From Amycolatopsis keratiniphila subsp. keratiniphila (GTDB taxonomy: Bacteria; Actinomycetota; Actinomycetes; Mycobacteriales; Pseudonocardiaceae), in contig NZ_LQMT02000017.1 in NCBI RefSeq assembly GCF_001620365.2, forward strand, positions 1-64,000: a stretch of 64,000 nt of DNA, read 5' to 3'. Positions 1 through 64,000 of this stretch are shown here, in pieces. The position numbers and the translations under genes are program-made. Under the pieces are notes generated by a model that made no database searches, was not told the origin of the DNA, and saw only the letters and a list, made by a program, of their open reading frames with translations. The number at the start of each line of letters is the position of its first letter. The first letter of the stretch is position 1.

Positions 1-60
1 ACGGTTGTCATGACACGGCCGCACACGGAGAACATACGACCGACCACCGACAGTTTCGGA

Positions 61-1503
61 TCAGTAGTAGTGCCTCAACTCGCTCCAAAGCGCGGCCCAA
101 GGCCGGGAAGTCCCCGCACACAAGGAAATCCGTACTCCCTGCTCGTCGTTTTCCACCCCGAGCCCGTTGTCGTGCACGGCCGCCTCGTGGCAGCCGGTGA
201 ACCACTCCGGAAGGTACGGACCCACCACGACCACGGGCCCCGAAGCCGTGGCGGGAGGTGGCCCCCAGTCCGCATAGGACATATGCCCCGAGTGCACCGC
301 GGGAAGCCCGTAGTACTCCAGAGCCCCCGCCTGTCCGTAGTTCCGCGTGAAGATCACCGCGGTCGAGCGCTGTTCCGCCGGGATCCGCTCCCAGACCCGG
401 GTGACCGAGGAAGCCAGCTCGGGCCAGCCCGCCTGCTCGCCTTGCTCCTTGTTCACCACCAGGACCGGCGCCAGCGCGGACACCGGCAGCAGGGGCAGTC
501 CGACGACGAGTGAGATCGCGGCACCCAGCACGGCCAGCGCCGCCGCCCCGACACGACGCGAGACCCGGTCCAGTGAACGCAGGCAGGGTTCGGCGCCCGC
601 CGCCGTGAGCAGCAACAGGAAAGGCGCCGAGTAGTACGGCTTTCCGCCCAGTACCAGCAAAATCACGCACAACACCGGAAAAGCGAGCGCCAGGGAACGG
701 GCCCAGCGCAATTCCGGATCACGCCAGAGCCGGAGGCCGCCCGCGATCCAGACGGGCACCACCACCGGGGAAAGATAGAGCAACTGCATCGGCACGAACA
801 GGATCCGGTTCTCCGCGCCGTCGTCCTCGCTGATACCGGAAGCCACGGTCAACAAAGGGAAATCATGCGCCGCCTGCCAGATCAGGCCCGGCGCGGCCAG
901 CACGAGCGCGAGCAGGACGCCGACGGCGAGCCAGCCGCTGCGGAACACCGTCCGCGGGCCGACGGCGAGCACCGCCAGGCCGATCGAGGCGACCATCAGC
1001 AGGACAAGCCATTTGGCCTCCAGCCCGATGCCGACGACGGCGCCGATCGCGAGCCACCATCGTCCGTCGCCGGTGCGGAACAGGCGCAGGATCACCAGAC
1101 CGAGCGCGCTCCAGATCAGCAGGTCGACGGTGGCCGTCGACAGCATGTGCCCGTCGACCACGACGAACGCCGCCAGCGCGGTCGTCGCGGCGGTGAGGAC
1201 CTGCGCGCCGCGGCCGCCGCCGAACTCGCGGGCGACCAGGGCCAGCAGGACCACCGTCGCGGCGGCGCACAGGGTCGCGGCCACGCGCAGGCCGGCGGGA
1301 GTGGCGCCGAAGACGTCGGTGGAGATCCGTGCGAGCAAGGGTGTCAGCGGCGGCTGGTCGACATATCCCCAAGCGAGCCGTTTCCCCGCGGCGAGGAAGT
1401 ACAGCTCGTCGCGGTGGAAGCCGTATCGCCCGGAGACCAGTGTCAGCACCAAAACCTGGATCGCGACCACCAGACCGACCGGACCCCGAGCGAATCGCTC
1501 CAT
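61..1503 (-). CDS. GT39-like (ArnT/PMT family) membrane glycosyltransferase
   Basis: 480-residue polytopic membrane protein. After the first membrane helix comes the loop RYGFHRDELYFLAAGKRL followed by YVDQPPLTPLLARI. The Asp-Glu pair in this first extracytoplasmic loop is the hallmark of the PMT_2/ArnT glycosyltransferase fold, which moves sugars from polyprenyl-phosphate donors at the outer membrane face. About ten hydrophobic segments follow, then a C-terminal soluble tail with an AVIFTRNYGQAGALEYYG stretch typical of actinobacterial members. I chose the ATG at 1503 (MERFARGPVG), which starts just before the first helix; an upstream in-frame start would add 22 non-homologous-looking residues. 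Donor and acceptor cannot be told from sequence. It lies 25 bp downstream of the diguanylate cyclase gene on the same strand. Confidence 0.8.
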   Translation of the reverse strand: MERFARGPVGLVVAIQVLVLTLVSGRYGFHRDELYFLAAGKRLAWGYVDQPPLTPLLARISTDVFGATPAGLRVAATLCAAATVVLLALVAREFGGGRGAQVLTAATTALAAFVVVDGHMLSTATVDLLIWSALGLVILRLFRTGDGRWWLAIGAVVGIGLEAKWLVLLMVASIGLAVLAVGPRTVFRSGWLAVGVLLALVLAAPGLIWQAAHDFPLLTVASGISEDDGAENRILFVPMQLLYLSPVVVPVWIAGGLRLWRDPELRWARSLALAFPVLCVILLVLGGKPYYSAPFLLLLTAAGAEPCLRSLDRVSRRVGAAALAVLGAAISLVVGLPLLPVSALAPVLVVNKEQGEQAGWPELASSVTRVWERIPAEQRSTAVIFTRNYGQAGALEYYGLPAVHSGHMSYADWGPPPATASGPVVVVGPYLPEWFTGCHEAAVHDNGLGVENDEQGVRISLCAGTSRPWAALWSELRHYY

Positions 1504-1528
1504 CGCGCCTCCCCAGACGCGGCGAATC

Positions 1529-2824
1529 CTACTGCGCGGGCGGTGCCAATTCGACCCTGTTGCGGCCACCCTGCTTCGCCCGGTAGAGCGCGGTGTCGGT
1601 GGCGACGAGGAGGTCGTCGACGCTGGTGATGTTGGCCGCCGGGTACAGCGCCCCGCCGATCGACACCGTCAGGTCGGTCAGCACGGTGTCGCGATCGGGC
1701 AGCGCGACCGAGACCACCGCCACCTGGTGCCGGATCCGTTCGGCCACCTGGCGCAGCGTCTCCTCGCCGTGGATGTCCGGGATGACGATCGCGAACTCCT
1801 CGCCGCCCCATCGCCCGCAGACGTCCTGTTCGCGGACCTCGGCGCGCAGCGCGTCGCCGACCGCGCGCAGGACGAGGTCGCCGTTGGGATGGCCGTAGGT
1901 GTCGTTGATCGTCTTGAAGTTGTCGAGGTCGAGGAACAGCACGCCGAGTTTGCGGCCGGCGCGCGTGCGACCCAGCTGTTCTTCGGCCAGCTGACGCCAG
2001 CGGCGTTTCGTGACGAGACCGGTGGTGGCGTCGGTGTGCGCGTCGCGCCGGTACTGCGTCAGCAGCAGCCCGCGGTGCAGCGCGACCAGCGCGATGACGA
2101 CGCCGACCAGCACCAGCGGGTTGGCCTGGACGAGGACGACGGCCGTCACGAGGCCGAGGCCGAGCGCGCCAGCCTCGAGGATCTGATCGCCGAACCCGGA
2201 GAACAGCTCGCCGATCGATTTCGGCGGCGAAGAGAGCGCGATCGCGACCATCACCAGCACGGTGTTGATCGCCCAGCGCAACGCCGCGGCCACGATGATG
2301 ACGGCGAGATCACCCAGCCCGGCGAGCAACCCGGAGTCCGGTGCGCCTGGGTAGTGGCGCATCCCGAGGCTGAGGACGACGACGGCGGCCTGCGTGCCGC
2401 AAAGCACCGTCGCGGCGGAAAAGATCCACCGATGGGGGAGAACCGGCCGTTGGTGTGGCCAGATCCGCAGCCATGCGATGGTGTAGGTCACCACGACCAT
2501 CGCGGCGGCGAGCACCGGCGGCAGCGCGATGACGGCGGCGACGCTCCAGACCGCCTTGGTGTCGACGTAGGCGACCGACGGGGCCCTGTCGTACTCCCGT
2601 TGGCGTTCGATCTGCCGGGTGCCCTCGATCGCGATGGCCGCGCACAGCGTCAAGACGCCGAACCGGACGAGATCGGTACCGGTCACCGGGACCAGCCGGG
2701 CCGTGGCGGCGGTCGAGAGGACTGCGATGAGATTCACGACCAGGACGTAGGAACGCACAGGTCGCGGCAGGCTCCACAGGTGCCAGGCCCTGAGCCGCCG
2801 CGCGCCGCCGAGTCGTCCGTCCAC
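1529..2824 (-). CDS. Membrane-bound GGDEF diguanylate cyclase
   Basis: 431 residues. Residues 1-250 form several hydrophobic helices (a membrane sensor region without a recognised name), followed by a GGDEF domain. The active-site signature GRWGGEEF lies near residue 340, and an RxxD inhibitory site (REQD) sits exactly five residues before GGEEF. The enzyme should therefore make c-di-GMP from GTP and be subject to product inhibition. FLDLDNFKTINDTYGH is the usual substrate/metal segment. The N-terminal region shares TDLVRFGV and a similar helix pattern with the cyclase at 15556-17076, so the two are paralogues. The start is next to a divergent 340-bp gap that holds the D-N-N-W minigenes. Confidence 0.9.
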   Translation of the reverse strand: MDGRLGGARRLRAWHLWSLPRPVRSYVLVVNLIAVLSTAATARLVPVTGTDLVRFGVLTLCAAIAIEGTRQIERQREYDRAPSVAYVDTKAVWSVAAVIALPPVLAAAMVVVTYTIAWLRIWPHQRPVLPHRWIFSAATVLCGTQAAVVVLSLGMRHYPGAPDSGLLAGLGDLAVIIVAAALRWAINTVLVMVAIALSSPPKSIGELFSGFGDQILEAGALGLGLVTAVVLVQANPLVLVGVVIALVALHRGLLLTQYRRDAHTDATTGLVTKRRWRQLAEEQLGRTRAGRKLGVLFLDLDNFKTINDTYGHPNGDLVLRAVGDALRAEVREQDVCGRWGGEEFAIVIPDIHGEETLRQVAERIRHQVAVVSVALPDRDTVLTDLTVSIGGALYPAANITSVDDLLVATDTALYRAKQGGRNRVELAPPAQ

Positions 2825-2953
2825 GCACCCTCTTCCGTCGGTGATCTACACCGTAATCGAACCGGGACTGCGACGACCGTCGTTGTCCGGACGATGAGAG
2901 TCGTGGCCCCGAATTCCCCCGGACAGCCCAACCGAAACGACGGAGGTGCACCG

Positions 2954-2974
2954 ATGCAGGACAACAACTGGTGA
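2954..2974 (+). CDS. Minigene 1, hexapeptide MQDNNW
   Basis: A six-codon frame, MQDNNW then TGA, preceded by the Shine-Dalgarno sequence GGAGGTG at 2942-2948, five bases before the ATG. It carries the first of five copies of the 12-mer GACAACAACTGG found in 200 bp. The frame is open further upstream, but no other start has a ribosome-binding site. Its function is unknown. It is the shortest of three related minigenes in this gap and looks like a truncated form of the following two. Confidence 0.45.
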   Translation: MQDNNW

Positions 2975-3017
2975 GTCTTTTGCCGGATGAATCGCTATTT
3001 CGAGGGAGGTGAACGAC

Positions 3018-3065
3018 ATGCGGGACAACAACTGGACCACTCGGCGTGACAACAACTGGACGTGA
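3018..3065 (+). CDS. Minigene 2, 15-residue D-N-N-W-T repeat peptide
   Basis: Encodes MRDNNWTTRRDNNWT, a near-perfect tandem of RDNNWT joined by TR. The Shine-Dalgarno GAGGGAGGT at 3002-3010 lies seven bases before the ATG; a GTG at 3009 is in frame but overlaps the Shine-Dalgarno. The next minigene, 93 bp on, encodes the same peptide with different codons (CGG/CGT, ACC/ACG, ACT/ACC, CGG/CGT), which argues that the peptide itself is kept. No leader, signal peptide or cysteine is present. Possible roles (RiPP-like precursor, signalling peptide, leader controlling translation) cannot be separated from sequence. Confidence 0.55.
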   Translation: MRDNNWTTRRDNNWT

Positions 3066-3110
3066 GTGATCTCGCCCACGAGCGCGGCTTCGCGAAGGGA
3101 GGTGAACGTA

Positions 3111-3158
3111 GTGCGTGACAACAACTGGACGACCCGTCGTGACAACAACTGGACGTGA
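3111..3158 (+). CDS. Minigene 3, identical 15-residue D-N-N-W-T repeat peptide
   Basis: GTG start followed by the same residues as minigene 2 (RDNNWTTRRDNNWT), then TGA. The Shine-Dalgarno GAAGGGAGGT at 3095-3103 is a near copy of the one before minigene 2, so the repeated unit includes the translation signal. Four synonymous and no non-synonymous differences separate the two coding units, apart from ATG versus GTG. The frame ends 4 bp before the stop codon of the convergent MFS gene. Confidence 0.55.
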   Translation: MRDNNWTTRRDNNWT

Positions 3159-3162
3159 TGTG

Positions 3163-4422
3163 TCAGGAACCGTGTTCGCCAACGGGTGTCGTCCCGCCGA
3201 CCGGACCCACGGGATCTTCGGGTTCCTCAGGGCCGCGGCGGGACGACACCGCCCGTGACCAGCCTGCTCCGGCGACGAGCGCGACCACCACGCCGGCGAT
3301 CGCCGCGACGGTGACCACGGTGGTCGGCGCGACGATCTGGGCCAGCAGCCCGGCCAACGCGATCCCCGCCGCCTGAGCCGCCCGCAACGCCGCGATCGCG
3401 ACCCCGATCACCTGGCCGCGATGGGCGGGCGGCGCGGCGAGGCTGTACTGCGTCTGCGTGATCATGTCGTGCGCGGAGAAGACACCCGAGATCGTCCACA
3501 GCACGACGATCGTGACCAGGCCCGGAGCCCAGCCGGTCGGGATCAGCACCAGGCTGCTCGCCACCGTCAGCGCGCCCAGCACCCGGACCTGCCGTTCGCG
3601 CGGGATCCGGCTCAGCAGGAGACCGCCGAGCACCGAACCGACGGGATTCGCGGCCAGCAGCCACGGCAGCGCGCCCGCGCCGCCCAGTTCGGCGGCGACC
3701 GGGACGGCGAGGCCCTCGGGCACGACGTAGAAGCCGCAGCAGCAGGCGATGAGCAGCAGCCAGCGCAGTTTGCGGTCGCGTGCCACCAGCCGGCAGCCCT
3801 CGATCAGCGACGGACGTTCGTGATGGGCGGGTGCCGAGGGCGGGAAGCGGTCGAGCCCGAAACGGAGCATGAGCGCCGAAAGCGCGAACGTTCCCGCGTC
3901 GATCAACAGCGCCCCGGGGACGCCGAGCCCGGTGACGACGGCTGCGCCCGCGCCGAAGCCCACCACGAGCCCGGCCTGATACGTGGACGAGATGACGGCC
4001 TGGCCGACGACCAGCCGGTCCGGATCGAGCAGATCCGGCAGCATCGCCTGGCGGGCCGCGTGGAACGGCCCGGCCATGAGCTGGACGAGGAACAACAGCG
4101 CGGCCGCGGCCGGGAGCGGAAGACCGGGCACCGCCATCAGCGCGATCAGGACCGCGCGGCCGACGTCGGTCACCACCATCACGGTGCGTCGCGAGAACCG
4201 GTCCGCGACACCGCCCAGCGCGCCGCCGAGGAGATCGGGCACGAAGGTCAGCGCGTACGCCGCCGAAGCCCAGCCCGCCGACGACGTCCGGTCGAACACC
4301 AGCACCGTGAGCGCGACCCTGGCCAGCTGGTCGCCGGCGACCGAGAGCAGATGCGCGAGCCAGATCCGGCGGAATCCGGCGACCGCGAAGACGCTGCGGA
4401 ACGACGCCGCTCGGGCTGGCAT
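3163..4422 (-). CDS. Major facilitator superfamily exporter
   Basis: 419 residues with twelve predicted membrane helices. It begins FRSVFAVAGFRRIWLAHLLS, and the first cytoplasmic loop contains GGVADRFSRRTVMV, the MFS motif A (G-x-x-x-D-R-x-x-R/K). It belongs to the MFS_3/EntS-like group of small-molecule exporters. I chose the ATG at 4422 (MPARAASFRS) because an in-frame start at 4554 would run across the start of the divergent gene at 4542. There is no clear Shine-Dalgarno; a perfect 9-bp inverted repeat sits two bases upstream of the start. Substrate unknown. It converges on the D-N-N-W minigenes. Confidence 0.82.
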   Translation of the reverse strand: MPARAASFRSVFAVAGFRRIWLAHLLSVAGDQLARVALTVLVFDRTSSAGWASAAYALTFVPDLLGGALGGVADRFSRRTVMVVTDVGRAVLIALMAVPGLPLPAAAALLFLVQLMAGPFHAARQAMLPDLLDPDRLVVGQAVISSTYQAGLVVGFGAGAAVVTGLGVPGALLIDAGTFALSALMLRFGLDRFPPSAPAHHERPSLIEGCRLVARDRKLRWLLLIACCCGFYVVPEGLAVPVAAELGGAGALPWLLAANPVGSVLGGLLLSRIPRERQVRVLGALTVASSLVLIPTGWAPGLVTIVVLWTISGVFSAHDMITQTQYSLAAPPAHRGQVIGVAIAALRAAQAAGIALAGLLAQIVAPTTVVTVAAIAGVVVALVAGAGWSRAVSSRRGPEEPEDPVGPVGGTTPVGEHGS

Positions 4423-4423
4423 G

Positions 4424-4445
4424 CGCTTCAGGCTGTCCTGAAGCG
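4424..4445. promoter_or_regulatory. Perfect 9-bp inverted repeat next to the MFS start
   Basis: CGCTTCAGG and its exact complement CCTGAAGCG flank a 4-base centre (CTGT). The repeat lies one base upstream of the MFS ATG, where the ribosome-binding site would be. It could be a repressor operator or an mRNA hairpin limiting translation. No regulator gene is adjacent. Confidence 0.35.
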
Positions 4446-4541
4446 GCCACTTTGCGCAACCCTCGGAAAAAATCCGTCCGCCGTGTCGAACCAGGGCGGT
4501 CCCGTTCGACGTGTCGGTAAGAGTAAGGAACGGAGAATCCG

Positions 4542-4832
4542 ATGTCGCATTCACTGGGCCCGCTGGCGAACAACCTCGCCGCCTACGCCATCTACTCGAC
4601 CGCGCAGACCGAGATGCGCCACGCCTACAAGCTGATCGAGGCCGGCGACTACCTCGGCGCCGCCGCGGAGATCGAGTCCGCCGCGCACGCCGCCGAGGTG
4701 CTCGCCCGCGCCACCTCCGAGCTGGACGCCGAGCGTTCGGAACGATGGCTCAGAGTCGTCGTGGCGCGGAGGAGGTTCGCCGACCAGGCCCGGGCGCGGG
4801 CGTCGGACACCGCGCTGGCCCTCGCCGCTTAA
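4542..4832 (+). CDS. Small helical protein of unknown function
   Basis: 96 residues, preceded by AAGGAACGGAG, a good Shine-Dalgarno seven bases before the ATG. The protein is Ala-, Glu- and Arg-rich and predicted almost wholly helical, with a two-helix hairpin feel (HAYKLIEAGDYLGAAAEIE, then a second amphipathic helix around AERSERWLRVVVARRRF). No membrane segment or signal peptide. I do not recognise the family. Its end overlaps the 3' end of the convergent GlxA gene by 4 bp. Confidence 0.6.
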   Translation: MSHSLGPLANNLAAYAIYSTAQTEMRHAYKLIEAGDYLGAAAEIESAAHAAEVLARATSELDAERSERWLRVVVARRRFADQARARASDTALALAA

Positions 4833-5767
4833 CGGAAAGCGCGCCGGTAGGTGCCAGGGCTGACGCCGGTCGTGCGCTTGAACCGGTCACGGAACGAGGT
4901 GGGCGAACCGAAGCCGACTTCGGCGCCGATCCGTTCGACGGCGTACTCGGTGGTCTCCAGCAGATGCTGCGCCTGCCGGACCCGGGTCCGGTGCAGCCAC
5001 TGCAACGGCGTCGTCCCGGTCTGCTCGCGGAAGTGCCGGATCAGCGTGCGCGTGCTCATCCCGGCGCGTGTGGCGATGTCGGCGAGCGTGAGTTCGCGCG
5101 CGAGATTTTCCTGCATCCACAACAGAGTCGGCTCCAGTTTCGCGCCACGGGGCGCGGGTGGATGCCGCAACGCGATGAATTGAGCCTGGCCCCCCTCGCG
5201 TTCGAGCGCCATGACCGAGAGGCGGGCGGCGTCGGCCGCGATCGCGGAGCCGTGGTCCCGCCGGATCAGGTGCAGGCAGAGATCCATGCCCGCGGCGGCG
5301 CCCGCGGACGTCAGGATCTGCCCGTTGTCGACATAGAGAACGTCGGGGTCGACGTCGACCTCCGGGTACGCCGCGGCCAGCGCGTCGGCGGCGACCCAGT
5401 GCGTGGTGGCGCGAAGGCCGTCGAGCAGACCCGCGGCGGCGAGAACGAAGGTGCCGGAACAGATCGAGGCGATCCGCGTGCCCCGCGCGGCGGCAGCGTT
5501 CAAGGCGTCGTGGACGGATTCCGGCAACGGCCGGGTCGGCTCGGCGGTGCCGGGGACGATGATCGTGCCCACCTCGCGCAACGCGTCCAGCCCCCTTGGC
5601 GCGCGCAGGGTGAAGTGACCGGCGTCGACTTCCGGATGTTCGGCGCAGACGACCACTTCGTAGCCCGGGGTTCCGTCGGCGAGCCGGGTCCTGGTGAAGA
5701 CCTCGATCGGTGTCGAGAGGTCGAACGGGATCACCTTGTCCAGCGCGAGGACCGCGACGGTGTGCAT
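4829..5767 (-). CDS. GlxA-type transcriptional regulator (DJ-1/PfpI plus AraC HTH)
   Basis: 312 residues. Residues 1-185 form a DJ-1/PfpI class-I glutamine-amidotransferase-like domain with the nucleophile elbow ASICSGTFVLAAAG (Cys near residue 103). The C-terminal 100 residues form an AraC/XylS double helix-turn-helix (LTLADIATRAGMSTRTLIRHF, then VGFGSPTSFRDRFKRTTGVSP). Such proteins normally act as ligand-sensing transcriptional activators; the DJ-1 part is usually not an active peptidase. The target is probably adjacent, and the divergent DUF6010 gene at 5860 is the obvious candidate. Confidence 0.88.
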   Translation of the reverse strand: MHTVAVLALDKVIPFDLSTPIEVFTRTRLADGTPGYEVVVCAEHPEVDAGHFTLRAPRGLDALREVGTIIVPGTAEPTRPLPESVHDALNAAAARGTRIASICSGTFVLAAAGLLDGLRATTHWVAADALAAAYPEVDVDPDVLYVDNGQILTSAGAAAGMDLCLHLIRRDHGSAIAADAARLSVMALEREGGQAQFIALRHPPAPRGAKLEPTLLWMQENLARELTLADIATRAGMSTRTLIRHFREQTGTTPLQWLHRTRVRQAQHLLETTEYAVERIGAEVGFGSPTSFRDRFKRTTGVSPGTYRRAFR

Positions 5768-5859
5768 GACCGCAACGTACCCGCCCGATGGCGAGATCCC
5801 GTTGGAAGGCGTCGTTCACGCCACTGGGAGCGGGTCCCGCCCGGTTCTAGCGTCGAACC

Positions 5860-6279
5860 ATGATGATCATCGCGCCGATTCTCGTCGGCCTCGTTTACGT
5901 CGTCCTGATGTCGCTGATCCACGAGCCGCACCGCCGCCGCTTCAACGCGGTCATGATCGCCGGCGCCGGCGCGGCCTACGCCAGCGGCGGCGGGCTCGGG
6001 ATCTGGGAACTCGTCTTCACCGCACTGATGGCCTATGTGGCGTACCGCGGGCTCGAATCGTGGACGTTCATCGGGATCGGCTGGCTGCTGCACACGGCTT
6101 GGGACATCGTTCACCACCTGAAGGGCGCCCCGATCATCCCGTTCCTGGACGATTCGTCGTTCGGCTGCGCGATCTGCGACCCGGTGATCGCGATCTGGTG
6201 TTTCGCCGGCGGGCGATCGGTGACGGATTTCTTCCGCGCCCGTGTCGGTTCGCGTCGTCCGCGTTCGTCGGTGGGGTGA
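5860..6279 (+). CDS. DUF6010-like membrane protein
   Basis: 139 residues with four predicted membrane helices. The central segment LHTAWDIVHHLKGAPIIPF and the SFGCAICDPVIAIWC stretch with two cysteines resemble the DUF6010 family of small integral membrane proteins, whose function is not known. The start ATGATG at 5860 is 92 bp from the divergent GlxA regulator, suggesting control by it. The ABM-domain gene follows 25 bp downstream on the same strand. Confidence 0.65.
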   Translation: MMIIAPILVGLVYVVLMSLIHEPHRRRFNAVMIAGAGAAYASGGGLGIWELVFTALMAYVAYRGLESWTFIGIGWLLHTAWDIVHHLKGAPIIPFLDDSSFGCAICDPVIAIWCFAGGRSVTDFFRARVGSRRPRSSVG

Positions 6280-6304
6280 ACCGACCGGACGAAAGGAGCC
6301 TGAA

Positions 6305-6598
6305 ATGACGGTGATCGTGGCGGGAAAGGTGTACGTCGACCCGGCGGAACGGGACCGGTACGTCGAGGGACACCAGGTGATCGTCGAGAAGGCGCGGGCC
6401 CATCCCGGCTGCCTCGACGTGGTGATCTCGGCGGACACGCTCGAACCGGGCCGGGTGAACATCTTCGAGTACTGGGAATCGGAGGAGGTGCTGAACGCCT
6501 GGCGCGCGATCTCGCCGAGGCCGACGTACTCCGCCGAGATCCGCGACGGGGAGGTGTTCAAGCACCGGGTCTCGTACTCCGGCCCCCCGTTCGACTGA
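6305..6598 (+). CDS. Antibiotic biosynthesis monooxygenase (ABM) domain protein
   Basis: 97 residues forming a single ABM ferredoxin-like fold: VIVAGKVYVDPAERDRYVEGHQ, a central HPGCLDVVIS strand and the FEYWESEEVLNAW segment typical of the family. Members are small cofactor-free oxygenases or quinone-handling proteins; the substrate is unknown. The start at 6305 follows GAAAGGAGCC with good spacing; the upstream in-frame ATG at 6242 lies inside the preceding gene and is rejected. Confidence 0.8.
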   Translation: MTVIVAGKVYVDPAERDRYVEGHQVIVEKARAHPGCLDVVISADTLEPGRVNIFEYWESEEVLNAWRAISPRPTYSAEIRDGEVFKHRVSYSGPPFD

Positions 6599-6604
6599 GC
6601 GAGT

Positions 6605-7393
6605 TCAGCGGCGTGACCCGGCACCCAGGCCTGCTTCGCCCGCCCACCCCCACGCGATGAAGGTCAAGGCAAGGACGCCGAGCAGCGCGAGGTAGACGGC
6701 GACGCCCGGCGGTATCAGCTGCCGGAGCGCCGACAAGCACGCGAGGCTTCCCGCGAAAACGGACCATCCGGCACCGGCGAAAGCGACACACGCGGCGAGG
6801 GTGCGGGCGGTTCCGCCGGCCGACCTCGGAACGGCTCGGTAGGCGATCGCACCGGCGACGAACGGAGGAATGCCCCACGCGAAGACGGCGGCGCCTATCG
6901 CGATACCGGCGGGTGTGGTGACCTCCCAGCCGCCGATCGTGTTCCGCACGAGCCGGAAGGAGGAGATGTAGGTGTCGCCGATGTCCAAGAAGTGCGGTGT
7001 GGTGAGCGCGTGCACGGTGCCGATGAGACCGAGGGTGGCGAGCGTCGCCCACACCACGAGCATCGCCTTCGCCTGCCACGCCATGCGCTTCGCTGTCCCG
7101 CGTGGGACTTCGGGGCGCTCGGCCGATCCGGCGTCGGGCGCCGTCGGATCGCGTTCGGATCTCAGTGCGTTCCGGATCGCCGAGAAGGTCACCGCGGCCG
7201 CCAGCACGCCCAGCGTCGTCCAGATGACCGGCTTCCATCCGGCACCGATCTCGCCGACGGTGTTCGTCGCGAGGTTTCCCACCACGCCGGTCAGGATCGA
7301 CGCCACGGTCGCGACTCCCGCGGCGGCCGCCGTCGCGCCCGGTGATAGCCGCCGCACGTGGACCCCCATCTCACTACGTTGACCGGGATCCAT
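6605..7393 (-). CDS. Polytopic membrane protein of unknown function
   Basis: About 262 residues with roughly six hydrophobic segments, the first at VASILTGVVGNLATNTVG. I do not recognise a family. Possible starts are GTG 7408, ATG 7393 and ATG 7369, none with a convincing Shine-Dalgarno; 7393 is a compromise. It converges on the ABM gene, ending 6 bp from it, and is divergent from the HEAT/MerR operon. Confidence 0.55.
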   Translation of the reverse strand: MDPGQRSEMGVHVRRLSPGATAAAAGVATVASILTGVVGNLATNTVGEIGAGWKPVIWTTLGVLAAAVTFSAIRNALRSERDPTAPDAGSAERPEVPRGTAKRMAWQAKAMLVVWATLATLGLIGTVHALTTPHFLDIGDTYISSFRLVRNTIGGWEVTTPAGIAIGAAVFAWGIPPFVAGAIAYRAVPRSAGGTARTLAACVAFAGAGWSVFAGSLACLSALRQLIPPGVAVYLALLGVLALTFIAWGWAGEAGLGAGSRR

Positions 7394-7427
7394 GTTAGTG
7401 CCGTACACCGGTTCGGGTTCGGACTTG

Positions 7428-7448
7428 ACCTTGACATCGTGACAAGGT
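7428..7448 (+). promoter_or_regulatory. Candidate MerR operator upstream of the HEAT/MerR operon
   Basis: An interrupted dyad with outer arms ACCTTG and CAAGGT and inner CA/TG matches around a short centre, 21 bp in all. It overlaps two -35-like hexamers (TTGACC 7425-7430 and TTGACA 7431-7436). Such dyads in the spacer region are typical MerR-family sites, and the second gene of the operon is a MerR protein, so autoregulation is a reasonable inference. Confidence 0.5.
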
Positions 7449-7467
7449 CTTCACTGGAGCGCAGGAG

Positions 7468-8127
7468 GTGATTCCCATCAACACGACACAGAGGACTTCA
7501 CCGGACCTGCGCGTGCTCGACGCGCTCGGCTCCGAAAGCTCGTCGACGCGGCTCCAGGCGGCGCTGGCGGCCGGGACGCATCCGGACGTCGGGTTCGTCG
7601 GCCCGCTCGTGGCGCGGTGCGCGATCGAGCCGGACTTCTACGTCCGGGACATGCTGACCTGGGCGTTGACCCGGCTGCCCGCCGAGAAGACGGTGCCGGT
7701 GCTGCTGGCCGAGCTCGGTTCGGAGGTCGCCCAGGCCCGGAGCCAGGCGTTGCACACGCTGTCCAAGATCGGGGACCGCGCCGCGTGGCCCGCGATCACG
7801 CGGTCGCTGCTGCACGACGCCGACGACGAGGTCGCCCGCAGCGCGTGGCGTGCCGCCGTCGTCCTCGTCCCCGACGGGGAGCGGGCCCGGCTGGCCCGTG
7901 ACCTGGCCGACCAGTTCGGCCGGGGCGACCGGACGGTCCGGTTGAGTCTCAGCAGGGCGCTCGTCGCGCTCGGACCGGTGATCGAGCCCGTCTTGCGGAA
8001 GGCTTTGGCGAGTGCCGATCTGGAGGTGTGCGCGCATGCCCGCGCCACGGAGCGGCTGCTGCGCGACCCGGACTCCGGTTTCGACGAGTCGAAACGGATC
8101 GTCGCGCTGGGACCGGAGGGAGCCTGA
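7468..8127 (+). CDS. HEAT-repeat protein
   Basis: 219 residues of repeated helical pairs, for example VPVLLAELGSEVAQARSQAL and AITRSLLHDADDEVARSAW, the HEAT/armadillo pattern. It has no catalytic motif and is probably a binding scaffold. The only conventional start, GTG 7468, overlaps the Shine-Dalgarno GCAGGAGG; ATT 7471 or ATC 7477 in the same frame would be spaced better, so the true start is unsettled. The stop codon overlaps the ATG of the next gene (TGATG), indicating coupled translation with a MerR regulator that carries its own HEAT repeats. Confidence 0.8.
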   Translation: MIPINTTQRTSPDLRVLDALGSESSSTRLQAALAAGTHPDVGFVGPLVARCAIEPDFYVRDMLTWALTRLPAEKTVPVLLAELGSEVAQARSQALHTLSKIGDRAAWPAITRSLLHDADDEVARSAWRAAVVLVPDGERARLARDLADQFGRGDRTVRLSLSRALVALGPVIEPVLRKALASADLEVCAHARATERLLRDPDSGFDESKRIVALGPEGA

Positions 8128-9110
8128 TGCTGATCGGTGAGGTGGCGCGCCGCTCGGGGGTGAGCAGCCGGATGCTCCGGCATTACGACTCCCTCGGGCT
8201 GGTGCGGCCGACCGGCCGCACCTTCGGCGGCTACCGCGAGTACTCCGACGAGGACATCCGCCGGATCTTCCACGTGGAGAGCCTGCGATCCCTCGGCCTG
8301 TCGCTGCGCGAGATCGGCCGCGCCTTGGAGGATCCGGCCTTCGAGCCGTCCGATCTGGTCCGCGACCTCATCCGGCGGACCGAGGAGCGCCTGAGCCGCG
8401 AGCAGGAGCTGCTCGACCGGCTCCGCGCGGTCGACGGTTCGGCACCCACGGGCTGGGAAGGGGTTCTGCGCATCGTCGAGCTGCTGCACGGGCTCAACTC
8501 GCCTCACGCGGCTCGGCGGCAGCAGACCGCTCTGGCCCCGGCCGAGGTGCCCGCCGAACTGCTGGCCGGGGCGGTCCTCGCCGAAGCCGATCCGAACGTC
8601 GCCGGAGCACTGCGGTGGGCTCTCGCGAGGGCGGGCGGCGACGGCGTGGCGAGCCTGGCGTCCGGTGCGCGTTCCGACGACGTCGACGTCCGGCGGCGCG
8701 CGATCCTCGCGATCGCCGGGATGCCCGGTGATGAGGCGACCGCGGCGCTGGCGGAGGCACTCGGCGACCGGGACCGGGCGGTCCGCGCCCGCGCCGCGCT
8801 GGCCCTGGGGTCGCGCGGCGAGAGCGCGGCCGTGCCGGAACTCGTCCGCATGGTGGTCGAGGGCACGTCCGACGTCGAGGCGGCCGAGGTCCTCGGCGCC
8901 TTGGCTCGCGACGACGGTGTCGCGAGCCGGATCATGAGCGCGTTGACCGGCGAGCTCGCCGCTGGTGACCCCGCTACGCGGATCCGCCTCACCCAGGCCC
9001 TCGTCGAGATGCCGCCCGCGCTCGCCCTGGACGTGCTGCGTGACCTGGCCGAAGACGACGATCCCACCGTCGCCCTCCTCGCTTCGGCCCTCGCGGGAGC
9101 GCTCGGGTGA
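8127..9110 (+). CDS. MerR-family regulator fused to C-terminal HEAT repeats
   Basis: 327 residues. Residues 1-70 are a MerR winged helix (IGEVARRSGVSSRMLRHYDSLGLV, then GYREYSDEDIRRI). A coiled coil runs to about residue 115, then about 200 residues of HEAT-like helical repeats (VDVRRRAILAIAGMPGDEATAALAEALGDRD). The repeat domain replaces the usual small ligand-binding domain. The start overlaps the preceding stop and follows GGAGGGAGCC. It probably represses or activates its own operon through the dyad at 7428-7448; the partner HEAT protein may titrate or sense for it. Confidence 0.85.
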   Translation: MLIGEVARRSGVSSRMLRHYDSLGLVRPTGRTFGGYREYSDEDIRRIFHVESLRSLGLSLREIGRALEDPAFEPSDLVRDLIRRTEERLSREQELLDRLRAVDGSAPTGWEGVLRIVELLHGLNSPHAARRQQTALAPAEVPAELLAGAVLAEADPNVAGALRWALARAGGDGVASLASGARSDDVDVRRRAILAIAGMPGDEATAALAEALGDRDRAVRARAALALGSRGESAAVPELVRMVVEGTSDVEAAEVLGALARDDGVASRIMSALTGELAAGDPATRIRLTQALVEMPPALALDVLRDLAEDDDPTVALLASALAGALG

Positions 9111-9139
9111 GACGGCTTGGCCACTGGGCCGTTTGATGC

Positions 9140-9151
9140 GAACATATGTTC
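9140..9151. promoter_or_regulatory. LexA (SOS) box at dinB
   Basis: GAACATATGTTC is a perfect 12-bp palindrome matching the actinobacterial LexA consensus GAAC-N4-GTTC. It ends one base before the dinB ATG, so bound LexA would cover the transcription or translation start. No Shine-Dalgarno separates it from the ATG, which suggests a leaderless or very short-leader transcript. Confidence 0.85.
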
Positions 9152-9152
9152 T

Positions 9153-10343
9153 ATGACGACCGAGGGTCCCATCCTGCACGCCGACCTGGACTCGTTCTAC
9201 GCGTCGGTCGAGCAGCGTGACGACCCGAAGCTCCGCGGGCGGCCGGTCATCGTCGGCGGCGGGGTCGTGCTGGCCGCCAGCTACGAGGCGAAGGCGTACG
9301 GCGTGCGCACGGCGATGGGCGGCGGCCAGGCGCGGCGGCTGTGCCCCGACGCGATCGTGGTCCCGCCCCGGATGCGCGCGTACTCGGCGGCGAGCAAGGC
9401 GGTTTTCGAGGTCTTCGGCAACACGACACCGCTCGTGGAAGGCATTTCGATCGACGAGGCCTTCCTCGACGTCGGCGGGCTGCTGAAGATCGCGGGCACA
9501 CCGAGCCGGATCGCCGCGAAACTGCGGAAGGACGTCCTGGAGCAGGTCGGTCTGCCGATCACCGTCGGCGTCGCCAGGACGAAGTTCCTCGCGAAGGTGG
9601 CCAGCGGGGTCGCGAAACCCGACGGCCTGCTCGTCGTGCCACACGACAAGGAGCTGGAGTTCCTGCATCCGCTCCCGGTCGAGCGGCTGTGGGGCGTGGG
9701 CAAGGTGACGGCGCGGAAGCTCCGCGAGCGTGGGGTGACCACGGTCGGGCAGATGGAGGGTTTCGGCGAGAAGGAACTCGTCCGGATGCTCGGCCGCGGC
9801 GTCGGCGCCCATCTGCACGCCTTGTCCCACAACGACGACCCGCGTCGCGTGCAGACGGGTCGCCGCCGCCGGTCCATCGGGGCGCAGCGCGCGCTCGGCA
9901 GCAGGCCGCGTTCGCCCGCCGAGCTCGACGCGACGTTGCTGACGCTGGCCGATCGCCTCGCCCGCCGCCTGCGTGCGGCGCACCGGGTGTGCCGCACCGT
10001 CGTGCTGCGGATGCGATTCGCCGATTTCACCAAGGCGACGCGTTCGCACACCCTCATGGAGGCGACCGAACAGACCGGCGCGATCGTCGCCGCGGCGCGT
10101 GACCTGCTCGCCACGGCGAGACCGCTGATCGACGAACGCGGTCTCACACTGATCGGGCTCGCCCTCACGAACCTGTCGAAGGACGACGCGATCCAGCTGG
10201 CGCTGCCGTTCGGGGCGAAACCTAGGGACGCGCTCGACTCGACGCTCGACACCGTCCGGGACCGGTTCGGTTCGAAGTCCATCACGCGCGCGGTGCATCT
10301 GGGGCAGGTCGAAGAGCCGTGGGTGCCGCTCCTGCCGGACTGA
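9153..10343 (+). CDS. dinB: DNA polymerase IV
   Basis: 396 residues, Y-family polymerase. The N-terminal palm begins ILHADLDSFYASVEQRDDP with the first catalytic Asp. GISIDEAFLDVGG contributes the second acidic pair, and VGVARTKFLAKVASG-VAKPDG is the thumb/HhH segment. A little-finger domain occupies the C-terminal 120 residues. Translesion, error-prone synthesis is the known family role. The start was set at 9153, directly after a perfect LexA box, so SOS induction is very likely. Confidence 0.95.
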   Translation: MTTEGPILHADLDSFYASVEQRDDPKLRGRPVIVGGGVVLAASYEAKAYGVRTAMGGGQARRLCPDAIVVPPRMRAYSAASKAVFEVFGNTTPLVEGISIDEAFLDVGGLLKIAGTPSRIAAKLRKDVLEQVGLPITVGVARTKFLAKVASGVAKPDGLLVVPHDKELEFLHPLPVERLWGVGKVTARKLRERGVTTVGQMEGFGEKELVRMLGRGVGAHLHALSHNDDPRRVQTGRRRRSIGAQRALGSRPRSPAELDATLLTLADRLARRLRAAHRVCRTVVLRMRFADFTKATRSHTLMEATEQTGAIVAAARDLLATARPLIDERGLTLIGLALTNLSKDDAIQLALPFGAKPRDALDSTLDTVRDRFGSKSITRAVHLGQVEEPWVPLLPD

Positions 10344-10365
10344 ACCTCGTCGCTAGGGTGTCCCG

Positions 10366-10848
10366 GTGGCGGAAGTCGAGATCTACACCGATGGCGCGTG
10401 CAGCGGGAATCCGGGTCCCGGCGGCTGGGGCGCGGTGCTGCGGTACGGCACCGTCGAGAAGGAGATCTACGGCGGGGATCCCGGGCCGACCACGAACAAC
10501 CGGATGGAGCTGACCGCGCCGATCGAGGCGCTGGAAAGCCTGAAGCGCCGGGTCACGGTGGACATCTACACCGACAGCACCTACGTCCGGAACGGCATCA
10601 CCAGCTGGGTGCGCAACTGGAAGAACAACGGCTGGATGACCTCGGCGAAGACACCGGTCAAGAACGCCGACCTGTGGCGCCGTCTCGACGAAGCCGCGTC
10701 ACGGCACGAGGTCGAGTGGCATTGGGTCAAGGGCCATGCCGGGCATCCGGAGAACGAGCGAGCGGACCGGCTCGCCGTCAAAGGCGTGGAAGAGGTCGTG
10801 GGGCGACCCGTGATCCAGCCCGGCGAGCGGTCCGCTCGGCATCGTTAG
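10366..10848 (+). CDS. rnhA: Ribonuclease HI
   Basis: 160 residues, slightly longer than the E. coli enzyme because of a short C-terminal tail. All four catalytic acids are visible: Asp in [16 protein letters not shown], Glu in NNRMELTA, Asp in IYTDSTYV and Asp in ENERADRLA. The basic-handle region [10 protein letters not shown] is present. It degrades the RNA strand of RNA-DNA hybrids. It starts with GTG, 22 bp after dinB on the same strand, and may share its transcript. Its stop overlaps the convergent peptidase-like gene. Confidence 0.95.
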
Positions 10849-11516
10849 CAGCTGACGTTCACCTTCGCGCTCTTGGCGAAGGAGACGTGGACGTGGTCCA
10901 TGTGGTTGGCGGTCGCGCCGCCGCGGTCCTCCATGGTGTCCCAGCCGCTGCCGTCGTTGTAGCGCTGGCGCCAGATGACGTACGTGATGCCGAAGTCCTT
11001 CTGGTTGGCCATGAGGTATTCGGCGATCGCGTTGCCGGTGGCGGTGTCCACCATGAAGTCCAGCGCGAGGCCGGACGGGTGGTCGCTGGCGTTCGCCCGG
11101 CCGGCGACGCCGCCGACGTTCTTCACGCCGAACTTGGCCTTCACGTGGTTGCCGACCTGGGCCACGTGCGGCTTGGTGCCGGCGAGGCTGGTCGAACACG
11201 CCGTCGCGGCGGGCACGGTCTTCTTGACCGGGGCGGGGGCCTTGGTCGACGTCGTCGGCTTCGGGGGAGCCGAGGAGGTCGACGGCGGCGGGGTGGTCGT
11301 GCTGCTGGAGGGCGGGGTGCTGCTGGTCGACGGCGGGGGAGTCACGCTGGAGACCGGGGGAGCCTTCAACGCGAGCGCGGCGCTGGCCGCTTCGACGTCA
11401 GGGGAACCTGCGGAGGTCAGCCACATCGACGCCGGGAGCGCCGTGGCGACCGCTGCCGCGATACCCGCGGGGAGCTTCCACTGCGGAGCCTTGATCTTGC
11501 GATGTCTGCCGGCCAT
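10845..11516 (-). CDS. Secreted M15/VanY-like peptidase-domain protein
   Basis: About 223 residues. An N-terminal membrane/signal segment ([18 protein letters not shown]) is followed by a Ser/Thr/Pro-rich wall-spanning linker of about 60 residues. The C-terminal domain has HPSGLALDF and [10 protein letters not shown], the metal-binding His/Asp/His pattern of the Hedgehog/DD-peptidase fold. A cell-wall-facing hydrolase is the likely role. ATG 11516 is chosen; an in-frame GTG at 11528 is possible. It has about 190 bp of upstream non-coding DNA before the next gene. Confidence 0.8.
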
Positions 11517-11712
11517 TTCTCTGATCACTCACCACTTCGGGGACGGGAACTCGCGTCGGGGGCCGCGAGCTCCGGGCAACATTACGAAAAGGACACGGCA
11601 ATGTCACGCCCGAGTGTGTTCGCCCACAGTTACCTTGATCGTTGAACCAAAAGAGGCTCACGTCCGTACAGATACGAGAAGTGCTTTTATGTGAGCACTG
11701 TGAGTGACGAAA

Positions 11713-12210
11713 TCAGTCCGCTTTGCAGGATTGGAAGTACACGTCCTCGTTCGGCGAGATCACGTTCACCCCCGGGGAATGCGGCGCCCGGCCGGTGGCC
11801 GTCGAGGCCGCGATCACGGTGCAGACCAGCTGATTGATGGCCTGGTTGGACAATTTGCGCACCGAGTACGGCAGCGAGAGGCTCGACGGGTCGCCCGAGT
11901 AGACCCGGAGCTTGCCCAACTCCGGCGGGACGAACGTGGTGAGTCCTTGCGCGGCTTCCCGGTCGGTCGGTCCCTGCAGCAGCAGCGTGACCGCGCCCTC
12001 GGGGGAGATGAAGCCCTCGCTGGGCCGGGTCACCGGGATGACCCGGCCGTCGGAGACGAAGTACAGCGTCAGGCCGCCGAGCACGTTCGGCCCCGTGGTG
12101 GCGCGGATCGACGGCCCCGGCCCGGCCGGGACGACACCGGTCGGCTGGACACCGCACGCCGCCGCCAGCGCCGCGGCCGCGAGGACGAGCAGTACGCGGG
12201 GCTTCCTCAT
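11713..12210 (-). CDS. GerMN-domain lipoprotein
   Basis: 165 residues. The signal peptide ends in a lipobox (LAAAALAAAC-G, Cys near residue 19). The mature part is a GerMN-like domain with GLTLYFVSDGRVIPV and a C-terminal YSVRKLSNQAINQLVCTVIA. It is the third gene of a response regulator, kinase, lipoprotein operon and its start overlaps the kinase stop by 4 bp. The arrangement parallels MtrA-MtrB-LpqB, where a GerMN lipoprotein modulates the kinase, but this protein lacks LpqB's beta-propeller. Confidence 0.85.
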   Translation of the reverse strand: MRKPRVLLVLAAAALAAACGVQPTGVVPAGPGPSIRATTGPNVLGGLTLYFVSDGRVIPVTRPSEGFISPEGAVTLLLQGPTDREAAQGLTTFVPPELGKLRVYSGDPSSLSLPYSVRKLSNQAINQLVCTVIAASTATGRAPHSPGVNVISPNEDVYFQSCKAD

Positions 12211-13619
12211 GGCGTCGCTCCTTCGGCCCGGTGCGGCAGGTGTAACACGAACCGGGCGCCGTGCCCGGTGTCGGCCGCGGTGATGTCGCCACCGTGCAGG
12301 CGGGCGTTCTCCAGCGCGATCGCCAGCCCGAGCCCGCTGCCCTCGGAACGGGCGCGGGCGGTGTCGGCCTTGGTGAACCGGTCGAACACATGCGGCAGCA
12401 CCTCGGGGGCGATCCCCGGCCCGTGGTCTTCGACCGCCAGGGTGACGCCGTCGCCGTCGGCGCGCAGCCGGACCTCGACCGGGGGCGCGCCGTGGCGGAA
12501 CGCGTTGCCGACGAGGTTGGCCACGATCAGGTCGAGCCGCCGCCGGTCCACCCGGGCGAGAACGCCCTCCGGCAGGTCGGTGACCAGGTCTTCGCCGTCG
12601 CGCCAGCCGCGGGCGTCGAGGCTGTCGCGGATCGCCGTCGCGAGATCCCATTCGTCGAGCGCGAGTTCGGCGCGGCCCGCGTCGAACCGGGAGATCTCCA
12701 CCAGATCCTGCACCAGCCGCGTCAGCCTCCGGGTCTCGCCGGAGACCAGCCGTGCCGCGACGGCGGTGTCCGGCGGCAGCGCCTCCGCGTCCTCGTCGAG
12801 GACGTCGGTGACCGCGTTCATCGCCGCGAGCGGGGTGCGGAGTTCGTGTGAGACGTCGGCCACGAACCGGCGGGCGTCGGCCTCCATGGCTCTCAGCTCA
12901 CCGACCGTGCGCTCGAGTTCGGCGGCGGTGTTGTTGAAGGTCGTGACCAGTTCGGCCAGCTCGTCGGAACCCTTGGCGGGCAGCCGGACGTCGAGCCTGC
13001 CTTCGCCGAGCTGTGCGGCGGCGGTGTTGAGCGCCCGGACCGGCCTGAGCACCTGTCTCGCCGCGAGCAGGGCCAGTGCCGCGGCCAGCGGAAGGGCCAG
13101 CGCGGCCGTCTGCCAGGCGGATTTCGCGAGTTCGTCGATGGCCTGTTGCTGCTGCACGAGCGAGGTGAGCGAGTACACCTCGACGCCGCTGTTCTGCATC
13201 GTCCCGTCGGGTTGCCTGGCCAGCACCGGCAGCCCGACCAGCAGTTCCGGGATTCTTTCGCGGTCGACGCGCTGGAACTGGATGCGGTTGTCGGTCGCGA
13301 CGGTCTGGCGCAGCTCGGGGGAGAAGGTGTTGAGGTCCGGGCCGTTGACCGACCGCAGGTTGCGGTAGACCGCGACGGCGTTCAACCGCAGGCTGCCCGC
13401 GAAATCGTTGAGCTGGTCCTGGGTCGGCGGCGTGGACAGCGGGCGGCCGTAGGCGGCGACCCGGTCCTTCAGCTGGTTCATGGCCGCGTCCTGGACGGCT
13501 TCGAGGATCGCGGTGCGGGCCGAGACGTAACTGGCGCCCGCCGCGGCCGCCGCCCCGATGATCGTCATCGCCGCGAAGGCCAGGATGAGCCGGGGCCGCA
13601 ACCCGGAGAGCAGCCTCAT
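12207..13619 (-). CDS. Two-component sensor histidine kinase
   Basis: 470 residues. The first membrane helix is near residues 10-30, followed by an extracytoplasmic sensor of about 130 residues and a second helix near 175-195. Then come a HAMP linker, the dimerisation domain with the phospho-acceptor His in FVADVSHELRTPLAAMNA, and a HATPase domain with NLVGNAFRHG and the DHGPGIAPE/GSGLGLAI glycine boxes. It overlaps the response regulator upstream and the lipoprotein downstream by 4 bp each, so the three are co-translated. The signal is probably envelope-related. Confidence 0.93.
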   Translation of the reverse strand: MRLLSGLRPRLILAFAAMTIIGAAAAAGASYVSARTAILEAVQDAAMNQLKDRVAAYGRPLSTPPTQDQLNDFAGSLRLNAVAVYRNLRSVNGPDLNTFSPELRQTVATDNRIQFQRVDRERIPELLVGLPVLARQPDGTMQNSGVEVYSLTSLVQQQQAIDELAKSAWQTAALALPLAAALALLAARQVLRPVRALNTAAAQLGEGRLDVRLPAKGSDELAELVTTFNNTAAELERTVGELRAMEADARRFVADVSHELRTPLAAMNAVTDVLDEDAEALPPDTAVAARLVSGETRRLTRLVQDLVEISRFDAGRAELALDEWDLATAIRDSLDARGWRDGEDLVTDLPEGVLARVDRRRLDLIVANLVGNAFRHGAPPVEVRLRADGDGVTLAVEDHGPGIAPEVLPHVFDRFTKADTARARSEGSGLGLAIALENARLHGGDITAADTGHGARFVLHLPHRAEGATP

Positions 13620-14305
13620 GAACGGCCGAACCGGTACCCGAAGCCGCGGACGGTCTGGACGTGTTCGGGTTTCGCGGGCACGTCTTCGATCTTCGCGCGC
13701 AGCCGCTGGACGCAGGCGTCGACCAGCCGGGAGTCGCCGAGGTAGTCGTGATCCCAGACGGCGGAGAGGATCTGCTGACGGCTGTAGACCTGACCCGGCG
13801 TGCGCGACAGCTCCAGCAGCAGCTTCAGCTCGGTCGGGGTCAGTGAGACCGGCTCGCCGTTCTTCGTGACGACCAGCCCGGCCCGGTCGATGACCAGGCC
13901 GCCGTGCCGTTCCCCGGCGGCGTCGTCGCTCGCGGGCTTCTCGCTCACCGCGCGGCGCAGCACCGCCCGGATCCGGGCGTCGAGCACCCGCGGCTCGATC
14001 GGTTTGGTGACGTAGTCGTCGGCGCCCGCCTCCAGCCCGGCCACGATGTCGAAGTCGTCGCTGCGGGCGGTGAGCATGATGATCGGCACCTCGCCCGCCG
14101 AGCGGATGCGGCGGCAGGTCTCGAAGCCGTCGATACCGGGGAGCATCAGGTCCAGTACGACGATGTCGGGCTGGAACACCCGCAGTTTCTCCAGCCCGAG
14201 CTCGCCGCTCTCGGCGGTGTACACGGTGTGCGCCTGCCGTCGCAGCGCGAGTTCCAGCCCCTCCCGCACGGACGCGTCGTCTTCGATCACAAGGACACTT
14301 GCCAC
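13616..14305 (-). CDS. OmpR/PhoB-family response regulator
   Basis: 229 residues. The receiver domain (SVLVIEDDASVREGLELAL, phospho-acceptor Asp in DIVVLDLMLPG, conserved Thr in MLTA and Lys in YVTKPIEP) is followed by a winged-helix DNA-binding domain ending DVPAKPEHVQTVRGFGYRF. I placed the start at GTG 14305, where homologues begin. It is the first gene of the regulator-kinase-GerMN lipoprotein operon. Confidence 0.93.
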   Translation of the reverse strand: MASVLVIEDDASVREGLELALRRQAHTVYTAESGELGLEKLRVFQPDIVVLDLMLPGIDGFETCRRIRSAGEVPIIMLTARSDDFDIVAGLEAGADDYVTKPIEPRVLDARIRAVLRRAVSEKPASDDAAGERHGGLVIDRAGLVVTKNGEPVSLTPTELKLLLELSRTPGQVYSRQQILSAVWDHDYLGDSRLVDACVQRLRAKIEDVPAKPEHVQTVRGFGYRFGRS

Positions 14306-14415
14306 GCCGCCATTATTCGGATGTCTCGGCGCGTGTGCGACTCGGCTCGATCTTGTAGCAGAACCATGACATTGTCCGGACCTCACGGCTAAACGGCGTG
14401 GGGACAGTGGGACGC

Positions 14416-15363
14416 ATGGCCCTACTCATCCACGAAGCGAAGCCGACCCCCGCCCGCCGTCCGCTGCCGGGACGGCACGCCGAGACCCGGCGGACCCTGT
14501 CCAGGGCCGTGTTCCAGCTCGCCACCGGACTGGGACTGGCCGCCGCGTTCGTCGTGACCTACGTGCTGTTCGTGCACACGTCGGCCGGGCAGCTCGCCGA
14601 GAACGGCGTCGTGCGGAGCGCGCAGTCCGGTCAGTGGTCCACAATGGACTGGGCGGGACCGCTGCGCGACCAGGACATGGTGCTGGTGATCGGCGCCGCC
14701 GGGATCGGGCTCGTCGGCCTGGCGCTGCTCCGGCGCAAACCCGGTCTCCTGATCCCGGCGCTGACCGTCCTCGTGCTCCCGCTCGTCGCCGCTCAGCTGC
14801 TCAAGCTCTACGTCCTCGTCCGTCCCGAACTGCCCGACGGCGGCCGCGGACCGGGACACAACAGCTTCCCCAGCGGTCACGTCAGTGCCGCCATGGCCAT
14901 CCTGATGGCGCTCGCCTTCGTTCTGCCCCAACGGTTCCGCCCGGCGATCATCGGCATCGGCGGCGTCGCAGTCGCGTGGGTCGCGTCGTCGACCGTCGCG
15001 CTGGGCTGGCACCGGCTCAGCGACACGGCGGGCGCCTGCCTGCTCGGCGCGTCGTTCGCCTGCCTGCTCGCCGCCTGGCTCACCAGCCGCCGCCGCGACC
15101 TGCGCCGCACGCCCGCCTATCTCGTCGCGCTGGCCACGGTGCTGCCGACCGGGATCGTCCTGATCGGCTTCGCGGTGCTGAGCACGGCGACCGACGGCGC
15201 CGCCCAGTTCGTCGCCGCGCTGGTGCTGGCCGCGCTGTCCGCGGTGGGGGTGGTGCTGGCCGCGCTGTGGCCGCTGTGCGGGTCCGCCTTCGAACGGCGG
15301 ACCGGGATCGAGACCCGGGTGGTCGACGATCTGCTCGAGACCCGCCTCGTGACCCGCCGCTGA
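14416..15363 (+). CDS. PAP2-family membrane phosphatase
   Basis: About 315 residues, six predicted membrane helices in the N-terminal 230 residues plus additional C-terminal helices. The three PAP2 motifs are present in sequence: KLYVLVRPELPDGG, NSFPSGHVSAA, and a final motif around LGWHRLSDTAG. It probably dephosphorylates lipid phosphates or undecaprenyl pyrophosphate. ATG 14416 is preferred over the in-frame GTG at 14398. It converges on the second diguanylate cyclase, separated by two palindromic elements. Confidence 0.85.
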   Translation: MALLIHEAKPTPARRPLPGRHAETRRTLSRAVFQLATGLGLAAAFVVTYVLFVHTSAGQLAENGVVRSAQSGQWSTMDWAGPLRDQDMVLVIGAAGIGLVGLALLRRKPGLLIPALTVLVLPLVAAQLLKLYVLVRPELPDGGRGPGHNSFPSGHVSAAMAILMALAFVLPQRFRPAIIGIGGVAVAWVASSTVALGWHRLSDTAGACLLGASFACLLAAWLTSRRRDLRRTPAYLVALATVLPTGIVLIGFAVLSTATDGAAQFVAALVLAALSAVGVVLAALWPLCGSAFERRTGIETRVVDDLLETRLVTRR

Positions 15364-15389
15364 CGCGGGTCTTCGGAGGCGCTCCGGAA

Positions 15390-15426
15390 TGTCACGTATG
15401 GGACCGTTCGGGTCCCGTACGTGGCA
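15390..15426. repeat. 37-nt palindrome (15-7-15 class)
   Basis: Arms TGTCACGTATGGGAC and GTCCCGTACGTGGCA flank a 7-base centre; only two arm positions fail to pair. The geometry and the GGGAC/GTCCC inner ends match the palindromes at 34215, 35115 and 35187. It lies between convergent genes and could serve as a bidirectional terminator. Confidence 0.7.
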
Positions 15427-15445
15427 TCGGTGCTTCGCGGGGCGC

Positions 15446-15498
15446 GTTGCGAAAGCCACTTTCGCAACGTTGAAGGTTGCGAAAGTGGCTTTCGCAAC
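15446..15498. repeat. Palindromic element family A, copy 1
   Basis: 53-nt element. GTTGCGAAAG-CCA-CTTTCGCAAC is itself a hairpin, followed by a short GTTGAAG spacer and its inverted copy. The 47-nt core is 17-13-17. Other copies are at 43725, 57611 and 59226. This one lies between the convergent PAP2 and GGDEF genes. Confidence 0.9.
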
Positions 15499-15555
15499 GT
15501 CGGTCGTGGCCAGGACCGGCCTCCGCCGCCGAACGCATTCAGAGGACTAAACGCG

Positions 15556-17076
15556 TCAGTCGCGGCGCGAGTCACCAGCCCGGCTCAGGGGTGACGTCGG
15601 GGCCCGGGGCGAAGGCGGGACGACGGAGGGCGCCACGACCACGCGGTTCCGCCCGCTCCGTTTCGCTTGGTACATGGCGGCGTCCGCGGCGCGGAAGAGT
15701 TCGCCGTAATCCGTCGAGTGCTCTGGCGACAGCCCGACGCCGATCGACACGGTGCAGCCGTGGATCGGGCCCACCGCGCGGGGTTCGTTGGTGGCGTGCC
15801 CGCTGGCGAGTTCGGTCAGGCCGGTGATCGCGGTCTTCGCGACGGCCACCCGGATCCGCTCGGCGATCCGCATCGCCTCCTCGCGGGTGGTGTCCGGCAG
15901 CAGTACCGAGAACTCCTCGCCGCCCCAGCGCCCGACGACGTCGGTGGAGCGGGTGTTCTGCCGCAGCACGGCGCTGACACAGCCGAGCACGATGTCGCCG
16001 CCGGAATGCCCGTACTTGTCGTTCCACTGCTTGAAGTGGTCGAGGTCCAGCATCAGGAACGCCGTCGGCCGCCGCCCGGTCTGGTCTTCGAGCAGCCGGA
16101 GCGCGGCGGGCGCGTGGAACGAGTCCTCGGTCAGCAGCCCGGTCTTCCGGTCGCGCTGGCTGCGCGCGATCGTGTCCGCCAGCGCCTGCGAGAGCCGGGT
16201 CGAGCGCAGCGCGATCCCGATCATCACCAACGGCACCAGCGCGATGTTGACCGCGCCGAGGATCGTCGTGCACGCGGCGAGCTGCAGCGCGTAGACGAAA
16301 TCCGCGTTGTCGGCCCAGCTGCCGATCAGCTTCTGCCGCCGCCAGCCGCCCCACGCCAGGCCGCGCGCGATGCTGATCAGCAGTGTCTGCGACGCGAAGT
16401 ACCAGAGCGCGGCGCCCACCAGCGCGACGGCGGCGACCGCGATGTCGCCGGGACGCTGGGGGAGCGTGCCCGATTCGAGCCAGGTGTGCAGTGACGTCAG
16501 CTTGGTGATCATGTGCACGCCGAGGATGGAGGCGGCGTGCGCGGCGGTGGTGAAGAGGAAGGTCGTCATCGCCTTGTGCGCGATGGAGTAGCGCTGCACG
16601 CGCACCATCAGCAGCAGCGCGAGCGACAACGCGGGCGGCAGCAGGACGGCCGCGCCGCCCAGCCAGACGGCGGTCTGGTCGATGTGCTCGCCGCGCCGGT
16701 CGTCGGCCCGGCGCTGCTCCTCCGGATGCTGGGTCTGGACGAGGTACCAGATCGTGCAGCCCGCGATCACGCCGAAGCGGACGAGATCCGTCGTCGTGGC
16801 GGACGACTTGAAACCGCTGTAGAGCGCCCAGGACGCGACCGCGATCTCGGTGCCGAGCATCCAGAAGACCGCCGCGGGCGGCAGACGCCACAGTTCCCAC
16901 CCGGCCGGATGACGCAGGGTGTTCCAGGCGCGGCCGCGCAACCGCCAGACGCGGGCGGAGGCGAGGCCGACGGTGTCGGCGAAACCCCGGAGCGAACCAC
17001 GCGGCCGCGCCGAGACCGCGTCACGGTCGTGCTTGCCGAACTCGCTGACGAGGGTCACCTCCCACCCGTTACGCAC
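15556..17076 (-). CDS. Membrane-bound GGDEF diguanylate cyclase (paralogue)
   Basis: 506 residues. A basic cytoplasmic N-terminus of about 75 residues precedes several membrane helices and a C-terminal GGDEF domain. The active site GRWGGEEFSVLLPD is intact, and an RSTD inhibitory site lies five residues before it. The N-terminal region resembles the cyclase at 1529-2824 (TDLVRFGVI). The start is uncertain: GTG 17076, or GTG 17058 directly after GGGAG. Both cyclases are adjacent to no visible c-di-GMP effector. Confidence 0.88.
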   Translation of the reverse strand: MRNGWEVTLVSEFGKHDRDAVSARPRGSLRGFADTVGLASARVWRLRGRAWNTLRHPAGWELWRLPPAAVFWMLGTEIAVASWALYSGFKSSATTTDLVRFGVIAGCTIWYLVQTQHPEEQRRADDRRGEHIDQTAVWLGGAAVLLPPALSLALLLMVRVQRYSIAHKAMTTFLFTTAAHAASILGVHMITKLTSLHTWLESGTLPQRPGDIAVAAVALVGAALWYFASQTLLISIARGLAWGGWRRQKLIGSWADNADFVYALQLAACTTILGAVNIALVPLVMIGIALRSTRLSQALADTIARSQRDRKTGLLTEDSFHAPAALRLLEDQTGRRPTAFLMLDLDHFKQWNDKYGHSGGDIVLGCVSAVLRQNTRSTDVVGRWGGEEFSVLLPDTTREEAMRIAERIRVAVAKTAITGLTELASGHATNEPRAVGPIHGCTVSIGVGLSPEHSTDYGELFRAADAAMYQAKRSGRNRVVVAPSVVPPSPRAPTSPLSRAGDSRRD

Positions 17077-17206
17077 CGCACCCGCATCGATCTTGCTGGG
17101 TCACCACAAGGGGGTGACAGGGGGACCGCGTTGACGATCGCGTGAGACAGCCGGATACCCACGTTCGCCGGACGCGTTTCCGCCGCGGGCTGGCATCGTG
17201 GCTCGT

Positions 17207-18427
17207 ATGCCTGACGCCGCATACGACGCCGCCGCGGTCCCCGCGATGTTCGGCCCGGACTTCGACAGGGATCCCTCGCCCGCCTACGAGTGGCTTCGGA
17301 GCAACGCGCCGGCGTTCCGGCTCCCGCTGCCCGGAGACACCTGGACCTGGCTGCTGACCCGGCACGCGGACGTCGTTTCCGCCATGGCCGACCCCCGGTT
17401 GTCCAAATGCCCGTCCGTCGCCGCGGAGCACTGGCGCAAGGCCAACCTCGGGCTGCCCGCCGACCACCGGCCGACGCTCATCGGGCATATGAACAACGTC
17501 GAAGGCGACGAGCACGCGCGGCTGCGCAAGGCCTGCGCCGGCGCGTTCGGCCCGCGGCGGCTGCAGCATATGCGCGACCGCACGCATCAGCTCGCGAACG
17601 AGCTGCTCGACCCGATCCTGGACCGGGGCGAAGGCGATCTCGTCGAGGATTTCGCGTACCCGCTGGGAATCCGGTCGATCTGCGAACTCATCGGCATCCC
17701 GGACAGCCTGCTCGACGAGGTCCGCCCGCCCGCGCTGGTGGTCGCCGCCGGCGACGTCACGGACATGGCGTCGATGCTCAAGGCGACCGACGATCTCGAC
17801 GCGCTGCTCGCCGACGTCGTCGCCCGCAAACGCGCCGAACCGGGGGCGGACCTGATCAGCGATCTGCTCACCCAGGAGGCGGCCGGGAAACTGACCGAAG
17901 ACGAGGTCGCCGCGACGGCGTTCCTGTCCCTGATCGCCGGGCACGAGACGACGATCAGTCTCATCGCGTCCACCGCGCTGACCCTCATCACGCATCCGGA
18001 GGAGGCGGCCCGAGCCCGCGCCGACGGTTCACATCTGACGCTCGTCATCGAAGAGGTCCTGCGCCGCGACACCCCGCTGCAGAACACCAGCTGGCGGTTC
18101 GTCACCGAGCCGATGGAACTCGCCGGGCAGCGGATGGAGGCGGGCGATCCGATCCTGTTGTCGTTGCTGGCGGCCAATCGCGACCCGGAGGTACACCCCG
18201 AACCGCTCGCCTTCCGCCCTGGCGAGCGGCCGGTGCGGCACGTGGCCTTCGGGGTCGGACCGCATATCTGCATCGGCGCCGCGCTCGCGCGGATGCAGGC
18301 GTCCGCGGCACTGGAGACGTTGTTCGACCGCGCGCCGTCGATGACGCTGACCGTGCCGGAGGACCGGCTCGTGTGGTGGCCGAGCGCGATCACGCGCGGC
18401 CTGCACAACCTGCCGGTGAAGCTCTAG
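17207..18427 (+). CDS. Cytochrome P450
   Basis: 406 residues, normal class-I bacterial length. The I-helix has AGHETT, the K-helix has EEVLRRDTP (E-x-x-R), and the haem loop is FGVGPHICIGAALARM with the Cys thiolate ligand. It should hydroxylate a small molecule using ferredoxin partners encoded elsewhere. ATG 17207 is used; GTG 17198 is in frame. Its stop overlaps the convergent AfsR-like regulator by 4 bp. No biosynthetic partner is adjacent. Confidence 0.92.
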   Translation: MPDAAYDAAAVPAMFGPDFDRDPSPAYEWLRSNAPAFRLPLPGDTWTWLLTRHADVVSAMADPRLSKCPSVAAEHWRKANLGLPADHRPTLIGHMNNVEGDEHARLRKACAGAFGPRRLQHMRDRTHQLANELLDPILDRGEGDLVEDFAYPLGIRSICELIGIPDSLLDEVRPPALVVAAGDVTDMASMLKATDDLDALLADVVARKRAEPGADLISDLLTQEAAGKLTEDEVAATAFLSLIAGHETTISLIASTALTLITHPEEAARARADGSHLTLVIEEVLRRDTPLQNTSWRFVTEPMELAGQRMEAGDPILLSLLAANRDPEVHPEPLAFRPGERPVRHVAFGVGPHICIGAALARMQASAALETLFDRAPSMTLTVPEDRLVWWPSAITRGLHNLPVKL

Positions 18428-20715
18428 ACGGCGCCTTCGAGGCGGCCCCGGAGCACGTTCGCCTTCCGGTCGTCGAGGTCCATGACGAGCTGGAGCGCGT
18501 CGCGCCAGACGGCCATCGCGTCGTCGGTGTGGCCCTGGGCGGCCAGCGCGCAGCCGCGTTCGTCGAGCGCGTCGGCCTGCCCCCAGACGTCGCCGCAGTT
18601 GCGGTAGGCGGTCAGCGCCTGCTCGCAGTACCCGAGCGCCTGGTCCAGATCGCCGAACCGGCGGCAGGTCCTGGCGAGCGGCACCAGCGCGAAGCCCATT
18701 CCGTGCTGGTCGGCGTCCTTCGCGTAGGCGTCGAAGGCACGCAGACCGTGATCGAGGGCCAGGTCCCGTTCACCGAGGTCGCGGTAGGCGCGGCCGAGAT
18801 GGACCCGCGCGGTCGCTTCGCCGAGCTGGTACCCGATCCGCGCGTTCACCTCCACGCTCTGCTCGGCGAGCCGGACGGCTTCGGCGTAGTCCTCGCGTTC
18901 GTGCGCGATGTTGCCGAGCCCGACCAGCGCCCAGCCGAGGCTCGGGTTCTCGCCGATCTCCTCGGAGATCTCGACGGCCTGGCCGAACAGGTCACGCGCG
19001 CGATCGAGGTCACCGCGTCGCCGGTGCGCCTCGGCGAGGTTGATCGCCGACCACGCCAGCCCGCCGAGGTCACCGCCCGCCTTCGCGGACTCGATCGCCA
19101 CCTCGTGGCTGGAGATCCACGTCTGCCACGGCCTGCCGAGCAGGTGGTAGTCGAACAGCTCCACCGGCAGCCGCCAGCCGACCTCGTACAGCCCGTGGTC
19201 CAGTGCCAGCCGGGCGACGCCGGTGATACTCGGCATCTCCGACGCGCACCAGATGTAGGCCTCGTCGAACGTGGCGAACCGGAGCGGCTCGACACCTTCG
19301 GGTGCCGGCCCCAGATCGATGTGATGGTCGCGGGCCGGGGTCAGCGTCCAGCTCGCGGCGTTGGCCGCGTACAGATACCAGTGGGTCAGCCGGGAAACCG
19401 CCGTCTGCCGCTCGTCTTCCAGGCGCTCGGCGTTGGCCTCTTCGGCGGCGTACACGCGGATCAGGTCGTGGAACCGGTAATACTGCGCGCCGACCTGCTG
19501 GACGAGATGCGCCTGCACGAGCCGGTCGAGCAGCCGTCGCGCGTCGTGCCCGGGCAGCCCGGCGAGCGCGGCCGCCGCCCCCGCGGTGAACCGCGGGCCG
19601 GGATGGAGCCCGAGCAGCCGGAACATCCGGGCGGTGTCGGCCTCCAGCGCGCGATACGACCAGCTGAAAGCGGCCCGGACCCCGACGGTGTCGTCGTCGA
19701 CCGCGAGCAGTTCCAGCCGCCGCCCCTCGGCGACGAGTTCGCGGGCGAGGTCGCCGACGCTCTGATGGGGATGGCCGGCGACCCGTTCGGCGGCGATGTT
19801 CACCGCGAGCGGCAGCGCCGCGCACAGCCGGACGAGCCTGCCGACGCCTTCGGGATCGCCCGCCGCGCGTTCGTCGCCGATGAGGTCGGCCATCAGCCGC
19901 GTCGCTTCGAGTTCTCGCAGTGGCTCCAAGGAAACCTGGACCGCGCCGCTGCCGACGACCAGCCCGGACAACCGCCGCCTGCTGGTGATCAGCACGGTGG
20001 TGTCCGGGGTGCCGGGCAGCACCGGCCGCACCTGAGGTGAGTCGAGGGCGTTGTCCAGTACGACGAGGGTGCGCTGGCCGCGCAACAGGCCGCGCAGGAG
20101 CGCGAGCCGCATGTGCTCCTCGGCGGGGACCCGGTCGGGGCGGACCCCGACGCAGCGCAGGAGGTCGTCGAGGATGTCGGCGGGTTGCGCGGGGGAGCCC
20201 GCCGCGTAGCCGCGCAGATCCGACCAGAGCACGCAATCGAACTCTTCTTGGCGCCGGTTCGCCCAATTCAGCACGAGCGCGGTCTTCCCGACCCCGGGCG
20301 GTCCGGCGACGAAGACCACTTTCGCCGTTTCGGTGAACACCTTTTCGTCCAGCAGCGCCAAATGTTCTTCGCGGCCGACGAAATGATCGGGCGGCGGGGG
20401 AAGATGCACATACGGTTCGGCTCGGGCGGCCTCGGCGAGCACGATCAGGGTCCCGCCCGCGCCCAGCGCGCGATCGCAGGCTTCGGCGAATTCCGCGCTC
20501 GGCGGGGTGAGCCCGCGTTCGACCCGGCTGATCAGACTTTTGTCGACATAGGCGAGTTTCTGAAGCTCGCGCAACGCCAGCCCGCAGGCCTGCCGCCGTT
20601 GCCGCAGGGCGCGGCCGAACGTCGACGCGGCCGTCGAAACCGGCCTCGGTTCCGCGCGTGCTTTCCCGGTCTCCCCGGATCTGGCCGAACCGGAATTCTC
20701 GGTCACCAGAAGCAC
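18424..20715 (-). CDS. AfsR-like regulator: XRE HTH, NB-ARC ATPase, TPR
   Basis: 763 residues. Residues 30-95 are an XRE-type helix-turn-helix (FGRALRQRRQACGLALRELQKLA, then DKSLISRVERG). A NB-ARC ATPase follows with the P-loop VAGPPGVGKTALVLNWA near residue 145 and a Walker B TLVVLDNALD. A winged-helix region and at least six TPR units fill the C-terminal half. This is the architecture of STAND-class regulators of secondary metabolism, activated by ligand-driven ATP binding. The start could be GTG 20715 or GTG 20706. A tiny frame, MRDREM, lies divergently 155 bp upstream. Confidence 0.88.
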   Translation of the reverse strand: MLLVTENSGSARSGETGKARAEPRPVSTAASTFGRALRQRRQACGLALRELQKLAYVDKSLISRVERGLTPPSAEFAEACDRALGAGGTLIVLAEAARAEPYVHLPPPPDHFVGREEHLALLDEKVFTETAKVVFVAGPPGVGKTALVLNWANRRQEEFDCVLWSDLRGYAAGSPAQPADILDDLLRCVGVRPDRVPAEEHMRLALLRGLLRGQRTLVVLDNALDSPQVRPVLPGTPDTTVLITSRRRLSGLVVGSGAVQVSLEPLRELEATRLMADLIGDERAAGDPEGVGRLVRLCAALPLAVNIAAERVAGHPHQSVGDLARELVAEGRRLELLAVDDDTVGVRAAFSWSYRALEADTARMFRLLGLHPGPRFTAGAAAALAGLPGHDARRLLDRLVQAHLVQQVGAQYYRFHDLIRVYAAEEANAERLEDERQTAVSRLTHWYLYAANAASWTLTPARDHHIDLGPAPEGVEPLRFATFDEAYIWCASEMPSITGVARLALDHGLYEVGWRLPVELFDYHLLGRPWQTWISSHEVAIESAKAGGDLGGLAWSAINLAEAHRRRGDLDRARDLFGQAVEISEEIGENPSLGWALVGLGNIAHEREDYAEAVRLAEQSVEVNARIGYQLGEATARVHLGRAYRDLGERDLALDHGLRAFDAYAKDADQHGMGFALVPLARTCRRFGDLDQALGYCEQALTAYRNCGDVWGQADALDERGCALAAQGHTDDAMAVWRDALQLVMDLDDRKANVLRGRLEGAV

Positions 20716-20870
20716 CTTTCTCCCCGCTTCGCGGCAGATCGTGCCACAACCTTCCCATTGCCTGGGTCACAACACGGCCACCGGGTGTGCGCGGGTGCGA
20801 AGTCTGCCCCCAAACTGTGCGAGAACGCGCCCGTTCCCCACCGGTGCGCCGGTCGAAAGGGAGGTGGATC

Positions 20871-20891
20871 ATGCGCGACCGCGAAATGTGA
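20871..20891 (+). CDS. Minigene, hexapeptide MRDREM
   Basis: ATG CGC GAC CGC GAA ATG TGA, preceded by AAAGGGAGGTGG, one of the strongest Shine-Dalgarno sequences in the window, with about seven bases of spacing. It sits alone in the 380-bp gap between the AfsR-like regulator and the EamA transporter, 206 bp before the latter. It may be a leader peptide for the transporter transcript, or a minigene of the kind seen at 2954-3158 (both begin Met-Arg-Asp). Function unknown. Confidence 0.4.
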   Translation: MRDREM

Positions 20892-21096
20892 GCAGGCCCC
20901 GTTCCGCCTTGCGAACACCGGGCGAGTGCTGATCTCCTCGGAAACCGGTCGTGGCCGTCGCTTCCGGCGGCCACGACCGGGTCCTTCCGGAACATGTAGG
21001 ACCGCTTAACGTCGGTGTAGATCTTTTCACTTGTCCTGACGAGTCGCCCGAGGCAGCTTTGGGAGAGGTATCGAGCGGCCCGGCGAAAGGAACGAA

Positions 21097-22032
21097 GTGA
21101 GCATCGGCGCACCGGGAACCCTGGCCCGGATGGGCGTTCTCGCCCTGCTGTGGGGCTCCGGGTTCCTGTGGATCAAGCTCGCGCTGACCGGGCTGCCGCC
21201 CGTTCAGGTGACCGTCGTCCGCTGCGCCCTCGGCGCGGCCGTCCTTCTCGTGCTGAGCCGCTGGGCCGGGCAACGCCTCCCGCGCGGCCGCCGGATCTGG
21301 GGAAGGCTCCTCGTCGCAGCCTTCTTCTGCAACGCCTTGCCGTTCGCGTTGTTCAGCATCGGCGAACTGACCGTCGATTCCGGTGTCGCGGGGGTGATGA
21401 ACGCGACGACCCCGCTGTGGTCGTTGCTTATCGGCATCGGGATCGGCACCGAACGGCGGCTCACGGTGGTCCGTGTGGGCGGGCTGGTCCTCGGTTTCGC
21501 CGGCATCCTGCTGATCTTCGCGCCCTGGGAGAAGAGCGGCCTGCTGGGCTGGGGGACGCTGGCCCTGCTCGGCGCCGGCATCAGCTACGCGATCGCTTTC
21601 GCTTACATGGGAAGGAAACTCGTCGGCGAAGGCGGTCCGATCGCGATCTCCGCCGCGCAGTTGCTGACCGCCACCGGGCTCAGCGCGCTCGCGCTGCCCT
21701 TCGACGCGGCACCGGCCGGGCCGCTGAACGTGACCGCGGTGCTCGCCGTAGTCGTCCTCGGGATCTTCGGCACCGGCGTCACCTTCTACCTCAACTACCG
21801 GCTCATCGCCGACGAAGGCGCGACCTCCGCGGCGACCGTCGGCTATCTGCTGCCGGTCGTCTCGGTCGCGCTGGGCGCGATCGTGCTCGGCGAGGACCTC
21901 GGCCCGCGGGTGCTCGCGGGGATGGCCGTGGTGCTGGTCGGAGTCGCGCTGACGCGCTACGTGAGGTCTTCGGCGAGCAGGTCCATCAGCAACCCGTCGT
22001 GCCAGCCCTCGCCGTCGGTGTCGCGCTCGTAG
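21097..22032 (+). CDS. EamA-family (DMT superfamily) transporter
   Basis: 311 residues with ten predicted membrane helices arranged as two EamA repeats (LLWGSGFLWIKLAL near the N-terminus and the matching second half from about residue 150). DMT proteins of this group export metabolites. It starts with GTG after AAAGGAACGAA. The last 75 bp, coding a polar tail rich in Ser, overlap the 3' end of the convergent GNAT gene. Confidence 0.87.
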   Translation: MSIGAPGTLARMGVLALLWGSGFLWIKLALTGLPPVQVTVVRCALGAAVLLVLSRWAGQRLPRGRRIWGRLLVAAFFCNALPFALFSIGELTVDSGVAGVMNATTPLWSLLIGIGIGTERRLTVVRVGGLVLGFAGILLIFAPWEKSGLLGWGTLALLGAGISYAIAFAYMGRKLVGEGGPIAISAAQLLTATGLSALALPFDAAPAGPLNVTAVLAVVVLGIFGTGVTFYLNYRLIADEGATSAATVGYLLPVVSVALGAIVLGEDLGPRVLAGMAVVLVGVALTRYVRSSASRSISNPSCQPSPSVSRS

Positions 22033-22451
22033 CCGCGCATCACGCCGACCTCGCGGAAACCGACGGCCTTGTAGCAGCGGATGGCGGCGTCGTTGTCCAC
22101 GGCGGGATCGATCACCAGCCGATGGTGCCCGCGATCGTGCAGGAGGTGCCGCGCCATCGTGCGGACCGTGTCCGTGCCCAGGCCCCGGCCGTGCGCCGCC
22201 GGGTCGAGGAAGAGGTCGACCGACGCGTGCCGGTACATCGGGTCCTCCTCCTCGCCGTACTGGACGAAACCGCGGACGACGCCGCCTTCGAGGACCGTGA
22301 AACAGGCCGTCGTGGGGTCGTCGAACGGCCAGGTGGGGGAGTCGTCGACCGAACCCCAGCGCGCCCCGACCTCGGCCGTGCCGCGGATGCGCCGCAGGTC
22401 CGGGACGTGGGCCTCGGTGACCGGGGTCAGGGTCACGATCTCCCCGCGCAA
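21957..22451 (-). CDS. GNAT-family N-acetyltransferase
   Basis: 164 residues. The acetyl-CoA loop is AAHGRGLGTDTVRTMARHL, and the C-terminal NDAAIRCYKAVGFREVGVMRGYERD matches the AAC(6')/RimI-like GNAT fold. Substrate unknown; resemblance to aminoglycoside 6'-acetyltransferases is only at fold level. It overlaps the EamA gene tail to tail by 76 bp. Confidence 0.85.
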   Translation of the reverse strand: MRGEIVTLTPVTEAHVPDLRRIRGTAEVGARWGSVDDSPTWPFDDPTTACFTVLEGGVVRGFVQYGEEEDPMYRHASVDLFLDPAAHGRGLGTDTVRTMARHLLHDRGHHRLVIDPAVDNDAAIRCYKAVGFREVGVMRGYERDTDGEGWHDGLLMDLLAEDLT

Positions 22452-22596
22452 CTCGGTGGTCAGTTCCCGCTCCGTCCGCTCGTCCGAATGGCGTCAGTCT
22501 AGGGAGAAACCGGCGGACGTGCCGCCGGACCGCAAGAACACGGGGGCTTTCCCGGCCGGAATCCGGTATCAACGAAAGAGACGACGGAGGTGGGTC

Positions 22597-22797
22597 ATGG
22601 GGAACCCGTTCGAGGAATTGCGTCCGGTGGAGGAACTGGCCGACGGTGGGGCGACGGCCGTGCGGGCGGCGGTGCTGCGCAAGGCGACCCAAGCGGTGGT
22701 CGCGAACGCCCGCGACGCGACGGACTGCCGGATGCTGCTGGAGATGCTGGGGCTGCATTCGGAAAGGCCGGTCCGGACCGAGGATGAAGCCGCCTGA
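22597..22797 (+). CDS. Small protein with D-C-x-x-L-L-x-M-L-G-L-H motif
   Basis: 66 residues, ATG after ACGGAGGTGGG. The C-terminal half, NARDATDCRMLLEMLGLH, is closely similar to the end of the 63-residue protein at 54650-54841 (KSPEDCATLLDMLGLH), so both belong to one small family. The middle is helical and Ala-rich. A single conserved Cys is present. I do not know the function. Confidence 0.7.
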   Translation: MGNPFEELRPVEELADGGATAVRAAVLRKATQAVVANARDATDCRMLLEMLGLHSERPVRTEDEAA

Positions 22798-22821
22798 GGC
22801 CGCATCGGTCTCGTGAGTGGG

Positions 22822-22882
22822 CAAGTACGTGAAGGCCTCCTTCACTGCGCTAGACGCAATGAAGGGGGCCTTCACGTACTTG
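22822..22882. repeat. Palindromic element family B, copy 1
   Basis: 61 nt with perfect outer arms CAAGTACGTGAAGGCC and complement; the 47-nt core runs from GTGAAGG to CCTTCAC with the centre TGCG-CTAGA-CGCA. The first half-arm GTGAAGG-CCT-CCTTCAC is itself a hairpin. Related copies lie at 22984, 43905 and 51651. It lies between convergent genes. Confidence 0.9.
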
Positions 22883-22983
22883 GGAAGGTGTGAAGGTCGA
22901 GTTTCCTCGGCTGAGCCGGGGAAGGGGTCCTTCACGCGCGGCCGCGTGACTGCTGGTGTTCATGGGGCCCGCGTAGCGCCTCG

Positions 22984-23044
22984 CAAGTCCGTGAAGGCCT
23001 CCTTGAGGGACCCAGAGTCCCTCAAGGAGGCCTTCACGGACTTG
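22984..23044. repeat. Palindromic element family B, copy 2
   Basis: A perfect 28-bp inverted repeat around a 5-base loop (CCAGA), 61 nt in total, the same length as copy 1. It shares GTGAAGGCCTCCTT with copy 1 but has a different inner stem (GAGGGAC/GTCCCTC). Strong candidate terminator for the convergent pair 22597 and 23091. Confidence 0.9.
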
Positions 23045-23090
23045 GCCGGGGAACCAAACCGCAGCCGGAATCCCTAAGTGGCTGAGTGGG

Positions 23091-23450
23091 TCAGCGCCGC
23101 GGCAGCACGCAGAATTCGTTGTCTTCCGGGTCGGCCATGACGACCCAGTCGTCCGACTCGGGGTCTTCGACGATCCTGGCGCCGAGTGACACCAGCCGGG
23201 CGACCTCTTCGCGCTGCTCGAGTTCTGTGGGCGCGAGGTCGAGGTGCAGCCGGTTCTTGCCCGACTTCCCCTCGGGAACCGGCTGGAAGAGCAGGCTCGG
23301 CACATCGGGGCTCTTCAATTCGACATAGGTCACGCCATGACCGTCGGTCCACCGTTCGGTCTCGGGGTAGCCGAGTGCTTCCTTCCAGAACGCGGCCAGT
23401 GCTTCGGCCTCACGGCAATCGACGGCGACGGCGAGCATCCGGGTTCGCAT
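23091..23450 (-). CDS. VOC-family (glyoxalase-like) protein
   Basis: 119 residues forming one VOC unit pair: MLAVAVDCREAEALAAFWKEALGYP, then NRLHLDLAPTELEQREEVARLVSLGA and DPEDNEFCVLPRR at the end. Its metal ligands would be His/Glu residues at the family positions (HLD and the final NEFC). Substrate unknown. ATG 23450 is used; ATG 23438 is also possible. Confidence 0.82.
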   Translation of the reverse strand: MRTRMLAVAVDCREAEALAAFWKEALGYPETERWTDGHGVTYVELKSPDVPSLLFQPVPEGKSGKNRLHLDLAPTELEQREEVARLVSLGARIVEDPESDDWVVMADPEDNEFCVLPRR

Positions 23451-23477
23451 GGATCCACGGTGGCACGGAACGGCGAG

Positions 23478-23502
23478 GTTTGCCGGATGCGCGGACGGGC
23501 AT
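23478..23502 (+). promoter_or_regulatory. Possible SigB/SigF-type promoter of the alcohol dehydrogenase
   Basis: GTTT, 15 bases, GGGCAT, ending 38 bp before the start of the zinc alcohol dehydrogenase. It matches the GTTT-N15-17-GGGTAT consensus except for one -10 base. It partly overlaps the upstream region of the divergent VOC gene. Confidence 0.35.
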
Positions 23503-23539
23503 CCGGCGGGGAGCAGAGCCACTCGCCGAAGGGAGCACC

Positions 23540-24733
23540 ATGAAGGCCGTCACCTGGCACGGCAAACGCGATGTCCGGGTCGACACCGTCCCGGATCCGA
23601 AACTGGTCGAACCGACCGACGCCATCGTGCGGATAACCTCGACCGGTATCTGCGGGTCGGACTTGCACCTTTACGAGGTCCTCGGTGCCTTCATCGACGA
23701 GGGCGACATCCTCGGGCACGAGCCCATGGGCGTCGTCGAAGAGGTCGGTTCCGGGGTGACGAACCTGAAACCCGGCGATCGCGTCGTCGTCCCGTTCAAC
23801 ATCTCCTGCGGCCACTGCTTCATGTGCGACCGCGGCCTGCAATCGCAATGCGAGACCACCCAGGTCACCGACCGGGGCAAGGGCGCGGCGCTGCTCGGCT
23901 ACACCAAGCTCTACGGGCAGGTGCCGGGCGGCCAGGCCGAATACCTCCGGGTCCCGCAGGCCCAGTACGGCCCGATCAAGGTGCCGGACGGCCCGCCGGA
24001 CGAACGTTTCGTGTACCTCTCCGACGTCGTGCCCACGGCCTGGCAGGCCGTCGACTACGCGGACATCCCCGAAGGCGGCACGGTCGTGGTCTTCGGGCTG
24101 GGCCCGATCGGGCAGTTCTGCTGCCGGATCGCGAAACACCGGGGCGCGGGGAAGGTGATCGGCATCGACCTGGTGCCGGAACGGCTCGCGAAGGCCGCCG
24201 CGGCCGGCGTCACCACCTTCGACACACGTGAACACAAGTACCTCGGCGACCTCATCCGCGAGACCACCGGAGGCCGGGGAGCGGACTCGGTGATCGACGC
24301 CGTCGGGATGGAGGCGCACGGTGCCCCGATCGGGCGAATGGCGCAGAACCTGGTCGCCCTGTTGCCCGACCCGATCGGCGCGAAGATCACCGAGAAGGCC
24401 GCGATCGACCGGCTCAGCGTGCTGTACGCGGCCATCGACTGCGTCCGGCGTGGCGGGACGATCTCGCTGAGCGGCGTCTACGGCGGCATGGTCGATCCGC
24501 TGCCGATGATGGACCTGTTCGACAAGCAGATCACCCTGCGGATGGGACAGGCCAACGTCCGTCGCTGGATCGACGACATCATGCCGTTGATCACCGATTC
24601 CGCCGATCCGCTCGGCGTCGAGGGTTTCGCGACGCACAAGATGCCGCTGAAGGACGCGCCCCACGCCTACGAGATCTTCCAGAAGAAACAGGACGGCGCG
24701 GTCAAGATCCTTCTGGAGCCGTCGGCGGCTTGA
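23540..24733 (+). CDS. Zinc-dependent alcohol dehydrogenase (glutathione-independent formaldehyde dehydrogenase-like)
   Basis: 397 residues, MDR superfamily. Catalytic-zinc residues are visible in STGICGSDLHLYEV (Cys) and GHEPMGVVEEVG (His-Glu). A structural-zinc lobe is partly retained as NISCGHCFMCDRGLQSQCE with four Cys. The NAD-binding Rossmann motif is VVFGLGPIGQFCC. The length and the long insert before the C-terminus resemble the FDH-like branch. The start follows GAAGGGAGCACC. It is followed 61 bp later by a CBS protein, a pairing often seen in stress loci. Confidence 0.88.
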   Translation: MKAVTWHGKRDVRVDTVPDPKLVEPTDAIVRITSTGICGSDLHLYEVLGAFIDEGDILGHEPMGVVEEVGSGVTNLKPGDRVVVPFNISCGHCFMCDRGLQSQCETTQVTDRGKGAALLGYTKLYGQVPGGQAEYLRVPQAQYGPIKVPDGPPDERFVYLSDVVPTAWQAVDYADIPEGGTVVVFGLGPIGQFCCRIAKHRGAGKVIGIDLVPERLAKAAAAGVTTFDTREHKYLGDLIRETTGGRGADSVIDAVGMEAHGAPIGRMAQNLVALLPDPIGAKITEKAAIDRLSVLYAAIDCVRRGGTISLSGVYGGMVDPLPMMDLFDKQITLRMGQANVRRWIDDIMPLITDSADPLGVEGFATHKMPLKDAPHAYEIFQKKQDGAVKILLEPSAA

Positions 24734-24734
24734 G

Positions 24735-24759
24735 GTGTCGGCCCGCGGATGCCGGGTAT
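24735..24759 (+). promoter_or_regulatory. Possible SigB/SigF-type promoter of the CBS gene
   Basis: GTGT, 15 bases, GGGTAT, 35 bp upstream of the CBS ATG. The -10 is perfect for the group; the -35 has one mismatch (GTGT for GTTT). Confidence 0.35.
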
Positions 24760-24794
24760 CCGGTGGACGAACCCCTGACGGAAGGAGCGATGGG

Positions 24795-25211
24795 ATGACC
24801 ACGGCACGAGACATCATGACCGCGAACGCGACCTGTGTGTCCGCCTCCGAAACCGTGCTCGACGCGGCCAAGAAGATGGCCGCCGAATCGGTGGGCGCGG
24901 TACCGATCTGCGGCGAGGACGGCAAGCTCAAGGGCATGCTGACCGACCGCGACATCGTGGTGAAGGTCCTGGCCGAAGGCAAGGACCCGAGGGCGCTGCA
25001 CGCCTCGGAACTGGCTCAGGGTGAGGCGGTGACGATCGGCGCGGACGACGACGCCGAGGAGATCATGCGCACCATGGCGAACCACAAGGTCCGGCGGCTG
25101 CCGGTGATCGACGGGCACAAGCTCGTCGGCATCGTGGCGCAGGCCGACGTGGCCAAGGCCCTGCCCAACCCGGACAGCGGGGAGCTGGTGGAAGCCCTGT
25201 CCTACGACTGA
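24795..25211 (+). CDS. Tandem CBS-domain protein
   Basis: 138 residues, two CBS motifs and nothing else. The first is ARDIMTANATCVSASETVLDAA through LKGMLTDRDIVVKVLA, the second starts VTIGADDDAEEIMRTMANHKVRRLPVIDGHKLVGIVAQAD. Such stand-alone pairs bind adenosine nucleotides and act as energy or stress sensors. The start follows GAAGGAGCGATGGG. Confidence 0.92.
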   Translation: MTTARDIMTANATCVSASETVLDAAKKMAAESVGAVPICGEDGKLKGMLTDRDIVVKVLAEGKDPRALHASELAQGEAVTIGADDDAEEIMRTMANHKVRRLPVIDGHKLVGIVAQADVAKALPNPDSGELVEALSYD

Positions 25212-25226
25212 CGGCATACTCGCTCG

Positions 25227-25754
25227 GTGGCGTTCTTCGACATCGAGGGTTACGAACCCGTGTGGCTCTCCGGACTCCAGGAGATCCGGAGAGCACACGG
25301 GGATCGCTTGCGCGCGCTGGTGGGCAAGCGGCTGCGGCATGTCCATCTGACCTGGTTCGTCGAGTACGCCGAGTGGCTCTCCGACGCGCCCGTCGTGGTC
25401 GACTTCGGTGACGAACGGCTGGAGATCACGCACTGGAAGTTCGACGAGATTTCCCTGACCTGGAACACGATCGACCCGTACGGGAAGTCCTCATGGGACT
25501 GGGGAGATCCGGCCGAACCCAATCCGCTCCTGTGGCGGCGGGACGTCTTTCCGGAACTGTCCGCTTTGGAGGGTCAGGTGCTCCAGGACGTCGAGCTGCT
25601 CGACTGCGCGACGCGGGACATGGCGAACGGCATGGTCGCGCTCGGCTTCGTCTTCCCGCACGGCCGGTTCACCGTGTTCAACGCACTCGACGAGAACGGC
25701 ATCGAATACACCGAGCCCGACTCGTCCTATCGGAGGCATTCGCTCGCGGGCTGA
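25227..25754 (+). CDS. Conserved-looking cytosolic protein, function unknown
   Basis: 175 residues, GTG start. Rich in Trp and acidic residues (YAEWLSDAPVVVDFGDERLEITHWKF, then SWDWGDPAEPNP), predicted mixed alpha/beta, no signal peptide or membrane helix. I do not recognise a family. It follows the CBS gene by 15 bp on the same strand. Confidence 0.65.
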   Translation: MAFFDIEGYEPVWLSGLQEIRRAHGDRLRALVGKRLRHVHLTWFVEYAEWLSDAPVVVDFGDERLEITHWKFDEISLTWNTIDPYGKSSWDWGDPAEPNPLLWRRDVFPELSALEGQVLQDVELLDCATRDMANGMVALGFVFPHGRFTVFNALDENGIEYTEPDSSYRRHSLAG

Positions 25755-25797
25755 AAACGGGATGCGCCGGTCTTCGATCTTGGTGATACTTCCCGGC

Positions 25798-26274
25798 ATG
25801 TCCCGGATCAAGCTGGCCGAAGCGCTCGTCTCGCGCGCCGACGCGGCCAAGAAGGTGGAGGCGCTGCGCTCCCGGATCGTCGACAACGCACGGCACCAGG
25901 AGGGCGAGGAACCGTCGGAAGACGCGTCCGCCCTGCTCGTCGAAGCCGAAACCGCGCTGGACGAACTGGAATCACTGATCCAGCGGATCAACCGGACCAA
26001 CGCCGCGACCCCGCTCGGGGAGGGCACGATCACCGACGCGATCGCGCGCCGCGACGTCCTCCGGCTCAGGCACGGTGTCCTGACCGCGGCCGCCGACGCC
26101 GCGGCCGGGCGCAACCAGGGCGGTTACGGCCGTCAGCTCCGTTCGGAACTCCGCTACCTCTCCGCGCTTCCGGTCGCGGAGCTGCGGTCCCGTGCGGACC
26201 GGGTCGCGGGGGAGATCCGGGCGGTCGACGTCGAGATCCAGCGCACCAACTGGGAGACCGACCTCCTGGACTGA
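25798..26274 (+). CDS. DIP1984-family protein
   Basis: 158 residues, long helices throughout. MSRIKLAEALVSRADAAKKVEALRSRI and the NRTNAATPLGEGTITDAIARRDVLRLRH stretch fit the DIP1984 (septicolysin-like) family, whose function is not established. ATG 25798 is the family start; an upstream in-frame start at 25762 would add residues overlapping the intergenic region. Confidence 0.8.
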   Translation: MSRIKLAEALVSRADAAKKVEALRSRIVDNARHQEGEEPSEDASALLVEAETALDELESLIQRINRTNAATPLGEGTITDAIARRDVLRLRHGVLTAAADAAAGRNQGGYGRQLRSELRYLSALPVAELRSRADRVAGEIRAVDVEIQRTNWETDLLD

Positions 26275-26604
26275 ACGTGGAAAGCAGGTAGCCCTCCGGG
26301 AAGCGGGCACAAGCCGAGGGCCGGCGGTGTTCCGGCTCGCCTGGTACGTGGCGGGCAGCGTGGGGTTCGACTCCCCGATCACAACTTCGCCCAGCACGAC
26401 GCACAGGTGACGGCGCAAACGGCACAGTTCATCACCACGTGCCGGTCCCGGAGGGTGAGGGCGGGTACGGGGTCTTTCCACGCATTCCCGGTGACACAGT
26501 GGTGTTCCCGACACTCTTCACCCCGCCGAGGCATGGGCGGGGCTGATCCACTCTGTGCCAAGGTGAAGAGCGGAACAATCCATGAGCCCAGGTGGTGACC
26601 CCGG
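26275..26604. other. 330-bp gap without a supported gene
   Basis: Contains a T-arm-like GGGGTTCGACTCCCC at 26363-26377 but no matching acceptor stem, so no tRNA is called. Small frames on both strands lack Shine-Dalgarno sequences. It must hold the promoter of the F420 enzyme gene at 26605. Confidence 0.5.
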
Positions 26605-27609
26605 ATGGCACTGAAGATCGGTTACAAGGCGTCGGCCGAGCAGTTCGGCCCGCGCGACCTCGTCGAGTACTCCGTGCTCGCCGAGCAGGTCGGGCTGGAC
26701 AGCGTGATGGTCAGCGACCATTTCCAGCCCTGGCGGCACCAGGGCGGGCACGCGCCGTTCTCCTTCGCGTGGATGGCGGCGGTCGGCGAGCGCACCGAGC
26801 GGGTGGTCCTCGGCACCAGCGTGCTGACCGCGACCTTCCGCTATAACCCGGCCGTCGTCGCGCAGGCGTTCGGCACGCTCGGCAGCCTGTACCCGGGTCG
26901 TGTGCTGCTCGGCGTCGGCAGCGGTGAGGCCCTCAACGAGGTCGCGGTCGCCCGTATCGAGTGGCCCGCGTTCAAGGAGCGGTTCGCGCGGCTGCGCGAG
27001 GCGATCGACCTGATGCGCAAACTGTGGTCCGAGGAGCGCGTCACGTTCGAGGGCGAGTACTTCCAGACCACCGACGCCACCGTGTACGACCGGCCCGAGG
27101 GCGGGGTGCCGATCTACATCGCGGCCGGCGGCCCGGTGATGGCGAAGTACGTCGGCAAGCAGGGTGACGGTTTCATCTGCACCAGCGGCAAGGGGATGGA
27201 GCTCTACACCGAGAAGCTGCTGCCCGCGGTCGCGGAAGGCGCGGAGCAGGTGGGTCGCAGCACCGGCGACATCGACAAGATGATCGAGATCAAGCTGTCC
27301 TACGACCCGGACCCGGCGCAGGCGCTGGAGAACACCCGGTTCTGGGCGCCGCTGTCGCTGACGCCGGAGCAGAAGGCGGGTATCGAGGACCCGGCCGAAA
27401 TGGAGAAGGCCGCGGACGCGCTGCCGATCGAGCAGGTCGCCCGCCGCTGGATCGTGACCTCCGACCCGGCCGACGCGGTCGAGCAGATCAAGCCGTACGT
27501 CGAGGCGGGCTTCAACCACCTCGTCTTCCACGGTCCCGGCCACGACCAGGAGCGGTTCCTGCGGTCGTTCTCCGAGCAGGTCGTCCCGGGGCTGCGCGAA
27601 CTCGCCTGA
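26605..27609 (+). CDS. fgd: F420-dependent glucose-6-phosphate dehydrogenase
   Basis: 334 residues, luciferase-like TIM barrel. The family signature is near-complete: [21 protein letters not shown] (catalytic His and Trp), [20 protein letters not shown], and [10 protein letters not shown]. The length matches mycobacterial Fgd1. It oxidises glucose 6-phosphate while reducing cofactor F420, supplying F420H2 for the other three F420-type enzymes in this window. This places the organism among F420-making actinobacteria. Confidence 0.93.
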
Positions 27610-27622
27610 CCCGATGTTGGCG

Positions 27623-27648
27623 GGCGGCACCGCGCGAGCGGTGCCGCC
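27623..27648. terminator. Bidirectional terminator hairpin
   Basis: GGCGGCACCGC, a GCGA loop, and its perfect 11-bp complement lie between the convergent fgd and SsgA-like genes. No U-tract follows on either side, as is common in high-GC actinobacteria. Confidence 0.7.
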
Positions 27649-27656
27649 ACCGGCCG

Positions 27657-28070
27657 TCAGGACTCGGTGACGAGCTTGCCGATCTCCTGGTCGAAGTCGA
27701 ACCATTCCGGCTCGGACCCGGCGGGGACGACGTCGTAGGTGCGGTCGAGGAACTCGGCCAGTTCCTGCGCCGGGGCTTCGAGGACCGCGCACCCGTCGGG
27801 CGCGCTGAGCGCGAAGATCACGATCGAGGTGTCGTCGGCCGGGCTGATGATCACGTCGCCCTCACCTGATGGGGTGAGAAGTCCGTCCGCGAGGAGATCA
27901 CGGCCGAACATCCAGCGGACCGTCCCGCCGCCCGAGTGATAGGCCACCACGACGGCGTACGGGTCTTCGGGGTCGTATTCGAGATCGGCCTGCACGGGGA
28001 GCGGGTCCGCACCGAAAGTGCGCAGGCCGAAGACGATCGTCCCCCGGATGAGGTCGCTTTCCTTGTCCAA
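27657..28070 (-). CDS. SsgA/SsgB-like sporulation and cell-division regulator (SALP)
   Basis: 137 residues. LPVQADLEYDPEDPYAVVVAYHSGG and VRWMFGRDLLADGLLTPSGEGDV are characteristic of SsgA-like proteins, which position FtsZ or septal peptidoglycan machinery in morphologically complex actinobacteria. A TTG start at 28070 follows AAGGGGCTGAAG; no ATG or GTG is available upstream with a binding site. The AT-richer DNA upstream of it probably holds the promoter. Confidence 0.88.
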   Translation of the reverse strand: MDKESDLIRGTIVFGLRTFGADPLPVQADLEYDPEDPYAVVVAYHSGGGTVRWMFGRDLLADGLLTPSGEGDVIISPADDTSIVIFALSAPDGCAVLEAPAQELAEFLDRTYDVVPAGSEPEWFDFDQEIGKLVTES

Positions 28071-28434
28071 CGCTTCAGCCCCTTACGTTCGGTTGCTGTT
28101 GATCTTCAGCTATTGATAACGCAATGTGAAGCCTTTTCGTGACCCGAGTTGACAAGGTTCACACGTTCGGCTGAGAGCTGCGTCTCACGTGCTCACGGAC
28201 GGTCTCCGGTGGGCACGTGGGGTGAGCGGGCGGGAAATGCGGTCAGCCGTGCAAAAGAAACGGATTCCGCACGTGCATATTCCGGTGAACGATAATGGCA
28301 GCCGTTCGGCGGAGTGAATCGCTTTTCCCCGTGGTTAACATCATTGTGCGTCGTTCGCGTATTCCAGGAGATCGACGTGGCTCCGTCCTGGACCCCGGCG
28401 AGCATGGTCGTTGAGGATAGGGAAAGGAGCGGTA
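28071..28434. other. 364-bp gap with a long imperfect hairpin
   Basis: At 28186-28219 CACGTGCTCAC pairs with GTGGGCACGTG (one mismatch), lying in the divergent space between the SsgA-like gene and the small frame at 28435. The rest is relatively AT-rich promoter-like DNA. A frame beginning GTG near 28377 after CAGGAGATCGAC is possible but has no distinguishing feature. Confidence 0.4.
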
Positions 28435-28596
28435 ATGGGCGTACGCATCACCGTCGCCATTCCCAGGCAGGACGCCGGGCGGCGGAACACGGTTCACGGA
28501 CCGCGTTGCCGGGTGGTCCCGGGATCCTCGTCGGCCTCGCCGGGTGCGGTGACCGCGCCGGCGGTGCCCCGTGTCCAGGGGCGGCGCCGTGATTGA
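28435..28596 (+). CDS. Small basic frame upstream of the TPR gene
   Basis: 53 residues, ATG after GGAAAGGAGCGGTA, a strong Shine-Dalgarno. The product (MGVRITVAIPRQDAGRR..., ending VQGRRRD) is Arg-, Pro- and Ser-rich without a recognisable domain. Its stop overlaps the GTG 28589 start of the TPR gene by 8 bp in another frame, so it may couple translation. Weak codon evidence; could be a leader. Confidence 0.4.
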   Translation: MGVRITVAIPRQDAGRRNTVHGPRCRVVPGSSSASPGAVTAPAVPRVQGRRRD

Positions 28597-29530
28597 CCGG
28601 CTCCCGATGCGGGTCGGGCAGGCCGACATCGACCGGCTCGAGGGTGTCATCGCCGCACTCCGGGCCCGCGACTACCGGGAAGGCGGCGGGTCCTGCCGTG
28701 AACTGCTCCAGGTGCTGGAGCCTTACGGCGCCGCCCTGCGGCGCGGGATGATGTCCGAGCCGCTCGCCCGTCGGCTGGCGGGGGTGGTCGCCGATCTGCA
28801 CAACCTCAGGGGCTGGACGGAATTCGATTCCGGCCGCCCCGTGCGGGCCGAGCGGCACTTCCGGTGCGCGCTCGAACTCGCGGCGGAGGCGGGCGACGAC
28901 GACCTCCTCGCCAACATCCGTTACCGGCTCGGCCGGATGTATCTGCATCACCGCTCGCCGTCGGAGGCGCTGGAGCAGTTCGCCCAGGGGCAGCTCGCGG
29001 CGCGCCGCGCCGGGCGGCCGCTTTCGCAGGCGATCCTGTCGGCGAACGAGGCGTGGGCCTACGCGCTGCTCGGCGACGTCCGTCAAGCGCTGGACAAGCT
29101 TTCCGTTGCGCCGGAACAATTCGCGGACTCCGCCGGCGACGCCGTCCCTTCGTGGTCCGCGTTCTTCACGGCCAACGACCTGGCCGCGATGATCGGCACG
29201 GTGCGCACCGAACTCGCCAGGCTCGTCGACGTCCGCCATTGCCGGGAGGCGATTCCCGCGCTCACCCGGGCCATCGACGGCTATGGCCCGGACATGCCGC
29301 GCAGCCGGTCGCTGACGATGATCTGGCTCGCCGTCGACCACGCGCTGGAAGGCGATCTGGACCGGGCCGCGGAGGTCGGTCTCGCCGCGATGGAGATCGC
29401 GGACGGGATCCGTTCCGCCCGGACGCGAGATCGTTTGAAACCCTTGTCGGAAAGCGTGCGGAAGAGAGTCGGCGATATTAATGCGCGAGATATCCTTGAC
29501 CGGATCGCAACGTTTCGGGCCAGTGCCTGA
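28589..29530 (+). CDS. TPR-like helical protein
   Basis: About 313 residues (319 if GTG 28571 is used) of alpha-helical repeats such as ERHFRCALELAAEAGDDDLLANIRYRLGRMYLHH and ALEQFAQGQLAARRAG. It resembles the TPR C-terminal half of actinobacterial XRE/TPR regulators but has no helix-turn-helix. Probably a peptide- or protein-binding sensor without its own DNA-binding part. The final 100 bp are less GC-rich than the rest. Confidence 0.6.
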   Translation: MIDRLPMRVGQADIDRLEGVIAALRARDYREGGGSCRELLQVLEPYGAALRRGMMSEPLARRLAGVVADLHNLRGWTEFDSGRPVRAERHFRCALELAAEAGDDDLLANIRYRLGRMYLHHRSPSEALEQFAQGQLAARRAGRPLSQAILSANEAWAYALLGDVRQALDKLSVAPEQFADSAGDAVPSWSAFFTANDLAAMIGTVRTELARLVDVRHCREAIPALTRAIDGYGPDMPRSRSLTMIWLAVDHALEGDLDRAAEVGLAAMEIADGIRSARTRDRLKPLSESVRKRVGDINARDILDRIATFRASA

Positions 29531-29590
29531 GTGCCGGGGAATAGGTGGAGGAATGACCGGATCAATTTCGCCGGGCGTAGGCTCGCGGGT

Positions 29591-30097
29591 ATGAAACGGA
29601 CTTCGTTCGCGCAGTGGCCGTGTTCGATCGCGCGCACCATGGACCTGCTCGGCGACTGGTGGACGCCGCTGGTCCTGCGCGAGGCGTTCTACGGGATCCG
29701 CAGGTTCGACGAGTTCCAGCAGGAGCTCGGCATCGCGCGGAACACCCTCGCCGACCGGCTGCGCCGCCTGGTCGGGGAGGGGCTGCTGGAAAAGCGCGCC
29801 TACCAGGCCGACCCGGTCCGTTATGACTACGTGCTGACCGAGAAGGGCGCGGATTTCTACGGTGTGCTCGCCGCGATGTCGCGCTGGGGCGACCGCTGGC
29901 TCTCCGAGGAGGCCGGACCGCCCGTCGTCCTGCATCACGAGACCTGCGGGCAGGACACGCACGCGGAGGTCGTCTGTGCGCAGTGCTCCGGGCCGTTGAC
30001 CGGGGAGAACACCCGGGCGCGGCTCGGGCCCGGCTATCCGCCGAAGCTCGCGGACCGGCCCGACGTGGTGCGCCGCTTCGCCGCGCAGGAGGTTTGA
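29591..30097 (+). CDS. HxlR-family transcriptional regulator
   Basis: 168 residues. The winged helix begins CSIARTMDLLGDWWTPLVLREAFYGIRRFDEFQQELGIARNTLADRLRRL across residues 12-60, standard for HxlR. The C-terminal extension contains a CxxC-like pair (ETCGQDTHAEVVCAQCSGPL) that may bind metal or sense redox. It probably controls the SRPBCC/LLM pair that follows at 30154. Confidence 0.88.
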   Translation: MKRTSFAQWPCSIARTMDLLGDWWTPLVLREAFYGIRRFDEFQQELGIARNTLADRLRRLVGEGLLEKRAYQADPVRYDYVLTEKGADFYGVLAAMSRWGDRWLSEEAGPPVVLHHETCGQDTHAEVVCAQCSGPLTGENTRARLGPGYPPKLADRPDVVRRFAAQEV

Positions 30098-30153
30098 CAA
30101 CGTAAGTCCATCTACGCAACTATCGAGGTCACGAGCATGAGAGGCGGGCCACG

Positions 30154-30672
30154 ATGGAGTGGACGGGCGCCAAGTACGCCGACAAGCCGACGGTCGAGGT
30201 CGAGGCGTGGGTCGACGCCGTCCCGGAACGGGTCTGGTCGATCGTCTCCGACGTGCGGCTGATGCCGGAGATGAGCCAGGAGCTCCAAGCCGCGGAATGG
30301 TGTGACGGTGCGGAAGGCGCGGCCGCGGTCGGCAGGCGGTTCGTCGGCCGCAGCAAGCACGACGCGCTCGGCGAATGGGAGACCACGTCGCACGTCGTCG
30401 AATGCGACGAGCCGCGCGTGTTCACCTGGGCCGTGCAGGACGCCGAGACGCCCACGGCGCTGTGGCGATTCACGCTCGAACCCGAGAACGGCGGGACGAA
30501 GCTCCGGCAATGGATGCAGCTGGGGCCGGGACGGTCGGGTCTCTCCCTGGCCATCGATCAGATGCCGGACAAAGAGGAGAAGATCGTCTTCGTCCGGCTG
30601 CGCGAGTTCGAGAAGGCGATGACCGGGACCCTCGCCGCGATCAAGGCGAGGGCCGAGGCGGACGGCGCGTGA
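30154..30672 (+). CDS. SRPBCC (polyketide-cyclase-like) protein
   Basis: 172 residues, START/Bet v1 fold: VEVEAWVDAVPERVWSIVSDVRLMPEMS at the N-terminus and a long C-terminal helix (FVRLREFEKAMTGTLAAIKAR). Such proteins bind hydrophobic ligands. The stop overlaps the ATG of the next LLM gene (TGATG), so the two are co-translated. Confidence 0.82.
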   Translation: MEWTGAKYADKPTVEVEAWVDAVPERVWSIVSDVRLMPEMSQELQAAEWCDGAEGAAAVGRRFVGRSKHDALGEWETTSHVVECDEPRVFTWAVQDAETPTALWRFTLEPENGGTKLRQWMQLGPGRSGLSLAIDQMPDKEEKIVFVRLREFEKAMTGTLAAIKARAEADGA

Positions 30673-31709
30673 TGCGGACGGCGACCACGGTCGAGGCCTC
30701 CCGTGGCCCGCGGGAGACGCTGGATTTCGTGCTGGAGGCGGAAAAGCTCGGTCTCGACGAATGCTGGGTCGCCGAGGCGTGGGGATCCGACGCGCCGTCG
30801 GTGCTCGGCTATCTCGCGGCGCGGACGGAACGGATCCGGCTCGGCTCGGGCATCATCCAGCTCGGCACCCGGACCCCGGTGGCGATCGCGCAGGCCGCGC
30901 TGACCCTCTCGGAGCTTTCCGAGGGCCGGTTCGTGCTCGGGCTCGGTGCTTCGGGGCCACAGGTGATCGAGGGGCTCCACGGTGTTCCCTTCGCCCGGCC
31001 GCTGACGCGGATGCGGGAGACGGTCGCGATCATCCGTCAGGCGTTCGCCGGAGACAAGATCGCGTTCTCCGGCAAGGAGTTCGAGATCCCGCTGCCGGGG
31101 GAGAGCAGGCCGATGCGGCTGTCGACGGCACCGAATCCGGACATCCCGATCCATCTGGCCACGCTTTCGCCGAAGCTGCTGGAGCTGACCGGGGAGATCG
31201 CGGACGGCTGGCTGGGGACCAGTTTCGTGCCGGAGGGAGCGCAGGCCTACTTCTCGCATCTCGACGCCGGCCTCGCGAAGGCGGGCCGGACGCGGGCGGA
31301 CCTCGAAGTCTGCCAAGGCGCCGAAGTCGCGTTCGCCAGGGATGAGGACGAGCTGCGCGGGATGGTCGCGAGCCGCAAGGCCGAACTCGCGTTCAGTCTC
31401 GGCGGGATGGGTTCGGCGAAGACGAACTTCTACAACAACGCCTACAGCAGGCAGGGCTGGGCCGAGGCCGCCGCGGCGGTGCGGGAGCGCTGGCAGGCGG
31501 GCGACCGGGAAGGCGCGGCCGCGCTGGTGACCGACGAGATGGTGCTCGGTACGACGCTGATCGGCACCGAACCGATGGTGGCGCGGCGGCTGCGGGTCTG
31601 GCGGGACGCCGGCGTCGACACGGTCCGGCTGTATCCGGCGGGCGAGACGGTCGCCGACCGGCTCGCCACCCTGGGGCGCGCGCTGGACCTGGTCCGGGCG
31701 CTGGGCTGA
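30672..31709 (+). CDS. LLM-class F420-type oxidoreductase
   Basis: 345 residues, luciferase-like barrel: ETLDFVLEAEKLGLDECWVAEAWGSDAPSVLG, RIRLGSGIIQLGTRTPVAIAQ, and FVLGLGASGPQVIEGLHG. This branch uses F420 rather than FMN in characterised actinobacterial members. Substrate unknown; the SRPBCC partner and HxlR regulator upstream suggest a small lipophilic compound, perhaps a steroid- or polyketide-like one. Confidence 0.85.
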   Translation: MRTATTVEASRGPRETLDFVLEAEKLGLDECWVAEAWGSDAPSVLGYLAARTERIRLGSGIIQLGTRTPVAIAQAALTLSELSEGRFVLGLGASGPQVIEGLHGVPFARPLTRMRETVAIIRQAFAGDKIAFSGKEFEIPLPGESRPMRLSTAPNPDIPIHLATLSPKLLELTGEIADGWLGTSFVPEGAQAYFSHLDAGLAKAGRTRADLEVCQGAEVAFARDEDELRGMVASRKAELAFSLGGMGSAKTNFYNNAYSRQGWAEAAAAVRERWQAGDREGAAALVTDEMVLGTTLIGTEPMVARRLRVWRDAGVDTVRLYPAGETVADRLATLGRALDLVRALG

Positions 31710-31840
31710 ATGCCCGCGCCGGTTGAGGTGACCGGCCGAGCGCGGCGGTCACCGCCTGCTCCAAGCGGGTAGAACTTGTTTCACTTTTGCCGTCGGCTGG
31801 AGAACATGACCTCGCTCGATCCCCCACGCGAGGAGGATTC

Positions 31841-33583
31841 ATGGGTCCCGATCTGTCCCGCCGTCAGGTCCTGCGCGGCACCGGGCTCGCGCTCGCTTCG
31901 GGGCTGCCGTTCGCGGGGACGGCTTCGGCCGCCTCCTCGGTGGTCGGCGAGTACGACGTCGTCGTGGTCGGGGCGGGCGCCGCGGGAATGACCGCCGCGC
32001 TGACAGCGGCCAAGCGCGGGCTCAGCTGCGTGGTGCTGGAGAAGGCGGCGAAATTCGGTGGCTCGGCCGCCCGGTCGGGGGCGGGGATCTGGATTCCGTG
32101 CAACTCGGTGCTGGCGCAAGCCGGTGTCCGCGACACTCCGGAACAGGCCGCACGGTACTTGGCCGCCGTGGTCGGCCCGTCGATCCCCGCTTCGCGACAG
32201 GAAGCTTTTCTCGCCAACGGTCCGGCGATGTTGTCCTTCGTGATGGCCAACAGCCCGATGCGGTTCCGGTGGATGGAGGGCTACAGCGACTACTACCCGG
32301 AACTGCCCGGCGGGATGCCGGACGGCCGCTCGATCGAGCCCGACCAGCTGGACGGGAACATCCTCGGCGCCGAACTGGCGAACCTGAACCCGCCTTATCT
32401 CGCCACGCCCGCCGGCATGGTCGTGTTCAGCGCGGACTACAAATGGCTCGCGCTGGCCGCGGTCAACCCGAAGGGGGCCGCGGTGGCTGCCGCCTGCCTC
32501 GCCCGAGGCACGGCCGCCGCGCTCGCCGGGCAGAAACCGCTCACCATGGGGCAATCGCTGGCCGCGGGACTGCGGGCCGGGCTGCAGCGTGCCGGTGTCC
32601 CGGTCTGGCTGAACACGCCGTTGACCGATCTCGTCATCGAGAACGGGAGGGTCACCGGGGTGACCGTCGCGGCGGGTGTGGTGAAGGCGCGGCGGGGTGT
32701 CATCGTCGGCTCCGGCGGGTTCGAGCACAACGCCGCCATGCGGGCCGAATACCAGCGCCAGCCGATCGGTACACAATGGACTGTCGGCGCCCGGTCGAAC
32801 ACCGGCGACGGGATCCTGGCCGGAAAGCGCGCCGGAGCGGCGCTGGACCTGATGGACGACGCCTGGTGGGGCCCGGCGATCCCGCTGCCCGGCGAACCGT
32901 ACTTCTGCCTCGCCGAACGGACCCTGCCCGGCGGGCTGATGGTGGACGCGGCGGGCAAGCGGTTCGTCAACGAAGCGGCGCCGTACAGCGACGTCGTGCA
33001 CACGATGTACGACCGGCACCCGACGTCACCCGCCATTCCCGCGTGGTTGGTGGTCGACCAGCACTACCGCAACCGGTATCTCTTCCGCGACGTCGCGCCG
33101 CTGCTGCCCCTGCCGGCGGAGTGGTACTCGGCGGGCGCGGTCAAGAAGGCGTGGACCGTCGAATCGCTCGGCAGCGCGATCGGTGTCCCGCCGCAGGCGT
33201 TGCGCGCCACCGTCGACCGGTTCAACGGGCAAGCACTGTCCGGTGTGGACAGTGACTTCCATCGGGGCGCCAGCGCCTACGACCATTACTACACCGACCC
33301 GTACGTCCTGCCGAACTCGTGTCTGGCGCCGCTCTGGGAACCGCCGTTCTACGCGTTCAAGATCGTGCCGGGCGACCTCGGTACCAAGGGCGGGATGCGC
33401 ACCGACGCGCGGGCGCGGGTCCTGCGGGCGGACGGTTCGGTCATCCCCGGCCTGTACGCCGCCGGGAACGCCAGCGCGGCGGTGATGGGCAACAGCTACG
33501 CGGGCGCGGGGTCGACGATCGGGCCGGCGATGACCTTCGGGTATGTCGCGGCGAACGATCTCGCGGATCAGGCTTCGAGCTGA
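31841..33583 (+). CDS. Tat-secreted FAD-dependent dehydrogenase (KstD-like)
   Basis: 580 residues. A twin-arginine signal (LSRRQVLRGTGLALASG) is followed by the dinucleotide-binding motif YDVVVVGAGAAGMTAALTAA, with FGGSAARSGAGIWIP as in 3-ketosteroid delta-1-dehydrogenases and fumarate-reductase-like flavoproteins. The C-terminal GLYAAGNASAAVMGNSYAGAGSTIGPAMTFG closes the FAD domain. A role in steroid or related ring desaturation is inferred from fold; secretion by Tat is unusual for KstD. The start follows GAGGAGGATTC. Confidence 0.85.
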   Translation: MGPDLSRRQVLRGTGLALASGLPFAGTASAASSVVGEYDVVVVGAGAAGMTAALTAAKRGLSCVVLEKAAKFGGSAARSGAGIWIPCNSVLAQAGVRDTPEQAARYLAAVVGPSIPASRQEAFLANGPAMLSFVMANSPMRFRWMEGYSDYYPELPGGMPDGRSIEPDQLDGNILGAELANLNPPYLATPAGMVVFSADYKWLALAAVNPKGAAVAAACLARGTAAALAGQKPLTMGQSLAAGLRAGLQRAGVPVWLNTPLTDLVIENGRVTGVTVAAGVVKARRGVIVGSGGFEHNAAMRAEYQRQPIGTQWTVGARSNTGDGILAGKRAGAALDLMDDAWWGPAIPLPGEPYFCLAERTLPGGLMVDAAGKRFVNEAAPYSDVVHTMYDRHPTSPAIPAWLVVDQHYRNRYLFRDVAPLLPLPAEWYSAGAVKKAWTVESLGSAIGVPPQALRATVDRFNGQALSGVDSDFHRGASAYDHYYTDPYVLPNSCLAPLWEPPFYAFKIVPGDLGTKGGMRTDARARVLRADGSVIPGLYAAGNASAAVMGNSYAGAGSTIGPAMTFGYVAANDLADQASS

Positions 33584-34059
33584 CGGGCCCGGTCCGGGAG
33601 CTTGAGTCGTGAGACGACGATGACGAGCGCGAAAGCGGTGAGGGCCGTGACGGTCCGGACGACGTTGTAGGTCTCCCAGCGATCGAGGATCGCCGCGTGG
33701 TCGGCGGGTGCCGTGGTGACCGCCCAGACCTTGATCCGGCCGTTGATCGGGACGTTGCCGAAGCGGGTGACCAGGAACGATGTCACGACCAGTGCCGCGG
33801 CCACGGCTGCCAGCAGTCGCGGCCGTCCTCGGCTCAGCAGGGCGAGCGCGAGGGAGCTGATCGCCGCGAGCGCCATCGCGGTCTGCATGACGACGCCGTT
33901 CCGCTGCATCAGGGCCGTGTGGAAGGTCAACCGCACGTCGAGCGGGACGACGTCGAAGGTGGCGGCGACGTTGACCGCGCCGTAGCCGAACGCCCCCGCG
34001 AGCAGTCCCGTCGACAGGAGGGCGACGCCGGTGACGAGACCCCACCTTATCTTTGACAT
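33568..34059 (-). CDS. DUF1772 (anthrone-oxygenase-like) membrane protein
   Basis: 163 residues with four membrane helices and the VRTVTALTAFALVIVVSRL end typical of DUF1772. Members include anthrone oxygenases, but most are uncharacterised. ATG 34059 lies inside a perfect 19-bp palindrome, a likely operator. The gene overlaps the flavoprotein tail by 16 bp. The nearest regulator is the TetR gene at 34559, separated by repeats. Confidence 0.8.
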   Translation of the reverse strand: MSKIRWGLVTGVALLSTGLLAGAFGYGAVNVAATFDVVPLDVRLTFHTALMQRNGVVMQTAMALAAISSLALALLSRGRPRLLAAVAAALVVTSFLVTRFGNVPINGRIKVWAVTTAPADHAAILDRWETYNVVRTVTALTAFALVIVVSRLKLPDRARQLEA

Positions 34060-34069
34060 GGTGTCAAAG
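34051..34069. promoter_or_regulatory. Perfect operator-like palindrome over the DUF1772 start
   Basis: CTTTGACATGGTGTCAAAG: 8-bp arms, 3-base centre, with the DUF1772 ATG at its middle. A related imperfect dyad (TCTGACA-ACG-TGTCTGA, 34088-34104) follows 36 bp away. Two TGACA-N3-TGTC sites at this spacing suggest cooperative binding by a dimeric repressor. Confidence 0.55.
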
Positions 34070-34133
34070 GTAGCGGGCTCGGATAAATCTGACAACGTGT
34101 CTGAGTTAGCTGAGGGTAGGCGTCGGTACAGGT

Positions 34134-34468
34134 GTCGTGAGTGGCGTTTCGGGTTCTGGTGGACCGGCGTTTGCTTACCTACTGGACTCCGCGACCCGAG
34201 CTGCCCCTCGACGATGGAGGATTTGGGACATTCAACGTCCCAAATCCTCCACGCTCGACCGTGCCGCGGCGGGCGTCCGGATGTCGTCGAACTCCGAGAT
34301 CGAAGGCGGAACTCGCGTGATCAGAGGCGGAACACGCGAGTGCGGCATCCAGTCACGCGTGTTCCGCGCCGGATCACGCGAGTCACGCCTTTGCGCACAC
34401 CGCGCCGTGTCTTCCGACCAGTGGGTACATAGGACACGGTTGGCTCTAACCCGAAACGCCACTCACGA
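34134..34468. repeat. Repeat-rich segment bounded by 21-22-bp inverted repeats
   Basis: The left end GTCGTGAGTGGCGTTTCGGG recurs inverted at 34447-34468. Inside are the 37-nt palindrome 34215-34251 and three or four units related to CGGAACACGCG (34305-34390) that also occur at 51712-51800. The right end (34422-34468) belongs to a family with copies at 43820 and 44011 sharing ACGGTTGGCTCTA and CACTCACG. No transposase or coding gene is present. Confidence 0.6.
34215..34251. repeat. 37-nt palindrome (15-7-15 class)
   Basis: TGGAGGATTTGGGAC, ATTCAAC, and the perfect complement of the first arm. Same geometry as 15390, 35115 and 35187, with the same GGGAC/GTCCC inner ends as 15390 and 35187. Confidence 0.85.
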
Positions 34469-34558
34469 CCCACGCGACCCAGGCGTTCCTGCCAGTTGTC
34501 GCGCGCGCACCCGTTAAGGTGAGGCGTTCACGTGGCATCAAGGGCTGGGGGGTCCGCC

Positions 34559-35098
34559 ATGATCGACAAACGTGCCTATCACCACGGGGATCTCCGTCGT
34601 GCGCTCGTCCTCGCCGCGCGGGAGCTCCTCGTCGAACGAGGTCCGGAGGGGGTGAGCCTACGCGCGGCGGTCGCGAAAGTGGGTGCGTCCACCGCGGCGC
34701 CGTATCGGCATTTCCGTGACAAGGACGCGCTGCTGGTGGCGGTCGCGCTGGAAGGGCATGCCGGGTTGCAGGGGTGCCTGCGTGGGTGTGGTGCCGGGAC
34801 GGTCACCGCGCTCGGGCGTTCCTACCTCGGCTTCGCTCTGGAGAATCCCGCGTTGTACCGCTTGATGGCGGGTGCCGGGATCGGTGACCGTGCCGCGTAT
34901 CCGGAGCTGGCGGAGGCGCACCGGGCGACCTGCTCGGTGCTGGCCGATCGAGTGGGGGAGCGGAATGATCCGGACGGTTTCGCCGTCACGCTCTGGTGCC
35001 TGCTCCACGGGCTCGCCACGCTGGTGATCGACGGCCACGTCGAGCGCGATTCCGCCGTGGCGGAGGCCGAGCGGAGCCTGGGGCTCCTGGTCCATTAG
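34559..35098 (+). CDS. TetR/AcrR-family regulator
   Basis: 179 residues. The N-terminal helix-turn-helix reads RAYHHGDLRRALVLAARELL, then VSLRAAVAKVGASTAAPYRHFRDKDALL. The C-terminal domain is the WHG-type ligand-binding fold. ATG 34559 (MIDKRAYHHGD) is the usual family start. It may repress the DUF1772 gene through the sites at 34051-34104, though repeats separate them. It is flanked on both sides by 37-nt palindromes. Confidence 0.88.
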   Translation: MIDKRAYHHGDLRRALVLAARELLVERGPEGVSLRAAVAKVGASTAAPYRHFRDKDALLVAVALEGHAGLQGCLRGCGAGTVTALGRSYLGFALENPALYRLMAGAGIGDRAAYPELAEAHRATCSVLADRVGERNDPDGFAVTLWCLLHGLATLVIDGHVERDSAVAEAERSLGLLVH

Positions 35099-35114
35099 CC
35101 GACGCGCGCACTGT

Positions 35115-35151
35115 GTGGATTTCGGGGCGTTGGACGACCAGAAATCCACAC
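35115..35151. repeat. 37-nt palindrome, partly decayed (15-7-15 class)
   Basis: The outer 10 bp pair perfectly (TGTGGATTTC with GAAATCCACA), but the inner five no longer do. The centre GTTGGAC aligns with ATTGAAC of the neighbouring copy at 35187. Confidence 0.6.
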
Positions 35152-35181
35152 GGTCCGCGCGTGACCGGTCCGATCACGACG

Positions 35182-35228
35182 GGGTGTGTGGATATAGGGA
35201 CATTGAACGTCCCTATATCCACACACCC
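35182..35228. repeat. Perfect 20-7-20 palindrome containing a 37-nt core
   Basis: GGGTGTGTGGATATAGGGAC, ATTGAAC, and its exact complement. The inner 15-7-15 part (35187-35223) matches the 37-nt class. It lies between the convergent TetR and amidase genes and is a strong terminator candidate. Confidence 0.88.
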
Positions 35229-35252
35229 GCGGTGTCTCTCACGACCCCGCGC

Positions 35253-36869
35253 TCAGCCGATCGACGGGATGAAGGTCGGCAACCGCCGGACCTTCGTGTC
35301 CTGCTCGAAGGCGTACGCGATCGCCAGCAGCGACGGTTCGCTGAACCGTCCGCCCATGATCGACAGGCCCAATGGCAACGGCCCGGCGTAGGCCATCGGA
35401 ACGGTCATGTTGGCGTAGCCCGAAACGGCCGCCGGGCCCGACGAGTCGATCAGCAGCGCGCCGTCGCCGACACCGAGCTGCGTCTTCCACGCGGCGTTGT
35501 TCGTCGGCGCGACGATCGCGTCCAGTTTCGCGCCGCGCAGCGTTTCGTCGAGGCCGCGCCGGGCGGCGCTCGTCGCGGCTTCTCGCATCGCGCGATACGC
35601 CGGATCGTTCAGATCACCGGTGGTGGCCTGCGAACGGTCCCAGAGATTGTGGGTCCAGTACGGCATTTCGATCGCCGCGTTGTCGAGGTTGTACTGGATC
35701 AGCCCTGCCAGATCGGCGGGATGCTTGCCGCCGGTGGAGGCGAGGTAGGCGTTGATGTCGTGCTTGAACTCGGTCCGGATCGCGGGGAACTCGTTGGCCG
35801 CGATGACGTCCAGGTACGGGATGGTGATCTCGACCGTGGTAGCGCCGAGCTTCCGCAGCCTGGTCAACGCCTGCTCGAACGCCGCCTTCGTCGTGTCGTC
35901 CGGGGTGTACACCTCACGCCAGATACCGATCCGCTTCCCGCGCAAAGCGTTGGGGCGCAAGAACTTCGTGTAGTCGTCGATGGACTGCTTCGCGGCGTCG
36001 ACGGTGATCGGGTCGCGGCGGTCGGCGCCGTTGAGCGCCGCGAGCAGGATCGCGGCGTCCACCACGTTGCGCGCCATCGGGCCCGCGGTGTCCTGCTGCT
36101 TCGACACCGGCACGATCCCGCTGCGGCTGACGAGCCCGAGGCTCGGCTTGACGCCCACGATGCCGTTGGCGCCGGACGGGCAGCTGATCGAACCGTCCGT
36201 TTCGGTCCCGACCGCGACGGTCGCCAGGTGCGCCGCGACGGCGACCCCCGGGCCGGACGACGAACCGCACGGGTTGCGGTCGAGGACGTAGGGGTTCGCG
36301 GTCTGGCCGGCGAGCGGGCTCCAGCCGTTCGACGAGCTGGTGGAGCGGTAGCTCGACCACTCCGAAAGGTTGGCCTTGCCGAGGATGACCGCCCCGGCCT
36401 CGCGCAGGTTCTCGACCACGCCGGCGTCACGGTAGGGGCGCGACTCCAGCAGCGCGGTCGAGCCGGCGGTGGTCGGCTGCCGGTCCGCGGTGTCGATGTT
36501 GTCCTTGAGCAGCACCGGGATGCCGTCCATGGGCCCCTTCGACCGGTGCCGGTGCCGCCGCAGGTCACTCTCCGCGGCGAGCCGCAGAGCGTCCGGGTTC
36601 GTGGAGAGCACCGCGTGCAGCGTCGGGTTCAGCTTGCGGATCCGGTGCAGGTAGAAGGCGGTCAGCTCGACCGAGGACAGCCGTCCGGAGCGCATCGCCC
36701 GCTGCAGGTCGGGGATCGTCGCCCGTTCCAGATCGATCCCGGCCACCACGGGGCGGCCGGACCGGTCCGCGGCCCATGCCGGGACGGCCGTGGTGGCGGA
36801 CGCCACGGACACCATGACGAGGAACGCCGCCACGGCCGCGCCCCGTCTTTTCGAGAAATGTCTTGTCAA
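35253..36869 (-). CDS. Secreted amidase-signature enzyme
   Basis: 538 residues. The Sec signal peptide (AAVAAFLVMVSVASATTAVPAWA) is followed by a full amidase-signature domain. Catalytic Lys is expected at KDNIDTADRQPTTAGS, and the Ser-Ser-Gly region is NPCGSSSGPGVAVAAHLA with TETDGSISCPSGANGIVGVKPS. It should hydrolyse an amide outside the cell. I chose TTG 36869, seven bases after AAGGAGGG; upstream in-frame codons have no binding site and would ruin the signal peptide. No terminator is needed beyond the palindrome at 35182. Confidence 0.88.
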   Translation of the reverse strand: MTRHFSKRRGAAVAAFLVMVSVASATTAVPAWAADRSGRPVVAGIDLERATIPDLQRAMRSGRLSSVELTAFYLHRIRKLNPTLHAVLSTNPDALRLAAESDLRRHRHRSKGPMDGIPVLLKDNIDTADRQPTTAGSTALLESRPYRDAGVVENLREAGAVILGKANLSEWSSYRSTSSSNGWSPLAGQTANPYVLDRNPCGSSSGPGVAVAAHLATVAVGTETDGSISCPSGANGIVGVKPSLGLVSRSGIVPVSKQQDTAGPMARNVVDAAILLAALNGADRRDPITVDAAKQSIDDYTKFLRPNALRGKRIGIWREVYTPDDTTKAAFEQALTRLRKLGATTVEITIPYLDVIAANEFPAIRTEFKHDINAYLASTGGKHPADLAGLIQYNLDNAAIEMPYWTHNLWDRSQATTGDLNDPAYRAMREAATSAARRGLDETLRGAKLDAIVAPTNNAAWKTQLGVGDGALLIDSSGPAAVSGYANMTVPMAYAGPLPLGLSIMGGRFSEPSLLAIAYAFEQDTKVRRLPTFIPSIG

Positions 36870-37154
36870 GGAATTCCCTCCTTGGTCGAAAGAATTCCTG
36901 AACAGTACGTGTGACGCCCCGTTTCGGAAGTGCCGGAAAAGCCCTCCATGCGGTGATTTAATCGCCTCGTGAACGCATCTCCCGGTAGGCGATCGGTCAC
37001 GCAAACAGCCTGTGCCCCACGGTTTCTGCACGGGGTGACACCGGTCGCGGACGCACCGTGAGGCGATTTCCGGGATTTCGTCGGAAATATTCCGCCCGTA
37101 TTCGGCCTGCCACCCGGTGCTCGCGTTGGTCGGGGATTGTTCGGGGTTCGCCGA

Positions 37155-37847
37155 TCATCCGGCGCGGTTCGGCCGCGAGCTTTCGGCGAGCGCGGCACCG
37201 AAGGAGCGGGCGGTGCTCGTCAGCACGGTGACCGCGGAAACCGGGTCGCGGCGGGCGGGCAGGACGGCGGCGAGTGCCGCGCCGACCCGGCCGTCCGGGG
37301 TCCGGACGGCGACGGCGGCGCAGCCGAGCCCCTCGGCGATCGTCTCCGACTCCGCCGCGAACCCGGCCGCGCGGATCTCCAGCGCGTCGGTGTCCGGTTC
37401 GGCGAGCGCCGGATGATGGGCGGCGAGGAGCCGCCCGGCGGCGGTCCCGGGCGGCAGCGGGCTGCCCGGCCACACGGGGACGTCGTCGGCGGGGAGGACG
37501 GCCCCGGCCGCGACGAGCGCGCGACCTTCCCTCGGGACCACGAGCACCAGGCTCGCGCGCATCCGCGCCGAAAGCACGGGCAGCCATTCCTTGGCGAGGT
37601 CCCGCAGTTCGGGCTGCCAGTACCGCCCGAGCCGGAACACCCGCGAGCCGATCCGGTAGCCGCGGCCCGCCCGTTCGACCGCGCCCAGATCGGCCAGCTG
37701 GTCCAGAAGCCGGTGCGCGGTCGTCTTCGGGAGCCCGGTGGTCCGCACGAGCTGGGCCAGCCCGGCCTGCCCGCCGTGCTCGTTGAGTGCTTCGAGCAAC
37801 GCGAACGCGCCTTCGAGCACGCCGCGTCCGCCAATGGTCTCCCGCAT
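37155..37847 (-). CDS. IclR-family transcriptional regulator
   Basis: 230 residues. The N-terminal winged helix reads FALLEALNEHGGQAGLAQLVRTTGLPKTTAHRLLDQL, followed by a reduced IclR effector domain (LVLVVPREGRALVAAGAV...). The domain is shorter than usual and lacks some conserved effector residues. The start is ATG 37847 after GGGAAAGGGCGG. It is divergent from the Ser/Thr kinase gene. Confidence 0.82.
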   Translation of the reverse strand: MRETIGGRGVLEGAFALLEALNEHGGQAGLAQLVRTTGLPKTTAHRLLDQLADLGAVERAGRGYRIGSRVFRLGRYWQPELRDLAKEWLPVLSARMRASLVLVVPREGRALVAAGAVLPADDVPVWPGSPLPPGTAAGRLLAAHHPALAEPDTDALEIRAAGFAAESETIAEGLGCAAVAVRTPDGRVGAALAAVLPARRDPVSAVTVLTSTARSFGAALAESSRPNRAG

Positions 37848-38076
37848 CGCCGCCCTTTCCCCGAAACAGGCCACACCGGAGAAGTAAAGTGCGCCCCCGG
37901 CCTGCCGGGATACGAACTTCCGGGCAGCCGATGGGGCGGTGTTCCGCTGAACGGCCCCTTCGCCGACGTGACCGACACCGCGTCGCGAACCACCCTGCCG
38001 GGTCCGGCGTCCCGGCGCGTTCCTGGCATGCTGGCAAGGTTCGCGCGAACACCACAGCTCCAGGGGGACGTCGATA

Positions 38077-39480
38077 ATGGAGGAGATCCGCCGCCTCGCC
38101 GATCGGTTCGATCTCATCGAGCCCGTCGGCGGTGGCTCCATGGGCACCGTGTGGCGGGCGCGCGACGAGAACCTGGAGCGCACGGTCGCGGTCAAGGAAC
38201 TCCTTCTGCCGCACGGCGCGGGGGAGCAGAAGGCCGACGAGGCCAAGAACCGGGCCCTGCGCGAGGCCAGGATCGCCGCACGGCTGGTGCATCCGCACGC
38301 CATCACCGTCTTCGGGGTGATCGACGAGCAGGACCGCCCGTGGATCATCATGGAGTACCTGCCCTCCACCAGCCTCGCGGAGAAGCTGCGCGAGGGGCCG
38401 ATGGAGGTCGACGACGTCATCCGTCTCGGCATCCAGCTCTGCTCGGCGCTGGCGGCCGCGCACCGCGCGGGCATCGTCCACCGCGACATCAAGCCCGGCA
38501 ACGTCCTGCTGGGCGACGACGACACCGTCAAGATCACCGACTTCGGGATCTCGCGGGCGATGGGCGACGTCCAGCTCACCGCGACCGGCGAGATCTCCGG
38601 GACACCGGCGTTCCTGGCGCCCGAGGTCGCCCGTGGCGAGGACGCCACGTCCGCTTCCGACGTGTTCTCGCTCGGCGCGACGCTGTACACCGCGCTCGAA
38701 GGCGGCACGCCGTACGGCACGGCGGAGAACCCGATCGCCTTGCTGTACCGCGCGTCGAGCGGCGAGATCACCCCGCCGACCAGGTCCGGGATCCTGACCC
38801 CGCTGCTGAACCGGCTTCTCGACGTCCGGCCGGACAGCAGGCCGACGATGTCCGAAACCGAACGGGAACTGCGGGCCTTGGCGGCAGGGGAGCCGACGAC
38901 GCTCGTCGCGGAGGAGCCGCCGCCCAAGGCGCGCAAGGGAATGCTGATCGGCGTGCTCGCGGTGTTCCTCGTGCTCGCGGCGGCCGCCGCCGCGGCCGTG
39001 GTCGTGGTGCTCAACCGCGACGACGACGCCCCGACGGGGCAGGCCCCGCCGCCGGCTTCCCAGTCGCAATCCGCGGCCCCGACCACTTCGGAGCCTGCCT
39101 CGCCGCCGCCTTCGCCCTCCTCCGTGCCGTCATCGACGCCGCCCCCGTCCTCGTCGTCCTCGGCCGCGCCGCCGCCCGCGCAGACACCGGGGCAGGCGCT
39201 CTCGGCCTACTACGCCCTCATCCCGGGGAATCTCCAGGCGGGGTTCGCGACACTGAGCGACAACTTCAAGCAGACGAGGAACCAGAGCTTCGAGCGGTAT
39301 TCGAACTACTGGCGGCAATTCAGCGCGGTGACCGTGTCGAACGTGACCGAATCCGGCACCACGGTGACGGCGACGCTCACCTACGTGCGGGCCTCCGGCG
39401 GGACCACGACGGGGCGGGAGACCTTCGTCCTGGTCCAGAAGGACGGCCGGTACCTCATCGACTCGCAGCGGGCAGGTTGA
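38077..39480 (+). CDS. PknB-like Ser/Thr protein kinase with extracellular domain
   Basis: 467 residues. Residues 9-270 form a Hanks kinase domain: VGGGSMGTVWRARDENLERTVAVKEL (P-loop and Lys), VHRDIKPGNVLL (catalytic Asp), TDFGISRAMG, and GTPAFLAPEV. A juxtamembrane region leads to a single helix (LIGVLAVFLVLAAAAAAAVVVVL, about residue 300). A Pro/Ser linker and an NTF2-like extracellular domain of about 90 residues finish the protein. It should transmit an envelope signal by phosphorylation. Its last 26 bp overlap the convergent LLM gene. Confidence 0.93.
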   Translation: MEEIRRLADRFDLIEPVGGGSMGTVWRARDENLERTVAVKELLLPHGAGEQKADEAKNRALREARIAARLVHPHAITVFGVIDEQDRPWIIMEYLPSTSLAEKLREGPMEVDDVIRLGIQLCSALAAAHRAGIVHRDIKPGNVLLGDDDTVKITDFGISRAMGDVQLTATGEISGTPAFLAPEVARGEDATSASDVFSLGATLYTALEGGTPYGTAENPIALLYRASSGEITPPTRSGILTPLLNRLLDVRPDSRPTMSETERELRALAAGEPTTLVAEEPPPKARKGMLIGVLAVFLVLAAAAAAAVVVVLNRDDDAPTGQAPPPASQSQSAAPTTSEPASPPPSPSSVPSSTPPPSSSSSAAPPPAQTPGQALSAYYALIPGNLQAGFATLSDNFKQTRNQSFERYSNYWRQFSAVTVSNVTESGTTVTATLTYVRASGGTTTGRETFVLVQKDGRYLIDSQRAG

Positions 39481-40312
39481 GTTTCCCGGCGAGGCGCTGA
39501 AGCCAGGCCTCGACCTCCTCGGGGGAGCGGTCCGGGAGACCGAAGATCGTCTCGGTGACGCCGGCCGCTTCCAGTTCGGCCAGCTTTTCCGGATCCGGGC
39601 GGACGCCGAGCGCCGAGATCTCCGGCTCCCCGGCACGGCCCTCTTCGTGCCAGATTTCGCGCAGCCGCCGCGCTTTGTCCTCGATGTCCGTGTCGCCGGG
39701 TGTGGTGAGCCACCCGTCGGCCGACTTCGCGATCCAGCGGAACGTCTTCTCCGTCGCGCCCGCGCCGACGATCACCGGGATATGCGCCTGGGCCGGTTTC
39801 GGCCAGGCCCAGCTCGCACCGAACGAGACGAACTCGCCCGCGTAGGAGGCTTCGTCCTGCGTCCAGAGCGCGCGCATCGCTTCGAGGTACTCGCGCAGCA
39901 CGGTCCGGCGTTTGCCGCCGGGGACGCCGTGATCGGCCAGTTCGTCGACGTTCCAGCCGAAGCCGACGCCGAGCGTGACCCGCCCGGCCGAGAGATGGTC
40001 GAGGCTGGCGATGGTCTTCGCCAGCGTGATCGGATCACTCTCGACCGGGAGGGCCACCGCCGTCGCGAGCCGGATCCGCGTGGTCACCGAGGCCGCCGTG
40101 GCCAAGGCGACCCATGGGTCCAGCGTTCGCAGGTAGCGGTCGTCCGGGAGCGACGAGTCGCCGGTGCGTGGGTGCGGAGCCTCCCGTTTGACCGGGATGT
40201 GCGTGTGTTCGGGTACGTGGAAGGCGTCGAAGCCGGCGGCTTCGGCCGCCCGCGCGGCCGAAGCCGGACTGATCCCCCGGTCACTGGTGAACAGCACAAT
40301 CCCGTGTCTCAC
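39455..40312 (-). CDS. LLM-class F420-type oxidoreductase (TIGR03619-like)
   Basis: 285 residues. Begins GIVLFTSDRGISPASAARAAEAAGFDAFHVPEHTHIPVKREAPH, followed by LGVGFGWNVDELADHG. These features fit the short LLM branch that uses F420 in actinobacteria. Substrate unknown. It is followed by a P450 gene on the same strand 27 bp upstream, which may share a transcript. Confidence 0.85.
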   Translation of the reverse strand: MRHGIVLFTSDRGISPASAARAAEAAGFDAFHVPEHTHIPVKREAPHPRTGDSSLPDDRYLRTLDPWVALATAASVTTRIRLATAVALPVESDPITLAKTIASLDHLSAGRVTLGVGFGWNVDELADHGVPGGKRRTVLREYLEAMRALWTQDEASYAGEFVSFGASWAWPKPAQAHIPVIVGAGATEKTFRWIAKSADGWLTTPGDTDIEDKARRLREIWHEEGRAGEPEISALGVRPDPEKLAELEAAGVTETIFGLPDRSPEEVEAWLQRLAGKLNLPAASR

Positions 40313-40338
40313 AGGCGGTCACGTTATTAGAACGTGTT

Positions 40339-41529
40339 TCAGTTCGCAACCGTGGCGTGCAGCGTGACCGGCAGGGCGTTCAGCCGCCAGGTGCCCGGGT
40401 CCGGGATCCGCAGGAGGCCGTCGGCGAGCGCGAGATCGGGGAACCTGCGCAGCAGCGCGGTGAGTGCGACCTCGACCTGAACCCTGGCCAGCGAAGCGCC
40501 GAGGCAGAAATGCGGCCCGTGGGCGAAGGCGAGATGCCACGCCGGTCCCGCCGCGCGGCGGATGTCGAAGACGTCCGGTTCGGGGAACGCCCTCGGGTCC
40601 CGGTTCGCCGCGGCGATCGCGACGGTAACAGGTTCTCCTTCGGGGATGAGGACGTCGCCGATCCGGACGTCCGTGGTGGCGAACCGGGGGAGCGTCAGCA
40701 ACTGCGGGCTCTGCCAGCGCATCACCTCCTCGACGGCGCCGGGCATGAGCGTCGGATCATCACGGAGCTCGGCCAGCTGTTCGGGGTGGGAAAGCAGGAT
40801 TTCGACGGCGTTGGCGATGAGATTGCCGGGTACCTGGCCGCCCAGTGCGAGTTGCCAGACCAGTGCGACCAGTTCGGTTTCGCTGAGCCTGTCGCCGTCT
40901 TCGGCCTGGATTCTGAGCAGTTGCGAGAGGACGTCCTCGGCCGGTTCGAGCTTCCGCTTCGCGATGGCGGCGAGTGCGCCCTCGACGATGCCGGGGACCG
41001 CCTTCGCGAGCCCTGCCCCGTCGCCGGCCGAGACCAGGGCGCCGTACTCGCGCCAGCGAGGACGGTCGACCTCGGGGATGCCGACCAGTGCGCAGATCAC
41101 GTCCACCGGAAGCGGGCGCGCGAACGCGGTGACCAGATCGATCCGGTCTTTCCCGGTGAGCTCGTCGAGGAGCGTTTCGACGAGCCGCTCGATCCCCTCG
41201 CGGAGCGCGGCGGCCTTGCGCGGGGTGAACGCGGGGGCGACCAGGCGCCGGAGCCGGAGGTGCTCCGGGCCCTCGACCTCCTGCATCGTCCGCATGTACG
41301 GGCGGCAGTGGTCGGGGATGTCCATGCGCTGATAGCTGTTCGCGCTCAGGGCGAAACGCGGGTCGCTCAGCATCTTCCGTGCCTCTTCGTGGCGCAGGAC
41401 CGCCCACATCGAGAACCCCGGCGCGGAGAGTTTGGCGATCGGGGAGCGCTCACGGACGGGGGCGTAGGCGGTGAACGGGTCGCGCAGGACCTCGGGGTCG
41501 GTCAGGAGGATCTCGGGAACTTCGGACAA
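40339..41529 (-). CDS. Cytochrome P450 with an atypical I-helix
   Basis: 396 residues. Haem loop FAHGPHFCLGASLARVQ and K-helix EEVMRWQSP are intact. The I-helix reads LVWQLALGGQVPGNLIANA: the usual Ala/Gly-Gly-x-Asp/Glu-Thr-Thr is replaced by GGQVPGN, so the conserved acid-alcohol pair for oxygen activation is absent. I chose TTG 41529 after GGGAGAG; ATGs at 41571/41574 lie inside the operator at 41556-41580. The divergent TetR gene probably controls it. Confidence 0.88.
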   Translation of the reverse strand: MSEVPEILLTDPEVLRDPFTAYAPVRERSPIAKLSAPGFSMWAVLRHEEARKMLSDPRFALSANSYQRMDIPDHCRPYMRTMQEVEGPEHLRLRRLVAPAFTPRKAAALREGIERLVETLLDELTGKDRIDLVTAFARPLPVDVICALVGIPEVDRPRWREYGALVSAGDGAGLAKAVPGIVEGALAAIAKRKLEPAEDVLSQLLRIQAEDGDRLSETELVALVWQLALGGQVPGNLIANAVEILLSHPEQLAELRDDPTLMPGAVEEVMRWQSPQLLTLPRFATTDVRIGDVLIPEGEPVTVAIAAANRDPRAFPEPDVFDIRRAAGPAWHLAFAHGPHFCLGASLARVQVEVALTALLRRFPDLALADGLLRIPDPGTWRLNALPVTLHATVAN

Positions 41530-41555
41530 AGTGGCTCTCCCAGTTCGGATGCTCA

Positions 41556-41580
41556 ATTCAGATGTTCTCATCATCTGAAT
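41556..41580. promoter_or_regulatory. TetR-type operator between P450 and TetR genes
   Basis: ATTCAGATG, seven bases, CATCTGAAT: perfect 9-bp arms, 25 bp in total. It lies in the divergent promoter region. A second small dyad, TCAAG-GTAT-CTTGA, is at 41583-41596. Confidence 0.65.
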
Positions 41581-41636
41581 GGTCAAGGTATCTTGATCCG
41601 GGTCCGAGAGCAATCGTGCTGGCTGACGGGAGGCCG

Positions 41637-42713
41637 ATGGTCCGGCTGAGCAGGGCGGAGACGCAGGAGCGCAATCGCGCGAAGGTGCTGGCCGCCGCGC
41701 GCGACGAGTTCGCGGAACAGGGCTTCCGGGATGCCAAGATCGACGTCATCGCCGAACGGGCGGAGCTCACCCGCGGGGCGGTCTACTCCAACTTCCCGGG
41801 GAAACGCGCGCTGTACTTCGCCGTCCTCGCCGAGCTGGCCGAACAGTCCGCCGGAGCGCCGCACGCCGTGCCCGGCGAGACGCTCGAAGGTGCGCTGGGT
41901 GCGCTGGCCCGGGCCCGGGTGGCGGCGTTTCCCCTGGACGACGAGCAGGCGGGTCTGGTCCGCGACCTGATGCCGGAGGTGCTCGCGGACGAGCACGTCC
42001 GGCGCCCGTTCGCCCAGCTGGTGAAGCTCAACGGACTGCTGCTCGGGCTCGCGCTGGAGCGGCTCGACCCGCCGGAGCGGCCGGCGGGATCGCCGATCCC
42101 TCGTCGGGTCCGGCTCGCCGAGACCGTGCTGATCTCGCTGCACGGCGCCGGCCAGCTGGCGGTCACCGCGCCGGGGCTCGTCGAGCCCTTCGATGTCGTG
42201 AGCGCCTGCGAGCGGCTGGCGGGGATGGTCTTCAACGACTGGTGGGCGCCGCCGGTGATCGTCCCCACGGCGCAGGCCGCCGACCGGCCGTGGTCACCGC
42301 CCGGGGCCGTCGACCTCGTGCGCGCGGAATCCTTCGTACCCGGCGACGGCGTGGTCGTCGTGCTGGGCACGCACCGGCTGGCCGCCGCGGAGGAGGCCGT
42401 CCGGGCCTCGGGCCGCGACGTCACCGTCGTCGCCGTGACCAGCGATCCCGCCGAGCTCGTGCCGCTGACGCGGCTGATCGTCGCGGAGGTGTGCGGCGGT
42501 CTGCGGCAGGCGTTCCCGGGATCGTCGTGGCCGGGAGTGCGCGTGGTGTGCGACGCGACCGGGACGCTGGCGGCCGCGGCGGGGGTGCTCGCGGTCAGTG
42601 ACGAGACCGAGGTCGCGATCCGGGTCGAGCGGGGCCGGATCGTCGCCACCGCGGACGGGCGCGGCGCGGGATACGCCGTCTCGGGCGAAGTGTCCCGTGT
42701 GGACAGCGCCTAG
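41637..42713 (+). CDS. TetR regulator with extra C-terminal thioredoxin-fold-like domain
   Basis: 358 residues, about 150 longer than normal. Residues 1-60 are the helix-turn-helix (NRAKVLAAARDEFAEQGFRDAKIDVIAERAELTRGAVYSNFPGKRAL), residues 60-205 the helical ligand domain. The C-terminal part (GDGVVVVLGTHRLAAAEEAVRASG..., WPGVRVVCDATGTLAAAAGVL, then VERGRIVATADG) has the strand-helix order of redoxins but no CxxC. It may sense an adduct or simply bind a ligand. It starts with ATG 41637 after GACGGGAGGCC and is divergent from the P450. Confidence 0.85.
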   Translation: MVRLSRAETQERNRAKVLAAARDEFAEQGFRDAKIDVIAERAELTRGAVYSNFPGKRALYFAVLAELAEQSAGAPHAVPGETLEGALGALARARVAAFPLDDEQAGLVRDLMPEVLADEHVRRPFAQLVKLNGLLLGLALERLDPPERPAGSPIPRRVRLAETVLISLHGAGQLAVTAPGLVEPFDVVSACERLAGMVFNDWWAPPVIVPTAQAADRPWSPPGAVDLVRAESFVPGDGVVVVLGTHRLAAAEEAVRASGRDVTVVAVTSDPAELVPLTRLIVAEVCGGLRQAFPGSSWPGVRVVCDATGTLAAAAGVLAVSDETEVAIRVERGRIVATADGRGAGYAVSGEVSRVDSA

Positions 42714-43234
42714 ACCGTGTCGGTGTGGCGGATCCGGTACACCTGCAGGCGAAGCCCGTAGTACTTGTCGGTTTCCCCGACCCAGACCATGTCGAGCCGT
42801 TTCGCGGTCGCGATGGCACGCGTGTTGTTGGGCCGGGCGACCGCGAAGAGTTCGTCCGTGTCCTGGGTGAACGCCCAGCCGATCAGCGCGCGGGCTGCCT
42901 CGGAGGCGTAGCCCTCGCCCCAGGCGTCCGGGTGCAGCTGCCAGCTGATCTCCAGGTCCTCTTCGTACGGTGGCAGCAGATGGATGCCCAGCCCGCCGAC
43001 GACCATGCCGTCTTCCTTGCGCTGCACCGCCCATCTCCCGCGCGGCGGCACGAGGTTCGGCTGCGCCTGCTGCCAGGCCTGCAGGACCGAACGCATGGCC
43101 GCCTCGTCGGTCACCCGGTCCATCGCCGGGGTGAGCCAACGGGTCACGTCGGTGGTGCCGTAGATCGCCAGCGCGGCTTCGGCGTCGTCCTCGGACCAAT
43201 CACGGACGACGAGCCTTTCGGTGGTCAAGTCCAT
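42710..43234 (-). CDS. RimJ/RimL-like GNAT acetyltransferase
   Basis: 174 residues. MDLTTERLVVRDWSEDDAEAALAIY is the usual start of this branch; SWQLHPDAWGEGYASEAARALIGWAF is the acetyl-CoA loop, and NTRAIATAKRLDMVWVGE a C-terminal signature. Acceptor unknown. It overlaps the TetR stop by 4 bp, tail to tail. Confidence 0.88.
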   Translation of the reverse strand: MDLTTERLVVRDWSEDDAEAALAIYGTTDVTRWLTPAMDRVTDEAAMRSVLQAWQQAQPNLVPPRGRWAVQRKEDGMVVGGLGIHLLPPYEEDLEISWQLHPDAWGEGYASEAARALIGWAFTQDTDELFAVARPNNTRAIATAKRLDMVWVGETDKYYGLRLQVYRIRHTDTV

Positions 43235-43312
43235 AACAGAACGTTACGCGCACGAACGGGGCCATGGGGTGTCCGGATCATGACAACTCGGCAACCCGCG
43301 TACCTTGGGTTC

Positions 43313-43681
43313 ATGCGCGCCGACGCCTCGACCACACCCGAACAGGCCTGCCCGATCGCCCCGGTGGTCGACCTCGTCTTCAGCCGCTGGACCACGCCGA
43401 TCCTGTGGGCGCTCAACGAGTTCGGCAGGCAGCGGTTCGTCGAACTCGAGCGGCGCATCGGCTCGATCACGCCGAAGGTGCTGACGCAACGGTTGCGGCA
43501 GCTGGAACGCGACGGTCTGATCACCCGGACCTATCACGCCGAGGTGCCGCCCCGGGTCGAGTACGAGATCAGCGACCTCGGGCGGAGTCTGGCGCCGCTG
43601 TTCGCGACCCTCGCGGACTGGTCGACGGAGAACCTGCCGAAGGTGGAAGAGGCTCGGTCGGCTTACGACTCGGGTAGCTGA
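43313..43681 (+). CDS. HxlR-family transcriptional regulator
   Basis: 122 residues. CPIAPVVDLVFSRWTTPILWALNEFGRQRFVELERRIGSITPKVLTQRLRQL covers the HxlR winged helix, with a conserved Cys near residue 11 as in redox-sensing members. ATG 43313 is used; ATG 43280 is an alternative. It lies divergently next to the RimJ/RimL-like gene. Confidence 0.85.
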   Translation: MRADASTTPEQACPIAPVVDLVFSRWTTPILWALNEFGRQRFVELERRIGSITPKVLTQRLRQLERDGLITRTYHAEVPPRVEYEISDLGRSLAPLFATLADWSTENLPKVEEARSAYDSGS

Positions 43682-43724
43682 GCGGCTGTTGGTGTCCGGG
43701 CCCGCTTCGGGGTCGGGCGGACGC

Positions 43725-43777
43725 GTTGCGAAAGCCACTTTCGCAACCTTGAACGTTGCGAAAGTGGCTTTCGCAAC
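43725..43777. repeat. Palindromic element family A, copy 2
   Basis: 53 nt with the same two 17-nt hairpins as 15446, spacer AACCTTGAACGTT. It follows the HxlR gene by 44 bp, in tandem rather than convergent surroundings. Confidence 0.9.
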
Positions 43778-43819
43778 CCCTCGGGTCAAGGCCGGCACCC
43801 AGCGGGTCCGGCGAGTCAC

Positions 43820-43859
43820 CAGGACACGGTTGGCTCTAGCGACCAAAAACACTCACGAG
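43820..43859. repeat. Intergenic repeat (ACGGTTGGCTCTA family)
   Basis: Shares AGGACACGGTTGGCTCTA and ACACTCACGA with 34422-34468 and, more weakly, 44011-44057. Not palindromic. Function unknown. Confidence 0.6.
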
Positions 43860-43904
43860 GCGACACCTGCGACCGAACGGCCGCTCCCCGTAGCCGACCG
43901 GGAG

Positions 43905-43951
43905 GTGAAGGCTCCTTTCGTCGCATCAGACTCGGTGAAGGGAGCCTTCAG
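43905..43951. repeat. Palindromic element family B, copy 3 (diverged)
   Basis: 47-nt core from GTGAAGG to CCTTCAG, inner arms decayed but outer 10 bp (TGAAGGCTCC/GGAGCCTTCA) perfect. The length equals the other family members exactly. Confidence 0.75.
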
Positions 43952-44010
43952 CCCACCACTCCGCTAGTGCCTACTGACGCAGGTTGGATCAGCCGCAGCC
44001 GCCCTCCGCG

Positions 44011-44057
44011 TAGGTACTTAGGCACCCTTGGCTCTAACCGTCCTGAACACTCACGGG
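44011..44057. repeat. Intergenic repeat (TTGGCTCTAACC family)
   Basis: TAGGTACTTAGGCACCC then TTGGCTCTAACC and GAACACTCACGGG. Related to 34422-34468 and 43820-43859, in the same orientation as 43820. Confidence 0.5.
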
Positions 44058-44082
44058 CCCAGTGCCAAACCAACCCTTATTT

Positions 44083-44094
44083 GACCGATCGGTC
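44083..44094. promoter_or_regulatory. TetR-type operator (GACCGATCGGTC)
   Basis: A perfect 12-bp palindrome 22 bp before the TetR start at 44117, of the ACCGnnCGGT type common for TetR regulators in actinobacteria. It is probably an autoregulatory site that also controls the SDR gene. Confidence 0.65.
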
Positions 44095-44116
44095 CAGATG
44101 TGGTTAAGCTCCTGTC

Positions 44117-44713
44117 GTGTCCCGGGTGAAGGAATTCGACGTCGACGCGGCCTGCGAAGCCGCGCTGGAACTGTTCTGGCGGCAAGGCTATGAAGCCACC
44201 TCCGTCAGTGACCTGGTCGCCGAGCTCGGCATCGGCAAGGCGAGCCTGTATGCGACCTTCGGTACCAAGCACGAGCTGTACCTGACGGCCTTGAATCGCT
44301 ACATCGCCCGGGGCAACGAGCGGTTCGTCGAGGACTTCGCCGGGCCGGGGCCGGCGCTCGCGGGAGTGCGGCGGCTCATCGACCGCTATCTCGCCGAAAT
44401 CCTGGGCGAATCGGGGCGCAAAGGCTGTTTCGTGGTCAACGCCGCCATGGAGATGATGCCGAAGGATCCCGAGGTCGTGCGGGTGATCGAGCGCAGCTGG
44501 GACGCGCTCGAGCTGGCGGTGCGGATGGCGTTGAGCCGTGCGAAGGCGCAGGGCGAGCTCGACGCCACCGCCGATCCTGAAGAGCTGGCGGGCTTCCTGC
44601 TCACCGTCCTGCAGGGCATGCGGGTACTGGGCAAGGGGCCCGATCCCGCGGCGCGGGTCAAGGCGACGGCGAGGCAGGCCATCGCAGTTCTCGAAGCCGC
44701 TCGCAAGCATTGA
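44117..44713 (+). CDS. TetR/AcrR-family regulator
   Basis: 198 residues. FDVDAACEAALELFWRQGYEATSVSDLVAELGIGKASLYATFGTKHELYL covers the helix-turn-helix; the C-terminal domain resembles TetR_C_16-like folds. GTG start. The SDR gene begins 2 bp after the stop, so it is probably co-transcribed and controlled by the operator at 44083. Confidence 0.9.
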   Translation: MSRVKEFDVDAACEAALELFWRQGYEATSVSDLVAELGIGKASLYATFGTKHELYLTALNRYIARGNERFVEDFAGPGPALAGVRRLIDRYLAEILGESGRKGCFVVNAAMEMMPKDPEVVRVIERSWDALELAVRMALSRAKAQGELDATADPEELAGFLLTVLQGMRVLGKGPDPAARVKATARQAIAVLEAARKH

Positions 44714-44715
44714 TA

Positions 44716-45510
44716 ATGGAACGATCGGACCAGAAAGTGGTAACCACTGTGGGGAAGCGATTCAGCGGCAAGGTCGTCCTGGTAACCGGGGGAGGATCCG
44801 GGATCGGGCGCGCCACGGCGGCGGCCTTCGCGCGCGAAGGTGCTCAGGTCGTCGTTTCCGGGAGAGACGGCGAGAAGCTGCGTCAGACCGTGAAGGAGAT
44901 CGAGGCGGACGGCGGGACGGCCGACGCGGTGACCGCGGACGTGAGTGTCGGCTCCGAGGTCGAGCGTCTCGTCGCCGAGACCGTGCGGAAACACGGCAAA
45001 CTCGACATCGCGTTCAACAACGCCGGCATCCTCGGCAGTCCCGCGCCGACGGCGGATCTCGACGAAGACGGTTTCGACGCCGTCGTTCGGACGAACCTCA
45101 CCGGCACCTGGCTGTCCATGAAGCACGAGATCGCCCAGATGCGTAAGGGTGGCGGGGGAGCCATCGTCAACATGTCGTCCAACATCGGATCGCACAGCCG
45201 GCTGCCGGGTATGGCCGCGTACGCCGCTTCGAAGGCCGCCGTGGACGTGCTGACCCGCACCGCCGCCCGCGACCACATCGCCGAGGACATCCGGATCAAC
45301 GCGGTCAGCCCGGGCGCCACCGACACCGATATGTCGTTCCGGCCCGGTGAATCCGAGGCCGACCGCGCCGCCCGGCTCGGCGCGGTCATCCCGCTCGGCC
45401 GGATCGGCGCGGTCGAGGAGATCGCCGCGGCGGTCCTGTGGCTGGCGTCGGACGAGGCGGCGTATGTCGTAGGACACGACATCGTCCTCGACGGCGGCGC
45501 CAGCGCGTGA
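44716..45510 (+). CDS. Short-chain dehydrogenase/reductase
   Basis: 264 residues. Cofactor motif TGGGSGIGRATAAAFAREG, NNAG at the fourth strand, and the catalytic Ser-Tyr-Lys in MSSNIGSHSRLPGMAAYAASKAA. VSPGATDTDM is the usual C-terminal motif. ATG 44716 was chosen; GTG 44737 and GTG 44749 are alternatives. It shares a transcript with the TetR regulator. Confidence 0.88.
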   Translation: MERSDQKVVTTVGKRFSGKVVLVTGGGSGIGRATAAAFAREGAQVVVSGRDGEKLRQTVKEIEADGGTADAVTADVSVGSEVERLVAETVRKHGKLDIAFNNAGILGSPAPTADLDEDGFDAVVRTNLTGTWLSMKHEIAQMRKGGGGAIVNMSSNIGSHSRLPGMAAYAASKAAVDVLTRTAARDHIAEDIRINAVSPGATDTDMSFRPGESEADRAARLGAVIPLGRIGAVEEIAAAVLWLASDEAAYVVGHDIVLDGGASA

Positions 45511-45513
45511 ACC

Positions 45514-47304
45514 TCAGCGGCGCGAGGGCAGCAGTTCCTGCATCTTCGTCTTGATGCCCTGTGTCAACAGGTGCCAGGCGTCGGGTTCGCCCTTGAGGAC
45601 GGCTTCGGTCATCGACTTCACCTGCTCGAAGGTGGCGTGCGGCGGAATGGGCGGCACCTCGGGATCGCAGCGGACGTCGAGCACGGTCGGCACGTCGGCC
45701 GACAGCGCGACGTCCCACGCCTCGCCGAGCCGGGCGGGATCGTCGACGGCGATCCCGCCGAGGCCGATCTCCAGCGCGAAGTCCGAATAGGACACTTCCG
45801 GCAGGGTCTGCGACGGCTCGAACTTCGGCGCGCCGCCCATCGCGCGCAGTTCCCAGGTGACCTGGTTCAGATCCCCGTTGTGGAACACGCAGATGACACA
45901 GCGCGGGTCCGTCCACAGTTCGCGGTACCGGGCGATGGTCAGCAGTTCCGCCATCCCGTTCATCTGCATCGCGCCGTCGCCGACCAGTGCGATCACCGGC
46001 CGGTCGGGATGGGCGAACTTCGCGCCGATCGCGTAGGGGACACCGGAACCCATCGTCGCGAGGGTCCCGGAAAGCGTGCCCCGCATGCGGCCGCGCATCC
46101 GGAGATTCCTGGCGTACCAGTTGGTGGCCGAACCGGAGTCGGCGGTGACGATGGCGTCCTCGGGGATCCGCTCGGACAGTTCGTGCACGATCCGCATCGG
46201 GTTGACCGGTTCCGCGTCCAGCATCGCCTGGCGGGTCAGCGTCTCCTGCCACTCGCCGACGTTCTTCTCGATCCGCTCGCGCCAGCCGTGCTCGGTTTTC
46301 CCTGCCAGCAACGGGATCAGCTGCTGCAGGGTGCCCTTCGCGTCGCCGAGGAGATTGACCTCGGTCGGATAGCGCAGCCCGAGGAACCGGGGATCGATGT
46401 CGATCTGGACGCCCCGCGCCTGGCCGAATTCCGGCAGGAACTGCGCGTACGGCATGTTCGAGCCGACGATCAGGAGCGTGTCGCAGTCCCGCATCATCTC
46501 GTACGTCGGCCGCGTGCCGAGCAGTCCGATGGAGCCGGTGACGTACGGCAGGTCGTCGGACAGGACGTCCTTGCCCAGCAACGCTTTCGCCACTCCGGCA
46601 CCGGTCAGCTCGGCGACCTCGCGCAGTTCGGTGACGGCGTTGCGCGCGCCCTGGCCGACCAGGATCGCGACCTTCTCGCCCGCGTTCAGCACCTCCGCGG
46701 CGCGGGCGATCTCGTCCGAGGGCGGGATGACGCTGGCCCGCGGGTGGTCGGGCGGGGAGGACGGCACGTGCTTGAACTCGTGCTGCGGCGGCTGATAGGT
46801 CTCCTCCTGCAGATCCGCCGGAATGATGAGCGCCGTGGGCGCGCGCTGGGCGATGGCGGTGCGCAGGGCGCGGTCGAGGGCGTTCGGCAGCTGCTCGGGA
46901 ACGTTGACCTCGACGAGGTACTCGCTCGCGACGTCCTTGAACAACGCCTGCAGGTCCACCTCCTGCTGGTAGCTGCCGCCCATCGCGCTGCGCGCCGTCT
47001 GCCCGACGATCGCCACCACCGGCACGTGGTCGAGTTTGGCGTCGTAGAGGCCGTTGAGCAGGTGGATCGCCCCGGGTCCGGACGTCGCCATGCAGACGCC
47101 GGGCCGTCCGCTCAGCTTCGCGTATCCGACGGCGGCGAACGCCGCCATCTCCTCGTGGCGCGTCTGCACGAAACGTGGCTTGTTCTCCGCCGCGCCGAAC
47201 GCGGTCACCAGCCCGTTGATGCCGTCGCCGGGATAGGCGAAGACCTGCTCCACGTCCCATTCGCGCAGCCTGGTCAGAACATGGTCCGCAACGGTTTCGC
47301 TCAT
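45514..47304 (-). CDS. Thiamine-diphosphate-dependent enzyme (pyruvate oxidase-like)
   Basis: 596 residues, three domains in the order PYR, central, PP. VEQVFAYPGDGINGLVTAF and HEEMAAFAAVGYAKL carry the catalytic Glu. The ThDP-binding GDGAMQMNGMAELLTIARY with its Asn-containing loop lies near residue 440. PoxB-like pyruvate:quinone oxidoreductases and acetolactate-synthase-like proteins share this form; FAD binding cannot be judged. It is the last gene of the six-gene stress operon that begins at 50125, and has its own GTTT-N16-CGGTAT promoter. Confidence 0.85.
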   Translation of the reverse strand: MSETVADHVLTRLREWDVEQVFAYPGDGINGLVTAFGAAENKPRFVQTRHEEMAAFAAVGYAKLSGRPGVCMATSGPGAIHLLNGLYDAKLDHVPVVAIVGQTARSAMGGSYQQEVDLQALFKDVASEYLVEVNVPEQLPNALDRALRTAIAQRAPTALIIPADLQEETYQPPQHEFKHVPSSPPDHPRASVIPPSDEIARAAEVLNAGEKVAILVGQGARNAVTELREVAELTGAGVAKALLGKDVLSDDLPYVTGSIGLLGTRPTYEMMRDCDTLLIVGSNMPYAQFLPEFGQARGVQIDIDPRFLGLRYPTEVNLLGDAKGTLQQLIPLLAGKTEHGWRERIEKNVGEWQETLTRQAMLDAEPVNPMRIVHELSERIPEDAIVTADSGSATNWYARNLRMRGRMRGTLSGTLATMGSGVPYAIGAKFAHPDRPVIALVGDGAMQMNGMAELLTIARYRELWTDPRCVICVFHNGDLNQVTWELRAMGGAPKFEPSQTLPEVSYSDFALEIGLGGIAVDDPARLGEAWDVALSADVPTVLDVRCDPEVPPIPPHATFEQVKSMTEAVLKGEPDAWHLLTQGIKTKMQELLPSRR

Positions 47305-47313
47305 GGGCGCCGG

Positions 47314-47339
47314 ATACCGCCCCTCCGCGCCGGCTAAAC
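47314..47339 (-). promoter_or_regulatory. SigB/SigF-type promoter of the ThDP enzyme gene
   Basis: Read on the minus strand: GTTT, 16 bases, CGGTAT, ending 9 bp before the ATG at 47304. It overlaps the stop codon of the preceding gene (TAG in GTTTAG). Confidence 0.4.
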
Positions 47340-47837
47340 GTCCTCGAGGATCTTGGTGACCCCCGCGACGACGTCCGGATGTCCGAGCGGCAGCGGCGGC
47401 GGGACCCGGTTGTAGGGCTCACCGGTGCTGTGGGGCAGCACGGCCACCGCGGTCCCGGCGGAACGCACCCGTTCGGCCAGCTCGGAGGACTCGTCCGGTA
47501 CCGGGTCGACCAGCAGGACGTGGGCCGCCGCGCCGGGATGGCGTTCGGCCAGCCGCAGCGCGTCCGCGGCCGAACCGCCGGCGGCCACCACGTCGATCGG
47601 CGGGCCGCCGGGTTCCGCGTCGCCGAGGACGTCTTCGGCCTGGCTGAGCGCGCCGTCGACGGGCAGCCTGCACCAGATGATCTGGCGCTGGGCCGCGAGC
47701 GGCCGCCACGTCGCCGGGAGTTCACCGTGGTTGCCCTCGCCGGCCGGGTCGAGGACCAGCAGCTTCGCCCCTTCGTCGCCGCCGTCGGTGACGACCGAGG
47801 GGCCTTCGGCGCGGACGGGATCGGATTCGGCGGTCAT
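47334..47837 (-). CDS. Alpha/beta-hydrolase-like protein
   Basis: 167 residues. LLVLDPAGEGNHGELPATW and VVAAGGSAADALRLAERHPGAAAHVLLVDPVP resemble an alpha/beta-hydrolase with a Ser nucleophile elbow (AGGSAAD), but the usual catalytic His near the end is uncertain. It starts after GAGGAGACGACC and lies 11 bp after NDH-2 in the same operon. Confidence 0.6.
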   Translation of the reverse strand: MTAESDPVRAEGPSVVTDGGDEGAKLLVLDPAGEGNHGELPATWRPLAAQRQIIWCRLPVDGALSQAEDVLGDAEPGGPPIDVVAAGGSAADALRLAERHPGAAAHVLLVDPVPDESSELAERVRSAGTAVAVLPHSTGEPYNRVPPPLPLGHPDVVAGVTKILEDV

Positions 47838-47848
47838 GGTCGTCTCCT

Positions 47849-49144
47849 CTAGCAGTTCGTGCGGGGGAGTTCGGGGGAATCCGTGTCCAGCGGCACCGAA
47901 CCCGAGCGGACTAGTCCTAATTGGACGGTCTGCCGTTTCGTCACCGCGTCCAGCGCCCAGTCGGTGGCGGTCCGCAGCCGGTTGCCGGGCATGGCCAGCA
48001 GGTGGTAGCCGCGGGTGACCGCCTTCGCGGCGAATCCGGAAAGCGGGATGTGCAAGGGATTCGCGGCCGCCTGATGCGCGCCGAGGTCGACGACGAAGCC
48101 GAGATCGTGGTGCCGGTAAGTGCCGTGCGACCCGTGGCCGAGGGAAGCCGCCACGTTCTTGCCCGCGAGTTTGCCCTGCCGTTCGGCGTGCTGGGCGGTC
48201 ATCGGCGTGTACTCGCCGGGCCGGGTCAGATCCGGCACGGCCGCCGCGTCCCCGCACGCGTAGACATCGCGCCGTCCGGGGACGTTCAGCTGCGCCGTCA
48301 CGACCAGCCTGCCCTTGGCGGTCTTCAAGCCCAGGTCCTCGATCAGCGGATCCGGCCGGACGCCGACGCACCACACCAGGGTGTGGGTCGGCACGGATTC
48401 ACCGGAGGTCAGGGTGACCCCGTCCTGCCCGGCGTTCTCGATCGACGTCTTCATCAGCACCTCGACGCCGCGTGCGCGCAACACCTCGTCCGCGGTGGTG
48501 CCGAGCCGCCGGTCGAGTTCCGGCAGCACCCGGTCGGCGAGATCCAGCAGGAGCCACCGGATCTTCTGTTCCTTCAGTTCGGGATGCCGGGCGGCGAGCG
48601 CGGCGGTGAAGGCCGGACCCTGCGCGGCGACCTCCGTGCCGGTGTAGCCGGCGCCGACCACGACGAACGTACAGCGCGCGTCGCGTTCGGCCGGATCCTT
48701 CGCGGAGGCGGCGAGCTCTATCTGCCGGGTGATGTGGTCCCGCAGGTACAGGGCTTCGGGCAGCCCGCGGAAACCGTGGGCGTATTCCGGTACGCCCGGG
48801 ATCGGCAACAGCTTGTTGACACTGCCCGCGGCGAGCACCAGGCGGTCGTAGCCGAGGTGATGCTCACGGTCCTCGGGGTCGACGTAACTCACGCTACGGG
48901 CGTCGAAGTCGACGGATTTGGCGGTGCCGAGCACGAGACGCACCCCGCGCAGCGTGCCGGGGATGGACACCGAGATCCGGCGCGGTTCCAAGATGCCGGC
49001 GGCGACCTCGGGCAGCAGGGGGAGATAGAGGAAGTAGTCGGTCGGGTTCAGCACCACGATCTCGGTGTCGTCGCCGACCGACTTGAGCAGCGTCTTCGCC
49101 GCGTTGTACCCGGCGAAGCCACCTCCGATGATCACAACGCGCAT
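47849..49144 (-). CDS. Type II NADH dehydrogenase-like flavoprotein
   Basis: 431 residues. FAD motif VVIIGGGFAGYNAAKTLL at the N-terminus, NAD motif FVVVGAGYTGTEVAA near residue 165, and the FAD-closing VYACGDAAAVPDLTRPG. The C-terminal region contains a membrane-associating amphipathic stretch. It should move electrons from NADH to quinone without proton pumping. It starts two bases after the DUF4235 stop, in the middle of the stress operon. Confidence 0.88.
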   Translation of the reverse strand: MRVVIIGGGFAGYNAAKTLLKSVGDDTEIVVLNPTDYFLYLPLLPEVAAGILEPRRISVSIPGTLRGVRLVLGTAKSVDFDARSVSYVDPEDREHHLGYDRLVLAAGSVNKLLPIPGVPEYAHGFRGLPEALYLRDHITRQIELAASAKDPAERDARCTFVVVGAGYTGTEVAAQGPAFTAALAARHPELKEQKIRWLLLDLADRVLPELDRRLGTTADEVLRARGVEVLMKTSIENAGQDGVTLTSGESVPTHTLVWCVGVRPDPLIEDLGLKTAKGRLVVTAQLNVPGRRDVYACGDAAAVPDLTRPGEYTPMTAQHAERQGKLAGKNVAASLGHGSHGTYRHHDLGFVVDLGAHQAAANPLHIPLSGFAAKAVTRGYHLLAMPGNRLRTATDWALDAVTKRQTVQLGLVRSGSVPLDTDSPELPRTNC

Positions 49145-49146
49145 CG

Positions 49147-49413
49147 TCAGTCCTCCGTGGGCCAGTCGCCGGTCGCCTTGCGGTAGCCGACCGCGCCGGC
49201 CCGTTCCGTGGCCGCCTTCACCGCGCCGAAGATCGCGCCCTGCGCGGCGGCCGCGACGATCACCTGGGTCCAGGTGAAGTCGCGGTCGGTGGCGTTCGGC
49301 GCGTCCTCCTCACCGCTCACGCGTTTCCAGATCTGTTTGAACGCGATCCCGGCGAGGACACCGCCCGCGGCGCTCACGACCATGTTCAGCGGTTTGTAGA
49401 GAACCTTGTTCAC
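49147..49413 (-). CDS. DUF4235 protein
   Basis: 88 residues with two short membrane segments (NMVVSAAGGVLAGIAFKQIW and VIVAAAAQGAIFGAVKAA). The family accompanies DUF3618 and holin-like proteins in actinobacteria; function unknown. It overlaps the DUF3618 stop by 4 bp. Confidence 0.88.
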   Translation of the reverse strand: MNKVLYKPLNMVVSAAGGVLAGIAFKQIWKRVSGEEDAPNATDRDFTWTQVIVAAAAQGAIFGAVKAATERAGAVGYRKATGDWPTED

Positions 49414-49715
49414 GACGCAGACCTCTTTCGCAGGATCAGCCGGATGGTGACGAGCAACGCGAGCACACCGGCGAAGATCGGTACGGGGTTGGCACGGACG
49501 ATTTCGGTGCCCTGGCGGAACTTTTCGGCCGCGGGCTCGGAAACCTTGTCGGAGATCGCGGCGCTGGCCTGATCGACCTTCGCGTCGAGGTTGTCGTTCA
49601 CCCTCGCCTTGACGTCCATCTTCTTGCCCAGCGCGTCGAGGGTCTCGGTGAGTTCTTCGCGCGTCACGTCGCGATCGGCGCGGGCTTCTTCGGCGTTCTT
49701 GGGGAAGTCGGTCAT
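49410..49715 (-). CDS. DUF3618 protein
   Basis: 101 residues: an acidic coiled coil (ADRDVTREELTETLDALGKKMDVKARV) and one C-terminal membrane helix (IFAGVLALLVTIRLIL). Second gene of the stress operon, overlapping both neighbours by 4 bp. Confidence 0.9.
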   Translation of the reverse strand: MTDFPKNAEEARADRDVTREELTETLDALGKKMDVKARVNDNLDAKVDQASAAISDKVSEPAAEKFRQGTEIVRANPVPIFAGVLALLVTIRLILRKRSAS

Positions 49716-50125
49716 GAGCGCACTCCCTGCTTCACGGTGTCGACATCGTCACGGACACCCTCGATGGCTTCTTCCGGCACCGGCGGGGTCGCGCTCGTGA
49801 CCTCCTTCTTGCCGACGATGGCGGAAAGGCCACCGATCAGCAGGAGCGCCGCGCCGGTCACCACGGCCGCCAGCCACGCGGGCATGACCAAAGCGAGGGC
49901 CAGGACCACGGCGGCGATCAGGGTCGCCAGGCCGAAGAGCGCGAAAACGCCGGCCGCGCCGAACAATCCGGCGCCGACTCCCATCTTCTTCCCCTTGCCC
50001 TGCAACTCGAACACGGCCAGCCGCATCTCGTCGCGGACCAGGTGCTTGACCTCGTCACTGAGATCGGAAACCAGTTCGCCGACCGACCTGTCCTCGGGCG
50101 GCTTCCGGTGGGTCTCTTCGATCAT
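49712..50125 (-). CDS. Holin-like (DUF1469, phage-holin superfamily) membrane protein
   Basis: 137 residues, two membrane helices in the middle (LFGAAGVFALFGLATLIAAVVLAL and LAAVVTGAALLLIGGLSAIVG) with charged ends. In actinobacteria these are chromosomal envelope-stress proteins, not phage genes. ATG 50125 follows CCGAGGAGGTGCCCC. It is the first gene of the operon that runs to 45514. Confidence 0.88.
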   Translation of the reverse strand: MIEETHRKPPEDRSVGELVSDLSDEVKHLVRDEMRLAVFELQGKGKKMGVGAGLFGAAGVFALFGLATLIAAVVLALALVMPAWLAAVVTGAALLLIGGLSAIVGKKEVTSATPPVPEEAIEGVRDDVDTVKQGVRS

Positions 50126-50157
50126 GGGGCACCTCCTCGGAGTGTTCTGCCCGCCGG

Positions 50158-50183
50158 GTACCCGGCCGTCCGCCGGGTCAATC
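50158..50183 (-). promoter_or_regulatory. SigB/SigF-type promoter of the six-gene operon
   Basis: On the minus strand: GATT, 16 bases, GGGTAC, 33 bp upstream of the ATG at 50125. The -10 is a good match; the -35 has one mismatch. Confidence 0.5.
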
Positions 50184-50190
50184 ACAGCGT

Positions 50191-50216
50191 GTTTCGCTCC
50201 ACTGAGCGCCGGGTAG
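50191..50216 (+). promoter_or_regulatory. SigB/SigF-type promoter of the SRPBCC gene
   Basis: GTTT, 16 bases, GGGTAG, ending 45 bp before the ATG at 50262. It lies back to back with the opposite-strand promoter at 50158. Confidence 0.55.
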
Positions 50217-50261
50217 CCGGGGAGTGCCGGCTCGAAAAGCACCCAACCGACAGGAGGATGC

Positions 50262-50723
50262 ATGAGCACGATCACCGAAATGGTGGACGTCGAAGTCCCG
50301 GTGAAGACCGCGTACAACCAGTGGACTCAGTTCGAGAGCTTCCCGCAGTTCATGGAAGGTGTCGAAGAGATCCGTCAGATCGACGCGACCCACACCCACT
50401 GGGTGACCAAATTCGGTGGGGTGAGCCGGGAATTCGACGCGACGATCACCGAGCAACATCCCGACGAACGTGTCGCGTGGACGTCGGACTCCGGTCCCGA
50501 CCACGCGGGCGTCATCACCTTCCATCGCCTCGACGACAACAAGACCCGTGTCACGGCGCAGATGGAGATCGACCCGGAAGGCTTCGCCGAGAACGTCGCC
50601 GACAAACTCGGCGTACTCGACCGCCGGATCAAGGGCGACATGAAGCGGTTCAAGGAATTCATCGAGAGCCGCGGCCGCGAATCCGGCGCGTGGCGCGGTG
50701 ACGTGGACCGCCCCGGCAGCTGA
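50262..50723 (+). CDS. SRPBCC (cyclase/dehydrase-like) protein
   Basis: 153 residues. VDVEVPVKTAYNQWTQFESFPQFMEGVEEIRQID is the typical start of the cyclase/dehydrase branch; the C-terminus is a long helix. In actinobacteria this branch is a frequent member of SigB/SigF regulons. Hydrophobic-ligand binding is inferred from fold only. Confidence 0.88.
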   Translation: MSTITEMVDVEVPVKTAYNQWTQFESFPQFMEGVEEIRQIDATHTHWVTKFGGVSREFDATITEQHPDERVAWTSDSGPDHAGVITFHRLDDNKTRVTAQMEIDPEGFAENVADKLGVLDRRIKGDMKRFKEFIESRGRESGAWRGDVDRPGS

Positions 50724-50730
50724 CCACCGC

Positions 50731-50779
50731 CCGGGATCCTCCCCTGGAAGGCGGCGTTTTCCAGGGGGAGGTCCCGGGT
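50731..50779. terminator. Strong 19-bp terminator hairpin
   Basis: CCCGGGATCCTCCCCTGGAA pairs with the complement ending GTCCCGGG with a single bulged base and a 9-base loop. It lies just after the SRPBCC stop. Its right arm overlaps the next promoter. Confidence 0.85.
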
Positions 50780-50781
50780 AT
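50757..50781 (+). promoter_or_regulatory. SigB/SigF-type promoter of the 50821 gene
   Basis: GTTT, 15 bases, GGGTAT: an exact consensus match, 39 bp before the ATG. It shares DNA with the right half of the terminator hairpin, so the read-through structure and initiation may interact. Confidence 0.6.
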
Positions 50782-50820
50782 CTCATGGGGTGAGGTCCAT
50801 TACGAAGGGAGCGTTCCGGC

Positions 50821-51285
50821 ATGACTACCAACGCATACGTGGCCTTCCTCGTCATCGGGGTGGCGCTGGTCATGCTCGACGGTCTGATCATCTACCAGAG
50901 CGGTAAACGCTACCTGCGGGGTTCCCACGGGGATCCGGCCGCGGGCGCGTCCATGACGTGGCTCGTGACGGTGCTGTTCCACCTCGCGACGTTGGGCGTC
51001 TTGGCGCTGCTGTCGACCATCGACATCGGGGGCAGCGACCTGCCCGGTGTGGTGGGCAGGCTAGGCGTTCTGCTGCTGGTGCTGGCCATCGCCCATGCGA
51101 TCACGCTCAGCGTGCTTTCGCGGATCCGTGGTGAGCAGGAGGCCGAAGCGGTCATCAACCGTCCCCGGCAGCGCGTCGAGCCCGAACAGCAGGGCACGAC
51201 GGTGACTCCGGTTCCCGGGCAGGACGGTCGTTACCCGACGGCGAGCCCGTCGATCGAACACCAGGCGCCGTACACGACGCCGTAG
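50821..51285 (+). CDS. Membrane protein of unknown function
   Basis: 154 residues, three predicted membrane helices in residues 1-110 followed by a disordered Gln/Pro/Thr-rich tail. The start follows CGAAGGGAGCG. It is followed 28 bp later by a DUF3140 gene on the same strand. Family not recognised. Confidence 0.7.
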   Translation: MTTNAYVAFLVIGVALVMLDGLIIYQSGKRYLRGSHGDPAAGASMTWLVTVLFHLATLGVLALLSTIDIGGSDLPGVVGRLGVLLLVLAIAHAITLSVLSRIRGEQEAEAVINRPRQRVEPEQQGTTVTPVPGQDGRYPTASPSIEHQAPYTTP

Positions 51286-51313
51286 AAGTCGAGTGCTGGC
51301 AGGAGGTTTCGCC

Positions 51314-51643
51314 GTGCACGAGATCGATGACGAACTGTGGGAAGAGTTCCACCGCGTGGTGAACATGACCTCGCGGGAACTGGCCGACTGGCTGCGCACG
51401 CGGTCGGCCGACGACGAGGACGAGGCACTGCCGGATCAGGCGGGTACGCCGACCGGGCGGCATGTGCTGGGCATCCTCGGCAAGCGCCGGACCGACCTCA
51501 CCGCCGAGGACGAACGCGTGATGCGCTCGGTCGTCCGCCGAGTGGGGGACGAGCGGCGGGACGATCTGGAACCGGTCGCGGGCCAGGCGCATTGGCGGCA
51601 CAAGCTGATGTCGATGGGGCACGACCCGCTGAAACCCGCTTGA
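51314..51643 (+). CDS. DUF3140 protein
   Basis: 109 residues, GTG start after GGCAGGAGG. EIDDELWEEFHRVVNMTSRELADWLRT and the RHVLGILGKRRTDLTAEDERVMRSVV stretch are characteristic of DUF3140; ends GQAHWRHKLMSMGHDP. Function unknown; it is common in actinobacterial stress gene clusters. Confidence 0.88.
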   Translation: MHEIDDELWEEFHRVVNMTSRELADWLRTRSADDEDEALPDQAGTPTGRHVLGILGKRRTDLTAEDERVMRSVVRRVGDERRDDLEPVAGQAHWRHKLMSMGHDPLKPA

Positions 51644-51650
51644 TCCTTGT

Positions 51651-51701
51651 ACGTGAAGGCCCCCTTCACTGCGCTGGACGCAGTGAAGGGGGCCTTCACG
51701 T
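51651..51701. repeat. Palindromic element family B, copy 4
   Basis: Perfect 23-bp arms ending in GCG/CGC around CTGGA, 51 nt in total with the 47-nt GTGAAGG-to-CCTTCAC core. It lies between the convergent DUF3140 and sigma-factor genes. Confidence 0.9.
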
Positions 51702-51745
51702 GTGCTTGGAGCCGGAACACGCGTGATCAGAGCCGGATCACGCGG

Positions 51746-51780
51746 GATTGGGGGCGGAACAGAGAGTTCCGCCCCCAATC
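51746..51780. terminator. Perfect 15-bp hairpin between DUF3140 and sigma factor genes
   Basis: GATTGGGGGCGGAAC, AGAGA, and its complement, flanked by CGCG and ACGCG. The flanks (51712-51800) repeat the CGGAACACGCG units found at 34305-34390. Probable bidirectional terminator. Confidence 0.7.
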
Positions 51781-51822
51781 ACGCGTGTGCGGTCTTCAAT
51801 CACGCATGATCGCCGTTCGGTG

Positions 51823-52611
51823 CTATTCCGAGAGCTTCCCGCGCAGCTGTTCCAGCGTCTGCGACAGGAGTCGTGAGACGTGCATCTGCGAGATGCCGAT
51901 CCGTTCCGCGATCTGCGTCTGGGTGTAGCCGCCGAAGAACCGCATGACGAGGATCGCGCGTTCGCGCTTCGGGAGTTCCCGCAGCAGCGGTTGCAGCGCC
52001 TCGTGGGTCTCCACCAGGGCCATGTCGTGGTCCTCCTCGCCGATCGTGTCGGCGAGCGAGAGGGCCTCGGTGGCGTTGTCGTGGACCGGCTTGTCGACCG
52101 ACAACGTCTGGTACGCCTGGCCGGCCAGCAAACCTTCGCGCACGTCGTTGACCTCGAGACCGAGGTATTCGGCGAGTTCGGTCGGCGTCGGCGCGCGGCC
52201 GAGCCGCTGGGACAGCGCGGCCGTGCCCTGGCTGAGCGAGACGTGGAGTTCCTTGAGCCGCCTCGGCACGCGGACCGACCAGCCGGTGTCCCGGAAGTGA
52301 CGCCGGACCTCGCCCATCACCGTGGGCACGGCGAACGAGAGGAAGTCGTGCCCACGGCCGGGGTCGAACCGGTCGACCGCGTTGATCAGGCCGATCCGCG
52401 CCACCTGAACCAGGTCCTCGCGGGGTTCGCCCCGGCCGGAGAACCTGGTGGCGATGTGCTCGGCCAGCGGCAGGAGCTCGGTGACGAGCCGGGCACGCAG
52501 ATCTTGGCGGCGCGGAGAGCCCTCCGGCAGTGACGACAACTCCTCGAAAAGAGGCTCGCAGTGGGCGTAGTCGTCAGCCTGCCGGGTGAGTGTCTTGCGC
52601 TCGCCACTCAC
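51823..52611 (-). CDS. SigB/SigF/SigG-type alternative sigma factor
   Basis: 262 residues. Sigma region 2 (PLAEHIATRFSGRGEPREDLVQVARIGLINAVDRFDPGRGHDFLSFAVPTVMGEVRRHFRD), region 3 (LSQRLGRAPTPTELAEYLGLEV), and region 4 (LLRELPKRERAILVMRFFGGYTQTQIAERIGISQMHVSRLL) are complete, spread over residues 40-255; only region 1.1 is missing, as usual. This is the general-stress group. GTG 52611 overlaps the anti-sigma stop (GTGA). It probably reads the GTTT-N15-17-GGGTA promoters around it. Confidence 0.92.
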   Translation of the reverse strand: MSGERKTLTRQADDYAHCEPLFEELSSLPEGSPRRQDLRARLVTELLPLAEHIATRFSGRGEPREDLVQVARIGLINAVDRFDPGRGHDFLSFAVPTVMGEVRRHFRDTGWSVRVPRRLKELHVSLSQGTAALSQRLGRAPTPTELAEYLGLEVNDVREGLLAGQAYQTLSVDKPVHDNATEALSLADTIGEEDHDMALVETHEALQPLLRELPKRERAILVMRFFGGYTQTQIAERIGISQMHVSRLLSQTLEQLRGKLSE

Positions 52612-53072
52612 CCGTCGCTCGTTCCCGGGGTCAGGACGAGCTCGATGGTCGTCGTGCCCCCCAGTTCGCCGGGGATCGGTTCGCAGCGTGCGGTCACCGA
52701 CCCGGTCAAGGTCGTCAAGACGTGCCAGCCGAAGGTCGTCTCGCTCGGCAGATAGGGCTTGCTCGTCCTCGTCGAGATCGAGACGGCGATTCCTTCCGGT
52801 ATCTGGTGAAAGACACAACAAAGAACGGCTCCCAGTTCTGCGGGCTGGACGAGTTGGGAACAGGCTTCGTCGACGGCCATCTTCGCGTCTGAAATGGCGT
52901 CCAAGCCGAAGTCCGCGCGCGCCACCACACCGTGGGTGAGCGTGCGGACGAGGGGGATCTGCTCCGCCTCGGCGGGCAGGCGGAGTTCGACCCGGTCGGA
53001 CACGCCGTCCGACTGGGATCGGGTCTGCGGGGTCAGGCCACCCCGCCCGTATGCGTCCATTACGAAATCCAT
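52608..53072 (-). CDS. RsbW-like anti-sigma factor
   Basis: 154 residues, GHKL ATPase fold: RVELRLPAEAEQIPLVRTLTHGV, N-box DAKMAVDEACSQLV, and an atypical G-box near the C-terminus. It should bind and inactivate the co-encoded sigma factor and be released by phospho-regulated antagonists not present here. ATG 53072 after AAGGACGG; ATG 53060 is possible. Confidence 0.85.
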   Translation of the reverse strand: MDFVMDAYGRGGLTPQTRSQSDGVSDRVELRLPAEAEQIPLVRTLTHGVVARADFGLDAISDAKMAVDEACSQLVQPAELGAVLCCVFHQIPEGIAVSISTRTSKPYLPSETTFGWHVLTTLTGSVTARCEPIPGELGGTTTIELVLTPGTSDG

Positions 53073-53124
53073 CCGTCCTTGGCCGTGGGATGACCGCGAC
53101 GGGGATCCGCCGCGCGACGCGTGC

Positions 53125-53457
53125 TCAACGGCCCAGAGCTCGTTGAAGCTCCTTTTTGGACATCTTCGACCTGCCCTTGACGTTCCGCTGCTTCGCTTCG
53201 TTGTAGAGCTGGTCCCTCGTGGGGCCGTTCGGGCCCAACCGGTTGCCGGACCGCTTGCCACCTCGCCGCTGCGGTGACATGTCCTTCAGCGACGTCCGGC
53301 TCGCCTCGCGAGACTCGCCCGCCTGTGCGCGGTTCTTGTTCACCGTCCGCGCGGCGATCTCCTCGGCCCGGTCGGTGCTCGCGCCCCGGTCCTTCGCCGA
53401 GTCCTTGATGTGCTCGTACTGACGTTCTCGTTTGTCGCTCCAAGCCTGCTGCGGCAT
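53125..53457 (-). CDS. Small basic protein with Rho-N/SAP-like end
   Basis: 110 residues, highly charged. The N-terminus (MPQQAWSDKRERQYEHIKDS) and the C-terminal TRDQLYNEAKQRNVKGRSKMSKKELQRALG match the plasmid-stabilisation-like, Rho-N/SAP family, which probably binds nucleic acid. The start follows GAAGGAGAGGAGCC. It lies 52 bp upstream of the anti-sigma gene, and its promoter is of the stress type, so the sigma operon may be self-activated. Confidence 0.75.
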   Translation of the reverse strand: MPQQAWSDKRERQYEHIKDSAKDRGASTDRAEEIAARTVNKNRAQAGESREASRTSLKDMSPQRRGGKRSGNRLGPNGPTRDQLYNEAKQRNVKGRSKMSKKELQRALGR

Positions 53458-53484
53458 CGCGGCTCCTCTCCTTCTGCGGGTCAG

Positions 53485-53511
53485 GTACCCCGATCGATTC
53501 GCCGGATAAAC
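53485..53511 (-). promoter_or_regulatory. SigB/SigF-type promoter ahead of the sigma operon
   Basis: On the minus strand: GTTT, 17 bases, GGGTAC, 28 bp before the ATG at 53457. It would make the sigma factor autoregulated. Confidence 0.5.
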
Positions 53512-53516
53512 GTCCG

Positions 53517-53541
53517 GTTGACGCCGGGAGCGGGCGGGTAC
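53517..53541 (+). promoter_or_regulatory. SigB/SigF-type promoter of the 53569 LLM gene
   Basis: GTTG, 15 bases, GGGTAC, 28 bp before the ATG. It lies just upstream of, and divergent to, the promoter at 53485. Confidence 0.4.
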
Positions 53542-53568
53542 GCGGAGGTCGACGCGAAGGAGGCTTCG

Positions 53569-54531
53569 ATGCGCATCGGCTACACACTCATGACCGAACA
53601 GGCCGGACCGAAGGACCTGGTGGGATACGCCGCCGGAGGAGAGAAGGCGGGATTCGACTTCGAGGTGATGAGCGACCACTATTCGCCGTGGCTCGACGAG
53701 CAGGGGCATTCGCCGTACGCGTGGAGCGTGCTGGGAGCGGTCACCCAGAGCACCGAACGGGTCGAACTGATGACCTTCGTGACGTGCCCGATCATGCGGT
53801 ATCACCCGGCGGTGGTGGCGCAGAAGGCGGCGACCGTCCAGGCGTTGTCCGACGGCCGGTTCACCCTCGGGCTCGGCGCGGGCGAGAACCTCAACGAGCA
53901 CGTCGTCGGCCGCGGCTGGCCGCCGGCGAACGTCCGCCACGAGATGCTCGCCGAAGCGGTCCAGATCATCGGCGGGCTCTTCGACGGCGGCTACTTCAAC
54001 TACAAGGGTGATCACTTCCGCGTGGACTCGGCGAAGCTCTGGGATCTGCCGGAGCAGCGCGTGCCCGTCGCGGTCGCGGTGTCCGGGTCGCAGTCGGTGA
54101 CCCGGTTCGCGCCGATCGCCGACGCGATGATCGCGGTGGAGCCGGACGAGGCGCTGAGCCGCGAGTGGGATGCCACCAAACTCGGCCCGCCCACCAGGAA
54201 GATCGCCCAGCTGCCGGTGTCGTGGGGCGAGGATCGCGACGCGGCGATCCAGCGGGCGCACGAGCAGTTCCGCTGGTTCGGCGGCGGTTGGAAGGTCAAC
54301 GCCGAGCTGCCGGGGCCCGCGGGGTTCGCCGGGGCCACGCAGTTCGTCAAGCCGGAGGACGTCGCGGCGGCGATCCCGTGCGGTCCCGACGTGGACGCGA
54401 TCGTGAAGCGGGTGGGCGAATTCGAGGCCGCCGGATTCACCGATGTGGCTTTGATCCAGATCGGCGGCGACCAGCAAGAAGGCTTCCTGCGCTTCGCCGA
54501 GGACACGCTGCTCCCGGCGTTGCGGAGCTGA
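53569..54531 (+). CDS. LLM-class F420-type oxidoreductase (TIGR03557-like)
   Basis: 320 residues. MRIGYTLMTEQAGPKDLVGYAAGGEKAGFDFEVMSDHYSPWLDEQGHSPYAWSVLGA and LGLGAGENLNEHVVG identify the branch closest to F420-dependent G6PD but with a different substrate pocket. It starts after GAAGGAGGC. Its stress-type promoter suggests a role in redox defence. Confidence 0.9.
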   Translation: MRIGYTLMTEQAGPKDLVGYAAGGEKAGFDFEVMSDHYSPWLDEQGHSPYAWSVLGAVTQSTERVELMTFVTCPIMRYHPAVVAQKAATVQALSDGRFTLGLGAGENLNEHVVGRGWPPANVRHEMLAEAVQIIGGLFDGGYFNYKGDHFRVDSAKLWDLPEQRVPVAVAVSGSQSVTRFAPIADAMIAVEPDEALSREWDATKLGPPTRKIAQLPVSWGEDRDAAIQRAHEQFRWFGGGWKVNAELPGPAGFAGATQFVKPEDVAAAIPCGPDVDAIVKRVGEFEAAGFTDVALIQIGGDQQEGFLRFAEDTLLPALRS

Positions 54532-54588
54532 TTCACCCGGACGGAGCAGGTGCGCTGTGTCTCCGCGCACCCGAACGGGGACACCTGT

Positions 54589-54612
54589 GTTCAAACCCGC
54601 GAGCGCGGGTAC
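54589..54612 (+). promoter_or_regulatory. Possible SigB/SigF-type promoter of the 54650 gene
   Basis: GTTC, 14 bases, GGGTAC, 37 bp before the ATG. One -35 mismatch and a spacer one base short. Confidence 0.3.
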
Positions 54613-54649
54613 CAAGCAGTCACGTCATCCTTCAGCCAAGGGGGAACCG

Positions 54650-54841
54650 ATGCACAACGACCTCGGACTTCATCCGGTGCCGGACCTGCTTCCGGAAGGC
54701 CAGGACACGCCGGAGCAGGAGGCCATCCGCCGCAGGGCGGCCCTCGCCGTGGCTTCGCGGGCCAAGAGCCCCGAAGACTGCGCGACCCTGCTGGACATGC
54801 TCGGCCTGCACGACCGCGGCAGCAGTTCCGAAGTGGCTTGA
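54650..54841 (+). CDS. Small protein with D-C-x-x-L-L-x-M-L-G-L-H motif (paralogue)
   Basis: 63 residues, ATG after AAGGGGGAACC. The C-terminal KSPEDCATLLDMLGLH matches the protein at 22597-22797 with the same spacing and single Cys. Function unknown. It converges on the UdgX gene. Confidence 0.7.
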   Translation: MHNDLGLHPVPDLLPEGQDTPEQEAIRRRAALAVASRAKSPEDCATLLDMLGLHDRGSSSEVA

Positions 54842-54842
54842 T

Positions 54843-55463
54843 TCAGCGGGCGCCGCGCGCCGCCACGAGGTCCGCGACGAAGGCCTGATAGGCCTCGTCG
54901 CGGTCCGGCGCGCGCAGGACCGCGGACGGGTGCACCGTGGCGACCGCGGTGGTGGCGTACTCGGCGAGGTCGATCCGCTCGCCGCGGCTGCGCGTGATGC
55001 GGAAGTCGTCGCCCAGCAGCGCCTTCGCCGCCGTGGCGCCGAGGAAGATCAGCAGCTCCGGGCGGACCGCCGTCAGTTCGGCGTGCAACCACGGACGGCA
55101 GGCGACGATCTCGGTCTTCGACGGCGTCTTGTGGATACGCCGTTTGCCGCGCTCGTCGCGTTTGAACTTGAAGTGCTTGACCGCGTTGGTGACGTAGATC
55201 TTCCGGCGGTCGAAACCCGCTTCGTCGAGCGCACGGTCGAGCAGCCGCCCCGCGGGCCCCACGAACGGGGCACCCTGCCGATCCTCCTGGTCACCGGGCT
55301 GTTCGCCGACCACCATGATCTCCGCCGCGCGGGTGCCTTCGCCGAAGACGGTCTGCGTGGCGTCGCGGTAGAGGTCGCAGCCGCGGCAACCGGCCGCCGC
55401 CGAACGCAGCTTGCCCAGGTCGGCGGTCTCGGGCGGATCCGCCCCGGGTGCCTTGGTCGCCAT
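54843..55463 (-). CDS. udgX: UdgX-type uracil-DNA glycosylase
   Basis: 206 residues, UDG superfamily: [27 protein letters not shown] (motif 1), [24 protein letters not shown], and [10 protein letters not shown] (motif 2). The KRRIH segment is the R-loop whose His forms a covalent bond with uracil-DNA in UdgX. A four-Cys iron-sulfur cluster is expected (C-R-G-C at the N-terminus). ATG 55463 follows a stress-type promoter. Confidence 0.88.
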
Positions 55464-55472
55464 GGCCGCCGG

Positions 55473-55498
55473 ATTCCCCGCCCGGCCGTGGGACAAAC
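55473..55498 (-). promoter_or_regulatory. SigB/SigF-type promoter of udgX
   Basis: On the minus strand: GTTT, 16 bases, GGGAAT, 10 bp before the ATG at 55463. Confidence 0.5.
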
Positions 55499-55499
55499 G

Positions 55500-55525
55500 G
55501 ATTACGCGCTCGCCGTGCCGGGTAG
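55500..55525 (+). promoter_or_regulatory. SigB/SigF-type promoter of the 55535 P450
   Basis: GATT, 16 bases, GGGTAG, 9 bp before the P450 ATG. It lies back to back with the udgX promoter. Confidence 0.35.
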
Positions 55526-55534
55526 CCCTTCGCC

Positions 55535-56848
55535 ATGGCGACTACGACCGAACCAGCCATCGCTTCCGTCCAGGACACCGTGCGGGTCGCGCTGCGGGTC
55601 GTGCTGCCCACGCTCGCGGGCGGGGTGATCAAACGGCGGCCGCTGGGGCTGGCCGCGGCGCAGAAACTCCAGCTCGACCGCCCCGCGGTGCGGCTGTTGT
55701 GCCGGCTGCGGTCCCAGTACGGCCCGGGGCCGCTTCGCCTGCGGGTGCCCGGCCGGACGATCGACCTGGCGCTGTCGGGGGACGACGTCGGTGACGTGCT
55801 CGCCGCCGCGCCGGTCCCGTTCAGCCCGTCGACCAAGGAGAAGCGGGCGGCGCTGGGACATTTCCAGCCCCACGGCGTCCTCATCTCCGACGCGGTGGAG
55901 CGGGCGCCGCGCCGCGAGTTCAACGAGGAGGTCCTCGAACCGGGCAAGCCGTTGCACGACCTCGCCGCCCCCTTCGCCGCGGCGATCGGTGAGGAAGCGG
56001 CGCCGCTCTGGGACGGCGGGACGCTGGACTGGGACACCTTCAACGTCGCCTGGTGGCGGATCGTCCGCCGGGTCACGCTCGGCGAGTCCGCGGCGGGCGA
56101 CGACGGCCTCACCGACATGCTCGCCCGGCTGCGGAAGGACGGGAACTGGGCGTACGCGCACCCTCGGCGCGACCGGCTCCACGATCAGTTCCGCACGCGG
56201 CTCATCGGCCATCTGGAACGGGCGGAGCCGGGGAGCCTCGCCGAAGCCATCGCGTCGGCGGGCCCGGCGGGCGAGCGGACGATGGAAGTCGTGGCCGACC
56301 AGGTCGCCCACTGGCTCTTCGCGTTCGACGCCGCGGGCATCGTCACCTTCCGCACGCTCGCGCTGCTGGCCACCCACCCGGCCGCCAGGGAACGCGCCGA
56401 CGAGGAAATCGCGGCTGCCGACCTGACCGTGCCCGGCCAGTTCCCGTACCTGCGCGCCTGCGCCCTCGAATCGGTCCGGCTGTGGCCGACCACTCCCGCG
56501 CTGCTGCGCGAGAGCACGGCGGAGACGGCGTGGGGACCCGCGGGGACCACGGTGCTGATCTTCACCCCGTTCTTCCACCGCGATCCCGAATCGCTGCCCT
56601 ACGCCGACCGGTTCGAACCCGGGATCTGGCTGGACGGCAGCGCGGCGGCGAATCCCGCGCTCGTCCCGTTCAGCGCCGGGCCCGCCATCTGTCCCGGGCG
56701 GGATCTGGTGCTGTTCTGCGCGAGCACGATGCTGGCGCATCTGATCAAGGACCGCCGCTTCGAACTGGCCTCCGGTGCCGTCCTCGGGCCGGAGCGGCCG
56801 TTGCCCGCGACGCTGGACAACTTCCACCTGAAGTTCTCGGCGGCCTAG
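55535..56848 (+). CDS. Cytochrome P450, atypical
   Basis: 437 residues. Haem loop FSAGPAICPGRDLVLF (Cys ligand), K-helix ESVRLWPTTPAL. The I-helix (HWLFAFDAAGIVTFRTLALL) lacks the usual acid-Thr pair. About 30 extra N-terminal residues precede the usual start of the fold. The resemblance is to P450s with non-classical substrates; no partner genes are nearby, and the promoter is of the stress type. Confidence 0.85.
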   Translation: MATTTEPAIASVQDTVRVALRVVLPTLAGGVIKRRPLGLAAAQKLQLDRPAVRLLCRLRSQYGPGPLRLRVPGRTIDLALSGDDVGDVLAAAPVPFSPSTKEKRAALGHFQPHGVLISDAVERAPRREFNEEVLEPGKPLHDLAAPFAAAIGEEAAPLWDGGTLDWDTFNVAWWRIVRRVTLGESAAGDDGLTDMLARLRKDGNWAYAHPRRDRLHDQFRTRLIGHLERAEPGSLAEAIASAGPAGERTMEVVADQVAHWLFAFDAAGIVTFRTLALLATHPAARERADEEIAAADLTVPGQFPYLRACALESVRLWPTTPALLRESTAETAWGPAGTTVLIFTPFFHRDPESLPYADRFEPGIWLDGSAAANPALVPFSAGPAICPGRDLVLFCASTMLAHLIKDRRFELASGAVLGPERPLPATLDNFHLKFSAA

Positions 56849-57057
56849 GGCTCGTCCGGGACCCATTCGAGTAGGTCTCCCGGCTGGCATTCGAGCACCC
56901 GGCACATCGCTTCGAGCGTGCTGAACCGGACGGCCTTGGCCCGGCCGTTCTTCAGCACCGCGACGTTCGCCGGGGTGAGCCCCACGAGCTCGGCGAACTC
57001 CCCGACGCTCAGCTTGCGCTTGGCCAGTTCGACGTCGATGCGGACGACGATCGGCAT
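56845..57057 (-). CDS. Short XRE/Cro-type HTH protein
   Basis: 70 residues, one helix-turn-helix: AKRKLSVGEFAELVGLTPANVAVLKNGRAKAVRFSTLEAMC. The form is the YozG-like regulator that pairs with DUF2975 membrane proteins. It overlaps the DUF2975 stop by one base and the P450 end by 4 bp. Confidence 0.88.
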   Translation of the reverse strand: MPIVVRIDVELAKRKLSVGEFAELVGLTPANVAVLKNGRAKAVRFSTLEAMCRVLECQPGDLLEWVPDEP

Positions 57058-57536
57058 CAGATCACCTGTTCGAGGTCGGAGCGCAGGGTGGTGGCCTGTC
57101 GCAGCAGGGTGCGCATCACGATCATGAGCAGGCCCAGCACGGCGACGCCGATCAACGCGAGGAACAACAGCAGGGGCAGGCCGGGATCGTCGGCGTTGAA
57201 GCCGACGTAGAGGAACACGCCCGCCAGCACCACCCAGCCCGCGAGGATCGCCCACACGATGGCGTCCACCCACCGCAAGGACGCTTCGGTGAAGATCCGG
57301 TCCTTTCTGACCAGGGAGAGCAGTTGCCACGTGGCGACGACCACGACCTGGACGCACAGCACCCAGAAGACGGAAACCGCCGTCGCGGGCCAGCGCAGAT
57401 ACGCCATCTCCGGATCCTGGCGTGCCATATGCGCGAACTGGCCCGGCAGGGACATGGTCTGGAAGAGGACCAGGACCCCGAAGAGCAGCACGAGGAAGAC
57501 CCGCAGGGGCGCGACGGCCCGTTGACCTGTGATCAT
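57057..57536 (-). CDS. DUF2975 membrane protein
   Basis: 159 residues with four membrane helices (FLVLLFGVLVLFQTMSL, VFWVLCVQVVVVATWQLLSL, AILAGWVVLAGVFLYVGF, LALIGVAVLGLLMIVM). Members pair with a short HTH regulator, as here, but their signal is unknown. Upstream, TCGATAG occurs twice as a direct repeat (57562 to 57586, read on the minus strand), a possible HTH site. Confidence 0.85.
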   Translation of the reverse strand: MITGQRAVAPLRVFLVLLFGVLVLFQTMSLPGQFAHMARQDPEMAYLRWPATAVSVFWVLCVQVVVVATWQLLSLVRKDRIFTEASLRWVDAIVWAILAGWVVLAGVFLYVGFNADDPGLPLLLFLALIGVAVLGLLMIVMRTLLRQATTLRSDLEQVI

Positions 57537-57567
57537 ACATCGAGTTTCGCGCGTTATCTATCGAAAG

Positions 57568-58281
57568 TCAATCGGTAGCTATCGAGGTGCGATTGGGTCG
57601 GGTGGAGCGGGTTGCGAAAGCCGCTTTCGCAACGTTGAGGGTTGCGAAAGTGGCTTTCGCAACTTCCCGCGGCAGGGCCGGCCGGGCACCTCCCGAGCTG
57701 TCGCGCAGGTCCAGCCGCATGAGCCAGCGCGGCTTCCGGTCTGATCGAGCCTGGGTCTCCGCGACGAGTTCGAAGCCCGCGGCCGCGAACAACCCGATGG
57801 TCCCCACATGGGCCGCGGAGGAGTTGATCCGACCTTCGCCGGGGTCGACGGGATAGCCCTCGATGACCGGGGCGCCGTGCGAGCGCGCGTAGGAGACGGC
57901 GCCTGCCAGCAGTGCGTGCGCCACGCCCTTCCGGCGATGGCCCGCCCGCACGACGAAACAGACGACCGTCCACGCCGGGACGTCGTCGATCGGCGGCATC
58001 GTGCGGGAACGCGTCATCCGGTGCAGGTGCGCGCGCGGGCCGACGCCGCACCAGCCGACCGGGACGGCACCGTCGTAGGCGAGCACGCCGGGTGCCGGAT
58101 CCGCCGCGCACAGGGCGCGGACATGTTCGGCGCGTTCGTCGCCGCGCAACCGGCTGTAGTCCGCGGGTTTCGCGCGGTAGGCGAGACACCAGCAGGCGCG
58201 GTCGTTCCCGCTCGGATTGAGGATGGTCGCGACGTCGCCGAACCGGTCGGCGGTCGCGGGATGGATCCGGAACGCGGGCAT
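57568..58281 (-). CDS. GNAT acetyltransferase with a repeat-derived C-terminus
   Basis: 237 residues. FRIHPATADRFGDVATILNPSG leads into a GNAT fold with VCFVVRAGHRRKGVAHALLAGAV as the acetyl-CoA loop. The fold ends near residue 195; after it the frame runs through a palindromic element of family A (57611-57663) and adds VAKATFATLNVAKAAFAT before stopping. The tail is therefore recent or neutral. Acceptor unknown. Confidence 0.82.
   Translation of the reverse strand: MPAFRIHPATADRFGDVATILNPSGNDRACWCLAYRAKPADYSRLRGDERAEHVRALCAADPAPGVLAYDGAVPVGWCGVGPRAHLHRMTRSRTMPPIDDVPAWTVVCFVVRAGHRRKGVAHALLAGAVSYARSHGAPVIEGYPVDPGEGRINSSAAHVGTIGLFAAAGFELVAETQARSDRKPRWLMRLDLRDSSGGARPALPREVAKATFATLNVAKAAFATRSTRPNRTSIATD
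57611..57663. repeat. Palindromic element family A, copy 3 (inside coding DNA)
   Basis: 53 nt, arms as in 15446 with loop CCG in the first hairpin and spacer AACGTTGAGGGTT. It lies within the last part of the GNAT gene. Confidence 0.9.
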
Positions 58282-58411
58282 GTGCCGACATTAAAGCGGT
58301 ACTCGGGAAATCGCCCACATATTCAAGGATTCACCCGGCCGTAGTCCAGCCGTTGTCGCGTCAGGGGCTGTCTGCCAGGATGCTCGTGACCCGACCGGAA
58401 GGAGCGTTCCA

Positions 58412-58819
58412 ATGGCTTCTCGTCTCAATCCCTACATCAGCTTCGCCGGCGATGCCCGGCAGGCCATGGAGTTCTACAAGTCGGTGTTCGGCGGAGAACT
58501 GACGCTGAATACGTTCGGCGAGTCCGGTATGGCGGGAACGCCCGCGGCGGACCAGATCATGCACAGCCAGCTCGATTCCCCGAGCGGTTACACGATCATG
58601 GCGTCGGACACGCCCCCGGGAATGGAGCACAAACCGGGCACCAATGTGTCGGTCAGCCTCAGCGGCGACGACGGTGAGGAATTGCGCGGATACTGGGAGA
58701 AACTGTCCGCCGAGGGTACCGTTTCGGTGCCCTTCGAAAAGCAGATGTGGGGTGACGAATTCGGTGCCTGCATCGACAAGTTCGGCATCTCGTGGATGGT
58801 GAACGTCATTCAAACCTAG
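58412..58819 (+). CDS. PhnB-like VOC protein
   Basis: 135 residues: LNPYISFAGDARQAMEFYKSVFGGELTLNTFGE, a VSVSLSGDDGEELRGYWEKL middle, and MWGDEFGACIDKFGISWMVN at the end, matching the PhnB-type (3-demethylubiquinone methyltransferase-like) VOC branch. Enzymatic role unknown. The start follows CCGGAAGGAGCG. Confidence 0.88.
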   Translation: MASRLNPYISFAGDARQAMEFYKSVFGGELTLNTFGESGMAGTPAADQIMHSQLDSPSGYTIMASDTPPGMEHKPGTNVSVSLSGDDGEELRGYWEKLSAEGTVSVPFEKQMWGDEFGACIDKFGISWMVNVIQT

Positions 58820-59137
58820 GGTCTTCCGGTCCTGCCCGGTCCGGCTCCGATCGCGCGAAACCCGTTATGTCACCGGTGAAACCGCCGTTCTCCTCACGTG
58901 AGGATTCGGCGGTTCCGCCGGGAGGCACGAGGGCGAACAGGAAGTGCTGGTATCGGCGGGTGCCGTCGCGGCACTGGGTGGTCGCGGGACGACGACGGCC
59001 GGGACACCGATCACCGTGGTGCGTGAGATCGTCCCGCCGCCCGCCACGACCACCGCCGTCGTCGCGCCGCCCGCCACCTCGGTGGCCGGGCCTTCACGGA
59101 CCGGCTCTCGGCGGGTTTCGGTGTGGCGACCGGCAGG

Positions 59138-59184
59138 GTGAAGGGGACTTTCCCCTCATCGCACGAGCGGAAAGTCCCCTCCAC
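59138..59184. repeat. 47-nt palindrome with AGGGGACTTT arms
   Basis: GTGAAGGGGACTTTCCCCTC and a decayed complement ending AAAGTCCCCTCCAC, 47 nt from end to end, the same core length as families A and B but different sequence. Confidence 0.6.
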
Positions 59185-59225
59185 CCCGGTCTGAGGTCCT
59201 CATGGGTGGCGGAGCCCCGGGAGGT

Positions 59226-59278
59226 GTTGCGAAAGCCACTTTCGCAACGTTGAAGGTTGCGAAAGCCACTTTCACAAC
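59226..59278. repeat. Palindromic element family A, copy 4 (loop inverted)
   Basis: 53 nt. The second hairpin carries CCA in its loop like the first, whereas the other copies have TGG, so the two halves are direct rather than inverted copies. One base of the closing arm is changed (TTTCAC). Confidence 0.85.
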
Positions 59279-59331
59279 ATCCGGAGCCGGCACGCCGGCG
59301 GGCGAGCATGGCACCTATGCCTTACCCCTCA

Positions 59332-59880
59332 CTAAGCCGGCCGGAACCGCACGTCGATCGCCGCACGCGGATCTTCCGTGCCGAGCCCGCGAAGGTGAAT
59401 CGGCGCCCCGCCGGGATTGTCGTACAGCCGGACCCCGTCGCCGAGCAGCACCGGCGCGATGTGCAGGTCGATCTCGTCGATCAACCCCAAGGCGAGCAGT
59501 TGGCGGCCGATGTCCGGCGAGAACACTTCGAGGTTCTTCCCGTCCGCCGCTTCCAGGCCGATTCGGACGGCTTCTTCGACGCCGCAGTTCAGGAACGTGA
59601 CCCCGGGGGTGGGCGTGGCGTCCTCGGGGTGATGGGTGAGGACGAACAGCGGCCCCTTCCAGGCGCCACCGTAGATGGCGCCGGGGTCCGGATAGGCGTC
59701 CCAGCCGTCGCGGCCGCCGAGGACGGCGCCGGTGGTCTCGGCGTATTCGCCGATCAGGTCCGGCCGGAACGTGGTGCCGGCCATCCAGTCCATGCTGTGG
59801 CCTGGGCCCGCGACGAAGCCGTCGAGCGACATCGTGAAGTGCCAGAGCACCTTCCCGTCCGCGGTCTGGGGTTCGAGCAT
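59332..59880 (-). CDS. Dihydrofolate-reductase-fold (RibD C-terminal-like) protein
   Basis: 182 residues. WHFTMSLDGFVAGPGHSMDWM at the start, ETTGAVLGGRDGWDAYP and a FSPDIGRQLLALGLIDEIDLHIAPVLLGDGVRLYD end identify the RibD-C/DHFR-like family, usually NADPH-dependent reductases of uncertain substrate. ATG 59880 follows GTGGGAGGCC. The divergent HxlR gene probably regulates it. Confidence 0.88.
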   Translation of the reverse strand: MLEPQTADGKVLWHFTMSLDGFVAGPGHSMDWMAGTTFRPDLIGEYAETTGAVLGGRDGWDAYPDPGAIYGGAWKGPLFVLTHHPEDATPTPGVTFLNCGVEEAVRIGLEAADGKNLEVFSPDIGRQLLALGLIDEIDLHIAPVLLGDGVRLYDNPGGAPIHLRGLGTEDPRAAIDVRFRPA

Positions 59881-59972
59881 CACGGCCTCCCACTGATTGC
59901 GTTCTGCAATCGGTTGCTTCACGATGAAGTGACCGATGGTGGTTTGCAACCACTTCTTCGGGAGGTGAAGGG

Positions 59973-60476
59973 ATGGCGGAACCCGCCCGTTCGGGCTGTC
60001 CGATCAACGCCGCGGTCGAGGCGTTAGGCGACAGCTGGAGCCTGCTCGTGCTGCGGGACATCGTGTTCGGCACCCGGCGGCATTTCCGGGAGCTGCTCGC
60101 CGGATCCGAAGAAGGGATCGCTTCCAACATCCTGTCCGACAGACTGAAGCGGCTGGTCAAAGCCGGCCTGCTGACCCGAGAGGACGCCGGCCCCGGCAAA
60201 CGGGCCGCGTACAGCCTGACCGAAGCGTCGATCCAGCTGGTCCCCGTGTTCGCGCACCTCGGTTCCTGGGGGCTCCGGCATCGTCCGACGACCGAGCGCC
60301 TGAGGGTGCGGGCCGAACTGCTCGCCGAGGGCGGGCCGGAACTGTGGGCCGAGTTCATGGCGGAACTGCGGGTCGTCCACCTGGGAGCCCCGGCCAAGGA
60401 AGGCCCCAGCGTGCTGGAACGCCTCGCCGCCGCTTACGAAGCGGCCCTCCAAAAGCCGACTGGGCATTCCTCGTAG
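59973..60476 (+). CDS. HxlR-family transcriptional regulator
   Basis: 167 residues. SGCPINAAVEALGDSWSLLVLRDIVFGTRRHFRELLAGSEEGIASNILSDRLKRL is the winged helix, with the Cys near residue 8. The start follows GGGAGGTGAAGGG. The 92-bp divergent gap contains dyads GATTGC/GCAATC (59895-59911) and TGGTTTGCAACCA (59939-59951), candidate sites for this protein. Confidence 0.9.
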   Translation: MAEPARSGCPINAAVEALGDSWSLLVLRDIVFGTRRHFRELLAGSEEGIASNILSDRLKRLVKAGLLTREDAGPGKRAAYSLTEASIQLVPVFAHLGSWGLRHRPTTERLRVRAELLAEGGPELWAEFMAELRVVHLGAPAKEGPSVLERLAAAYEAALQKPTGHSS

Positions 60477-60593
60477 CACCCGCGCCCTCACCACGCATCC
60501 CGTTGATTGTTCTTCCCGAATCAAGGGTTCCGGTCAACCCGCCCCCGGGATGTAGTAGCCCGCGACGAAGCGACGGGCTGGTGGGGAGAGGGA

Positions 60594-61850
60594 ATGAGCT
60601 CAGCGGAGGGTGTTGTCCTGGTGATCGGCTGCGGGATGCGGCCGTACCGGGAGTACCTGTTGGCGTCGGCCGGGCACCGGCATCCCTTGTGGTTGTTCAA
60701 CGGGACCGAACCGACCTGGCAGGAGCGCTACATCACCGGCGCCACGGTGCTGGACACGCAGGACCAGGACGCCGTGCTGGCCGCGGCCCGCGCACTCCAC
60801 GCCACCACGCCGGTGCTCGGCGTGGTGTCCTGGGACGAGGCGCTGATCGTGGCGGCGGCGCATGTCGCGGACGAACTCGGCGTCCCGGGCGCCGGACTCT
60901 CCGCGATCGAAGGCTGCCGTGACAAGTGGTTCAGCCGGCGGACGCTCACCGCGGCCGGGGTCGCGCAGCCGGATTTCGGGTTCGTGCACGACGACGACCA
61001 GGCGGTCAGTGTCGCGGATCGGATCGGATATCCGGTCGTCGTCAAACCTCGCGGCGGCGGGGCCAGTATCGGCGTCAGTCTCGCGGAAGACGCCGAGGCG
61101 GTGCGGAAGGCGTTCCGGACCGCGGAGGATGCCAGCTTCAACGGCTCTCCCGCCTACAAGGGCGGGGCACTGGTCGAGGAGTACCTGAGCGGCCCGGAGA
61201 TCAGTGTCGACGGCGCCGTCGTCGATGGCGAGTACACGCCGATGTTCGTCGCGCGCAAGACGGTCGGCATGCATCCGTACTTCGAGGAGCTCGGCCACCT
61301 CGTCAGTTCCGCGGACGAACTGCTCGCCGACCCGGCCCTGCGCTCGACGCTGGCCCGCGCGCACGGCGCGATCGACTTCCGGTACGGCATCACCCACACC
61401 GAGCTCAAGCTCACCGAACGCGGGCCGGTGATCGTGGAGATCAACGGCAGGCTCGGCGGCGACCTGATCCCGTTGCTCGCCAAGTTCGCGACCGGGATCG
61501 ACCCCGGTGCGGCCGCGGTCGACGTCGCGCTCGGCATGCGTCCCCATATCCCGCACGAGGCCGAGCCCCGGTGGGTCGGCGTCCGGTTCGGCTACCCGAA
61601 ACAGGACTGTGTCGTCGAGTCCGTGTCCGTGCCGGAATCCTGGCGGAACAACGGGATCCTCGCCGCGGACAGGCTCGTCGAGCCGGGTTCGCGCCTGCGG
61701 CTGCCGCCGGCGGAGTTCATTTCGCGCCACGCGTACGTGATCTGCGCGGGCGCCGATCCCGACGACTGCGAGGCGGTGCTGGACAAGGCCATGGCCCAGG
61801 TCCGGCTGACCGCGCACCCCCTGCTGCCCTCGGTGGCCGCCGGTGGCTGA
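60594..61850 (+). CDS. ATP-grasp ligase
   Basis: 418 residues. Pre-ATP-grasp Rossmann domain (residues 1-115), then the ATP-grasp: DKWFSRRTLTAAGVAQPDFGF, YPVVVKPRGGGASIGVSLAED (binding Lys and Gly-rich loop), ALVEEYLSGPEISVDGAVV, and the metal-binding VIVEINGRLGGDLIPLL. This is the carboxylate-amine ligase branch that makes dipeptides or attaches amino acids to carriers. It begins the putative hydrazine pathway; a gap of 59 bp separates it from the N-hydroxylase. An upstream hairpin (AGCCCG/CGGGCT, 60557-60579) lies close to the start. Confidence 0.85.
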   Translation: MSSAEGVVLVIGCGMRPYREYLLASAGHRHPLWLFNGTEPTWQERYITGATVLDTQDQDAVLAAARALHATTPVLGVVSWDEALIVAAAHVADELGVPGAGLSAIEGCRDKWFSRRTLTAAGVAQPDFGFVHDDDQAVSVADRIGYPVVVKPRGGGASIGVSLAEDAEAVRKAFRTAEDASFNGSPAYKGGALVEEYLSGPEISVDGAVVDGEYTPMFVARKTVGMHPYFEELGHLVSSADELLADPALRSTLARAHGAIDFRYGITHTELKLTERGPVIVEINGRLGGDLIPLLAKFATGIDPGAAAVDVALGMRPHIPHEAEPRWVGVRFGYPKQDCVVESVSVPESWRNNGILAADRLVEPGSRLRLPPAEFISRHAYVICAGADPDDCEAVLDKAMAQVRLTAHPLLPSVAAGG

Positions 61851-61909
61851 CCGCGCACCGGAACCACAGAACACCTTCCCAGCACTCACAAAGATGGCGG
61901 AGCGAACAA

Positions 61910-63223
61910 ATGGCGAACCGTGATGTCGAGCTGCTCGCAGTCGGAGCAGGACCGTCGAACCTGGCCTTGGCCGTGGCGCTGGAAGAGCTCGCGCCCGGCC
62001 TGGCCCGCGAATCGGTCCTGCTCGAACGCGACGAGGAGGTCTCCTGGCAGCGGGGGATGCTCCTGCCCGAAGCCCTCTCGCAGGTCTCCTTCCTCAAGGA
62101 CCTGGTGACCCTGCGCAATCCGCGCAGCCGTTTCTCGTTCCTCAACTACCTGCACGCCACGAACCGGCTCAACGAGTTCGTCAACATGGGCAGCTTCGTC
62201 CCCTACCGGGTGGAACTCGCCGACTATCTCAAGTGGACGGCCGACTCGCTGTCGCTGGTCGACCTGCAGCGCGGCCGTGAATGCCTCGACATCACTCCCG
62301 TGTGGACGGACGGCACGCTCACCGGATGGGACACCCACGTCGCCGACGGCGAGACCATCCGCAGCCGGTACCTGGTGGTCGGCGCCGGCCGCGACGCGCG
62401 GATCCCGGACCGGCTCCGGACGGTGAACCAGGACCGCGTCATCCACAGCACGCAATACCTGCCGAGGATCGCCAAGCTGCGCAAGGATCTCCCGTACCGC
62501 GTCGCGGTGATCGGCGCCGGGCAGAGCGCGGCGGAACTGTTCAGCGCGGTGCAGAAGGACCTGCCCGAATGCAAGCCGACCATGGTGATGCGTTCGATCG
62601 GCCTGAACTACTACGAGAGCAGCAAGTTCAACAACGAGCTGTTCTTCCCGTCCCATGTGGACAAGTTCTTCGAGGCCCGGCCCGAAGCGCGCGAGCAGAT
62701 GCTCAAGGAGATGCACCACACGAACTACTCCGGGCTGGCCCCGGGCACGATGGACGCGCTCTACCGCTCGATCTACCTGGACCGTCTTTCCGGCCGTTCG
62801 CGGCTGAAGATGATCACGATGAACGACATCACCGACGCCCGCGACGAGGGCGACGAGATCGTGCTCGAACTGACGGACCGGCGCACCGGCGAGGTCCAGG
62901 AACTGCGCACCGATCTCGTGCTGCTCGGCACCGGCTTCTCCCCGGAGATGCCGAGGATGGTGCAGGAGATCGCGAAGTCGATCGGGCTGTCGGAGATCAA
63001 GGTGACCCGCGACTACCGGCTGGAGATCGAGCAGCCCGCCACCGCGGCCGTCTACCTCCAGGGCGTCAACGAGGCGACGCACGGGATCGCGGACTCGCTG
63101 CTGAGCGTCCTCGCCCCGCGCGCCAACGACATCCTGCAGGACATCCTCGCCCATCGCGGTGAGAACCCTTCGGTGCCACCGCAGCCGACTTCGGAAACCA
63201 CCCCCATCGTCGCCACCCGCTGA
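61910..63223 (+). CDS. L-lysine/L-ornithine N-hydroxylase
   Basis: 437 residues. FAD motif LLAVGAGPSNLALAVALEE, the K-(D/N)-L-V-T loop FLKDLVTLRNPRSRFSFLNYL, NADPH motif VAVIGAGQSAAELFSAV, and LLGTGFSPEMP near the end, all standard for SidA/IucD-type enzymes. It should hydroxylate the side-chain amine of lysine or ornithine. The neighbouring cupin and MetRS-like genes suggest lysine and a hydrazine product. The start follows GGCGGAGCG. Confidence 0.93.
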   Translation: MANRDVELLAVGAGPSNLALAVALEELAPGLARESVLLERDEEVSWQRGMLLPEALSQVSFLKDLVTLRNPRSRFSFLNYLHATNRLNEFVNMGSFVPYRVELADYLKWTADSLSLVDLQRGRECLDITPVWTDGTLTGWDTHVADGETIRSRYLVVGAGRDARIPDRLRTVNQDRVIHSTQYLPRIAKLRKDLPYRVAVIGAGQSAAELFSAVQKDLPECKPTMVMRSIGLNYYESSKFNNELFFPSHVDKFFEARPEAREQMLKEMHHTNYSGLAPGTMDALYRSIYLDRLSGRSRLKMITMNDITDARDEGDEIVLELTDRRTGEVQELRTDLVLLGTGFSPEMPRMVQEIAKSIGLSEIKVTRDYRLEIEQPATAAVYLQGVNEATHGIADSLLSVLAPRANDILQDILAHRGENPSVPPQPTSETTPIVATR

Positions 63224-63246
63224 CCCACGAGAAGGAAGAGAAAGCC

Positions 63247-63612
63247 ATGGAGATCCGGCCGCTCGAGCGGGAAAAGATGGTCTTCGAGAACGGTGCCTAC
63301 GGCCAGCGGCTCCTGCCGTGGGCGGCGCTGAACGCGCCGTTCGAAGGCGCCTGGGTCACGGTGCCCGCGCACGGCGCGACGGGCGCGCATGCCCACCACG
63401 AGTACGAGATCTTCATCGCCGTCAGCGGCGAGGCGGTCGTCGAGTCCGGGGGAGAGCGCCGTGCCTTCCGGCCCGGCGACATCGAGTTCCACAAGCCCGG
63501 CACCGAGCACCGCATCCTCAACGACGGTGCCGAGGACTTCGAGATGTACGCGATCTGGTGGGACTCCGACATGACGGTGAAGTTCGCCGCCCGCCACGAA
63601 GCGGAGGCGTGA
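63247..63612 (+). CDS. Cupin, probable hydrazine-synthetase half
   Basis: 121 residues, one cupin barrel: GATGAHAHHEYEIFIAVSGEAVVESGGERRAF is the first motif with an H-x-H-H-x-x-E set, and GDIEFHKPGTEHRILN the second with its His. In hydrazine synthetases such as Spb40 or PyrN a zinc cupin forms the N-N bond on an aminoacyl intermediate; there it is fused to a MetRS-like domain. Here the MetRS-like gene follows after two bases, separately. The start follows GAAGGAAGAG. Confidence 0.82.
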   Translation: MEIRPLEREKMVFENGAYGQRLLPWAALNAPFEGAWVTVPAHGATGAHAHHEYEIFIAVSGEAVVESGGERRAFRPGDIEFHKPGTEHRILNDGAEDFEMYAIWWDSDMTVKFAARHEAEA

Positions 63613-63614
63613 GC

Positions 63615-64000
63615 ATGGCCGACAAGCGACCGGTGGTGATCATCGGCGGGCCCCCGACGTCCAACGGCGACCTGCACATCGGGCATATCGCCGGCCCGTA
63701 CCTCGGTGCCGACGTACACCGCCGGTACCTGCGCGCGGCCGGCCGCGAGGCCGTGTTCGCCTCCTGCACCGACGACAGCCAGACCTACCTCGTCACCAGC
63801 GCGGCCAGGGTCGGGCTGACGCCCCCCGAACTGGTGGAGCAGTCGACCGAGAACATCCAGCGCACGTTCGAGGTGATGGGGGTCGAGGTCGATGGCTTCT
63901 CGCCGACCGACGACGGCTACAAGGCGCTCGTCTACGACTACGTCAAACGCTTGTACGACAAGGGAAAGCTGCGCCTGCGCAAGGTCCGCCTGCCCTACAG
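63615..64000 (+). CDS. Methionyl-tRNA-synthetase-like protein (cut by window end)
   Basis: At least 128 residues. The class-I synthetase HIGH motif is plain in IIGGPPTSNGDLHIGHIAGPYLGADV, and FASCTDDSQTY is the MetRS pocket segment. Residues 60-128 follow the MetRS Rossmann fold without the usual four-Cys knuckle so far. ATG 63615 is well spaced from GGAGG; a GTG at 63609 overlaps the cupin stop. With the cupin and N-hydroxylase it should activate an amino acid for N-N bond formation rather than charge a housekeeping tRNA. Confidence 0.85.
   Translation, partial: MADKRPVVIIGGPPTSNGDLHIGHIAGPYLGADVHRRYLRAAGREAVFASCTDDSQTYLVTSAARVGLTPPELVEQSTENIQRTFEVMGVEVDGFSPTDDGYKALVYDYVKRLYDKGKLRLRKVRLPY

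Follow-up and report, generated by a model that had tools for sequence, protein, structure and literature searches.

A minigene array flanked by GGDEF and MFS genes

The stretch of Amycolatopsis DNA analyzed here (64 kb, referred to as the window) contains three tiny open reading frames (ORFs) in tandem on the plus strand, each with a Shine-Dalgarno (SD) sequence of its own. Minigene 1 (2954..2974) runs from an ATG start to a TGA stop, encodes MQDNNW and is preceded by GGAGGTG (2942..2948). Minigene 2 (3018..3065) starts with ATG, encodes the 15-mer MRDNNWTTRRDNNWT and is preceded by GGGAGGTGA (3004..3012), and minigene 3 (3111..3158) encodes the same 15-mer from a GTG start and is preceded by AAGGGAGGTGA (3095..3105). 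All three boxes contain GGAGGTG and end 5–6 nt 5' of the start codon. The frames and peptides had been reported in a first-pass annotation made from the sequence alone, and their exact positions were reproduced, as were the four synonymous changes and the change of start codon that separate minigenes 2 and 3. The five copies of the 12-mer GACAACAACTGG counted in that annotation were also recovered. Based on shuffled sequences, 0.01 matches to GAYAAYAAYTGG would be expected in the 64 kb window, compared to the 5 that were found, and GAYAAYAAYTGGAC occurs four times in the 9.09 Mb genome, with every copy inside the array.

Beyond what the annotation had claimed, the array occupies a conserved slot with a GGDEF gene on one side and a major facilitator superfamily (MFS) gene on the other. 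The GGDEF gene (1529..2824, minus strand) encodes a membrane diguanylate cyclase (Pfam PF00990, E 2.6e-40) in which R331, D334, G340, G341, and E343 are invariant across 14 orthologs. These residues match what we take to be the motifs of an active, feedback-inhibited diguanylate cyclase, and the protein sequence is consistent with such an enzyme. Its membrane part is predicted to be helical (mean pLDDT 82); no Pfam domain was matched in the N-terminal part, and a Foldseek search of the predicted membrane domain against the PDB gave no significant match (best E 0.34). The MFS gene (3163..4422, minus strand) encodes an efflux-type transporter (Pfam PF07690, E 1.1e-28), for which the best NCBIfam match is the H+ antiporter model TIGR00900, at a score under its cut-off, and the stop codon of this gene begins 5 nt past the last base of minigene 3. 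A 96-aa gene (4542-4832, plus strand), which is divergent from the MFS gene, has no Pfam or NCBIfam match, has homologs in two further close neighborhoods, and is unrelated to the repeat ORF of locus L101 described below.

The array is on the plus strand and both flanking genes are on the minus strand, such that it is divergent from the GGDEF gene and convergent with the MFS gene. Of the new signaling, leader, or precursor peptide system that the first-pass annotation had proposed, the new peptide system is supported by the sequence conservation presented below. A leader peptide acting in cis would be a short ORF upstream of the regulated gene and on its strand; the array has this arrangement with neither flanking gene, which makes such a role unlikely.

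The GGDEF and MFS genes were found on both sides of the array in 16 of 16 neighborhoods (15 fetched from relatives and the window) and are the sole genes adjacent in all 16. The outer genes vary; the gene beyond the MFS gene is present in 13 of the 16 neighborhoods and encodes a Ser/Thr kinase where scanned. A subset of the neighboring proteins (25 in total, five from the window and 20 from relatives) was searched with Pfam, and no hit to a P450, ThiF-like, radical SAM, or YcaO protein was obtained. The earlier statement that no tailoring enzyme is adjacent thus agrees with this search, in which none was recognized. Judged from the sequence, the minigenes are tiny, strongly initiated coding units that are conserved, as is the three-part arrangement to which they belong.

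A consensus scan of positions 2700-3500 returned no sigma-70-type promoter and no terminator on the array strand, and its single terminator-like site is on the minus strand. A 15-bp perfect inverted repeat with arms 36 nt apart (3185-3250) is located within the 3' end of the MFS gene and is possibly the terminator of the array transcript. Three boxes are found on the plus strand upstream of minigene 1, with recurrence limited to some relatives: CCGTAATC (2851..2858; CCGTAACC in relatives), located between the GGDEF gene and minigene 1, GACGATG (2890..2896; GACCATG in some relatives), and CCCGGACAGCCCA (2918..2930), located 5' of minigene 1 and matched in 12 of the 25 upstream regions compared. 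The spacing between the first two boxes is 39 nt in the window and 41 nt in four relatives. A search of positions 2500-3600 with Rfam at E values up to 1 yielded two matches, both under the gathering scores.

Selection on the encoded peptide

Across 36 Amycolatopsis arrays, 282 SD-preceded ORFs encoding 5–16 residues were identified, every one of them on the array strand. A DNNW motif is encoded by 271 of these and a near variant by three (MRDNHW, MRDDNWTR, and MCDNTWPR); the remaining eight use other starts and are mostly out of frame. Copies were then compared within 15 long arrays, a comparison in which the DNNW bases are identical by construction. Identity between copies is 0.23–0.43 in the spacers, which resembles chance, and 0.43–0.60 in the SD region. 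Within the start codon it is 0.99 at T, 0.98 at G, and 0.48 at the A/G position, and within the Arg codon it is 0.99 at C, 0.97 at G, and 0.39 at the third base.

The third positions of the DNNW codons are nearly fixed, with one change in 741 Asp/Asn codons drawn from units that were chosen for DNNW. Near-fixation would not be predicted from the neighboring genes (GAT 11%, AAT 8%) but is nearly what the genome's own genes for ribosomal proteins and elongation factors would predict (GAT 2%, AAT 0%). Likewise, CGT has a share of 43% in the minigenes, 26% in the ribosomal-protein and elongation-factor genes, and 6% in the neighbors, such that minigene codon usage is closer to that of the former genes than to that of the latter. 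We interpret this bias as the codon preference of genes with a very high rate of translation; the near-fixed DNNW codons may in part also reflect recent duplication of copies and conversion among them.

In 22 genes that encode the repeats within a single ORF, synonymous differences (Sd) amount to 210.5 versus 17.5 non-synonymous differences (Nd), with four of the 22 genes free of any difference and with repeat units picked by peptide motif, a choice that lowers Nd. When four pairs of orthologs were compared over the whole ORF, pN/pS was 0.15–0.29, from few changes. In the MRGNSWD minigenes of locus L218, Ser is encoded by AGC or TCC, and the residue is thus kept across a change of two bases or more.

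The first-pass annotation had interpreted the pattern as selection on the peptide, and the wider comparison agrees with it: frame, SD sequence, start, and stop are kept in 36 genomes, wobble positions drift as the residues stay, and diverged loci alter the peptide in frame and alike within one array. The sequence part of the check proposed with that interpretation, which asked whether homologous regions lack the frames or show equal synonymous and non-synonymous change, did not refute it. The comparisons therefore argue that selection acts on the translated peptide. The clearest sign that the unit is the peptide, and neither the 12-mer nor the RNA, is the repeat-ORF architecture described below.

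Distribution of DNNW arrays

The pattern RTGCRNGAYAAYAAYTGG is present in 36 of 80 Amycolatopsis genomes, compared to none for a reversed-pattern control, and among the matches listed the true matches cluster at one place. These 36 genomes are exactly those encoding a cyclase at least 70% identical to that of the window. Family-wide, the DNNW pattern was detected in 44 of 390 genomes, representing 5 of 46 genera. Among the matches listed, the 36 Amycolatopsis arrays contain from 2 to 20 minigenes in tandem, the units of long arrays are mostly 65–75 bp, and the commonest peptides are MRDNNWTR, which is the most frequent, the 15-mer, MQDNNW, and MRDNNWT. Minigenes normally have their own SD sequence, an ATG or GTG start, and a stop; the start codon is lost in at least two copies. 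In two genomes of another genus, a DNNW minigene is located beside MFS sequence at loci L073 (~9159-9200) and L074 (~9205), where no cyclase gene was found.

Other peptides encoded in the same slot

Diverged slots were sought upstream of cyclase genes that had been located by the cyclase and not by the peptide. Minigenes are present at eight of nine diverged Amycolatopsis loci, L071 being the one without. The arrays encode MADNNW/MSDNNWSR, MSDNNW (two loci), MRDVNW/MRKDVNW/MRDVNWTTK, MRDVNW/MRDDVNWTR, MRDTNWTVR/MRDTNW, MRNNTW repeats, and MRENNW/MRKQENNW, and in each the copies share one core variant. The peptide MRENTWRENTWK was found at three Kutzneria loci and one locus of another genus, and the variant cores at more distant GGDEF loci are DVNW, DTNW, ENNW, NNTW, and RENTW. 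In a family of a different order, the cyclase search matched 18 of the 373 genomes of the class, and all 17 loci fetched, from 12 genomes, contain minigenes. The peptides encoded there are MRDNTWS/T, MRDTTWS, MRDTNWVLRDTNWSW, MRDNKWSR, MRENCW, MRANSWD, MRGNSWD, MRDSTWN, and MRDNNWT.

In other members of the cyclase family, the slot is filled by one ORF with 2–8 internal peptide repeats: STDWTF (six copies), PTDWT (eight), DSNWH (three to eight), RPNDWR (two or three), RPAEWR (two), GNEW (six), SEWH (four), and SNNW (four). At locus L101 of Amycolatopsis genome G039, for example, a 94-residue ORF with eight PTDWT repeats (530-814, reverse complement) lies between the GGDEF and MFS genes. Across relatives, the same slot contains from one to twenty tiny peptide genes. 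No model was matched when eight repeat peptides were searched with Pfam and seven with NCBIfam; the minigene peptides are too short to scan. The L101 cyclase represents a second class in Amycolatopsis, which occurs in many genomes of the genus. At locus L127 of Amycolatopsis sp. CA-126428, an SD-preceded MCGRDN was read by eye in the gap between the GGDEF and MFS genes.

In a quick cyclase tree, built with SH-aLRT supports and no bootstrap, the types associated with RDNNW-like minigenes in both families form one clade (SH-aLRT 100), and most repeat-ORF types fall into a group of 12 rows (SH-aLRT 88), with the DSNWH type apart. The paralogs from the window's genome are on long branches, and their placement is unsure. 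A profile search of contigs with the GGDEF alignment was dominated by general GGDEF motifs, with five of the best 80 loci spanning most of the query.

Association of the peptide with the MFS gene

In total, 74 loci were collected and 71 were scored, excluding L093 and L211, which are at contig ends, and L124, which has tandem GGDEF genes. A peptide is encoded at 49 of 49 loci with an adjacent MFS gene versus 14 of 22 loci at which no such gene was found (Fisher p 3e-5; 2e-4 if L126, at which the single peptide is doubtful, is counted as having none, giving 48 of 49). As the peptides were scored visually and at related loci, these p-values are a guide only. Locus L276 had entered the set via the peptide pattern rather than the GGDEF search. 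At L122, the adjacent 389-aa gene encodes an MFS protein by Pfam; this check of adjacent genes for distant MFS proteins covered L122 only. No peptide was found at eight GGDEF loci (L071, L084, L085, L086, L092, L116, L119, and L125), and a rescan of the slots at the peptide-less loci gave no further ORF with Trp repeats. In genomes G330 and G336, a peptide is accompanied by MFS sequence (not called as a gene in G330) but by no GGDEF gene, and at a second locus of G337 (L076), where the DNA is partly masked, a minigene occurs without a GGDEF or an MFS gene. At L124 (1257-7256, Pseudonocardia kunmingensis), four consecutive GGDEF genes of the family are located beside an MFS fragment, and no peptide was recognized.

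Comparison with known systems

Genes of similar size are described for biarylitides, in which bytA encodes a five-residue precursor in 18 bp and escapes annotation (PMC13417212). For microcin C, another study reports that ORFs of 2–8 codons can be translated repeatedly by one ribosome without release, with in vitro recycle numbers of 71 for mccA, 30 for A11, and 6 for A15, the latter two being longer versions, and that MccC extrudes the product (PMC6495379). The minigenes resemble both, as tiny genes of precursor size: microcin C (mccA heptapeptide minigene, MccB, and MccC) has a precursor of about seven codons, and 6–8 residues are common in the arrays. Also as in microcin C, a pump gene is part of the cluster, and the MFS gene that adjoins the array would provide export here. 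The microcin C pump MccC belongs to the MFS class, and the precursor carries a C-terminal Asn for adenylation. In contrast, no ThiF-like MccB adenylyltransferase is among the 25 neighboring proteins, the DNNW-type peptides lack a C-terminal Asn and end mostly in W, T, R, S, D, or K (the exceptions that end in N are MRDTTWN, MRDSTWN, and MCGRDN), as many as 20 genes occur in tandem, and the commonest partner is a diguanylate cyclase. Biarylitides have a Tyr/His/Trp crosslink pattern, with a crosslinkable aromatic pair within the five-residue precursor, whereas peptides of the MRDNNWTR type contain one aromatic residue per motif and no such pair, the arrays are multi-copy, and no P450 is among the 25 proteins.

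Yeast alpha-factor and multi-core RiPPs carry many copies of one short motif per locus or ORF, which raises dose. Here, a short motif is similarly multiplied at one locus or in one ORF, but many copies are cistrons in their own right, and neither a leader nor a maturation protease was recognized. GGDEF proteins with N-terminal membrane sensor domains of the MASE type share with the present cyclase a membrane part and an active-looking GGDEF domain; the latter differs in that its N-terminal part has neither a Pfam nor a significant PDB match and in being paired with a peptide gene. In sum, individual features are shared with microcin C and with biarylitides, but the system lacks defining features of both and fits no known family tested here. 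Among the matches listed in a search of the open-access literature, no description of such peptides or of peptide-GGDEF-MFS modules was present. We rate the system as new as a genetic module, with a function that we propose from its gene content.

Proposed function and alternatives

The best explanation, to which we assign a probability of roughly 0.4, is that the minigenes belong to one module with the GGDEF and MFS genes, in which the MFS protein would export a peptide signal and the cyclase would sense it. Given their SD sequences, frame, codons, and copy number, the minigenes would supply short formyl-Met peptides in bulk, with the dose raised by tandem copies or by tandem repeats in one ORF. 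The MFS protein would export these peptides and the membrane domain of the cyclase would sense them, and c-di-GMP would thereby report the local peptide level. In keeping with a signal, a receptor, and an exporter, a small peptide gene is found beside a transporter and a membrane sensor in conserved synteny. Several observations count against the signal model: a usual secretion signal would not fit within peptides as short as those of the minigenes, the peptide occurs at 14 loci where no MFS gene was found in the stretch, no peptide was seen at eight GGDEF loci, the cyclase is missing beside the peptide and MFS sequence of G330 and G336, both partners are missing beside the L076 minigene, and no significant PDB match was obtained for the predicted membrane domain of the cyclase. 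In addition, co-location does not by itself demonstrate interaction.

The main alternatives are two other functions for the peptides, each of them unlikely. If the peptides were precursors of a RiPP-like secreted bioactive product, the MFS protein would serve as exporter and self-protection, the modifying enzyme would be unlinked, and the cyclase would regulate production only. The five- and seven-residue minigenes of biarylitides and microcin C, the latter with its MccC pump, provide precedents, and multi-copy Trp motifs such as STDWTF, PTDWT, DSNWH, and RPNDWR resemble multi-core precursors; on the other hand, none of the four enzyme types searched for gave a Pfam hit among the 25 neighboring proteins, only the GGDEF and MFS genes are adjacent in all 16 neighborhoods compared, and the residue after Trp is variable (T, A, S, I, N, and others). 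If the peptides instead acted within the cell, as small ligands controlling the on or off state of the cyclase (or of the MFS protein), with MFS efflux lowering their level, the lack of a secretion signal and the 14 loci that pair a peptide with a GGDEF gene and at which no MFS gene was found would be accommodated, and a high dose driven by copy number would suit a stoichiometric ligand. However, peptide presence tracks MFS presence, which an internal ligand alone would not need.

A function at the level of RNA or translation, in which ribosomes, fMet-tRNA, or specific tRNAs would be titrated by the array or its RNA would be antisense to the MFS-GGDEF strand, is considerably less probable. Up to 20 SD sites per array, and arrays that aim at the 3' end of the MFS gene, would fit such a role, but the spacers are unconserved, and the amino-acid motifs survive synonymous change, as for the Ser codons AGC and TCC of L218, and also survive the switch to single repeat ORFs. 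Moreover, the RNA of the window's array (2930-3170) folds worse than 200 of 200 shuffles (z +2.37), and a structured-RNA reading of this array was rejected. We give very little credence to the 12-mer being an array of DNA-binding sites with incidental reading frames. The near-invariance of GAC AAC AAC TGG, including the third positions of the 741 Asp/Asn codons in DNNW-chosen units, would be expected of such sites, but a similar excess of GAC and AAC is seen in ribosomal-protein and elongation-factor genes, stops occur at several distances, starts drift between ATG and GTG, and in-frame variants replace the 12-mer in other lineages.

Paralogous modules in one genome

The window's genome contains four GGDEF-peptide-MFS modules with four different peptides. 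The three additional modules encode MRGQNW, MNGRED, and MSRDF/MSSRDF/MSSRDF, two of these three having been read by eye from the DNA. Under the proposed signal model, such paralogous modules, each with its own peptide, would constitute separate channels within a cell. We tentatively suggest, with somewhat less confidence than for the signal model itself, a new form of cell-to-cell signaling in which private short-peptide words, encoded by tandem arrays of autonomous genes of 6–8 codons or by repeat ORFs, would each have their own membrane diguanylate cyclase and exporter, providing several parallel peptide-to-c-di-GMP channels per cell (four here) with the dose tuned by gene copy number. Many diguanylate cyclases have no known sensory input, and the modules offer a candidate input that is encoded in the DNA beside the enzyme and, at 6–8 residues, is directly synthesizable. 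They also represent a class of genes that annotation likely misses, in which as many as 20 autonomous genes for hexa- to octapeptides form an array. In streptomycetes, c-di-GMP is reported to act through BldD on development and natural product synthesis (PMC4151990, PMC7026642).

Patterns for MRGQNW, MNGRED, and the MSRDF type matched 23, 19, and 20 of the 80 genomes of the genus, respectively, with none for the reversed-pattern control; these patterns show conservation weakly because most of the matching genomes are close relatives. All 24 of the loci fetched for the additional modules, one of which is from the window's own genome, lie between an MFS and a GGDEF gene. MSSRDF is encoded in 19 of the 20 genomes with the MSRDF type and MSARDF in the other (G031), in which the slot contains five tandem minigenes encoding MSARDF, MAARDF, MQARDF, MSARDF, and MTARDF. 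In the more distant genomes G070 and G079, MRGQNW is kept through two synonymous changes.
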